Assembly (NCBI GenBank): GCA_947594025.1
Contig: CANQDZ010000013.1
Span: forward strand, 1-38,036
DNA from: Candidatus Gastranaerophilales bacterium
Lineage (GTDB): Bacteria > Cyanobacteriota > Vampirovibrionia > Gastranaerophilales > Gastranaerophilaceae
Direction of reading: 5' to 3'
DNA: 38,036 nucleotides
The stretch's first letter is position 1, and every line of letters begins with the position of its first letter. Shown one piece after another: positions 1 to 38,036 of this stretch. The notes under the pieces were generated by a model. It did not search any database. It was not told the origin of the DNA and was given only the letters and a program-made list of their open reading frames with translations. Position numbers and translations under genes: made by a program.

Positions 1-732
1 CCAACCGTTATCACAAATTATCAGAAAAAGATGTACGTAACCCAGCTTAAAAAAACGTACAACAACCTATCAAACGGTTTTAGAACCATAATGGCAAATG
101 ACGGTGTTACAAAGCTATCCGATACCACTCTCTGGTCAAAATTGCCGTCAGAGCATTTTTATTCAGAGGATATTTTACAGAGTAAAAGTGCAGATTTTAA
201 AAATGAATTTTTTAAAACCTTTAAGGTGGCTGCAGTATATGGCAAGGAAAACCTTCCCAAGGAATATGACTTTCAATATAAGGGTTTAAACGGCGATGCC
301 CCAGGGTCGTTTGGTTCTGCAGTTTATTTAGCGGACGGCACTTTTTTATTTTTTGAATTATACAAAACTCCGGAAGCAGTGAATTGTAATGGCAGCAAAG
401 AGTGTTCTTCTTTAAAAGAATTTCAGGAAACAAGAAACACTAAAACCAAACTTTGGCAACATTTAGGTTATATAGTTATTGATGTAAACGGACCAAAGGG
501 TCCTAATATCGTTGGTCGTGATTTATTTGGATTTTTTATAGGCAATGACGGCGCATTATACCCTTATGGCGGTGCCGATTATGCTGTTGCCGCAGATTGC
601 GAATACGACAATCTTGACTCTTGTGAGTACTATTGGAAAAATGAAAGCGGTGAAATAGCATGCACTAAAAGTTCCGATGGTTTAGGCTGTCCAGGACGTA
701 TCATGGAAGAAGGGTGGGAGATGAGGTACTAG
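1..732 (+). CDS. prepilin-like (type IV pilin/pseudopilin) protein, 5' end cut by the window
   Basis: The reading frame is open from base 1, so the start and hydrophobic prepilin helix lie outside the window. The first visible residues (PTVITNYQKK) match the segment just after that helix in the complete paralogue at 32642-33475, and the two stay collinear to the end. Shared landmarks are TTLWSK, the DVNG..PN..GRD block, GNDG.LYPYGGAD, a set of paired cysteines and a C-terminal GR.ME.GW.M.Y signature. The paired cysteines suggest disulfides in an exported domain. By family this would be a pilin-like subunit processed by prepilin peptidase and assembled into, or displayed at, a type IV pilus-like machine. 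The pilT retraction motor gene lies just downstream on the opposite strand. The family assignment is firm, the exact role is unknown. Confidence 0.85.
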   Translation, partial: PTVITNYQKKMYVTQLKKTYNNLSNGFRTIMANDGVTKLSDTTLWSKLPSEHFYSEDILQSKSADFKNEFFKTFKVAAVYGKENLPKEYDFQYKGLNGDAPGSFGSAVYLADGTFLFFELYKTPEAVNCNGSKECSSLKEFQETRNTKTKLWQHLGYIVIDVNGPKGPNIVGRDLFGFFIGNDGALYPYGGADYAVAADCEYDNLDSCEYYWKNESGEIACTKSSDGLGCPGRIMEEGWEMRY

Positions 733-737
733 AAACT

Positions 738-1143
738 TAATTTTTGAACTTCGATGAAGTTCAAAAATTAGGCGGGCTTCGCCCATAACATTTGATAGAT
801 TTATCTTAAAATTAGATAGTTCTTGATATTGATTTAGGGGGCTGAGCCCATAATACTCGAAAAATCTACCTTAAATTCAGATAACTCTCGAGGATTTAAT
901 TTTCGGGAGTTATATTTTTTAGCTTAACTTTTGGACTTTTTCGAAGTCCAAAAGTTAGAAGGCTGCGCCTTTAACACTTGATAAATCTATCCCAAATTTA
1001 GATAACATCCGATATCACTAGGGGCTTCGCCCTTAACATTTGACGGATTTACTAAAATGACTCTTAAAAATAATTTTTTGAGAGTCATTTTAGTTTAAAT
1101 TTAAGCTTCTTTGAAGTTTAAAAGTTGAGGAGGGTGTTCCCCT
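738..1143. repeat. cluster of diverged composite hairpin repeats between convergent genes
   Basis: This 430-bp gap holds several diverged copies of a composite unit. Part A is a long A/T-rich hairpin: 738-751 pairs perfectly with 757-770, 925-938 pairs perfectly with 944-957, and a weaker copy lies at about 1098-1123. Part B is a short G/C hairpin: GGGCTTCGCCC at 774-784 and again at 1022-1032, GGGCTGAGCCC at 839-849, GGCTGCGCC at 961-969, and a GGG/CCC relative near 1133-1142. Part C is a unique-looking stretch resembling AACATTTGATAGATTTATC, with copies at about 787-819, 852-885, 973-1006 and 1036-1053. No ORF of note is present. It looks like an REP- or MITE-like element that multiplied and decayed. 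Confidence 0.75.
1053..1092. terminator. bidirectional rho-independent terminator
   Basis: Bases 1053-1064 (TAAAATGACTCT) are the exact reverse complement of 1081-1092. The stem continues inwards through a wobble pair and an A-run/T-run to about 1070/1075. It lies between two convergent genes (prepilin ending at 732 and pilT ending at 1164), so it can terminate transcription from both sides. Confidence 0.75.
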
Positions 1144-1163
1144 CACTTTTATATAGCATAAAA

Positions 1164-2261
1164 TTATGTGTTCATAGCTGTCGGTGCAGCCGTAAGCCCC
1201 ATCATTCTTGCTAAATCGTCAGGGTGTTGTGATTTTGCAAGTGCATCTGCCTGATCAATTAATCCTGCTTTAAATAAATCCCTTAATGCCATATCCAATG
1301 TCTGCATACCCAATCCTGCACCGGTTTGTATTGTAGAATAAATTTGTGCCGTTTTGTGTTCTCTGATTAGGTTTGAAATTGCGCTGTTTACAATCATGAT
1401 TTCTTGCGCCATTACACGCCCTTGCTTATTTATGCCGTCCGGAGCAAGTTTCGGCAGCAATGTTTGTGAGAATACCGCAACAAGTGTCGTAGATAATTGT
1501 AAACGGATTTGTTGTTGTTGGCCTTCCGGAAAAGCGTCTACAAGACGGTCAATTGTTTGGGAAGCAGATGAGGTGTGAAGTGTTGCAAACACTAAGTGAC
1601 CTGTTTCTGCGGCAGTTATTGCAAGCGACATACTTTCAAGGTCACGCATCTCACCGATTAGAATAACGTCAGGGTCTTCACGAAGTGCTGATCTTAATGC
1701 GTTTGAAGTTGAATGTGTGTCTTGTCCTAATTCCCTTTGATGAACTATACTTTTTTTAGAGCTGTGAATAAATTCTATAGGGTCTTCAATTGTTAAGATA
1801 TGCTCTGCACGAGTACTGTTGATGTAGTCTATCATGGCTGCAAGTGTTGTAGATTTACCTGAACCCGTAGGTCCCGTAACAAGAACAAGTCCTCTCGGTC
1901 TGTCTGAAACTTTTTTTACAATTGAAGGTAAACCCAACTGTTCAAATGTCGGAGGATTTGTATTAATACTACGAAATGCTGCCGCATAACAGCCTTTATC
2001 TCTGTACATGTTAACCCTGAAACGACCTACGCCATGAAGTCCGTATCCAAAGTCTAACTCCCAGTCTTGTTCCAATATACGTCTTTGTTCGTTTGTTAAA
2101 ATTGGGAACAATACGGTTTCAACATCTTCTGCTGATAAAACAGGCATGTTTGTTCTCATAAGTTTGCCGTCAATTCTTATAACAGGCGGCAAGTTTGCTG
2201 ATATATGTAAGTCACTTGCGCCTTTTTGCATAACAAGTTCAAGCATTTCTTCAATTATCAT
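1164..2261 (-). CDS. pilT: type IV pilus twitching-motility ATPase PilT
   Basis: 365 residues, full length for PilT, the hexameric ATPase that powers pilus retraction at the inner membrane. All secretion-ATPase motifs are visible: Walker A GPTGSGKST (130-138), Asp box TIEDPIEF (157-164), Walker B DPDVILIGEMRD (196-207) and His box TGHLVFATLHT (220-230). The N-terminal PAS-like domain begins with the PilT-typical KGASDLHI. The start is supported by a GGAG Shine-Dalgarno a few bases upstream. It is transcribed alone, convergent with the partial prepilin gene and divergent from the export-gate operon. The short PilT-type length and the absence of a PilB N-terminal domain argue against the extension ATPase. 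Confidence 0.95.
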   Translation of the reverse strand: MIIEEMLELVMQKGASDLHISANLPPVIRIDGKLMRTNMPVLSAEDVETVLFPILTNEQRRILEQDWELDFGYGLHGVGRFRVNMYRDKGCYAAAFRSINTNPPTFEQLGLPSIVKKVSDRPRGLVLVTGPTGSGKSTTLAAMIDYINSTRAEHILTIEDPIEFIHSSKKSIVHQRELGQDTHSTSNALRSALREDPDVILIGEMRDLESMSLAITAAETGHLVFATLHTSSASQTIDRLVDAFPEGQQQQIRLQLSTTLVAVFSQTLLPKLAPDGINKQGRVMAQEIMIVNSAISNLIREHKTAQIYSTIQTGAGLGMQTLDMALRDLFKAGLIDQADALAKSQHPDDLARMMGLTAAPTAMNT

Positions 2262-2370
2262 AGAGTCTCCGTTTCTTTTATGAATATATTCTACAATTTG
2301 TTTTACTAAAAGTAAAGAATATTAAGAAATATGGCTCATAAAGTGTAGAATGTGGCAAAATGTAAAAATG

Positions 2371-2399
2371 TTGCCTCGAGAAAGAGCGATAATTATAAT
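2371..2399 (+). promoter_or_regulatory. sigma-70-type promoter of the export-gate operon
   Basis: TTGCCT (2371-2376), a 17-bp spacer and TATAAT (2394-2399), about 24 bp upstream of the ATG at 2424. A GAGGGAAG Shine-Dalgarno lies in between. Confidence 0.7.
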
Positions 2400-2423
2400 A
2401 TAAGAGGGAAGTAGTATCCGAAA

Positions 2424-3620
2424 ATGAACGTTTTAGATAAACAAAGAAATAATCAGAAAAAAAATATATTTTCTCAAACCGATTGGATTGAGAAAGCGCT
2501 GGTTTATCCTATTGAAGCTGCTTGCCAGGAATTTTGGGAAGATAGGTATGAATTTATATTTCAATCTTTAACGGAAAGTTCATCCGTCAAAAATGATTTG
2601 GCAACAAGAAGGGAATTATTTTTTGCTAAAAAATTTGATGTAGGGCAAAGCAGAACGGTTGTTGTGAGATTTTCTTCAAATTTTGTGAGAGTTTTTCTTC
2701 ATGCTTATTTAGCTTCCTCAAGCCCTCAATTCGATTTGTCTAAGTTAAGCGAACTTGAAGCAAAAGTGTTTAATTCTTTTGCGCAATTTATTTTTGATAA
2801 AATCAAAACACATTTCATTGATTACAATGCGCTTTCAAGTGCGGATAAAACTGTTAAAGGCAATTTAAATTTAACCTTATGTGTCAGAAAAGGTGTTTTC
2901 CCGAGCGGAAAAATATCTTTAACATTGCCGAAAAATCTTATTTCTTTAAAAGAATTAAACATAAAGGAAAACTTTACTCTTGATGATTTTCTGCAAAGTT
3001 CAACCATGGTGAAGTTAAAAGCAGGTACGACAAGAATTACTCTTAATGAGCTCAAAAGTTTATCTAAAGATGACATTTTACTTTTAGAAAACAGCAGTAT
3101 AAATGCTATGAAAATAAAAACTAAAAACGTTGAATCAACTTTTAAAGTAAGTCCTGACCCGACTTTAATTCTTGATTTAGACGAAAACGAACTCAAAAAT
3201 TTTGAAGGAGATAATATGGTTAAAAACGTTTGGGATGATATACAAATTGAAGTTAGCGCGGAATTTAATAAAGTAAAAATGACCCTTGGAGAATTAAAGC
3301 AATTGACTTCAGGAATGGTTATTGACCTCGGCGATATTTTCGATAATAAAATTTCTCTGGTTGTTGAAGATAAAGTAGTTGCCAAAGGGAATTTAATTAT
3401 TATAAATGATAAATACGGTGTAAAAATAGACGAAATAATTTCCGATAACGATGAAATTAAGAATGATGTCGTAAAAACAAACATTAATAACAGTAATGCA
3501 CAGGCACGCACCCCTAAACCTCAGACGCAGCCCGCAGCAAAACCGATTGAGTCTGTTGAGGCGGCTGACATAGAAACTGACGAAGATTTTGATTACTCAA
3601 ATGTTGAAGAAGGAGAATAG
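2424..3620 (+). CDS. FliM/FliN-family C-ring protein with two SpoA domains
   Basis: 398 residues, first gene of a cluster leading into fliO-P-Q-R. Residues 20-170 form a FliM/CheC-like region with helix LSELEAKVFNSF at 108-119. Residues about 193-250 resemble a SpoA domain (LKAGTTRITLNELKSLS). Residues about 269-341 are a clear second SpoA/FliN domain (VWDDIQIEVSAEF, LGELKQLTSGMVIDL, VAKGNLIIINDKYGVKI). Residues 342-398 form a low-complexity acidic tail. SpoA domains build the cytoplasmic switch or sorting ring under the export gate. A FliM-like part plus two SpoA domains in one chain recalls the SctQ protein of non-flagellar type III systems as much as flagellar FliM+FliN. The family call is secure, flagellar versus secretion use is not. 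Confidence 0.8.
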   Translation: MNVLDKQRNNQKKNIFSQTDWIEKALVYPIEAACQEFWEDRYEFIFQSLTESSSVKNDLATRRELFFAKKFDVGQSRTVVVRFSSNFVRVFLHAYLASSSPQFDLSKLSELEAKVFNSFAQFIFDKIKTHFIDYNALSSADKTVKGNLNLTLCVRKGVFPSGKISLTLPKNLISLKELNIKENFTLDDFLQSSTMVKLKAGTTRITLNELKSLSKDDILLLENSSINAMKIKTKNVESTFKVSPDPTLILDLDENELKNFEGDNMVKNVWDDIQIEVSAEFNKVKMTLGELKQLTSGMVIDLGDIFDNKISLVVEDKVVAKGNLIIINDKYGVKIDEIISDNDEIKNDVVKTNINNSNAQARTPKPQTQPAAKPIESVEAADIETDEDFDYSNVEEGE

Positions 3621-3626
3621 GTAAAA

Positions 3627-4073
3627 TTGGGACACTATCTTATTAATTTTACGGTTTATCTTCTTGCAATGACGGGTGTTGTATTCCTTGCATTTATAGT
3701 GTGGAAGAATGTGACAACCATAAAAAACGGAATGTCAAAAAGCTCTATGAAAATAGAGGATTCGCTCAATCTCGCACCAAGAAAAAACCTATACATCATA
3801 AGAATAGAAAACGAAAGATTTCTAATTGCATCCGATGCCGATAAAACAACCTTCTTATCAAAGCTTGAAGATAACGAGGGAAATGCTTTCGTGGAAATTC
3901 AAGATGCGGTTAATAAGCAGGATGTTGAAGATGAAATTACCTCAAAAATTAAATTAAAAGAGGTTAGCGAATTGGAAGATTTAAAAGATGAAAATATCGG
4001 AATAACAAAAGAAAAAAGCAAAAAGCCCGTGAATATTTTGCAGGAATTGGTACATCAAAGAGGTAAAAACTAA
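3627..4073 (+). CDS. fliO: FliO-like export-gate assembly protein
   Basis: 148 residues. One membrane helix at about 5-26 is followed by a short beta-rich cytoplasmic domain with the FliO pattern (IEDSLNLAPRKNLYIIRIENERFLIAS) and a charged tail. FliO helps assemble the FliP ring of flagellar export gates. The start is taken as TTG at 3627, since AAGGAG lies about 11 bp upstream and the first in-frame ATG would cut the membrane helix. It sits between the C-ring gene and fliP, with its stop directly abutting the fliP ATG. Sequence conservation in this family is low, so position counts as much as sequence. Its presence favours a flagellar origin because injectisomes usually lack FliO. Confidence 0.65.
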   Translation: MGHYLINFTVYLLAMTGVVFLAFIVWKNVTTIKNGMSKSSMKIEDSLNLAPRKNLYIIRIENERFLIASDADKTTFLSKLEDNEGNAFVEIQDAVNKQDVEDEITSKIKLKEVSELEDLKDENIGITKEKSKKPVNILQELVHQRGKN

Positions 4074-4715
4074 ATGGATATATTGCTTAAAGATTTAAAC
4101 CCTGTTATACAACTGCTTGTCATTATGACAACTTTTTCTCTTTTGCCGTTTGTTTTTACCTGCATGACATCTTTTTTAAGATTTTCAATCGTTTTTGGTT
4201 TACTAAAAACAGCTCTCGGTACTCAACAGGTTCCGCCCGCAATGGTGCTTGTAGGACTTGCAATGGTGCTTACAATATACACAATGGCTCCGACGTTCGA
4301 TGCAATGTATAAAGCAGGTGAGGTTCCTTACAAACAAACAGGGGACTTGGTTCTGGCAATAAAAAAGGGGTCTGAGCCTTTAAAAGAATTTATGCTAAAA
4401 CAAACACGCCAAGAGGATTTAGCCTTTTTTGTCGAAAAAACAAGAGCAGCATTGCCTGAGACTCCGGAAGAAATATCAATTTGGGAAGTTGCGCCCGCTT
4501 ATATAATATCAGAACTTAAAACGGCATTTGAAATAGGCTTTATAATATTTGTTCCGTTTATCGTGTTAGATATCGTTGTTGCGAACATTTTGCTGGCGCT
4601 TGGTATGTTCATGTTATCTCCGACTATTATTTCTCTCCCCTTTAAGCTTCTTATTTTTATTGCGGTTGACGGTTGGAGTTTAATTGTTAAAGGATTAGTA
4701 GGGAGTTATAACTAA
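4074..4715 (+). CDS. fliP: flagellar/type III export gate protein FliP
   Basis: 213 residues with four predicted membrane helices. Family signatures are MTSFLRFSIVFGLLKTALGTQQ (broken here as MTSFLRFS and TALGTQQVPP at 46-55), ELKTAFEIGFIIFVPF before helix 3, and ANILLALGMFMLSP then SLPFKLLIFI near the C terminus. FliP forms the pentameric core of the export gate with FliQ and FliR. The chain starts directly with the first membrane helix and lacks the cleaved signal peptide of many flagellar FliP proteins, a trait shared with injectisome SctR. Its last base overlaps the fliQ ATG by one base, consistent with coupled translation. Confidence 0.93.
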   Translation: MDILLKDLNPVIQLLVIMTTFSLLPFVFTCMTSFLRFSIVFGLLKTALGTQQVPPAMVLVGLAMVLTIYTMAPTFDAMYKAGEVPYKQTGDLVLAIKKGSEPLKEFMLKQTRQEDLAFFVEKTRAALPETPEEISIWEVAPAYIISELKTAFEIGFIIFVPFIVLDIVVANILLALGMFMLSPTIISLPFKLLIFIAVDGWSLIVKGLVGSYN

Positions 4716-5200
4716 TGGAAATATTGATGGAATATTTATCAAAAGGTTTTGTAATAATGCTCATGGTGTCATTGCCCTGTGTACTCGTTGCGGCGGGAAT
4801 TGGCTTAATTGTAGGTATCTTGCAGGCAGTAACTCAAGTTCAAGAACAAACAATTGCTGCGGCGCCTAAAATTTTGCTTGTATTTTTGACCATTATTATT
4901 CTCGGTGCCTGGTATGTAAAAATAATTTCAGATTATATTTATCAAGGGGCAAATCTTGCCTTTGAAGTTATTCCGCAGACGGAAAGCTTTGTCTTGCCCT
5001 CAAACTATTATAAACACACAAGACCCTTTATGTATGAGATGTCAGATGCGGTAAAGCCAAACGGCACCGTTGATGAAATTATGAAAAATCCGGGTAAAAT
5101 TCCTTGGGCTGATAATCTTGAAAAAGAAAGATATGACGGCAGACGCGGAGATAAGCCTTCACCTAACTTGATTGAACGCAACAAGATAATGGGAAGATAA
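4715..5200 (+). CDS. fliQ: export gate protein FliQ with long C-terminal extension
   Basis: 161 residues against a usual length near 89. The first 85 residues are a normal FliQ/SctS: helix 1 at about 13-35, the signature QAVTQVQEQT at 37-46, helix 2 at about 51-75. FliQ surrounds the FliP/FliR core of the export gate. Residues 89-161 are an unexplained hydrophilic tail, rich in Pro, Asp, Lys and Arg, in the same frame with no stop, so the extension is not an artefact of a missed gene boundary. SLPCVLVA in helix 1 and VQEQT are closer to injectisome SctS wording than to typical FliQ. It overlaps fliP by one base, and fliR follows after 1 bp. Confidence 0.9.
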   Translation: MEILMEYLSKGFVIMLMVSLPCVLVAAGIGLIVGILQAVTQVQEQTIAAAPKILLVFLTIIILGAWYVKIISDYIYQGANLAFEVIPQTESFVLPSNYYKHTRPFMYEMSDAVKPNGTVDEIMKNPGKIPWADNLEKERYDGRRGDKPSPNLIERNKIMGR

Positions 5201-5201
5201 T

Positions 5202-5981
5202 ATGAACAGTTTTGTTGCGGAATTTGCAAAAATTTTTCCTGAATTAAATATAGCACTCGGTGCGGGGATTATGGTGTTTACAAGAATGCTCGGTCTTTTT
5301 TGTATGGCGCCTGTATTCGGGAGAAAAGAAATCCCTTCAATGGTTAGAATTGCGCTTGTTCTTGTCTTGACCGTTATTGCAACAATGGTGATTAAGCCGT
5401 CTCCTGCGCCAAACGGAACATCTTTGTTCTTGGCTATGTTCTTAAATTTTCTATTCGGTTTGCTCATCGGTTTTATTGCAAATTGCATTCTTCAGGCGGT
5501 TATGGCAGGGGGCGACATTATAAATATGCAAATGGGTATGTCATCCGCAACCGTTTTGGACCCTTCGACAAAGCAAAATACATCTGTTTTGGGCAACTAT
5601 TTTACATTTTTAGGGCTTCTTATTTTTATTTCAATGGGCGGTGTTTACTGGCTTTTTGAAGCTTTTTTGAGAAGTTTTGAAATATTCCCTATGTATAGCG
5701 TTAATTTTGATGTGACAGCGGTTGCAAATCTTGAATATGTAACTATGGTGACCGCAAATATTTTATACATGGGAATGCAAATAGCGGCTCCCGTTTTGCT
5801 TGCAACTTTAGGACAAGATATTATCCTCGGTATTATTTCAAAAACCGCACCTCAGGTAAACGTTTTCCAGTTGTCATTTCTTTTTAAACCCTGTCTGGGT
5901 GCCGTAATTCTTGTTTGGATTTTACCTAATATTGTAGAGGCAATTTCTCAGTATATTACTCAGTACGCCAATATTTTTTAA
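5202..5981 (+). CDS. fliR: flagellar export gate protein FliR
   Basis: 259 residues with about six membrane helices. FliR-type signatures are FTRMLGLFCMAPVFG near the N terminus, the GGDIINMQMGMS block followed by DPSTKQNTSVL, and ISKTAPQVNVFQLSF near the C terminus. FliR caps the FliP5FliQ4 gate and completes the export pore. A GGGAAGA Shine-Dalgarno overlaps the end of fliQ. The operon ends here: flhB and flhA, which usually follow, are not in the window. Confidence 0.92.
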   Translation: MNSFVAEFAKIFPELNIALGAGIMVFTRMLGLFCMAPVFGRKEIPSMVRIALVLVLTVIATMVIKPSPAPNGTSLFLAMFLNFLFGLLIGFIANCILQAVMAGGDIINMQMGMSSATVLDPSTKQNTSVLGNYFTFLGLLIFISMGGVYWLFEAFLRSFEIFPMYSVNFDVTAVANLEYVTMVTANILYMGMQIAAPVLLATLGQDIILGIISKTAPQVNVFQLSFLFKPCLGAVILVWILPNIVEAISQYITQYANIF

Positions 5982-5995
5982 GTGATGACAACTAT

Positions 5996-6024
5996 TTGCG
6001 CAACAAAGCAAAATGTTTTAAAAT
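5996..6024 (+). promoter_or_regulatory. putative promoter of the PAS/GAF histidine kinase gene
   Basis: TTGCGC (5996-6001), 17-bp spacer, TAAAAT (6019-6024). The ATG at 6032 lies 7 bp after the -10 box and has no Shine-Dalgarno, so the transcript would be leaderless or nearly so. Confidence 0.45.
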
Positions 6025-6031
6025 ATTGATT

Positions 6032-7666
6032 ATGAGCAGGATTTTTAAAAATCTATACAATAATTGGACAGAGCCGGTTTTAGTGCATGATTTAAAAAAT
6101 GATGTTTTGTATCAAAATAAATCCTTTGAAAAAACATTTGGCAAAATCGATTTAAAAAACTATAAGCATGACTTAAAAAAAATAGATTACAAATTTTATT
6201 TTGATGTTTGCGTCCTTCAAAGCGACAACATAACAACTTATACCCCTATATATAATGCGCTAAAAAGTGAATATAACTTTGGCTGCTATTGTATTTATCA
6301 AAAGGATGACAGCGAATATCTGAATTTTGTAATAAAAACCATTAATCTTAAAAATTGGAAAATAGTTACTTTTTATAATGTGACAAGAGAAATGCGCGCC
6401 CAAACCTTGGAAGAAGAAAATAAAAGATTAAAAATCCAAAATCAGCAATTTGCGCTAACCAACTCAAAAGCACAAAATCAAGCGGTTAAAATGGCGCTTC
6501 TAAACAGAATTATAAATACAATAAGAAAAACAATCGATATTAAAAATCTTATTGAGACAACATTCAGCGAATTAAGCATTATGTTTAATGCCAACAAGAT
6601 TTTATTTTTAGATAAAGACTTCAAAACGGAATATGCTTTTTCACCTAAAGAAAATCATAAAAAAGGAGAAAGCTTTAAATTTCATGAAGGCAGTGTTGAA
6701 AGGCTCTATAAGGGCGAAATCATTGTAAGTAAGGAATTGAATGAAAGCAGGGTTCCCGCGACAAAAATCCTAATGCCGATTTTAAACAGAGATGTTCTGC
6801 TTGGTGTTTTTGTGATTTATACTCCCAATAAAGAAATTCAAGACGAAGAAAAAGAGTTCTTAACAAGCATTTCTATCAATATTTCAAACGCTATTTTGCA
6901 GGCAGAGCTTTTTAAAGAGATTAATGTAAAAAACAAAGAGCTGGAACGCGCCTTTAAAGAGTTGAAAGAAACGCAGCTTCAGCTTATAAATTCGGAAAAA
7001 ATGGCGTCTTTGGGTCAGCTTATTGCGTCCGTTGCACATGAAATAAACACGCCTTTGGCTTCAATTTCAGCAAATAATGAGATTATGAAAAAGATTTTTG
7101 ACTCATACAAAAATGAAATGCTTGATGAGATAAATGATATTGATAAAGAGGCAATAAAAAGAATTACAAATATTGTTAGGTCTTTAAAAAGATTTGTAAG
7201 GCTCGATGAAGAAGAAAGACAAATGGCAAATATAAACCAAGAGCTGGATTTAACGCTGACCCTTTTAAAACAAAAAACAAAAAACAATATAACGGTCGTA
7301 AAAAATTATGGCGACATTCCAAATATAAATTGTTTCCCAAATATGCTAAATCAGGTATTTTTAAACATCTTGATGAACGGCATTCAAGCAATTGAGCAAA
7401 ATAAAAAAGAGGGCACAATTACAATTTCAACAAAATCCGATAATAAAAATCTTGTAATTGAAATATCCGATAACGGTGCAGGAATTGACGAAAAATATAA
7501 GGATAGAATTTTCCAAGCAGGATTTACGACAAAAAAAGTGGGCGAAGGAACAGGACTCGGACTTGCAATATGCAAAAAAATTGTCGACGAACACAAGGGC
7601 ACAATTGATTTTTCAAGCAAAAAAACCAAAGGCACCACTTTTAAAATAGTTCTTCCCGTTGCCTAA
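6032..7666 (+). CDS. soluble PAS/GAF sensor histidine kinase
   Basis: 544 residues from the ATG at 6032, with no membrane segment. Order: PAS-like N-terminal domain (about 8-120), coiled coil (120-155), GAF domain (about 160-290), second coiled coil (295-322), HisKA with phospho-acceptor His336 in SVAHEINTPL, then HATPase with N box NILMNGIQAI, DNGAGI and GTGLGLAI. It should autophosphorylate in response to a cytoplasmic signal and pass phosphate to a response regulator not encoded nearby. This soluble build resembles NtrB/FlrB-type kinases that control motility genes, and it follows fliR, but a functional link is only inferred. A TTG at 5996 would add 12 residues but falls in the putative -35 box, so the ATG is preferred. 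Its stop overlaps that of the convergent glycosyltransferase by 4 bp. Confidence 0.88.
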   Translation: MSRIFKNLYNNWTEPVLVHDLKNDVLYQNKSFEKTFGKIDLKNYKHDLKKIDYKFYFDVCVLQSDNITTYTPIYNALKSEYNFGCYCIYQKDDSEYLNFVIKTINLKNWKIVTFYNVTREMRAQTLEEENKRLKIQNQQFALTNSKAQNQAVKMALLNRIINTIRKTIDIKNLIETTFSELSIMFNANKILFLDKDFKTEYAFSPKENHKKGESFKFHEGSVERLYKGEIIVSKELNESRVPATKILMPILNRDVLLGVFVIYTPNKEIQDEEKEFLTSISINISNAILQAELFKEINVKNKELERAFKELKETQLQLINSEKMASLGQLIASVAHEINTPLASISANNEIMKKIFDSYKNEMLDEINDIDKEAIKRITNIVRSLKRFVRLDEEERQMANINQELDLTLTLLKQKTKNNITVVKNYGDIPNINCFPNMLNQVFLNILMNGIQAIEQNKKEGTITISTKSDNKNLVIEISDNGAGIDEKYKDRIFQAGFTTKKVGEGTGLGLAICKKIVDEHKGTIDFSSKKTKGTTFKIVLPVA

Positions 7667-9408
7667 TTTTTCGGAAAATAACTTTTATCGTGTTCGGTGT
7701 AGAACTTTCCAAGCAATGAGTATTTGTTTCCCGTGTGGATTTTTTGCCAATCTTCAAATTTATCCTGATAATTTGAGAAGTTTTTATTTTTAACAATCAC
7801 AAACACGGGCGATTTTGTTTTTTCTGCGTTTAATACGACTTCATCCAGTTTTTCATAATCCTGCAAAGGAATAAATTCAACCTTTTTCTCAAACGAATTC
7901 ATGACGCTGTATTTTCTCGGGAAATCGAAAGTTACAAGTTTTGAATTATATAAAAGATTTGCATCGCGCGCATAATCTTCCAATTCTTTTTGTCCAAAAT
8001 ATGTGATGTAGCTGAATATGTATGTTGTTGAAAGTAAAATTATTCCAAACATAAATACAAGCTTTGTGGTGAATAATAAAACTTTGTTCTTGTTTTTTAA
8101 ACAAATTAGAGAAATCACAGGCATGAGGATAACCCACATTATAAGCTGAGATGAGAAGTTTTGTGCAAGTGATATTTCTCCCGTTATGCCTGCTGCATCA
8201 GGAAAATTCACAAGAAAATATCCGACAATACCTGTTAAAATAAATAAAACGGAGTCTATAATTGTTGAAATCCCGATACCTTTTTCATTTTCTTCTTTTG
8301 TTAAATATCCCAGCCAGTAATATCCGGTTATAAGAGCAAGTGCAGGGAATAAGGTCAAAATATAGCTCGGAAGTTTTGTGCTTGATGCACTAAAGAATAA
8401 AAATACGGATACAAAATAAATTGATGCAAAAACCATAATGCGTCTTTCATCATTTTTCATATCAAATAAAGATAAAATGTTTTTAGAGATTTTGAACTCT
8501 TTTACCATTTTTATAATTCCGTTTATGAATGCAGCCATAAAGCTGAATATCCAAGGGATAAAACCTAATAAAATAATCGGAATATAGAACCAGAAAGCTT
8601 GTTTTCTGCCAAGTCCCTCAGAATTTATAAATCTTGCAAAATGATGTTTAATAATGTATTCGTTTACCCATTCCATATTGTAAAGGTTAAATATCGAATA
8701 GTGCCAAGGTGCAACGGCAAATATAAGAATTAAAATCCCCGGCAGAAAATTTACCGGTTTAAAAAGGTCTTTTACTCTTTTTGATGCAAGATAATATAAA
8801 AATACAACCATTGCAGGCACAATGATACCTATTAAACCTTTCATTAAAACCGCAAGCCCCATAAAGAGCCAGCCAAAATACCAGCAATATTTTTCATTGG
8901 ATTTATTTTTGCAAAAGGTTCCAAGCACTGCACTGTATATAGCAGACATCGTAAATACCATATATCCCATATCAAGAATTGCAATATGAGAAAATAACAA
9001 AAACCATAAATTGGATAATAAAATAAATGCTGATATTAAACCAAATTTCGGACTTATTGTTTTTTTGCCAAAAAAGTAAGTAAATAAAACGGCAAAAAGT
9101 GCCAAAACGGCTGTCATAAAACGACCGCTATAAGGATTTATAACTCCCGTTACATTAAAGAATAAAGCGTTTAACCAAAAATACAACGGCGGTTTTTCGA
9201 GAAAAGGGTCTCCGTTTAAAATCAATGTAATCCAGTCGCTTTGTTTTAAAAGGTCTGCGGAAATCCCCACATATCTTGTTTCGTCAACGTCGATTAACGG
9301 GTAAAAACCAAGCCTTAAAAAAAGAAGTAAATAACAAAATATTAAAAGTGCTAAAAAACCAAGGCAATCTTTGTGGTCTGATATATATTGCTGAATTCTT
9401 TTTCCCAT
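7663..9408 (-). CDS. ArnT/PMT-like membrane glycosyltransferase (GT83)
   Basis: 581 residues with about 11-12 membrane helices. The first periplasmic loop carries the family acidic motif in PLIDVDETRYV, followed by ILNGDPFLEKPPLYFWLNA, the typical substrate-loop pattern of ArnT-type enzymes. These transfer a sugar from a polyprenyl-phosphate carrier to lipid A or other envelope acceptors on the outer face of the inner membrane. The donor and acceptor here are unknown. I take the ATG at 9408 rather than the one at 9429 because AAGGAAA sits 8 bp upstream of it, right after the stop of the preceding metallophosphoesterase gene. The two genes are therefore 10 bp apart and probably co-translated. 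Confidence 0.85.
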   Translation of the reverse strand: MGKRIQQYISDHKDCLGFLALLIFCYLLLFLRLGFYPLIDVDETRYVGISADLLKQSDWITLILNGDPFLEKPPLYFWLNALFFNVTGVINPYSGRFMTAVLALFAVLFTYFFGKKTISPKFGLISAFILLSNLWFLLFSHIAILDMGYMVFTMSAIYSAVLGTFCKNKSNEKYCWYFGWLFMGLAVLMKGLIGIIVPAMVVFLYYLASKRVKDLFKPVNFLPGILILIFAVAPWHYSIFNLYNMEWVNEYIIKHHFARFINSEGLGRKQAFWFYIPIILLGFIPWIFSFMAAFINGIIKMVKEFKISKNILSLFDMKNDERRIMVFASIYFVSVFLFFSASSTKLPSYILTLFPALALITGYYWLGYLTKEENEKGIGISTIIDSVLFILTGIVGYFLVNFPDAAGITGEISLAQNFSSQLIMWVILMPVISLICLKNKNKVLLFTTKLVFMFGIILLSTTYIFSYITYFGQKELEDYARDANLLYNSKLVTFDFPRKYSVMNSFEKKVEFIPLQDYEKLDEVVLNAEKTKSPVFVIVKNKNFSNYQDKFEDWQKIHTGNKYSLLGKFYTEHDKSYFPKN

Positions 9409-9418
9409 ACTGTTTTCC

Positions 9419-10246
9419 TTATATTGCATCGTGTATTTTGGTTCTTATTTCAAAAAAATCGCCAAAAAGACTATATTCTATGTTTAATTCTTTATATTGC
9501 GCATCGTCTGCAAGCGCAGGCACGCTTATGTGCATAATGTTATCTTCCGTAATTTCATTTTCTATGTGATAATGTCCTGAAACTATCGCTCTTACATTAT
9601 TGTATTTTGAAAGAACTTCTTTGTATTCATCCTCGTTTACGGTTTTTTTGTAATCAGAATTTTTGGGTTCTACGATTGGAAAATGCTGGAAAATAACTAC
9701 GTGCTTATTTTTATATTTATTTAATTTTTTATCAAGAAAATGAAGATTATCTTCGGTATAATATCCTTTTGCGCCGGGTATAAACTGGTTTACGCCGTCC
9801 ATAAATATGAAAACCAGCTTATTATCTACAACCTTAACCGAGGGGAGCTTTTTTATCCTGTTTTTTGAAAACCTGTTTATAAGATGATAAAATTTCTTTT
9901 TATCAATTCCTGCAACCTGCATAACATCATGGTTGCCGTTTAAAACGTAATATGGTCGGTGAAGCGAATTTATAATTTTTGCAAACATTGCGAGGGCTTC
10001 TTTTGTCGGGGAATTAACACAATCGCCTGCAAAAATAACGTAATCCGCATTTGTTCGATTTATATCTCTGACCGCATTTTTTAAATTTCGAATTGAAGGT
10101 GTCATCACATAAACTCCCTTTTCATCTTGAGAAAGAGAAATGTGAGTATCTGCAATTACATCCACCGTTAACAGTTTTGCATCCGCAATTTGAATAAACG
10201 GTATAAACAGAAATAAAAAAGCAAATATGTTAAATAACTTTTTCAT
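9419..10246 (-). CDS. secreted calcineurin-like metallophosphoesterase (paralogue 1)
   Basis: 275 residues. A signal peptide (about 1-23, ending ADA) precedes a calcineurin-like fold with all metal ligands visible: DTH (33-35), GDCVN with Asp75 and Asn78, GNHD (104-107), QHFP with His188, and GHYH (224-227). It should hydrolyse phosphoester bonds in the periplasm or at the cell surface; the substrate is unknown. Its paralogue at 30146-31132 shares the order of motifs and phrases such as IFQHFP.VEP and DEY.E.L.KYN. It lies between the helicase gene and the ArnT-like gene. No Shine-Dalgarno precedes the ATG, but a TATAAT box ends 7 bp before it. Confidence 0.88.
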   Translation of the reverse strand: MKKLFNIFAFLFLFIPFIQIADAKLLTVDVIADTHISLSQDEKGVYVMTPSIRNLKNAVRDINRTNADYVIFAGDCVNSPTKEALAMFAKIINSLHRPYYVLNGNHDVMQVAGIDKKKFYHLINRFSKNRIKKLPSVKVVDNKLVFIFMDGVNQFIPGAKGYYTEDNLHFLDKKLNKYKNKHVVIFQHFPIVEPKNSDYKKTVNEDEYKEVLSKYNNVRAIVSGHYHIENEITEDNIMHISVPALADDAQYKELNIEYSLFGDFFEIRTKIHDAI

Positions 10247-10253
10247 AACAAGA

Positions 10254-10259
10254 ATTATA
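10254..10259 (-). promoter_or_regulatory. -10 box just upstream of the metallophosphoesterase start
   Basis: TATAAT on the minus strand, 7 bp before the ATG whose first base is 10246. The -35 region is weak (TGTATT at 17 bp). This would give the gene its own leaderless transcript inside the pcrA-MPE-glycosyltransferase run. Confidence 0.4.
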
Positions 10260-10284
10260 TAACAAAGTTACTCTTTAATACATA

Positions 10285-12780
10285 TTAAAATTTCTTCAAC
10301 TCGCTTGTTGAAACATCAATTTGCTTTAAACCGTGTTTTATAAATTCAACGTTATAAATAGGGTACATTCCGTCTTGTTCAACATTTTTAATATGCCCTA
10401 TTCCAAAATAAGAATGGAAAACCCTTGTTCCTTCGGGATATGTGCCAAATTGAGTTTGTTTTTTTGTGCTTGATGAATTGCCGGTTGCTTTTTCTTTCGC
10501 TCTTGCAATCATTTCTTTTATGCTTTGAGTCGTGTTTATTCGAGGTTTTTTCTCCTCATCTTTGTTTTTCTTAACGACAATATTTTTAAGGCTTGAAGAA
10601 AGATTATTTGAGGTAATTCCTTTTGATTTTATATTTTTAAGACTTGATGCCAAATTGTTTCCATAAGATGTTGTTTTTTTGAAATCTTCATCATTTTTTC
10701 TCGTTTCTCTCATTTTATGAACCGCCTGCTTGAAGCCGGATTCTCTTTTAATCGGTGTCCAAGAGTCGTTATCGCTGCCTTCAAAATCAATAAGAGAGCT
10801 TGGAATTTCATCTATAAATCTGCTTTTTGGGTATGATTTTAAATCGCCCCAGAACATTCTTTGTTTTGCATAAGAAATAAAAAGTTCTTCTTGCGCTCTT
10901 GTGATACCCACATACATAAGGCGCCTTTCTTCTTCTAAATCATTCATATTTGACTGATAAGAAATTGCTCTTTGATGGGGGAAAAGACCTTCTTCAAGAC
11001 CTGCTAAAAATACAATCGGAAATTCAAGCCCTTTTGCTGCATGAAGCGTCATTAAGGTTACTGATTTTTCATCTTCCTTTAATTCGTCAACATCGGATAC
11101 AAGGGCAATTTGTGTTAGGAATGTGCCTAAGGGAGTGAGATTTTCATCATCTTCCGTTGAAAAATCGTCTTCTTCAAATTCTCTTACAACGTTTATTAAT
11201 TCCTGAAGGTTTTCAAGCCTTGATTGATTTTCAATTTTATCATCATTTTGAAGCTCTTTTATATATCCTGAATATTCTAAAACATATCCTGCAAATTCAC
11301 TTAAAGTAAAAATTTCTTTTTTGGATATAAAATCTTCAATTAACGCACAAAAAGAAGTTAAAAGCCCCTTTGTTCTTTGAGTAAAATCTCCATAATTTTC
11401 TATATTTTTAATAACTTCAAACGCACTTATATCATCATTTTCCGCTATTTCGAATATTTTTTTAACCGTAGTGTCTCCTATTCCTCTTTTAGGAGCGTTA
11501 ATTATTCTTCTGAGTGAGGCGCCGTCCGAGGTATTATATATAAGTTTTAAATAAGCAAGAGCATCTTTAATTTCCGCTCTGTCATAGAATTTAAGTCCGC
11601 CTACAATTTTATAGGGGATAGAATTTGCCATAAGAGCTTCTTCTATGTTTCTTGATTGAGCATTTGTTCTATATAAAATTGCGATATCTTCAGGATTTTT
11701 GCCCTCTGATTTTAATTCTTTTATTTGTCTTGCTATAAATTGTGATTCGTTTGTATCGCTTTGTGCTTCATAAACTTTTATCTTATTCCCTTCGCCTTTT
11801 GTTGAGTAAAGATTTTTTTCTAATCTTTGTTCGTTATTTGCAATCAAAGAGTTTGCGGCATTTAAGATATTATTTGTGGAGCGGTAATTCTGTTCAAGCT
11901 TTATAAGCTTTGATTTTTTATAATCTTTTTGAAATCCTAAAATAATTTTAAAATCAGCTCCGCGCCAAGAATATATTGATTGGTCAACATCACCCACTGC
12001 AAGAAGACTTGTGTCGTCTTCCTTTGCTTTGTTATCATCGAAAAGCATTCTTATAAGCTTGTATTGAGCTTTGTTTGTATCTTGGAACTCATCAATCAAT
12101 ATATGTTTAAAGCGTTTTGAATATTTTTCTCTGATTTGCGGATTTGACTCTATTATTTTACAGGTAAGCAGAAGCATATCGTCAAAATCTATTGCGTTAT
12201 TTTGAGAAAGCTGTTTTTCATATTCAAGATAAACTTCTGAAATTTTTTCTGTTTTATAGTCTTTAGCACCTGTTGCGAAAACATTTGCGCTTTGCATTTT
12301 GTTTTTTGCGTTTGAAATTATTGTTTGAATGTATTTTGCTTCATATATCTTTTCATCAAGGTTTAATTTTTTGATGATATTTTTGATTAAAGTTTTTGTA
12401 TCAGACTCGTCATAAATAACGTAATTGTTATTCCATGTTCTACCGTCTTCAGACTTATATTCTTCGAGATGTTTTCTTAATATTCTTCCGCATATATTGT
12501 GAAAAGTGCCCACCCACATTCTTTTAACGGTGTCTTCGCCAAGTTCTTCGGATAATCTTTCCTGCATTTCTTTTGCAGCTTTATTTGTAAATGTGAGTGC
12601 AAGAATTGAATAAGGGCTTGTTCCTTTTTCTGTTAAATAAATTATTCTTGAGGTTAAGACTCTTGTTTTTCCGCTTCCTGCTCCCGCAAGCACCAGTATA
12701 GCACCGTTTTTTTCAAGAACCGCCTCTTTTTGTTTTTCGTTAAGTTTATTAAAATAGCTTGGTACAGCTGAATTTTCCAA
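10285..12780 (-). CDS. pcrA: ATP-dependent DNA helicase PcrA/UvrD
   Basis: 831 residues from a TTG start at 12780, which has GGGGAGA about 6 bp upstream. The frame runs open further upstream, but that part crosses the divergent gene and its promoter and has no homologous look. Superfamily 1A motifs are all present: Q motif LNEKQKEAV, Walker A AGAGSGKT (32-39), LIDEFQDTN, GDVDQSIYSWRGAD, LEQNYRSTNNIL, TLHAAKGLEFPIVFLAGLEE and EERRLMYVGITRA. The C terminus (about the last 55 residues, from YPEGTRVFHSYFGIG) is the Tudor-like domain that binds RNA polymerase in PcrA. It unwinds DNA 3' to 5' in nucleotide excision repair, replication restart and removal of stalled polymerases. Confidence 0.95.
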   Translation of the reverse strand: MENSAVPSYFNKLNEKQKEAVLEKNGAILVLAGAGSGKTRVLTSRIIYLTEKGTSPYSILALTFTNKAAKEMQERLSEELGEDTVKRMWVGTFHNICGRILRKHLEEYKSEDGRTWNNNYVIYDESDTKTLIKNIIKKLNLDEKIYEAKYIQTIISNAKNKMQSANVFATGAKDYKTEKISEVYLEYEKQLSQNNAIDFDDMLLLTCKIIESNPQIREKYSKRFKHILIDEFQDTNKAQYKLIRMLFDDNKAKEDDTSLLAVGDVDQSIYSWRGADFKIILGFQKDYKKSKLIKLEQNYRSTNNILNAANSLIANNEQRLEKNLYSTKGEGNKIKVYEAQSDTNESQFIARQIKELKSEGKNPEDIAILYRTNAQSRNIEEALMANSIPYKIVGGLKFYDRAEIKDALAYLKLIYNTSDGASLRRIINAPKRGIGDTTVKKIFEIAENDDISAFEVIKNIENYGDFTQRTKGLLTSFCALIEDFISKKEIFTLSEFAGYVLEYSGYIKELQNDDKIENQSRLENLQELINVVREFEEDDFSTEDDENLTPLGTFLTQIALVSDVDELKEDEKSVTLMTLHAAKGLEFPIVFLAGLEEGLFPHQRAISYQSNMNDLEEERRLMYVGITRAQEELFISYAKQRMFWGDLKSYPKSRFIDEIPSSLIDFEGSDNDSWTPIKRESGFKQAVHKMRETRKNDEDFKKTTSYGNNLASSLKNIKSKGITSNNLSSSLKNIVVKKNKDEEKKPRINTTQSIKEMIARAKEKATGNSSSTKKQTQFGTYPEGTRVFHSYFGIGHIKNVEQDGMYPIYNVEFIKHGLKQIDVSTSELKKF

Positions 12781-12809
12781 CGCTTCTCCCCTATAAATTA
12801 CATAAAAAT

Positions 12810-12840
12810 TTGCAAATATGCTATAACTTATGCTATAATT
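12810..12840 (+). promoter_or_regulatory. promoter with tandem 12-bp repeat, DprA-like gene
   Basis: TTGCAA (12810-12815), 18-bp spacer, TATAAT (12834-12839), then an AGGAAGG Shine-Dalgarno before the ATG at 12870. Two 12-bp direct repeats lie head to tail inside it, 12817-12828 and 12829-12840, differing at one base (TATGCTATAA[C/T]T). The repeats could be two alternative -10 boxes or an operator. Confidence 0.65.
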
Positions 12841-12869
12841 ATAACGCAAAAATTTAACAGGAAGGATAA

Positions 12870-13430
12870 ATGAACGAAAATAAAGATGAACAACCGTCGA
12901 TAGTTGTGCCCCTTGATGATTTAGACAAGGTAAGCGAAGATGATATCGACAAAATTGACACATTAGCACAGGAGTTGGCAACAATAAGACAAAGCGCGAA
13001 GAAAATTGCAATTATAGGTTCAAGAAACCTTGCAATTACTCACCAGCAAATTATTGAAACTTTGACAACCTCTCTTGTTATGCAGGGTAATACAATAATC
13101 ACTTCAGGCGGTTCATCAGGTACGAATGCTGCCGCAATCAGGGGAGCACTTAAAGCAAATCCTGAAAAATTAATTATCATTTTGCCTCAAACCATAGGTC
13201 AACAACCGTCAGACGTTCAAGACCAATTAATTGGTGTTTTAAATATTACGGAACATCCTGACAGAGCAATGATGACATTATCAGACGCTTCAAGAATTTG
13301 TAACAGAGAAATCATTGATGAGTGCCAACAATTGATTTGTTTCTTATCACATACTTCAAACACTTTGCATAAAGCTGTTGAATATGCTGAAGAAAAGCAT
13401 AAAGTTGTAACGGTATTCTATTTAGATTAA
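12870..13430 (+). CDS. short DprA/SMF-like Rossmann-fold protein
   Basis: 186 residues. After a hydrophilic N-terminal segment of about 40 residues comes a nucleotide-binding-type Rossmann domain with KIAIIGSRN, a TSGGSSGTNAAAI turn corresponding to the DprA SGLARGID region, and a C-terminal KAVEYAEEKHK helix. Proteins of this short type are widespread in cyanobacteria and are often named DNA recombination-mediator protein A. It lacks the extra domains of true DprA, so a role in handling transforming DNA is not shown; it could equally be a LOG-like or nucleotide-sensing protein. Its stop overlaps the hemW stop by 4 bp. Confidence 0.7.
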   Translation: MNENKDEQPSIVVPLDDLDKVSEDDIDKIDTLAQELATIRQSAKKIAIIGSRNLAITHQQIIETLTTSLVMQGNTIITSGGSSGTNAAAIRGALKANPEKLIIILPQTIGQQPSDVQDQLIGVLNITEHPDRAMMTLSDASRICNREIIDECQQLICFLSHTSNTLHKAVEYAEEKHKVVTVFYLD

Positions 13431-14503
13431 TCCTTCAAAAATTCACAAAGAATATTGTTTGAAACAAGCAAACCTTTAGTTGTGAGCTTGTAACCTTGGT
13501 TTGTTTTTTCAAAGAAATCGGAATATTTTTGAAGAATATTCTTATACTCTTTTTCAAAATCTAAATTGTACTTGTTTTTAAACTCGGCTAAATCAATCCC
13601 GTCTTCCATTCTTAATCCCAGAAATATAAATTCCTCAAGAGTGTTTGTTTTTTCAAATTCCTTATTTTTGCATGGATTTTTGATGTATTCTTCTATTTTT
13701 CTTGTATTTGTGTATCTGCCTTCATTTAAAAATCCTGATGCCGATGTCCCAAAACCGTAATATTTTCCGCATTTCCAATAATTTATATTGTGTTTGCTTT
13801 TATATTCTCCGTTTTTTGAAAAATTTGAAATTTCATATCTCTTAAATTCAGGTTCAAGCGTTTCAAGCGCATTCAGATACATATATGCCTGAATATCATC
13901 ATTTGCAATATTTTTAGGCTTATTTTTATAGAAATAACAGCCTTTATCAATTTTAAGCCCGTAGAGTGAAAGGTGTTCTATATCCAGTTTTTTGGCAGTT
14001 TGAATATCCTTTTTAAAATCTCTAATCCCTTGGTTTGGAAGCCCGTACATCAAGTCTATGCTTACATTTTCAAATCCTGCAATTTTTGCGTTTTTAATAA
14101 CCTCAAAGGCTTCGTCCGACGAGTGAATTCTGCCGGCCTGCTTCAAAATATCATCACAAAAACTTTGAACCCCTATGCTTAACCTGTTGACACCAAGCTT
14201 CCTTAATTCCTTAAGATATTCTTTTTTCGCACTTTCAGGGTTAACTTCAACCGTTATTTCAGGATTTTCCTCAAAATTAAAATCGGATAAAATATCTTCA
14301 AAATCGCCAATACCTAAGATTGAAGGAGTTCCGCCCCCGATATACAAAGTTTCTTGGGGGGTTTTATCATAAAACATCTTTATTTCTTTTAAAAGAGCAT
14401 CCATATAAATTGTTTTAAGCTCAATTCTTTCGAATGAAGTAAAAGAACAATAATTGCATTTTTTCTTACAAAAAGGAATATGTATATATGTACTTTTTAT
14501 CAT
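13427..14503 (-). CDS. hemW: radical SAM heme chaperone HemW
   Basis: 358 residues. The radical SAM cysteines are C12, C16 and C19 (PFCKKKCNYC), followed by GGGTPS at 56-61, SIGVQSF and DLMYGLPNQ, then the C-terminal HemW domain (HNINYWKCGKYYGFG). HemW binds heme and delivers it to respiratory enzymes. The three-cysteine cluster without the fourth HemN cysteine, and the length, favour HemW over oxygen-independent coproporphyrinogen oxidase. There is no Shine-Dalgarno; a TATAAT on the minus strand ends 6 bp before the ATG. It is divergent from the SIS gene with a 20-bp gap between start codons. Confidence 0.9.
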   Translation of the reverse strand: MIKSTYIHIPFCKKKCNYCSFTSFERIELKTIYMDALLKEIKMFYDKTPQETLYIGGGTPSILGIGDFEDILSDFNFEENPEITVEVNPESAKKEYLKELRKLGVNRLSIGVQSFCDDILKQAGRIHSSDEAFEVIKNAKIAGFENVSIDLMYGLPNQGIRDFKKDIQTAKKLDIEHLSLYGLKIDKGCYFYKNKPKNIANDDIQAYMYLNALETLEPEFKRYEISNFSKNGEYKSKHNINYWKCGKYYGFGTSASGFLNEGRYTNTRKIEEYIKNPCKNKEFEKTNTLEEFIFLGLRMEDGIDLAEFKNKYNLDFEKEYKNILQKYSDFFEKTNQGYKLTTKGLLVSNNILCEFLKD

Positions 14504-14508
14504 TCATA

Positions 14509-14518
14509 TATTATAATA
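14509..14518. promoter_or_regulatory. palindromic -10 box shared by two divergent genes
   Basis: TATTATAATA is its own reverse complement. On the plus strand TATAAT is 14512-14517, and the ATG at 14524 follows after 6 bp. On the minus strand TATAAT is 14515-14510, and the hemW ATG at 14503 follows after 6 bp. Neither gene has a Shine-Dalgarno. -35 matches are weak on both sides. Confidence 0.6.
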
Positions 14519-14523
14519 CGGAT

Positions 14524-15552
14524 ATGCAGACTTTGATGGAACAAGAAATCTTAGAACAGCCTTCAATTTTCGGAGATATTGTTAAAAGATACGTAAAAGA
14601 AGGCAGTGTCTTAATTGATTTTCCAAATAAATATAAGAAAATCAATTTTATAGCATCAGGTTCGTCATATAATTGCGCAAGAATGGCAAAAAAATTCTTT
14701 AGAGATATGGCAGGGCTGGATACTTCCTGCGATTTTTCAAGTGAATTTTTGGCAAATAAAACAAATAAAGTAGATAAAAACGCTCTTTACTTTTTTATCT
14801 CTCAATCAGGTGAAACCTCAGATACCATCGCTGTTATGGAGAAAGTAAAACAAGGGGGAGCTAAAACATTTGCGCTTGTAAATGTTGAAAACTCAAAGAT
14901 GTATAAAAATGCGGATTATAAACTGTGTGTAAATGCAGGGGTTGAAAGAGCTATTGCTGCAACAAAATCTTACAGCGCATGTTTATTGTGTTGTTATCTT
15001 ATTGCTTCAAAGTTATCCGAAAAACCCTCTGAACATCTTAAATATATAACGGGAATTGGAAAAATCACAAAAGAATTTTTGCAGGAAAATAAGCAAATAG
15101 ATGAATGCGCCAAGTTTTTGAGCAAACAAAAAAGATTTCCCTTAATAGGCTATAACTATTACTATATCCTTGCAAAAGAGGGTTCATTAAAAATAAAAGA
15201 AACTTCATATATCGATGTAAATGCTTATTCGCTCGGCGAATTTGTCCACGGACATATTGCAATTCTAAACGAAATAAAAGCCATACTTGAAATCTTCACT
15301 CATGATATGGGCGAATTTGAGATGAAAAATCTTAAAAAAATAAAAGATGATTATAATCCCCAAGCCGTTGTCATTACCGATTTAAAAAGCGATGACAAGA
15401 AACACATGAGTATAGTTATTCCAAAATGCAAAAACCCCGTCTTAAAATACATATTAATTACACTCACTCTCCAAATGCTTGCACTTAAAATTGCACAAAA
15501 ACTTAAAAAGAATATTGATAAGCCGACGGGTCTTAAGAAGGTTATTGTTTAG
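14524..15552 (+). CDS. SIS-domain protein, GlmS isomerase-half homologue (sugar-phosphate isomerase/deaminase)
   Basis: 342 residues from the ATG at 14524. It corresponds to the C-terminal isomerase half of glucosamine-6-phosphate synthase, with two SIS domains, and lacks the N-terminal glutaminase domain. Matching landmarks are MEQEILEQP at the start, ASGSSYNCAR, FFISQSGETSDTIA, AATKSYSA, LKIKETSYID.NAYSLGEF.HG, and the C-terminal DKPTGLKKV. The catalytic Glu and His of the GE..HG segment and the Lys of the DKP..L.K tail appear kept, so it is probably an active amino-sugar or keto-sugar phosphate isomerase/deaminase (NagB-II/GlmD-like). An ATG at 14488 exists but would overlap the divergent hemW coding region and the -10 box. 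Its stop overlaps fabD by 4 bp. Confidence 0.82.
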   Translation: MQTLMEQEILEQPSIFGDIVKRYVKEGSVLIDFPNKYKKINFIASGSSYNCARMAKKFFRDMAGLDTSCDFSSEFLANKTNKVDKNALYFFISQSGETSDTIAVMEKVKQGGAKTFALVNVENSKMYKNADYKLCVNAGVERAIAATKSYSACLLCCYLIASKLSEKPSEHLKYITGIGKITKEFLQENKQIDECAKFLSKQKRFPLIGYNYYYILAKEGSLKIKETSYIDVNAYSLGEFVHGHIAILNEIKAILEIFTHDMGEFEMKNLKKIKDDYNPQAVVITDLKSDDKKHMSIVIPKCKNPVLKYILITLTLQMLALKIAQKLKKNIDKPTGLKKVIV

Positions 15553-16469
15553 TTTAATTCGCCCAATACCGCCTCAAGGCTTTGAAGGTCTGAAATATTG
15601 TATGTCTTAAGCTCGGGACACATTTTTTTATTTAATCCTGAGAGCACTCTGCCCGGTCCCATTTCAATAAATGTGTCAACACCGTTTTCAACCATTTTAT
15701 TTATTGTTTGAACCCAATAAACGCTGTTTGAAATTTGTTCGGGCATTTTATTTATGAAATCTTCTTTTTTAGTGGTTTCTTTTCCGTCGCAGTTTGTAAT
15801 TACTGGAATTTTAGAGTCTTTTATTTCAATTGTTGAAACAAATTTTTTAAATTCATCCGTTGCAATTTTCATTAAAGGACTGTGAAATGCACCGCTTACG
15901 GCAAGGGGAACAACTTTTCTTGCGCCTTTTTCTTTCAAAACTTCTGATAACTTAGAAACGGACTCAACATCGCCCGTTATAACCGTTTGGTTAGGTTCAT
16001 TATAATTTGCAACATATACATTTGGAATTAAATTTTCCCTTATAATGTCTGCGTTTAATCCTAAAACTGCAGCCATACCGCCCTTACCATTCTGGCATGC
16101 CAAATCCATAAGCTCGGCTCTTTTTTGTATTGCCTTAAAAATATTTTCTAAATCAATTGCACCTGACTCGTAAAGTGCGGCATATTCACCCAGAGAGTGA
16201 CCTGCAACATAGGATGCCCTGATACTTGTTTTGCTTTTAAACGCTTCTAAAATCGCAATTTCTACTGCAAGAATTGCACTTTGGGTATTTATTGTTTTTT
16301 TAAGGTCTTCATCGCTTCCCTCAAAACAAATTTTGCTTACATCTTTATTTAAAACCTTATTTGCCGTTTCAAAAACTTGCTTTGAGCATTCAAAATTATT
16401 ATAAAACTCAAGACCCATGCCTGAATACTGTGCACCTTGTCCCGGAAAAATAAAAGCGTACTTAGCCAT
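15549..16469 (-). CDS. fabD: malonyl-CoA:ACP transacylase
   Basis: 306 residues, standard FabD length. The N terminus has FPGQGAQYSGMG, the nucleophile elbow is GHSLGEY with Ser92, the substrate-binding Arg lies in QKRAELM (Arg117), and the catalytic His is in SGAFHSPLM (His196). The enzyme moves malonyl groups from CoA to acyl carrier protein for fatty-acid synthesis. It is third in a minus-strand operon rpmF-plsX-fabD, with a GGAGA Shine-Dalgarno and a 10-bp gap after plsX. Confidence 0.95.
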   Translation of the reverse strand: MAKYAFIFPGQGAQYSGMGLEFYNNFECSKQVFETANKVLNKDVSKICFEGSDEDLKKTINTQSAILAVEIAILEAFKSKTSIRASYVAGHSLGEYAALYESGAIDLENIFKAIQKRAELMDLACQNGKGGMAAVLGLNADIIRENLIPNVYVANYNEPNQTVITGDVESVSKLSEVLKEKGARKVVPLAVSGAFHSPLMKIATDEFKKFVSTIEIKDSKIPVITNCDGKETTKKEDFINKMPEQISNSVYWVQTINKMVENGVDTFIEMGPGRVLSGLNKKMCPELKTYNISDLQSLEAVLGELN

Positions 16470-16479
16470 TTAATATCTC

Positions 16480-17526
16480 CTATTCGTAAACTGCAGCAAT
16501 CTTTTTAAGGACATCTGTTTCAATGGCTTCTTTTGCGACGCGGATAGCATTTTTAATAGCGTATGCTGAACTTCTGCCATGAGAAATAATTGTGATACCC
16601 TTAACGCCTAATAATAAAGCTCCGCCATATTCTTCATAATTTATTCTTGTGTACATTTTTTTCATAAACGGTTTTGCAAGAAGACCGATTATGATTGAAA
16701 TTAAATCGTGTTTAAATTCTTGTGAAATCATTTTGAATAACATTGAAGAACAGCCTTCAATAGTTTTAAGTACAACGTTTCCCGAGAAGCCGTCGCAAAT
16801 TAAAATATCGCAATTGCCGTAGAAAATTTCTTTACTTTCAACGTTTCCGATAAAGTTAAGACCGTCTTTATTTTCTTCAAGCATTTTGTATGTGGTTTGT
16901 ACAAGGTCGTTGCCTTTTCCTGCTTCTTCACCGATGTTCAAGATACCGATTTTAGGATTTTCTCTGCCGTAAACATTTTTAGCAAATACGGAACCCATAA
17001 TTGCGAATTGATAAAGCATTTCAGGCGTACAAGAACTGTTTGCCCCTGCATCCAACATAATGAAAGGTTTTTTCATGGTAGGAAGCGTAACCGCAATTGC
17101 GGGACGTTCAATCCCCGGAAGTCTTCCAAGTCCAAATAATGAACTTGCCATTGCGGCTCCCGTTGAACCGGCTGCAACGACAGCTTGTGAACTATCGGCT
17201 GCAACTGCATTTACCGCAAGCACAATTGATGAATTTCTTTTCTTTCTTATTGCTTGACCGGGGGCTTCGCCCATTTCTATTACTTCATTTGCATTTGTGA
17301 TTTTAATATCCAATGTGCTGAAATCGACTTTTATTCTTTTGCTGTGAAAGCCGGCTTTAACTTTAAGACCCTTTTTTTGTATCTTTTCAAGTTCTTCTTT
17401 TATAACGTCTTCTTTACCAACAAGCTCTATCGGAACGTTATAATCTATTGCAGCCCAAACAGCACCCTCAATAGTGACCTTCGGGGCAAAATCTCCTCCC
17501 ATTGCGTCGATTGCAATTCTTGTCAT
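16480..17526 (-). CDS. plsX: phosphate acyltransferase PlsX
   Basis: 348 residues. It begins with the PlsX signature IAIDAMGGDFAP and keeps AVNAVAADSSQAVVAAGSTGA, GRLPGIERPAI, MLDAGANS and a C-terminal GALLLGVKG block. PlsX makes acyl-phosphate from acyl-ACP for phospholipid synthesis and is a peripheral membrane enzyme. It follows the L32 gene by 22 bp with a GAGGAAA Shine-Dalgarno. In many bacteria fabH sits between plsX and fabD; here it is absent. Confidence 0.95.
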   Translation of the reverse strand: MTRIAIDAMGGDFAPKVTIEGAVWAAIDYNVPIELVGKEDVIKEELEKIQKKGLKVKAGFHSKRIKVDFSTLDIKITNANEVIEMGEAPGQAIRKKRNSSIVLAVNAVAADSSQAVVAAGSTGAAMASSLFGLGRLPGIERPAIAVTLPTMKKPFIMLDAGANSSCTPEMLYQFAIMGSVFAKNVYGRENPKIGILNIGEEAGKGNDLVQTTYKMLEENKDGLNFIGNVESKEIFYGNCDILICDGFSGNVVLKTIEGCSSMLFKMISQEFKHDLISIIIGLLAKPFMKKMYTRINYEEYGGALLLGVKGITIISHGRSSAYAIKNAIRVAKEAIETDVLKKIAAVYE

Positions 17527-17548
17527 TTATATTTCCTCAACTAATAAC

Positions 17549-17893
17549 TTATTCCTCGGTTCCTTCAGTTTTAGCTTCTTCAGCTTCAGCCTTTAATTCT
17601 TCAACTTCTTCAGCTTTTACTTCTTCAACCTTTACTTCTTCTTTTTTAGTAGCTCTTTTCTTTGTAGCCTTTTTAGCAGGTGCTTTTTTGACTTCAACTT
17701 CTTCAGCTTTATAATTTTCGTTTTTAATGCTTACCGCAACTTGTTTGTAGTAGCCGCATTTTGGACAAATTGTATGAGTCGGGATTATTTCACCGCAATT
17801 TTTACAAGTTGTTGTAGCGGGAATTGTTGCTTTCCAGTTTGATCTTCTATGTCCTTGTGCTGATGCACCTGTTCTTTTCTTAGGGACTGCCAT
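17549..17893 (-). CDS. rpmF: ribosomal protein bL32 with Lys/Glu-rich C-terminal tail
   Basis: 114 residues, about twice the usual 57-60. Residues 1-56 are a normal bL32: MAVPKKRTG start, a RRSNWK patch and a zinc ribbon with C30, C33, C43 and C46. Residues 57-114 are an extra tail rich in Lys, Glu and Ala, including repeats like KKAPAKKATKK and KVEEVKAEEVEE, first basic and then acidic. bL32 belongs to the large ribosomal subunit. A GAGGAA Shine-Dalgarno supports the start. It heads the rpmF-plsX-fabD operon, a conserved link between ribosome and lipid synthesis genes. Confidence 0.93.
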   Translation of the reverse strand: MAVPKKRTGASAQGHRRSNWKATIPATTTCKNCGEIIPTHTICPKCGYYKQVAVSIKNENYKAEEVEVKKAPAKKATKKRATKKEEVKVEEVKAEEVEELKAEAEEAKTEGTEE

Positions 17894-17929
17894 ATTTTAT
17901 TCCTCTTTTTTACTGTATTTCGTTTTTTT

Positions 17930-17959
17930 ATATTATCACAAACAAAAAAAATAATACAA
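17930..17959 (-). promoter_or_regulatory. probable promoter of rpmF-plsX-fabD
   Basis: On the minus strand TTGTAT (17959-17954), 18-bp spacer, TAATAT (17935-17930), preceded by TGTGA as in an extended -10. About 36 bp then separate it from the L32 start, and the leader carries a Shine-Dalgarno. Confidence 0.5.
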
Positions 17960-17986
17960 GTTGTATGTAATATCACTTTACAAACA

Positions 17987-18015
17987 AAAAGCCCTGAGAA
18001 ATTCTCAAGGCTTTT
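17987..18015 (-). terminator. rho-independent terminator of the DUF2582 gene
   Basis: On the minus strand, AAAAGCCTTGAGAAT pairs with the following arm ending in GGCTTTTT with one mismatch (15-bp stem, very short loop). It lies 18 bp after the stop of the gene at 18034-18231. Confidence 0.75.
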
Positions 18016-18033
18016 ATGGTTTTTTTAAATTGT

Positions 18034-18231
18034 CTATCTAAGGCGAACTTTTGTTCTTGCACCTTTTCCTGAAAATTCAAGTTTATCTTCACGAGCTAAC
18101 CAGCCTAAGCCCATAGCCGCAAAGTTGTCGTCTAAACTTAAATCTTTTTTCATTTTTGATGTTGTTGCTTCACCGCGTTCATTCAGGTAGTTCCAAATTT
18201 GACCTGCTGATTCGATAATTTCTTGTTGCAT
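18034..18231 (-). CDS. small winged-helix DUF2582 protein
   Basis: 65 residues. The whole chain matches the DUF2582 winged-helix pattern: AGQIWNYLNERGE, a SKMKKDLSL recognition region and MGLGWLAREDKLEF. Proteins of this family are small and presumed to bind DNA or nucleic acid; no function is established that I can name. The start has a strong AAAGGGG Shine-Dalgarno 6 bp upstream. It is a single-gene unit with its own terminator, divergent from leuD. Confidence 0.85.
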   Translation of the reverse strand: MQQEIIESAGQIWNYLNERGEATTSKMKKDLSLDDNFAAMGLGWLAREDKLEFSGKGARTKVRLR

Positions 18232-18308
18232 TGTATGCCCCTTTCTTTTATATAATTTATATTTGTATTATAATATAAACAAAAAATTTTTGTAAATGGA
18301 GTAAATGT

Positions 18309-18809
18309 ATGACAAATTTAGAAAAAGGAAAAGCATGGGTTTATAAAGATGACGTGGATACCGACGTTATTATTCCCGCAAGATATTTAAATACTTCAGA
18401 TGAAAATGAACTTGCAAAACACTGCATGGAAGATATAGATGAAAGTTTTGCGTCAAATGTAAAAAAGGGCGACTTTATTGTTGCGGGCGATAACTTTGGA
18501 TGCGGTTCTTCAAGAGAACATGCTCCGATTTCCATTAAAGCATGCGGAGTTAAAGCCGTTATTGCAAAGTCATTTGCAAGAATATTTTACAGAAACTCTA
18601 TTAATATAGGTCTTGTAATTATTGAAAATGATAAATTGTCCGATGAATGTTCAAAAGGGGATGAACTCGAACTTGATACGGAAAACGGTATTATTAAAAA
18701 TCTTACAACGGGAAAAGAATACGCTTGCCCTCCATTTAGCCCTGAAATACAAGAGTTGATTGATGTCGGCGGACTTGTTAACTACACAAAGAAAAAATTA
18801 GGAGTATAA
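18309..18809 (+). CDS. leuD: 3-isopropylmalate dehydratase small subunit
   Basis: 166 residues, the short bacterial/archaeal form of LeuD. Signatures are [16 protein letters not shown] (15-29) and the [10 protein letters not shown] loop (64-73). With LeuC it isomerises 2-isopropylmalate to 3-isopropylmalate in leucine synthesis. LeuC is not in the window, so the large subunit must be encoded elsewhere. A GGAG Shine-Dalgarno lies about 7 bp before the ATG, and a TATAAT at 18269-18274 is a likely -10 box. leuB follows after 5 bp. Confidence 0.93.
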
Positions 18810-18814
18810 ATTTT

Positions 18815-19897
18815 ATGAAAACATATAATATTGCGGTTTTATCAGGTGACGGCACAGGTCCGGAGGTTATGACCGAAGCTGTAAAGGTTTTAAATGCTGT
18901 CGGCAAAAAATTCGATATAGAATTTAATTTTGAAGAAGCATTAATCGGCGGTATTGCATACGATAAATTTGGCGTACCTTTGCCTGAGTCAACTTTGGAG
19001 CTTGCAAAGAAATCCGATGCCGTTATGCTTGGTGCAGTCGGAGATTGGAAATATGATACTCTTCCGCCCGAGGTCCGTCCGGAAAAAGCACTTTTAGGTA
19101 TCAGAAAAGGGTTAAATCTTTTTGCAAATCTTCGCCCTGCAATCGTTTTTGAAGAACTTGTATCTTCAAGCCCCCTAAAGGCTGAAAATGTATCAGGCGT
19201 TGATATCATGATTATAAGAGAGTTAACGGGCGATGTATATTTTGGAACTCCGAAAGGGGTAGAAACACGTGACGGCAAAAGAGTCGGCTTTAATAATATG
19301 ATATATTATGAAGATGAAGTAAGACGTATTGCTCATGTTGCCTTTCAAACCGCAATGGCAAGAGGCAAGAAGCTTTGTTCCGTTGATAAAGCAAATGTTC
19401 TTGACGTTTCAAGATTGTGGAGAGAAATTGTTGTTGAAGTTTCAAAAGAATATCCGGAAGTTGAACTTTCTCACATGTATGTTGATAACGCAGCCATGCA
19501 GATAATAAGAGCACCGAAGCAATTTGATACAATTGTAACGGGTAACATTTTTGGAGACATCTTATCCGATGAAGCTTCAATGCTTTCAGGTTCATTAGGA
19601 CTTTTACCAAGTGCAAGCTTGGGAGAAGAAGGCAAAGTTTCATTGTATGAGCCGATTCATGGTTCAGCACCGGATCTTAAGGGTAAAAACGCGGTTAACC
19701 CGATTGCGACAATACTTTCTGCTGCAATGATGATGAAATACAGTTTTAAAAATAATGAAGCTTATGATTTAATTGAAAAATCAGTTAAGGCGGTGCTTAA
19801 GGCAGGATACAGAACACAAGATATCATGTCCGAGGGTAAAAAACTTACGGGAACTACCCAAATGGGTGATTTGATAGTTAGTGAAATTAATAAGTAA
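18815..19897 (+). CDS. leuB: 3-isopropylmalate dehydrogenase
   Basis: 360 residues, full length. Landmarks are [13 protein letters not shown] at the N terminus, [29 protein letters not shown], the substrate/NAD block [11 protein letters not shown] and [13 protein letters not shown], and [13 protein letters not shown]. It oxidises 3-isopropylmalate to the leucine precursor 2-ketoisocaproate. A TAGGAG Shine-Dalgarno overlaps the end of leuD, so the two are co-transcribed and probably co-translated. Confidence 0.95.
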
Positions 19898-19990
19898 ATA
19901 AAACAAATTATTATTGTAAAAAACTGGATTTATAATAAAATGTAGTTAATAATATAAATATCGGTTTACAAGGAGAATTTATTTTATCTT

Positions 19991-21235
19991 ATGAAAAATT
20001 TTATGAAAAGACTATCAATTATAATTCTAAGCATTTTATTTATATATGTAGGGGCAAACTTTAATCCCTCAATGGCTCAAACGCCGCAGCAGCTATATGA
20101 CAGAGCTTGGAAACTCATTAACACAAAGTATGTTGACCAAACAAATAACGAGCAAGACTGGAACAGGTGGCGCCATAAATATGACGAACAAATAAAAACT
20201 GATGAAGATGCCTATGTTGCAATCGGCACCATGGTCGCAAGCTTGAATGATGTTTATACAAAATTCTTAAATCCAAAAGAATTTAAAGAAGAAAATGAAT
20301 CCATTCAAGGTTCTCTTAAAGGTATCGGAGTTCAAATCGGAAACAGGGACGGTAAACTTTTAATCATTGCTCCTATTGAAGATACCCCCGGCGAACGTGC
20401 GGGTCTTCTTGCGGAAGATGAAATTTTAGAGATAAACGGAGAGAGTACGAAAGGTTTATCCGTGGATAAAGCCGCAGAAAAAATAAGAGGCGAAGAGGGA
20501 ACGGAAGTTACTCTTTTAATCAAAAGGAAAGGGGTTCCCAATAAATCATATACAATTAAAAGGGCAAAAATCGAGATTAAGTCGGTTTCTGTAAAAACAC
20601 CAAAATACGCAGTGATTGACGACAGACTCGGTTATATAAGATTAAGCTCATTTATTTCAAGAAACGCTGCTGAAGAATTTGAAAGAGCACTCCTTGACTA
20701 TGCCGATAAAGAAGGTATTATTATAGACTTGCGTTCAAATCCGGGCGGTCTTTTAACCAACGCAATTCTTATAGGCGACATGCTTTTGGACTCAAAAGTT
20801 ATAGTATCAACCGTAGACAGGGACGGTTATAAAGAAACTCAAAGAGCAACGCCTAACATTTTATCAAAACAGCCGTTAGTTGTTCTTGTAGATAGCGGTT
20901 CCGCTTCCGCAAGCGAAATTTTATCAGGTGCTCTGAAAGATAATAAAAGAGCAACAATTATTGGTAAAAAGACATTTGGCAAAGGATTGGTGCAGGAAAT
21001 CAACCGTATGCCAAACGGCAGCGCTATGCATATTACAATTCAAAAATATTTAACCCCAAACGGCACCGATATCAATAAAAAAGGTATTGAACCTGATATT
21101 ACCGTTGAAATAACACAAAAAGACGTAGATGATAAACGCGACCCTCAGCTTCAAAAAGCTAACGATTATTTAGTTGAAACTTTGGGATTAACACCTGTTG
21201 CTGCCCAAGAAAAAGCAGAAGCGGAAAATAAGTAA
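19991..21235 (+). CDS. ctpA: C-terminal processing peptidase, S41 family
   Basis: 414 residues. An N-terminal signal/anchor helix (about 8-22) is followed by a cyanobacterial CtpA-like region (YDRAWKLINTKYVDQT), a PDZ domain (about 105-190) and the S41 catalytic core. The likely nucleophile is Ser306 in GSASASEI and the general base Lys331 in KTFGKGLVQ; their 25-residue spacing matches the family. In cyanobacteria such enzymes trim D1 protein, but there is no photosystem here, so general periplasmic protein processing or quality control is more likely. AAGGAG (19970-19975) lies an unusually long 15 bp before the ATG, and no alternative start codon fits closer. Confidence 0.92.
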   Translation: MKNFMKRLSIIILSILFIYVGANFNPSMAQTPQQLYDRAWKLINTKYVDQTNNEQDWNRWRHKYDEQIKTDEDAYVAIGTMVASLNDVYTKFLNPKEFKEENESIQGSLKGIGVQIGNRDGKLLIIAPIEDTPGERAGLLAEDEILEINGESTKGLSVDKAAEKIRGEEGTEVTLLIKRKGVPNKSYTIKRAKIEIKSVSVKTPKYAVIDDRLGYIRLSSFISRNAAEEFERALLDYADKEGIIIDLRSNPGGLLTNAILIGDMLLDSKVIVSTVDRDGYKETQRATPNILSKQPLVVLVDSGSASASEILSGALKDNKRATIIGKKTFGKGLVQEINRMPNGSAMHITIQKYLTPNGTDINKKGIEPDITVEITQKDVDDKRDPQLQKANDYLVETLGLTPVAAQEKAEAENK

Positions 21236-21240
21236 CAATC

Positions 21241-21269
21241 TTGACCCTCAATTTGACTTTTGATATAAT
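21241..21269 (+). promoter_or_regulatory. strong sigma-70-type promoter
   Basis: TTGACC (21241-21246), exact 17-bp spacer, TATAAT (21264-21269). A GGGGAGAAGG Shine-Dalgarno follows before the ATG at 21295. It starts 5 bp after the protease gene stop. Confidence 0.8.
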
Positions 21270-21294
21270 TGTCATGCAAGGGGAGAAGGATTGA

Positions 21295-21741
21295 ATGTCA
21301 ACCGAAAATTCAATTAGCACAAGAAATTTTCAAATATGTTCTGAAAATATTCCGCTTTTGAGCTTGGAAACTCTTATTGCAAGAAGCGAAATTCCTTATC
21401 AGCACAAGCTTCTTGCGCAGAATTATATGATTATCAAGAGAATATACGGTGCATCTTCCGTTCCTCAGCCAATCACAAATCAAGAAGAAGCATATTTAAG
21501 AGAAAATGACCTTGATACAATTCAAAACGTTACCGCAGAACAAATGCAGTCTGAACTCAATATGCTGAGAAATCTTGCTATGAGTGATATTGAAGAAGTT
21601 CGTCTTAAATCCGATAAAATTTTTGCAATAAGAGTTAAAGAATTAAAATATTTGTATGCAAGCAATTATTTTCCCCCTATGGGCGAAATCTATAACGGCT
21701 GGCAGTTTTTAGAAAAATATATTGAATACATTGCAAAATAG
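21295..21741 (+). CDS. protein of unknown function (148 residues)
   Basis: I do not recognise a family. The product is predicted soluble and mostly helical, with no signal peptide or membrane segment. Residues 18-50 (IPLLSLETLIARSEIPYQHK and onwards) and the C terminus (MGEIYNGWQFLEKYIEYI) look like conserved amphipathic helices. The gene is real: it has a near-consensus promoter of its own, a strong Shine-Dalgarno and codon use like its neighbours. Its stop directly abuts the stop of the convergent response-regulator gene. Its own promoter suggests steady expression. Confidence 0.75.
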   Translation: MSTENSISTRNFQICSENIPLLSLETLIARSEIPYQHKLLAQNYMIIKRIYGASSVPQPITNQEEAYLRENDLDTIQNVTAEQMQSELNMLRNLAMSDIEEVRLKSDKIFAIRVKELKYLYASNYFPPMGEIYNGWQFLEKYIEYIAK

Positions 21742-23034
21742 TTAATTGTCTTCTAAAAGCCTTTCAACCCATTCCGTAAGGGTTTTAATGTCGTATGGTT
21801 TTGGCAGATAAAGGTCTGCACCTGCGCTTAATATTTCTTTTTTAGCGTAAAGAGAAGACGAGAATATAACTTTCGTATTCTTTTCCATGTATTTAATTTT
21901 TTTGCAAATTTCTATACCTTCTTTTGTGCCTTCTTCTCCGTAATCAATTATTGCAAGATGAGGTCTAAAATTTTTATACAGTTCATTTATGTCTTCATTA
22001 TCGTCTAAAATATGCGTTTCATATCCTTTAATCTCGCAGGTTGTTTTTAAAAGACAGGATAATGCCTCATCTTTTTCCGTAATCAAAATTTTTATTTTTT
22101 CTTTTTCCTGTTTTTCCCCCTGCAATTTTAATCGGTCAATATAACAGGATGAGTTTTCATTTCTCTTGCACATTTTAATTGTGTTATAAAGTGCCTGCAT
22201 AACATCTTTGTAGTTTTTGTATCTTTCATTTACGTTTTCAACAATGCCGACCCCTAATTTCATTAAAGGGATTTTATTTTCTATTTTTTCATCAGCCGAA
22301 TAAACAATAAATTTATTTGTGAAATCTTCTTTGCTGTAAAACCTTTCAATCACATTATCAAATGCAAAAATCAAAAATTGCGCTATTTTTTCAGCTTTTT
22401 CCACACTTGTTACTATTAGAAATTCAGAATCTAAATGATGTCCCGCAAAATCGACGCTGTTTAAAGTTGAATTTATAATGGATGTAAGAGTTTGAAGCAC
22501 CTTTTCATAGGCAAATTCGCTGTATATTTCTCTATACATATTAAGTCCGAATACATCGACCATAATAAAGGCGAAGTCTTCTTTGCTTTCAACCGCCCTT
22601 TTTAGATATTTAAGGGTAAAATTCTTTTGCGGAAAATAAGTTATGCGGTTCATAGAATTTTCCATATATCTTCTGAGGTGAGCTTTAATTCTTGCCTGAA
22701 ATTCCTGAGAAGGAATTGACTCGCTTAAAAAGTCATCGGCTCCTTTTTCAAGTGCGTTTAATCTGTCTGACGTTTCAGATGATTTTGAAATTGCTATAAT
22801 AATCGGTCTAAAATTAAACGTCATAATTCTGAGTTTTTCGCAAAAATCTTCAAGTTTTTCATCAATAGTATCAGATACCATTATAATCTCAGGTTCTTTT
22901 GCAGGTATTTCTCTAAATGCTTCACTTAAGGATGAAATTACATAAACCTTCTGGTTCAAGGCCTCAAGCAATTTTTTATATTTATAAGACAGTTCTTTTC
23001 TTTTGCTTATGATAAAAACGGTTGTTTGATACAA
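21742..23034 (-). CDS. REC - degenerate GGDEF - REC signalling protein
   Basis: 430 residues. Receiver 1 (about 5-122) has Asp55 in the acceptor region, but the conserved C-terminal Lys is replaced (DDFLSES), so it looks degenerate. Residues 135-300 follow a GGDEF fold (FAFIMVDVFGLNMYREIY), but the signature is AGHHLDSEF, without the GG needed for diguanylate cyclase activity. Receiver 2 (314-430) is intact, with Asp364 in LAIIDY and Lys412 in LPKPYD. The likely role is a phosphorylation-controlled scaffold or effector. The start is TTG at 23034; its GGAGGGG Shine-Dalgarno lies inside the last codons of the upstream histidine kinase gene, so translation is coupled and the kinase is the likely partner. 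Confidence 0.85.
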   Translation of the reverse strand: MYQTTVFIISKRKELSYKYKKLLEALNQKVYVISSLSEAFREIPAKEPEIIMVSDTIDEKLEDFCEKLRIMTFNFRPIIIAISKSSETSDRLNALEKGADDFLSESIPSQEFQARIKAHLRRYMENSMNRITYFPQKNFTLKYLKRAVESKEDFAFIMVDVFGLNMYREIYSEFAYEKVLQTLTSIINSTLNSVDFAGHHLDSEFLIVTSVEKAEKIAQFLIFAFDNVIERFYSKEDFTNKFIVYSADEKIENKIPLMKLGVGIVENVNERYKNYKDVMQALYNTIKMCKRNENSSCYIDRLKLQGEKQEKEKIKILITEKDEALSCLLKTTCEIKGYETHILDDNEDINELYKNFRPHLAIIDYGEEGTKEGIEICKKIKYMEKNTKVIFSSSLYAKKEILSAGADLYLPKPYDIKTLTEWVERLLEDN

Positions 23035-23036
23035 AG

Positions 23037-23783
23037 TTAAACCCCTCCATTTTCAACTGCTCTTTTTGCAATTTTATTTATATCAAAAACGGGGATTTCT
23101 ATTATAAATTTGGTGTAATGATTTTTTTTATCCGTTGAGCTTTCAACGTCTATTTTTGCATCAATTTTATCCGCTAAATTTTTTGCAATATAAAGCCCGA
23201 GACCGCTTCCTTGATTTTTGTTGGTAAGGACATTTCCTATTCTGTAAAATTTATCAAAAAGCTTTGAAATATATTTTTCCTCAATTCCGCCGCCCTCATC
23301 TTCAATTTCTATAATGTTTTTGTCTTTTACTTCTTTTATGTTTATTTTAACGGGAGTGTTTGAGGGGGAATATTTGCAGGCATTTTCTATGATATTTACC
23401 AGAATTTGCTGTAATTTATCAAAATCGCTTAAAGATGTTTGAAGATTTTTTGAAGTTGTGATGATAAAGTTTCTTTCTTTATATTTAACTTTGATAATTT
23501 CAACCGTATCTTCAACTATTTTTTTAAGGTTTATCTCTTTTAAAACCGTGTCAGGCGTTGCGGATTCAAGTTTTGCAACACTTAATACGTTTTCAACAAG
23601 GTTTATAAGTCTTTGCGATTGTTCTTGAATTATTGTCAAAAATCTCTTTTTTTGTTCGTCAGATAAATTATCGTAATTATCATTTATCGTTTGCGCAAAC
23701 CCTTTAATTGAAGTTAAGGGAGTTCTTATCTCATGTGATAAGGTGGATATAAAATCGTCGATAATTTTTTTGTCGTCACTCAT
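23037..23783 (-). CDS. minimal cytoplasmic histidine kinase without sensor domain
   Basis: 248 residues. HisKA starts almost at residue 1, with phospho-acceptor His17 in STLSHEIRTPLTSIKGF. The HATPase domain has NIIENACKYSP, EDEGGGI and GSGLGLYIA. There is no input domain or membrane helix, so it must sense through a partner or be stand-alone. A 2-bp gap and a shared ribosome-binding region tie it to the REC-GGDEF-REC gene downstream. There is no Shine-Dalgarno before the ATG; TATAAT ends 6 bp upstream. Confidence 0.9.
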   Translation of the reverse strand: MSDDKKIIDDFISTLSHEIRTPLTSIKGFAQTINDNYDNLSDEQKKRFLTIIQEQSQRLINLVENVLSVAKLESATPDTVLKEINLKKIVEDTVEIIKVKYKERNFIITTSKNLQTSLSDFDKLQQILVNIIENACKYSPSNTPVKINIKEVKDKNIIEIEDEGGGIEEKYISKLFDKFYRIGNVLTNKNQGSGLGLYIAKNLADKIDAKIDVESSTDKKNHYTKFIIEIPVFDINKIAKRAVENGGV

Positions 23784-23789
23784 AAGATA

Positions 23790-23795
23790 ATTATA
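23790..23795 (-). promoter_or_regulatory. -10 box 6 bp before the histidine kinase start
   Basis: Minus-strand TATAAT (preceded by GG) in the 31-bp gap after the Mini-III gene. The -35 match is weak (TTAATT at 17 bp). It would allow the signalling pair to be transcribed separately from SNF2-mrnC, as a leaderless mRNA. Confidence 0.4.
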
Positions 23796-23814
23796 CCTTT
23801 TTTCGTCTCAAAAA

Positions 23815-24174
23815 TTAAGTGGTTAAGTTTTTTTTAATAATTTCATAAAACTCATTCAAACGTTTTTTGTTGTTTAAATACCAATAACCGACTAAAACTT
23901 CAAGTGAGGTTGCACCCCTGTGGATTTGAGGATTACACCTTTTATTTATTGTAATGGGAAGATTTCTTCCTCTCCTTGAGATGTCTTTTTCTTCATCGTT
24001 TAAAAATTCATCAATGATTTCAATCACATGTGCTTGAAAATTTGCATTGACATATTTAACGGTCGCCTCATGCATAGCCTTTTGGCTTTGAGCAGTTTTT
24101 ATCACCAGTTCTCTTACAAACAATTCCCAAACGGCGTCTCCTATGTGTGCATATTGTTTTAAATTATATTCCAT
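23815..24174 (-). CDS. mrnC: Mini-ribonuclease III
   Basis: 119 residues, an RNase III catalytic domain with no dsRNA-binding domain. Family markers are YAHIGDAVWELFVRE with the catalytic Asp13, the RRGRN turn, and ATSLEVLVGYWYL with the second acidic site. Mini-III matures 23S rRNA in Bacillus and is common in cyanobacteria and plastids. Its ATG overlaps the SNF2 gene stop by one base (TAATG), so the two are translated together. Confidence 0.92.
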   Translation of the reverse strand: MEYNLKQYAHIGDAVWELFVRELVIKTAQSQKAMHEATVKYVNANFQAHVIEIIDEFLNDEEKDISRRGRNLPITINKRCNPQIHRGATSLEVLVGYWYLNNKKRLNEFYEIIKKNLTT

Positions 24175-27100
24175 TAATCTACCGAGAATATATCCTTAAT
24201 ATCTTCGTAAGTCAACGTTTTTGCAATATTTCTGTCGACTGAAATTACGGAGTCTACCAAAGAGCGTTTTTTAGATTTAAGTTTTTGAATTTTTTCTTCG
24301 ACGGTATTTTTTGTAATCAATCTGTACACGCAAACTTTCTTGGTTTGTCCTATACGATATGCTCTGTCTGTTGCCTGATCTTCAACTGCGGGGTTCCACC
24401 ATGGGTCATAGTGGATAACATAATCCGCACCTGTTAAGTTTAGACCCGTACCGCCCGCCTTTAACGAAATCAAGAACACAGGTATTGTAGGGTCACTGTT
24501 GAAGTTTTCAACAACTTCTTGTCTGTTCTTGGTTTTACCTGACAGATATTCATGCTTAATGCCTTTTGATTGCAGCCAATCACTTATAATATCGAGCATT
24601 GAAACAAACTGGCTGAATAATAGAATTCTATGTCCTTCCGAAATAATTTCTTCAAGCATATTTTGAAGATGTTCAAACTTACCGCTTTCATTAATTCCAA
24701 GTCGGTTTTCCTTATCGTACAATCTCGGGTGGCAGCAGATTTGACGCAGGCGAAGAAGGGCAGAGAAGATGGACATTCTTGATTTTTCAAGCCCAACGGT
24801 TTCAATTGATTTAAACAATTCTTCTTTAGTTGAATCAAATACCTGCATGTATAAATCTTTTTGGTCCGGAGTAAGTTCACAGTATGCAACTGATTCAATT
24901 TTATCAGGCAAGTCTTTTGCAACGTCTCTTTTCATACGGCGCAATATGAACGGGAAAATTTGAGATTTAAGCCTTTTTTCAACGACGCTGTCTTGCCTTT
25001 CAACAATCGGATTAACATATCTTGAATTAAATTCCTTTGCATCAAACAAAAATCCCGGCATAAGAAAATCAAATATACTCCAAAGTTCTTCAAGTCTGTT
25101 TTCAATAGGTGTACCTGAAAGCGCAAGTTTGTGATTTCCGGATAATTCCTTAACTGCTTTGCTTGTTAAACTTGTTGAATTTTTAATGTTTTGAGATTCA
25201 TCCAATATAATATATCTGAATTCAAATTTTTTGAGTTCTTCAATATCACGTCTTATAAGTGCATAGCTTGTAATTACGATGTCGTATTTGTCGATTTTTT
25301 TGAAGTTTTGTTTTCTCTCGGAGCCTTCTAAAACCATAATGCTCAAGTTAGGCGCAAATTTTTCAATTTCTTTTTCCCAGTTAAACACAACGCTTGTAGG
25401 ACAAACTACAATAGATGTCTTTTTGCCGTCTTTTTCTTTTGCCTTTTGAAGAAGGGTTAAAGCTTGAAGTGTTTTACCTAAACCCATATCATCGGCTAAT
25501 ATTCCGTTTAGGCCGTATTTGTATAAGAACCAAAGCCAGCTGTAACCTTTCAATTGATATTCACGCAGAGTTGCAATGGTATTTTTTGGAAGGGGAGTAC
25601 TTTCCATATTTGAGAAAGTCGAAATTTCTTTCCAGAATTTTGAAAATTTTCCGGACATATTGAGCTTGACCTTCATGTTTTCCATTTCGCTTATAACGCC
25701 TGCCCTGTATGTTTTTACGATAAATTTGTTTTCATCATTTTTATAAACGTCATAAGTGTTAAATGATTTCATCAATGTATAAATGTTATCAGAAGGAATG
25801 AGGGCCTGCCCTTTTTCTCTTGAATTATAGTATTTTGTTCCCTCGTAAACCAAATCCTGAATTTTATCAAACTCTATTTTTTCTCCGCCGACCTCGCCGT
25901 AAAGCTCAATTTCAAACTTATCCGTCGTGTTTTCCGCAAAGTCAATATCCGCTGAAATTTGAAGTTCCGTTTGGGCAATTTTATAGAAGCTTAAATCGTC
26001 TTTTTCTATAAATTCCCAGCCGTCTCCGGCATGGGACATGTAATAGTTATAAAAATCAATTGCGTTTTCTTTTTCAAGAGCTAAATTGTTTGTTTGAGTC
26101 GGGGCAAATCTGCAAGCTAAAAGCATTGCATAAGCTTTTTGTTCGAATTCCAAATCTCTTTTCACCCAGTATAATAAATCTTTTGCAGGGTCCTTAACGG
26201 TTACATAAGGGTTCTTTGGATTTTTTGAGTATTGAACCCGTACTCCGTCATATTCAAAATCAAGAGAAGCCTTTAAAGATTGGTCATAGTCAATACTTAA
26301 CTCTACAATACATTTTGGCGGTCTTTTTTCAAAGCTCAATTTTTCCATTTGCTCAGACATATTAACTTCCATCATTTTTCTGAGTTTTGGAAGTTCTTCA
26401 TATACAAACTTTCCGCCTTCCGCATCTTTAATATCGGTGAAAGATGATTTAATTAAATATTGAGGCAGGATTGAAACTTGTACATCGGTTGGAAAAATTA
26501 TGTCTTTATATCTTCCCCATTTTAATTGTCTTGAAAAATATCTTATTTCTTCAAACGGATAAATTTCTTCGTAATCGCCCCTTTTCCAATATAAAGAAAG
26601 GAGAACGTTTCCTATGTAAGAAACATTAACGGAAAGGCACAAATTCCATATTTTATCCGTAAACTTTATTTTCTTATGAGTTTTTGCGTCAACCACATCT
26701 TCCATTTTAGAAAGCATTACAAAAAATTCATCAAATTTGTTAATGTGAACATCATACCAGCCTGATTTTTTATCCAGCCTCGACTGTTTTAAAAGAAGGT
26801 GAAACATCTTTGCTTCAAGCTTTTCTGCATTATTCAGCTCAAATCCCTCTTCTGTTTTTTGTTTCTCCAAAAATTTTTTAAAGATACCCTCTAAGTCTCT
26901 TATAATTCTTTTTGTTTCTCTATCTTGAACAAGAATTGAAAAAAAGTTTTGTCTTCTTTTTGGGTTAAAGTGAAAAATATAATGCCCTTGCGGATTTTCA
27001 TACATCGGGATGTCTTCATCATAAAAAACGGGCTCTATATTTTCTTTTTCATATAAATATTCATCGTAATAATGATTTTTTAGAGCAGTTAAACCGAGGG

Positions 27101-27344
27101 CAACAGCGTGTTTGCACCATTTTTCTTCCAAAGGGCAGGTACAGGTTGGTTCTACTCCTTTTTTTGTAAATTTGATAGTCGTTTCATAAAAAGATTTATA
27201 ATTACCCTTGATTTTTCCCGTTACGATATCATCATTAAAGGTTATTTCTTCAACCTGACTCTGTTGAAAATATTCATAACCGCGTCTCCAACTGCCTGCA
27301 GTTGCATGGTCTTTTATGTACTTGTTGTTAAAATTGTATTTCAC
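24174..27344 (-). CDS. SNF2/RapA-family ATPase with N-terminal SWIM zinc finger
   Basis: 1056 residues. The SWIM zinc finger ligands are C68, C70, C77 and H79 (CTCPLEEKWCKH). Residues 90-580 are a long beta-rich region typical of bacterial SNF2 proteins. The ATPase core follows: Walker A DDMGLGKT (618-625), DESQ (715-718) as the DEAH-box equivalent, and SGTPIENRLEELWSIFDF. The helicase C half has LLFSQFVSMLDII, SLKAGGTGLNLTGADYVIHYDPWWNP and DRAYRIGQ. Such enzymes translocate on double-stranded DNA and remodel protein-DNA complexes; the bacterial targets are mostly unknown. The start is GTG at 27344 with AAAGG upstream. It is first in an operon with mrnC. Confidence 0.93.
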   Translation of the reverse strand: MKYNFNNKYIKDHATAGSWRRGYEYFQQSQVEEITFNDDIVTGKIKGNYKSFYETTIKFTKKGVEPTCTCPLEEKWCKHAVALGLTALKNHYYDEYLYEKENIEPVFYDEDIPMYENPQGHYIFHFNPKRRQNFFSILVQDRETKRIIRDLEGIFKKFLEKQKTEEGFELNNAEKLEAKMFHLLLKQSRLDKKSGWYDVHINKFDEFFVMLSKMEDVVDAKTHKKIKFTDKIWNLCLSVNVSYIGNVLLSLYWKRGDYEEIYPFEEIRYFSRQLKWGRYKDIIFPTDVQVSILPQYLIKSSFTDIKDAEGGKFVYEELPKLRKMMEVNMSEQMEKLSFEKRPPKCIVELSIDYDQSLKASLDFEYDGVRVQYSKNPKNPYVTVKDPAKDLLYWVKRDLEFEQKAYAMLLACRFAPTQTNNLALEKENAIDFYNYYMSHAGDGWEFIEKDDLSFYKIAQTELQISADIDFAENTTDKFEIELYGEVGGEKIEFDKIQDLVYEGTKYYNSREKGQALIPSDNIYTLMKSFNTYDVYKNDENKFIVKTYRAGVISEMENMKVKLNMSGKFSKFWKEISTFSNMESTPLPKNTIATLREYQLKGYSWLWFLYKYGLNGILADDMGLGKTLQALTLLQKAKEKDGKKTSIVVCPTSVVFNWEKEIEKFAPNLSIMVLEGSERKQNFKKIDKYDIVITSYALIRRDIEELKKFEFRYIILDESQNIKNSTSLTSKAVKELSGNHKLALSGTPIENRLEELWSIFDFLMPGFLFDAKEFNSRYVNPIVERQDSVVEKRLKSQIFPFILRRMKRDVAKDLPDKIESVAYCELTPDQKDLYMQVFDSTKEELFKSIETVGLEKSRMSIFSALLRLRQICCHPRLYDKENRLGINESGKFEHLQNMLEEIISEGHRILLFSQFVSMLDIISDWLQSKGIKHEYLSGKTKNRQEVVENFNSDPTIPVFLISLKAGGTGLNLTGADYVIHYDPWWNPAVEDQATDRAYRIGQTKKVCVYRLITKNTVEEKIQKLKSKKRSLVDSVISVDRNIAKTLTYEDIKDIFSVD

Positions 27345-27407
27345 AAAAACCTTTAAGCTCTAAGAGCAACTTATCTAAAATATAATTAACTGCCATCTAC
27401 TAGAGAT

Positions 27408-27436
27408 AATATATCATCTTATAATTTAAAAAGCAA
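27408..27436 (-). promoter_or_regulatory. probable promoter of the SNF2-mrnC operon
   Basis: On the minus strand TTGCTT (27436-27431), 17-bp spacer, TATATT (27413-27408), about 63 bp before the GTG start at 27344. Confidence 0.5.
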
Positions 27437-27509
27437 GATATTTTTAAAGACGGTCCGGAGAGAAATCTTTCTACACCGTTTATTTGATTAAGTTTGCATT
27501 AAAGATGAT

Positions 27510-27538
27510 TTGATAGTACAATTAAAGTGACTTATAAG
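27510..27538 (+). promoter_or_regulatory. promoter of the sigma factor operon
   Basis: TTGATA (27510-27515), 17-bp spacer, TATAAG (27533-27538). The GTG start at 27547 comes 8 bp later without a Shine-Dalgarno, so the mRNA would be leaderless or nearly so. A TAAAGTGAC direct repeat at 27523 and 27543 flanks the -10 box. Confidence 0.6.
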
Positions 27539-27546
27539 ATACTAAA

Positions 27547-28224
27547 GTGACACCAAAATTGCAATCAAAAATACAAGATTACTTAGATATAATTCAAAAA
27601 GTTGCGCGTGTTGAATACAGGCGTATCCCTTCTCACATGATTGATTGTGAGGAGTTAGTTTCAATCGGTATTATTGCAATTCAAACATTAATTAAAGATA
27701 AAACCCCCGAACAGCTTGAAAAATATAATTCCTCATACATTGCAACCGCCGTCAGATGGGCAATAAGAAATGAACTCAGAAACCGTTATAAATGGTATAC
27801 ATTGAAGCATAAGGCGGAAGATAGCGACGAGGCGGAAAGTGCTAATAGCTCAGGCGAAATGTATGCCTTAGATATTACGCCCACAAAAGTCAGAGAAGCT
27901 GTTTATGAAACAATCTTATCTATTGATTCCATAGCTTCTGCCTCATCCGATAATGATTCTCCGTTTGATTTTATCAAAGACCCCTCAGCTTTGCCCGATG
28001 AAAAAGCTGAAATTTCCGAGCTTGGAAAAATTATCAGAGAGGCAATCGCAAAGCTTCCTCAAAAAGACAGAACAATTGTTGAATACAGATTTTACAGAAA
28101 TATGCAAGTTAAGCAAATCGCCGCTCAAGTCGGGCTTTCATCATCCCGTATTACAAGAATTGTTCAAAGCTCTCTGAACACCGTAAAAGAATATTTACAC
28201 AAAAGAGGAATAAAAGAATATTAG
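27547..28224 (+). CDS. sigma-70 family alternative (group 3-like) sigma factor
   Basis: 225 residues. Region 2 spans about 25-90 (MIDCEELVSIGIIAIQ, then a SSYIATAVRWAIRNELR stretch). A variable acidic linker follows, then region 4 at about 165-222 with LPQKDRTIVEYRF and the helix-turn-helix VKQIAAQVGLSSSRITRIVQ. Region 1.1 is absent, as in group 3 factors such as FliA or SigB/F. Which genes it controls is unknown; the export-gate operon 22 kb away is a candidate, but its promoter reads as ordinary sigma-70. It heads a probable operon with malQ and four further genes. The start is GTG. Confidence 0.85.
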   Translation: MTPKLQSKIQDYLDIIQKVARVEYRRIPSHMIDCEELVSIGIIAIQTLIKDKTPEQLEKYNSSYIATAVRWAIRNELRNRYKWYTLKHKAEDSDEAESANSSGEMYALDITPTKVREAVYETILSIDSIASASSDNDSPFDFIKDPSALPDEKAEISELGKIIREAIAKLPQKDRTIVEYRFYRNMQVKQIAAQVGLSSSRITRIVQSSLNTVKEYLHKRGIKEY

Positions 28225-28254
28225 TGTTGTAGTTTGTCAGGAAAGGTTATTTAG

Positions 28255-30144
28255 ATGCTGTTAGAAAAAGATAAAGAAAAGACAACCGAGTATGAATTGG
28301 CTGTTCAAGAAGCCTTAAAAGTTTTGGGAAAGAAAAATTTAGCACTTATTTTGCACGGGGTCAGCTTCCCGTCACCTAAAGGACAAAATACAGGCTTTGG
28401 CACATATAACGGTGAAGGGGGAAAGCAAATTATTGACTTTGCATCAGGCATTTTTAATGCAATTCAATTGGGTCCTAACGGAAAAACAAAAACAAGCGAT
28501 GCAAGTCCGTATACAGGCACAATTTTTTCACAAAATCCGTTGTTTATTGACTTAAAGGAGTTAACGACAGATAAATGGAAAAATATTTTAAGCGAAGCAA
28601 CATATAAAAAAATAGTTGACTCCAATCCTCAAAAAGACGAATCAAGAGCGGCTTATCAATACGCTTGTTACGCGTACGAAACAGCACTTAGCGAAGCTTA
28701 TAAAAATTTTGAAAAAAATGCTTCATGGAGTATGAAACATAAATTTTCAAAATTTAAAAAAGAAAATAGTTTCTGGCTGGATAATGATGCATTATATGAG
28801 GCACTTTCAATTGAAAATAAATCGGATTTTTGGCCTCAATGGGAATATGAGCTCGACAGAAATTTATTTAAAAATGCGGACAAAAAAGCAAGAGATAAAA
28901 GAATAAAAGAAATTACAAAAAAATACACCGACGTTATTGAAAAATATAAATTAGAGCAGTTTATTGCTTCATCTCAATCCGATGAAACAAGAAAATATGC
29001 AAAAGAGCATAATATAAAAATGATTGCAGACAGACAAGTGGCATTTTCCGACAGAGATTGTTGGGCATATCAATCATTATTTTTAGAAGGCTGGGCGCTT
29101 GGCTGTCCCCCTGATTATTTTTCACAAGACGGTCAGGCATGGGGTTTCCCCGTTGTTGACCCTGAAAAGTTATTTAATAAAGACGGCTCTTTAGGTCCTG
29201 CGGGTATTCTTCTTAAGAAATTGTATCTGAAAATGTTTAAAGAAAACCCCGGCGGTGTCAGAATTGACCACACGGTAGGTCTTATCGACCCTTGGGTATA
29301 CAAAAAAGACGCCCTTCCAAAGGTTGAAGAAGGAGCAGGAAGGCTTTATTCTTCTCCAAACCATATTTTCTTGAGCAAATTTTCAATTGCAACAATGGAC
29401 GATGTAAATCTGGAAGTTAAGCCCGATAAAGAAAAATGGGTTAAAAAATTAAACGATGCCCAGATTGAAAAATACGGTCTAATGCTTGAAAAAATCGTTA
29501 TTGCAGCCGCAAATGAAAGCGGTCTTGATAAAAACGCAATTGTTGCGGAAGACCTTGGAACTTTAACATATCCCGTAGTAAAGGTCATGGAAAAATATGA
29601 ACTTCAAGGTATGAAGCTTGTTCAATTTGTTGTTGCGGAAGAAGAAGACCATCCTTACAGATGCAAAAATATTACTCCGCACAGCTGGGCAATGGTTGGC
29701 ACACATGATAATGAACCAATCAGAAAATGGGCTGATAGCGTTGTAAACACTAAAGAAGTTGACCCCCATGTTAAAAATTTAATGGAAGATATGTTTAATC
29801 ATTTTGAAAACAGCGAAGAAATTAAACATAAGCTATATACGGACGGTCAGGCTCTTGCGTTTGCAAAACTTGTTGAAATTTTTGCTTCAACGGCTGAAAA
29901 TATCCAAATTTTCTTCACTGATTTCTTCGGAATTAATGAGGTTTACAATAAACCGGGTACATCAGGTGATGAAAACTGGTCATTAAGACTTCCATCCGAT
30001 TTTAAAGAAATATATGCGGAAAATTTAAAAAACGGCAATGCTCTAAATCTTCCAAAGGCTCTTATTTGTGCAATTCAAGCCAGAGGACCTGAATTTGCGG
30101 AAGCCCATAAAGACTCAATAGAAAGGTTAAGCAAACTTATATAA
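28255..30144 (+). CDS. malQ: 4-alpha-glucanotransferase (GH77, amylomaltase)
   Basis: 629 residues, longer than the usual ~500. The N terminus (LALILHGVSFPSPKG, AIQLGPNGKT, SPYTG...NPLFIDL) and core (CPPDYFSQDGQAWGFPVVDP at 284-303) are GH77. The catalytic residues are in place: nucleophile Asp338 in RIDHTVG, acid/base Glu432 in VAEDLGTLTYP, and Asp485 in GTHDNEP. It transfers glucan chains between maltodextrins during glycogen turnover, which fits the glycogen synthase gene at the right end of the window. The extra length lies mostly in a charged helical insert at about 105-250. An AGGAAAGG Shine-Dalgarno supports the start, 30 bp after the sigma factor gene. Confidence 0.92.
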   Translation: MLLEKDKEKTTEYELAVQEALKVLGKKNLALILHGVSFPSPKGQNTGFGTYNGEGGKQIIDFASGIFNAIQLGPNGKTKTSDASPYTGTIFSQNPLFIDLKELTTDKWKNILSEATYKKIVDSNPQKDESRAAYQYACYAYETALSEAYKNFEKNASWSMKHKFSKFKKENSFWLDNDALYEALSIENKSDFWPQWEYELDRNLFKNADKKARDKRIKEITKKYTDVIEKYKLEQFIASSQSDETRKYAKEHNIKMIADRQVAFSDRDCWAYQSLFLEGWALGCPPDYFSQDGQAWGFPVVDPEKLFNKDGSLGPAGILLKKLYLKMFKENPGGVRIDHTVGLIDPWVYKKDALPKVEEGAGRLYSSPNHIFLSKFSIATMDDVNLEVKPDKEKWVKKLNDAQIEKYGLMLEKIVIAAANESGLDKNAIVAEDLGTLTYPVVKVMEKYELQGMKLVQFVVAEEEDHPYRCKNITPHSWAMVGTHDNEPIRKWADSVVNTKEVDPHVKNLMEDMFNHFENSEEIKHKLYTDGQALAFAKLVEIFASTAENIQIFFTDFFGINEVYNKPGTSGDENWSLRLPSDFKEIYAENLKNGNALNLPKALICAIQARGPEFAEAHKDSIERLSKLI

Positions 30145-30145
30145 G

Positions 30146-31132
30146 ATGAAAAAAAACAATATAAAATACTTATTAATTGCATTTCTGGCGTTTTTGACGG
30201 TTACATCAAGCGCAATTGCGTTTTCTTTCAGAGATATTACTCTAAAGTTTGTACAAATATCCGACAGCCATATTTCGGAAAGACAAAACACAAGTTATAA
30301 AATGCTTGCAAGTTCTAAATTGCTGCTGACCGACGCAATTAAACAGATAAACACAATGCATGATATTGATTTTATTGTTTTTACCGGTGATATGGTTGAT
30401 GAACCCATTGCTCAATATTGGCAGGATTATTTTGAAATCTTGGCAAAATCTCATTATCCGATTTTAATGGCTTTCGGTAACCACGACATGGCAAAAGGAA
30501 AAACCGAATATTTAAACGGGGATGAAGTCTTAGACCTTATTAAAAAATACAACAAAAACTACCCCTTTGATAAAACATATTATGCAATAACTCCAAAACC
30601 TGATTACAGAATGATTGTGCTTGACTTAACGCAATCAGAAACAGGAACTTCAAACGGAAAAATTTCTCAGGAACAGCTTCAATTTTTAGATGAAGAACTT
30701 GAGAGTAATCAAGATAAAATTATTTTGATTTTCCAGCATTTTCCCGTTGTTGAACCATTTGAATCTCAAAACCATAAGATTTTAAACGCAGATGAGTATA
30801 TGGAAATTTTGAAAAAATATAATATGCCAATTGCAATATTTTCCGGTCACTATCACACAACAAAAATTATTCAGGAAGATAATATAATTCATGTTTCAAC
30901 CCCCTCTCTTGTTACCTATCCTAACGCATTTAGGACGGTTAATATTACAAACTATAAAGACAGAGTTATATTCGATTTTTATTTCTATCAAACAACGCTT
31001 GAAAATGTTAAAAATGAAAGTAAAGCAACCACGATTGCGTACTCAACATTTTTAGGAACCCCAAAAGACCAATCACGAACTATAACCATAATGAAAAAGA
31101 AACTCAAAAGGAAAAGTAAAAATGGAGAATAG
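30146..31132 (+). CDS. secreted calcineurin-like metallophosphoesterase (paralogue 2)
   Basis: 328 residues. A signal peptide (about 1-25, ending AIA) is followed by the phosphoesterase fold with ligands DSH (40-42), GDMVDE with Asp82, GNHD (111-114), QHFP with His198 and GHYH (234-237). A C-terminal extension of about 60 residues ends in a Lys/Arg-rich stretch. It is a clear paralogue of the gene at 9419-10246. The substrate is unknown; by fold it removes phosphate from a nucleotide, sugar or lipid outside the cytoplasm. It starts 1 bp after the malQ stop and overlaps the following gene by 11 bp. Confidence 0.88.
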   Translation: MKKNNIKYLLIAFLAFLTVTSSAIAFSFRDITLKFVQISDSHISERQNTSYKMLASSKLLLTDAIKQINTMHDIDFIVFTGDMVDEPIAQYWQDYFEILAKSHYPILMAFGNHDMAKGKTEYLNGDEVLDLIKKYNKNYPFDKTYYAITPKPDYRMIVLDLTQSETGTSNGKISQEQLQFLDEELESNQDKIILIFQHFPVVEPFESQNHKILNADEYMEILKKYNMPIAIFSGHYHTTKIIQEDNIIHVSTPSLVTYPNAFRTVNITNYKDRVIFDFYFYQTTLENVKNESKATTIAYSTFLGTPKDQSRTITIMKKKLKRKSKNGE

Positions 31133-32054
31133 TTTTAAGGTTAAATTTAGAGGAACAAGAGGCTCTTATCCTACACCATACGGTGATTTTCTGCACTACG
31201 GAGGCAACACCTCCTGCGTTGAGGTGAATGTTGGCGGAAATTTAATCATTTTAGATGCGGGAGGCGGAATTATAAGCCTCGGGGAAGAACTTGCAAGAGA
31301 ACATATTTTAAGCAGCAATAATCCTGAAGAAAGAACGCCCGTCAAAGCGTATATCTTCTTGACTCATCTTCATCAGGACCACATTCAGGGGCTTCCTTTC
31401 TTCAAGCCTCTTTACAACAAATATACCGATATTGAAATATTTGGTCTCCCTTTAAATAAAGAAGATTTAAAGACAACTTTATCGCAGGTATTGTTTGATA
31501 AAGTTTTCCCTCTCGGACTTGAAGATGTAAGCTGTCAGATGAGTGTGAATAATTTGACGGAAAGAGAAGCCGTCATTATAAATAAAAATAAGAAAACGGT
31601 TATTGAAAACATAAAAAATCTGTCCAAGATTAAACTTGACAAAGATGACGTTTTAATCACCGTTGATAAGACTTTTGCGCACCCAAAAAACGGATGTCTG
31701 TCAGTAAAAATACAATACGGGGGTAAAACTCTTGTTTATGCAACTGACAAAGAAAGCTACGAGGGCGGCGACAAAAAATTTATCGAATTTGCGTACAATG
31801 CTGACGTTTTAATCCATGATGCGCAATATACAACGGAAGAATACACATCCTTGATTGAATCAAAACAGGGTTTTGGTCATTCAACATACGAGATGGCGCT
31901 TGAAAATGCAAGGTTGTCACATGCAAAGAAACTTGTATTTTTCCACTATGATCCAAATTATAATGATTTATTTTTAAACAATTTAGAAAAAACATATGAA
32001 AAAACTTCTCCACAATGTATTTTTTCAAAGGAGAACATGGAAATTGTTATTTAA
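31122..32054 (+). CDS. metallo-beta-lactamase-fold hydrolase (phosphodiesterase-like)
   Basis: 310 residues. The metal motif is THLHQDHIQG (81-90) with H82, H84, D86 and H87. Further ligands are in TDKESYEGG and HDAQYTTEEY, and the C-terminal half has GFGHSTYEMALENAR with the last His. The N terminus FRGTRGSYPTP..YGGNTSCVEV is typical of a subgroup near RNase Z and cyclic-nucleotide phosphodiesterases, often next to signalling genes. No signal peptide is present, so it acts in the cytoplasm. It overlaps the previous gene by 11 bp and the next by about 11 bp. Confidence 0.85.
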   Translation: MENSFKVKFRGTRGSYPTPYGDFLHYGGNTSCVEVNVGGNLIILDAGGGIISLGEELAREHILSSNNPEERTPVKAYIFLTHLHQDHIQGLPFFKPLYNKYTDIEIFGLPLNKEDLKTTLSQVLFDKVFPLGLEDVSCQMSVNNLTEREAVIINKNKKTVIENIKNLSKIKLDKDDVLITVDKTFAHPKNGCLSVKIQYGGKTLVYATDKESYEGGDKKFIEFAYNADVLIHDAQYTTEEYTSLIESKQGFGHSTYEMALENARLSHAKKLVFFHYDPNYNDLFLNNLEKTYEKTSPQCIFSKENMEIVI

Positions 32055-32640
32055 AAGAATATTAATTGTATTTTTTATAGTGTTTTTAAATCTGTCTTAT
32101 CTGAGTGCAAAAACTTATCCTATTGACGCAGAGAAAAATGCTCAAAAAAGAAATAATTCAGGCATTTTATATTTGAAAGACAGAGATTATTTTGCTGCAA
32201 TTGCGGAATTTAAGATTGCAATCGCAATAAACCCAAATCACCAGACAAGCGCCATTTATTATAATAATTTGGGAACTGCGTATTTAGGGCTTGCAAAAAT
32301 ACAAAAGGAACACAATTTGCCTAAAGACGGCGCTGATTTTGCGCATTTTGCACAAATCTCTTTTGAAAGTGCAATAAAACAAGATTGTATGCAGTTATCT
32401 TTCTATAAAAATTTGGTTACAAGTTTTGAGCTTCAAAACATTTTAAAATCCAAAAGAAGCGAATATATTCAAAATAATGAAAATCCCTTAAATACAATTG
32501 TTGTAGCACTTATTGATGAAAGATTGGGTAATATTGAAAACATGAAAATTGCCCTTGATGATTTTATAGTTGCTCATCCCAACTTGATTATAGTAACATC
32601 TTTAAAAGATTATTTAAGAATGAAGGAAGAAAAAAAATAA
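32044..32640 (+). CDS. exported TPR-repeat protein
   Basis: 198 residues from a TTG start at 32044. It has a signal peptide or membrane anchor (FKRILIVFFIVFLNLSYLSA), then tetratricopeptide-type helices: YLKDRDYFAAIAEFKIAIAINP and YYNNLGTAYLGLAKI (each given in part). The rest is helical with no known domain. Start choice: AAAGGAG (32027-32033) lies 10 bp before the TTG, and this start gives a clean signal peptide. An ATG at 31996 would add 16 basic residues and overlap the upstream gene by 59 bp. TPR proteins act as protein-docking platforms, and here the prepilin gene follows after 1 bp. Confidence 0.7.
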   Translation: MLFKRILIVFFIVFLNLSYLSAKTYPIDAEKNAQKRNNSGILYLKDRDYFAAIAEFKIAIAINPNHQTSAIYYNNLGTAYLGLAKIQKEHNLPKDGADFAHFAQISFESAIKQDCMQLSFYKNLVTSFELQNILKSKRSEYIQNNENPLNTIVVALIDERLGNIENMKIALDDFIVAHPNLIIVTSLKDYLRMKEEKK

Positions 32641-32641
32641 A

Positions 32642-33475
32642 ATGAAAAATAGGTATAACGTGATAAATATGAAAAAACTTAGGGCTTTTACATTGGCAGA
32701 GGTGTTGATTACGCTTGCAATAATAGGGGTTGTTGCAGCATTAACAATTCCTACCGTTGTAACAAATTATCGAAAAAAGATGTATGTAACACAGTTAAAG
32801 AAATCTTATTCATCCTTTAATAGCGCATTTAAAACTATGATGGCAAAAGAAGGTGTTACAAGAATGACAGATACAACCCTTTGGTCTAAATTCCCAAGCG
32901 GTTACACTTATGTTTTTGCGCAAAATATGAACGGGGATTTTTTCCAAGAATTTAAGAAACACTTTAATATCTATAAGGCATATGATGCAGGGCAGCTGCC
33001 TGAACCATACGCAACAAAATTTCTAAACGGAGAAAGCGCAAGCGGCATATCTAACGGCATTTTATTATCAGATGGAACTTGGCTCTGGTACATGTTTAAC
33101 AAAAATGCTCACACAGTGGACTGTCCTACGGCATCAAATACTTGCAGAACCTTAAAAGAGTTCCAGCAATATAAAAACACACTAACAAAACTTTGGGACT
33201 ACGTGGGAGTAATGTTAATTGATGTAAACGGATTAAAAGAGCCTAACACTTACGGTCGTGACGTTTTTTGGTTTTTCCTCGGAAATGACGGAATGTTATA
33301 TCCATATGGCGGTGCTGACCATGCCGTTCTTGGCGCGTCTTGCGATTATCATGATTTGGCAAATTGCGCAAGCTATTGGGCAAATGATTCTTCAAGTATG
33401 GCTTGTAACGCAAGCGGCAAGGGTCAAGGTTGTGCCGGTCGTGTTATGGAAGCAGGTTGGAAAATGGACTATTAA
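32642..33475 (+). CDS. prepilin-like protein with type III (class III) prepilin leader
   Basis: 277 residues. After a short basic leader comes the prepilin site RA|FTLAEVLITLAIIGVVAALT, with the conserved Glu at +5 but Ala instead of Gly at -1. The exported part has paired cysteines, DVNG.K.PN.YGRD, GNDGMLYPYGGAD and a C-terminal GRVMEAGWKMDY. It is a close paralogue of the partial gene at 1-732. It should be cleaved by prepilin peptidase and assembled as a pilus or pseudopilus subunit. An ATG at 32669 would give a shorter, more usual leader, but the GAAGGAAG Shine-Dalgarno favours 32642. It is last in the sigma-malQ-MPE-MBL-TPR run. Confidence 0.88.
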   Translation: MKNRYNVINMKKLRAFTLAEVLITLAIIGVVAALTIPTVVTNYRKKMYVTQLKKSYSSFNSAFKTMMAKEGVTRMTDTTLWSKFPSGYTYVFAQNMNGDFFQEFKKHFNIYKAYDAGQLPEPYATKFLNGESASGISNGILLSDGTWLWYMFNKNAHTVDCPTASNTCRTLKEFQQYKNTLTKLWDYVGVMLIDVNGLKEPNTYGRDVFWFFLGNDGMLYPYGGADHAVLGASCDYHDLANCASYWANDSSSMACNASGKGQGCAGRVMEAGWKMDY

Positions 33476-33516
33476 CGTATAGCACTTTTTTATATTACCT
33501 TTAATCAGGGTTTTAT

Positions 33517-33545
33517 TTGCCAACTTTCAAATAATTTAATATAAT
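33517..33545 (+). promoter_or_regulatory. promoter giving a leaderless DUF3326 mRNA
   Basis: TTGCCA (33517-33522), exact 17-bp spacer, TATAAT (33540-33545). The ATG starts at 33552, 6 bp after the -10 box and thus at the expected transcription start. There is no Shine-Dalgarno. Confidence 0.75.
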
Positions 33546-33551
33546 TTTTAT

Positions 33552-34529
33552 ATGAAAAATAAGTATTTGGCAGTTTCCATACCAACGGGGATAGGGCTTG
33601 AAATTGGCGGTTATGCGGGTGATTTCGGTTACATTGCAAGGGAATTTTCTAAATATTTTAAACTTATTATCAATCCAAATGCCGTAAACGGCGGAATTTT
33701 AAGCGCTGTTAACGAAAATATGCTCTATACCGAAGGATATGCTCTCGATGAATTTTTGGCAGGAAAGATAAATTTAAAGGAAGTGACGGTTCAAAACAAA
33801 ATAGGCGTTATTTTCGATAAATCAATTCCAAACGATATTTTAAATGTTCATATAAACACCTTGAATGCGCTTCAAATTGTGGAAGGATATGACATTTTAC
33901 CTTACGATATAACGGATGAAGAAGTGGGAATTGAGTTTTCAATAGATAAGACTTCAAATATTTCATCAGGAAATATAAAAAATCCAAAAACACTTTTGAA
34001 ATCCGCAGAACGTTTGATTAAATCGGGCGCAGATGTCATTGCGGCAGTTTGTTTTTTCCAAAATTATAAAGAAGCCGACGACATAAATTATACAAACGGT
34101 AACGGTACTGACCCTATAGGCGGTGTAGAGGCTGTTATTTCTCACCTTCTGGTTAAAGAATTTAATATTATGTGCGCTCATTCGCCTGCTTTTGATACGC
34201 TTGATATTTCGTTTAAAAGAGAAAATAAAAAAGTTGCCTCCGAAGTTATTTCCTCTACTTATCTTCCCTGTGTTATCAAGGGGCTTAGTTTTGCGCCCAA
34301 AATAACAAAAGAAAACGGTATCTCATATAAAGATATAAAAGGTTTTGTTGTTCCAAGGTCAGCACTTGGTTCTAAAGGGGTTTTGGCATGTGTCAGAAAT
34401 AATATTCCTGTTTATACCGTTCAAAATAAAACACCATTAAATATAGATAGCCAAAAAATGAAAATTAATGTTAAAATGGATTTTGAGGATTACATCTCTT
34501 GTTTAGAACATTTAAAGGAGACCATATGA
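33552..34529 (+). CDS. DUF3326 family protein
   Basis: 325 residues matching DUF3326, a family conserved in cyanobacteria and plant plastids. Landmarks are the N-terminal SIPTGIGLEIGGYAGDFG, LIINPNAVNGG, GADVIAAVCFFQNY, DPIGGVEAVISHLL and VVPRSALGSKGVLACV. No enzymatic function is established that I know of. The GxGxxxGGYAGD turn and the regular strand/helix alternation suggest a soluble nucleotide- or metabolite-binding fold; this is inference. It has a leaderless-type promoter. Its TGA stop overlaps the next gene's ATG (ATGA), coupling it to a prepilin-like protein. Confidence 0.85.
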   Translation: MKNKYLAVSIPTGIGLEIGGYAGDFGYIAREFSKYFKLIINPNAVNGGILSAVNENMLYTEGYALDEFLAGKINLKEVTVQNKIGVIFDKSIPNDILNVHINTLNALQIVEGYDILPYDITDEEVGIEFSIDKTSNISSGNIKNPKTLLKSAERLIKSGADVIAAVCFFQNYKEADDINYTNGNGTDPIGGVEAVISHLLVKEFNIMCAHSPAFDTLDISFKRENKKVASEVISSTYLPCVIKGLSFAPKITKENGISYKDIKGFVVPRSALGSKGVLACVRNNIPVYTVQNKTPLNIDSQKMKINVKMDFEDYISCLEHLKETI

Positions 34530-35305
34530 CTCACGCAAAAAAAGCCATGACTATTGTCGAAATTATTCTTGCACTTGCTATAATAGGAATTGTGCTGGTT
34601 AGTCTTGTAGGGGTTATACGTCCAAAAATTCTTAATAAAGATTATTATAAGATAAGGGCAACAATATACAATTTACAAAAAGTTGATGAGCTTCTCTTGG
34701 CGGAACAGCGCTCAAAAGGCTCTTGGAGTTATGGCGACAGCGTTAACGATGTTTGCATGCTATTTATTGATACAATTAACCTTAAAAAAGAAATAGGCTG
34801 CAACACTAAAGATAAAAATTTTGTCATGGCAAACGGAGTTTCCGTATCAGGTTTTACGGGCGCTTGGCAGACGCCTTCCGATAATATAAAACACCCGTAT
34901 ATTGATTTTACCTTTGATGTTAACGATGAAAAAGGCGAAAATAAATCGGGAGTTGATATTTTTACGGTCAGAATATTTAAAGATGAAGCCGTTATCGTGC
35001 CTGTCACCCCCGCTCTTTTAACCTCAACGGATATTACAAAATTCAGGGTTATTACAAAAAGGGAAAAACAAAACAGTACCTATGTTGAAACATATAAAAT
35101 AGTCGATGAGGCAAAAGATGGCGTAAGTTACGGCGAAGCAGCCTGTATTACGGGTATTGCGGATGAATTCTTAACCGAGAGCGAAAAACAAAGCATTACT
35201 AACTGTTCGCGCAATACAAGCGCATGCGACAGATATTTTGATTGCAGTATTCAAATTATGGATATTCCAAGCTCAATTGTTACATTTAAAGGAGAAATGA
35301 ATTAA
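34526..35305 (+). CDS. divergent prepilin-like protein
   Basis: 259 residues. The N terminus MTHAKKA|MTIVEIILALAI has the prepilin arrangement: basic leader, Ala at -1, Met at +1, Glu at +5 and then a hydrophobic helix of about 20 residues. The exported part shows a few cysteines (CNTKDK, ACITG, the C-terminal NCSRNTSACDRYFDCS) and no motif that I recognise. It does not resemble the other two prepilins beyond the leader. The start is the ATG at 34526, with AAAGGAG 5-6 bp upstream and a 4-bp overlap with the DUF3326 stop. It is probably a minor pilin or pseudopilin. Confidence 0.8.
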   Translation: MTHAKKAMTIVEIILALAIIGIVLVSLVGVIRPKILNKDYYKIRATIYNLQKVDELLLAEQRSKGSWSYGDSVNDVCMLFIDTINLKKEIGCNTKDKNFVMANGVSVSGFTGAWQTPSDNIKHPYIDFTFDVNDEKGENKSGVDIFTVRIFKDEAVIVPVTPALLTSTDITKFRVITKREKQNSTYVETYKIVDEAKDGVSYGEAACITGIADEFLTESEKQSITNCSRNTSACDRYFDCSIQIMDIPSSIVTFKGEMN

Positions 35306-35313
35306 TTTTTCAT

Positions 35314-35345
35314 GCCCGAGCTTTTAAATTTCGGCAGTTTTTCTT
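35314..35345 (+). terminator. weak terminator candidate after the prepilin-like gene
   Basis: GCCCGA (35314-35319) can pair with TTCGGC (35330-35335) with one bulge, followed by AGTTTTT. The position, 9 bp after the stop, is right, but the stem is short. Confidence 0.35.
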
Positions 35346-35557
35346 GTTAAAAAATAAGATAATTATTTTTTAAAATTTTGGTAAAATTAAACATATGCTT
35401 GCTTTTTTGCCTCTTTATACATAACGTTAAGAAATATTTATGTAAAAATAGCTTTACATATGGAAACCCCCGTAAAAAGGGCATATATAGAGGTTCTACA
35501 TGTGTAATATGTAAATATATCTTTGAATTATGTTAAGAAATTGCCAAGAGCGGGTAA

Positions 35558-35666
35558 TTTGTTCTATCATGTAATTACTGAATTAAAACTCAGTAGTGTT
35601 GAGAACAAAAATAAGCTAATTAAAAGTTTAATGGGGAAACGGGAGGTTTAAAACTCCCTTTTTTTT
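35558..35666 (+). ncRNA. candidate structured small RNA
   Basis: TTTGTTCT (35558-35565) pairs perfectly with AGAACAAA (35602-35609). Nested inside, TACTGA (35576-35581) pairs with TCAGTA (35590-35595). About 30 bp later comes a strong intrinsic terminator. There is no ORF of note and no known RNA family that I recognise (not 6S, SRP, tmRNA or a GEMM riboswitch). The 5' end is not defined; conserved-looking sequence may start near 35530. It could be an independent sRNA or an RNA cut from the upstream transcript. Confidence 0.4.
35641..35666 (+). terminator. strong rho-independent terminator
   Basis: GGGAG (35641-35645) pairs with CTCCC (35654-35658), with extra TTT/AAA pairs in the loop, followed at once by eight T residues (35659-35666). 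It is 336 bp from the nearest upstream stop codon, which is what points to an RNA gene before it. Confidence 0.75.
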
Positions 35667-35756
35667 GCGATTTTTGAACTCCCTCTTGCAAAAAATCGGT
35701 TTATGTTTTAATATGTGAATATATGTAAAAAATACACTTAATTTTAGCAACATGTT

Positions 35757-35786
35757 TTGACCCCGTGTTTTTTATATATGTATAAG
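35757..35786 (+). promoter_or_regulatory. promoter upstream of the unknown membrane protein
   Basis: TTGACC (35757-35762), 18-bp spacer, TATAAG (35781-35786). Transcription would start near 35793, giving a leader of about 110 nt before the ATG at 35905. Confidence 0.5.
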
Positions 35787-35795
35787 GAAGGTATT

Positions 35796-35879
35796 GTGAA
35801 ACATATCGTAACAAAACAACGCCATACACGACGTAACGTTCAAGTTCAACGCTTGATGAACTTGATATGGGGATTGTAG
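35796..35879 (+). CDS. 27-codon basic leader ORF (putative)
   Basis: GTG start at 35796, stop TAG at 35877-35879. The 27-residue product begins MKHIVTKQRHTRRNVQ and is strongly basic. AAGGAAGG lies 4 bp upstream of the GTG. However, if the promoter at 35757-35786 is used, that Shine-Dalgarno overlaps the -10 box and would not be transcribed, making the ORF leaderless. It ends 25 bp before the next gene. It may be a leader peptide or may not be translated. Confidence 0.35.
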   Translation: MKHIVTKQRHTRRNVQVQRLMNLIWGL

Positions 35880-35899
35880 TTTTTTAATCGTGTAAGGAG
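35825..35899 (+). promoter_or_regulatory. structured 5' leader able to fold against the Shine-Dalgarno
   Basis: TACACGA (35825-35831) pairs perfectly with TCGTGTA (35888-35894), whose last base is the first base of the AAGGAG Shine-Dalgarno (35894-35899). Enclosed is a 9-bp perfect hairpin, TCAAGTTCA (35840-35848) with TGAACTTGA (35857-35865). The 27-codon ORF runs across the 5' arms, so ribosomes on it would open the fold. Confidence 0.4.
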
Positions 35900-35904
35900 A
35901 AAAA

Positions 35905-37257
35905 ATGGCGATAAGTTTAACAACAAAATTAATATCAGAATTAGGGAACAGTACAGGTTCAGTTTTACCGATTTGGGTAAAAGATGTCACACAAGATACG
36001 GCAACCACATTAGTTTACAGCAAAAATGGCGGAAAACACGACGGCAAAGAGAAAGCAATAGAAGAATACGGCACGGGTATTGTTTGGGTTTGCGGTATTC
36101 CTTTTATGAAAAAAATTATAGATAAGACCGTTTATAAGGCGGCTAAAATTAATCCAGATTTTGACATCAAAAAATTAAAAGAAGGTGCATCGGACAGCCT
36201 TGAATACTCTCTGGAAAAGGCTAAGGTTTATGCGAAAGACCAGCTGCCCGAACTTGAAAAAGTATTAAAAAATAAAAATCTTGCAAAAGGCTTATTTATA
36301 GGAAAATTTATTGCCTCAACCGCTATTTCTATGGCGGCACTTTCAGGGCTTATTCACTTAAAGCAAAAAACAACCGAAAATAAAATAAAAGAAAAACTTC
36401 TATCCGACGAGGTTGTCCAAAAAAATCTTCAAGAGAAAGCTGATTTTAATTATTTTATGGGCGCTAATAAAAAAGAAAACCTAAGTTTTAAAGGGGCGGC
36501 TTCCGTTTTAGCTAACTTTATGTATAATCCGGTTTGGAATATGTCTATTCTGGATGGCGCAATTTCAGGTACCAGACTTGTAAAAGCAAGAAAGGGCGAA
36601 AGAGGGGAAGTCTTATTTAAAGAAGCTTCAGTAATTTCATTCTTCTACATTTTGGCGGGTCCAATTCAAAAAGGTCTTGAAAAATTATCCGAAAAACTGT
36701 TTAAAAAACCAATCAACCTTGATTATAAGGTTCTTGCAGATGATGAATTTGTTAAAACGGTTAAAGACGGCTCTTTAAAAAATGCGATTAAAGACTTTAA
36801 GACAACAAATAAACAAGGTGTTGAAGTTCTTGATTATATTTGGGAAAACCAGGGAAATGCACTTGTTGAAACGCTTAAAAAATCAGGTGTCGTGCCGACA
36901 AGAGAAAACCCATCTTTCTTTAAAAAGCTTATAAACGGTAAGAATTTAAAAAATGCGGCAGAAAGTAAAATTGATGCTCTAAAATACATGGATCCGGAAG
37001 AAATCTTGAGCCAGATTGACATTATCGAAAATTTTGTAAATAAAATGCCCGTTCAAGATATTAAAAAGCACATGAAAACGACAAAAGCGCTTAAAATTGC
37101 TTCAATATTTGGAAATATAGCAATTTCTGTTTTATTTTTGGGTATTATCCAACCAATGCTTGCAATTAAAAGGAGAGAATTGAAGGGCGGCGACAAAGAA
37201 AACCCTGCAATTAAAGAAGCTGAACAAAAGGCGAAAATTGAACTTAAATTAAAATAA
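35905..37257 (+). CDS. membrane protein of unknown function (450 residues)
   Basis: I do not recognise a domain. Likely hydrophobic segments lie at about 56-72 (GTGIVWVCGIPFM), 128-147 (FIGKFIASTAISMAALSG), 240-255 (SVISFFYILAGPI) and 402-425 (ASIFGNIAISVLFLGIIQP), separated by long Lys-rich stretches. The segment ENLSFKGAAS resembles a short SFKG motif that I associate with many unassigned Gastranaerophilales proteins; this is recollection, not a search. The C-terminal tail is charged. Start: ATG with AAGGAG 5 bp upstream. It has its own promoter and structured leader. Its stop abuts that of glgA, which is convergent. Confidence 0.75.
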   Translation: MAISLTTKLISELGNSTGSVLPIWVKDVTQDTATTLVYSKNGGKHDGKEKAIEEYGTGIVWVCGIPFMKKIIDKTVYKAAKINPDFDIKKLKEGASDSLEYSLEKAKVYAKDQLPELEKVLKNKNLAKGLFIGKFIASTAISMAALSGLIHLKQKTTENKIKEKLLSDEVVQKNLQEKADFNYFMGANKKENLSFKGAASVLANFMYNPVWNMSILDGAISGTRLVKARKGERGEVLFKEASVISFFYILAGPIQKGLEKLSEKLFKKPINLDYKVLADDEFVKTVKDGSLKNAIKDFKTTNKQGVEVLDYIWENQGNALVETLKKSGVVPTRENPSFFKKLINGKNLKNAAESKIDALKYMDPEEILSQIDIIENFVNKMPVQDIKKHMKTTKALKIASIFGNIAISVLFLGIIQPMLAIKRRELKGGDKENPAIKEAEQKAKIELKLK

Positions 37258-38036
37258 TTATCTGCCTGTTATTTCTTCGTACACTTTTTTGTATTCATGT
37301 GCGGAATTTTCCCAGGTAAACTTAGATTTAAGGGCATTTTTGGTTAATTTTTTCCAGTCGTCTTTTCTGTCGTAATACGTCCAGATAGCATTTTTTATTT
37401 CATTTACCATTGATTGAGCGTCATATCCTAAGAATTTAAATCCGTTTGCGTTTTCACCGGGGTAAGAAATAATTGTATCGTCAAGTCCGCCTACCGCTCT
37501 TACAATAGGAATTGAAGCGTATTTTAAAGCTATCATTTGTGAAATTCCGCAAGGTTCAAATAAACTTGGCATTAAAAACATATCTGAAGCCTTGTACATC
37601 TTTTCCGATAAATCCGCCTTAAAGTCAATCCAAGCCCTTATATTTGGCGAATTATTGGATGTCCAGATAAGCATTCTTTCATATCCGTATTCGCCCGTTC
37701 CTAAAAATATAAAATCTGCGGGCTGCTCCATCATTGCCCATTTTGCAACATCTATTAGGTCAAGCCCTTTTTGGTAAACAAGTCTTGAAATCATCGCAAT
37801 AAGGGGTCTGTTTGGATTTTGAGGCAAACCGAATAACTTTTGAATTTCTTCTTTATATTTTGCTTTTTCTTTTACATTAAACGTTTTCTTATCGTAGCTT
37901 GTACCGTTCAGGATGCCTTTAATTTTGTATGTTAACCCTCTTAACGTATAATCCATGCCTTCGCCAAATTCACCGCCTAAAATCTCCTGCGCATATCTGG
38001 GCGAAACGGTTAAAATCTTATCTGTCTTATATAATG
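37258..38036 (-). CDS. glgA: glycogen synthase, C-terminal part (cut by window end)
   Basis: About 258 residues are visible; the frame stays open to the window edge, so the N-terminal domain with the ADP-glucose-binding KTGGL motif lies outside. Visible landmarks of GT5 glycogen synthase are TVSPRYAQEIL, GEGMDYTLRG, KGILNGTSYD, AMISRLVYQKGLDL, MPSLFEPCGISQMIAL and RAVGGLDDTI. It adds glucose from ADP-glucose to glycogen and pairs functionally with the MalQ gene in this window. The segment after ILNG.(S)YD is shorter than in most GlgA proteins. An internal ATG at 37956 is not the start. Confidence 0.92.
   Translation of the reverse strand, partial: LYKTDKILTVSPRYAQEILGGEFGEGMDYTLRGLTYKIKGILNGTSYDKKTFNVKEKAKYKEEIQKLFGLPQNPNRPLIAMISRLVYQKGLDLIDVAKWAMMEQPADFIFLGTGEYGYERMLIWTSNNSPNIRAWIDFKADLSEKMYKASDMFLMPSLFEPCGISQMIALKYASIPIVRAVGGLDDTIISYPGENANGFKFLGYDAQSMVNEIKNAIWTYYDRKDDWKKLTKNALKSKFTWENSAHEYKKVYEEITGR

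Follow-up and report, generated by a model that had tools for sequence, protein, structure and literature searches.

The window, that is the whole stretch of 38,036 nucleotides analysed here, holds a divergent pair formed by hemW and a SIS-domain gene (Table 1). The HemW product is a clear member of its family, scoring 294.9 bits against TIGR00539, whose cut-off is 205.4. The SIS product carries a Pfam SIS match (1.1e-26) and aligns with GlmS models through its C-terminal half only and below their cut-offs, the glutaminase half being absent from the match. With 216.5 bits against TIGR01135 (cut-off 418.05) it does not qualify as a full-length GlmS, and no equivalog model exceeded its own cut-off for this product. 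A separate frame of 612 aa that matches the SIS query resides at C15. The first ATG of the open SIS frame, at 14488, was considered as the start and set aside, as relatives back ATG 14524 instead: in the sister species G001 the start lies in a homologous M-x-x-x-MEQEI context (M-KSI-MEQEI there, M-QTL-MEQEI here), and a Shine-Dalgarno sequence directly precedes the codon homologous to ATG 14524.

Table 1. Positions of the hemW/SIS features in the window and of similarly arranged divergent pairs elsewhere in the genome (G000).
Feature	Position	Strand	Remarks
hemW, radical SAM heme chaperone, 358 aa	13427-14503	-	TIGR00539; start ATG 14503; predicted leaderless
SIS-domain gene, GlmS isomerase-half-like, 342 aa from ATG 14524	14524-15552	+	predicted leaderless
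In-frame upstream SIS extension, alternative ATG 14488 within hemW	14488-14523	+	considered not used
hemW/SIS start-codon gap	14504-14523		20 bp
Perfect palindrome TATTATAATA	14509-14518		sequence reading
Conserved core ATTATAAT	14510-14517		within TATTATAATA; invariant in 16 species of genus g21
-10 box TATAAT, SIS gene	14512-14517	+	spacer 14518-14523 = 6 bp, then ATG; genome-wide peak at 6
-10 box TATAAT, hemW	14510-14515	-	spacer 14509-14504 = 6 bp, then ATG; 6-7 bp in relatives
Predicted SIS transcription start	14524	+	A of ATG; expected at position 7 past the -10 box
Predicted hemW transcription start	14503	-	A of ATG; expected at position 7 past the -10 box
Phosphoesterase-like gene / ispG	G000:C1:2364-2379 (L289; L290 in G001)	divergent	14 bp; overlapping boxes, each 6 bp from ATG
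Three other divergent pairs	G000:C2:11379-11401, C2:80857-80881, C7:13717-13732		boxes 6-7 bp from both ATGs

A sequence-only reading of this DNA had described a 20-bp gap centred on a palindrome that reads TATAAT on both strands, each hexamer 6 bp from an ATG, and this description proved exact when the coordinates were re-read. The two hexamers overlap reciprocally by 4 bp on opposite strands, the arrangement by which bidirectional promoters are recognised, and each places a TANNNT at -10 distance directly 5' of its start codon, as in the TA-led class of genes. None of the Shine-Dalgarno cores AGGA, GGAG and GAGG occurs in the 20-bp gap on either strand, and in the window no Shine-Dalgarno sequence precedes either of the two candidate SIS starts downstream of the box. 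Since position 7 past the -10 box is the usual point of initiation, the predicted 5' end of each mRNA is the A of its ATG. Judged from the -10 positions, the two starts would be 21 bp apart; if initiation were shifted by a few bases, a leader of 1-3 nt would result.

The promoter elements around the box are sparse. A sigma-70 scan that required a -35 box found none of normal quality for either direction at the site, and the shared core, which holds a fixed A at -14 on each strand, excludes a TGn extension, a feature that is favoured among this genome's leaderless promoters (G at -14 in 44% of them). Since the TGn extension is excluded and the usual -35 box is absent, the hemW/SIS promoter may be modest and reliant on its consensus -10 box. 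The flanks of the symmetric core are asymmetric and variable. TATTATAATA occurs three times in the window, against 0.12 copies expected, and only the hemW/SIS copy has a start codon 6 bp away on each side. Another copy, at 18266-18275, likewise separates divergent genes, namely leuD (18309) and a minus-strand frame of 66 aa (18034-18231). Both have leaders of about 30 nt with Shine-Dalgarno-like sequences, so this copy may be an ordinary bidirectional promoter.

Leaderless-type starts across the genome

A spacing of exactly 6 bp between box and start codon is common in the window's genome, of which 1.16 Mb (34% G+C) was sampled. Of 320 divergent genes, 82 carry TANNNT precisely 6 bp ahead of the ATG; each of the other spacings accounts for 8-37. 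The exact TATAAT follows the same pattern, with 23 cases at 6 bp and 0-9 elsewhere. When this genome and G001 were pooled, a Shine-Dalgarno core was found in just 1 of 101 genes with a 6-bp box, and the peak appears with ATG only, GTG or TTG starts giving none at 6 bp. The near-absence of Shine-Dalgarno sequences and the restriction to ATG make this peak a signature of leaderless genes, matching the one reported earlier (PMC3160421); like the sequence of the gap and its conservation, it is observed directly.

The possibility that this excess is specific to divergent genes was rejected. For upstream gaps of 30-60 bp, the short gaps at which the signal is strongest, a box at exactly 6 bp is present in 17 of 54 divergent genes (about 3 expected per spacing) and in 25 of 96 codirectional genes (6 of 96 at 7 bp, background 3 per spacing). 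Since codirectional genes with such gaps are likewise enriched, it looks like short gaps, not divergence, are the driver of leaderless starts, and this suggests a link between the shrinking of gaps and the loss of leaders. The core itself is frequent, with 122 copies of ATTATAAT in the 1.16 Mb, and the full arrangement CAT-N6-ATTATAAT-N6-ATG is found once, at the hemW/SIS gap. When the two spacings are varied, 7 of 168 grid cells are filled, once each, giving an expectation of about 0.04 per cell.

The shared box in relatives and at other gene pairs

The divergent hemW/SIS pair was compared in 46 species from six genera of the family. In all 46 an in-frame hemW ATG is preceded at 6 or 7 bp by a -10 box, and in 38 of them this box is part of the same symmetric core, ATTATAAT; a comparison of the gap in related genomes, suggested along with the sequence-only reading as a means of checking it, thus finds the palindrome core kept with the pair in most species. 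In 20 of these 38, from three genera, both genes are predicted to be leaderless from the core, the SIS ATG being 6 bp away; these are 18 species of genus g21, the window and G060, and the count must be read with the reservation that members of one genus are non-independent observations. In the other 18 of the 38 (G001, g52, g55 and G089) the SIS gene is leadered from the same box, with its start mostly 17-32 bp away and preceded in 13 of the 18 by a Shine-Dalgarno-like sequence (GGAGG in G001). In four g52 species the SIS start is less certain, since a different TANNNT also lies at 6 bp from an ATG that the gene might use. The seven species of genus g26 have a gap of about 40-50 bp and a separate box for each gene, 6-7 bp from its ATG, so that both genes are still predicted to be leaderless and the dyad is gone. 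The shared layout is no longer present in G274, a species of g21.

The length of the gap is also 20 bp in 16 g21 species and in G060, where the hemW start lies further upstream in frame and gives a longer N-terminus. In these 16 g21 species all eight columns of the core are invariant, and identity at wobble sites averages 0.76 in hemW and 0.72 in the SIS gene. Outside the family, members of the same order often keep the pair in divergent orientation with gaps of about 300 bp or more, which suggests an old gene order and a gap that has collapsed. The hemW gene looks leaderless also away from this neighbour: a box is found at 6-7 bp in 19 of 30 hemW loci sampled in the family and order, mostly without an adjacent SIS gene.

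Similar layouts occur at other genes. The window's genome has four further pairs in which boxes lie 6-7 bp from both ATGs and the start codons are 14-23 bp apart (Table 1). One of them, with 14 bp between the start codons, joins genes that we take, from their protein sequences, to be ispG and a phosphoesterase. Its gap reads GCTATCATACTAGC in G001 and GCTATTATATTAGC in the window's genome, so that the bases of the boxes differ between the sister species and TANNNT is retained on both strands. Much of the family seems to have a leaderless ispG: at loci placed by tblastn (L289-L311), a -10 box 6-7 bp before the ATG is present in 17 of 30 sampled, often as an extended -10 of the TGTGCTA type, and the leaderless-type box is mostly absent from order-level relatives. 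Two loci from different genera (L239 and L249) show the exact 6/6 layout at yet another pair, of 226 or 230 aa and 346 aa.

Across 288 genomes of the family the 6/6 pattern is found at 87 loci, against 26 for the off-register patterns 4/8 and 8/4 together. The 87 are a mixture of hemW/SIS pairs, spurious matches within coding sequence and other divergent pairs whose two frames are both long. About 18 of them share a coding motif, presumably from within lysyl-tRNA synthetase; nine of these were inspected, and there one side has only a frame of 7-8 aa. Five species of genus g25 (G185, G151, G131, G082 and G109) carry CATATTTGTATTATAATACAAATATG (for example at G109:C3:90468-90493). Each end of this perfect 26-bp palindrome offers a possible start codon, and the element may represent either a further promoter of this type or an operator.

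On balance we consider it rather likely that two leaderless genes on one symmetric -10 box form a recurring layout that is kept by selection in this family, the cases being hemW/SIS (about 20 sampled species), ispG/phosphoesterase (both species of the window's genus) and the other pairs. If so, the layout is close to the smallest two-way promoter, consisting of one -10 box and two spacers and nothing more.

Interpretation of the 20-bp gap

The reading that we prefer, with a probability of roughly 0.8, is that the gap is a minimal bidirectional promoter in which one symmetric box directs two leaderless mRNAs. Since neither gene is predicted to have a leader and 20 bp remain, only one -10 box fits, and the symmetry of its sequence allows both genes to use it. 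A sigma-70-type RNA polymerase would recognise ATTATAAT in either orientation, with the A of the corresponding ATG as the first base transcribed. One polymerase at a time would occupy the site, initiation probably being rare enough for both genes to be expressed in the same cell, and the relative output of hemW and SIS would be proportional to how often each orientation is taken. Such a promoter would have originated from the combination of leaderless starts, which are common in the family, with shrinking intergenic gaps. It is from the observations above that we infer the transcription starts, the use of the box in both directions and the co-expression. That one symmetric -10 box serves both genes, both of them leaderless, had been proposed from the sequence alone, and as a prediction it agrees with the genome-wide spacing and with the geometry in relatives.

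It is possible that only hemW is leaderless and that the SIS gene starts elsewhere, at ATG 14488, at ATG 14536 or from a promoter inside hemW, the symmetry on the SIS side being due to chance. The SIS frame is indeed open up to ATG 14488, and in G001, g55 and g52 the gene is leadered, mostly with a Shine-Dalgarno-like sequence. However, three observations make this unlikely: 20 species from three genera have the SIS ATG and TATAAT separated by exactly 6 bp, the G001 start aligns with ATG 14524, and in the window neither downstream candidate is preceded by a Shine-Dalgarno sequence. A perfect dyad inside a divergent gap also brings to mind a repressor operator instead of paired -10 boxes, as regulators often bind such sites. 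Yet what is both symmetric and conserved comes down in essence to the overlapping pair of TATAAT hexamers, with asymmetric and variable flanks, no regulator gene adjoins the pair, and g26, with its separate boxes, loses the dyad and keeps the 6-bp spacings, all of which renders an operator scarcely credible. It appears just as implausible that the layout is an AT-rich coincidence beside ordinary leadered promoters: strings resembling TATAAT are frequent in a genome of 34% G+C, but the genome-wide enrichment of this exact register and the persistence of the layout in many species speak against it.

The sequence-only reading had further claimed that polymerases competing for the one site would make expression mutually exclusive. 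In such a switch, a polymerase bound in one direction would shut off the other, and a cell would express either hemW or SIS. The overlap of the boxes by 4 bp does preclude simultaneous binding. However, this overlap is lost in g26, where two separate boxes leave each gene leaderless, and no regulator site is visible in the hemW/SIS gap. Nor, to our knowledge, is there any link that would make a heme chaperone and a sugar-phosphate SIS enzyme alternatives to each other. Exclusion is not a conserved feature, because the SIS gene is leadered from the same box in g52, g55 and G001 or has its own box in g26. At all five bidirectional promoters tested in E. coli, basal activity was too low for the two directions to interfere with each other; strong activation of one was needed before it could repress its opposite (PMC12825309). 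A mutually exclusive switch thus finds no support in the E. coli precedent or in the relaxed geometry of relatives, and we regard it as very unlikely. Competition between polymerases at the hemW/SIS site is physically real and probably rare, and it should not be equated with mutual exclusion.

Relation to known promoters and leaderless genes

In the open-access literature we found no report of two divergent leaderless genes with one common -10 box and no paper linking leaderless genes to Melainabacteria. Bidirectional promoters and leaderless genes are each known; their combination on one -10 box appears to be new. Bidirectional promoters of bacteria and archaea have, by definition, starts 7-25 bp apart, with preferred distances of 18, 10 and 23 bp in E. 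coli (Warman, Grainger and colleagues; PMC12825309, PMC10268837). As is predicted for the hemW/SIS site, where the spacing would be 21 bp, they drive divergent transcripts from a shared pseudo-symmetric -10 element, but here both transcripts are predicted to be leaderless and the promoter would take up the whole intergenic region. The TA-led genes of Zheng et al. (2011, PMC3160421), a class kept apart from Shine-Dalgarno-led genes, resemble hemW and SIS in that a TANNNT precedes the start codon by about 10-12 bp; the word "divergent" is absent from that text, and divergent pairs on one box are not treated in it.

Two characterised loci come close. In Anabaena sp. PCC 7120, cvkR and cas12k are both leaderless and, as predicted at hemW/SIS, only a spacer separates their two starts; unlike hemW/SIS, that spacer measures 82 nt, which is too long for both genes to use a single -10 box, and the system is under repression by the regulator CvkR (PMC9938897). 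The divergent lysG and lysE genes of Mycobacterium tuberculosis have overlapping promoters and a leaderless transcript from the second lysE promoter, but their gap is 108 bp, it holds a LysG operator, and only this one transcript is described as leaderless (PMC5648196). The hemW/SIS site joins bidirectional -10 boxes and leaderless mRNAs, which are usually studied separately, and it points to a lower limit for intergenic regions, with 20 bp between start codons here and 14 bp in the ispG case. Its relatives form a natural series, from both genes leaderless on one box, through one gene leadered from the same box, to two separate boxes, which allows the contribution of a leader to be studied on an unchanged promoter.
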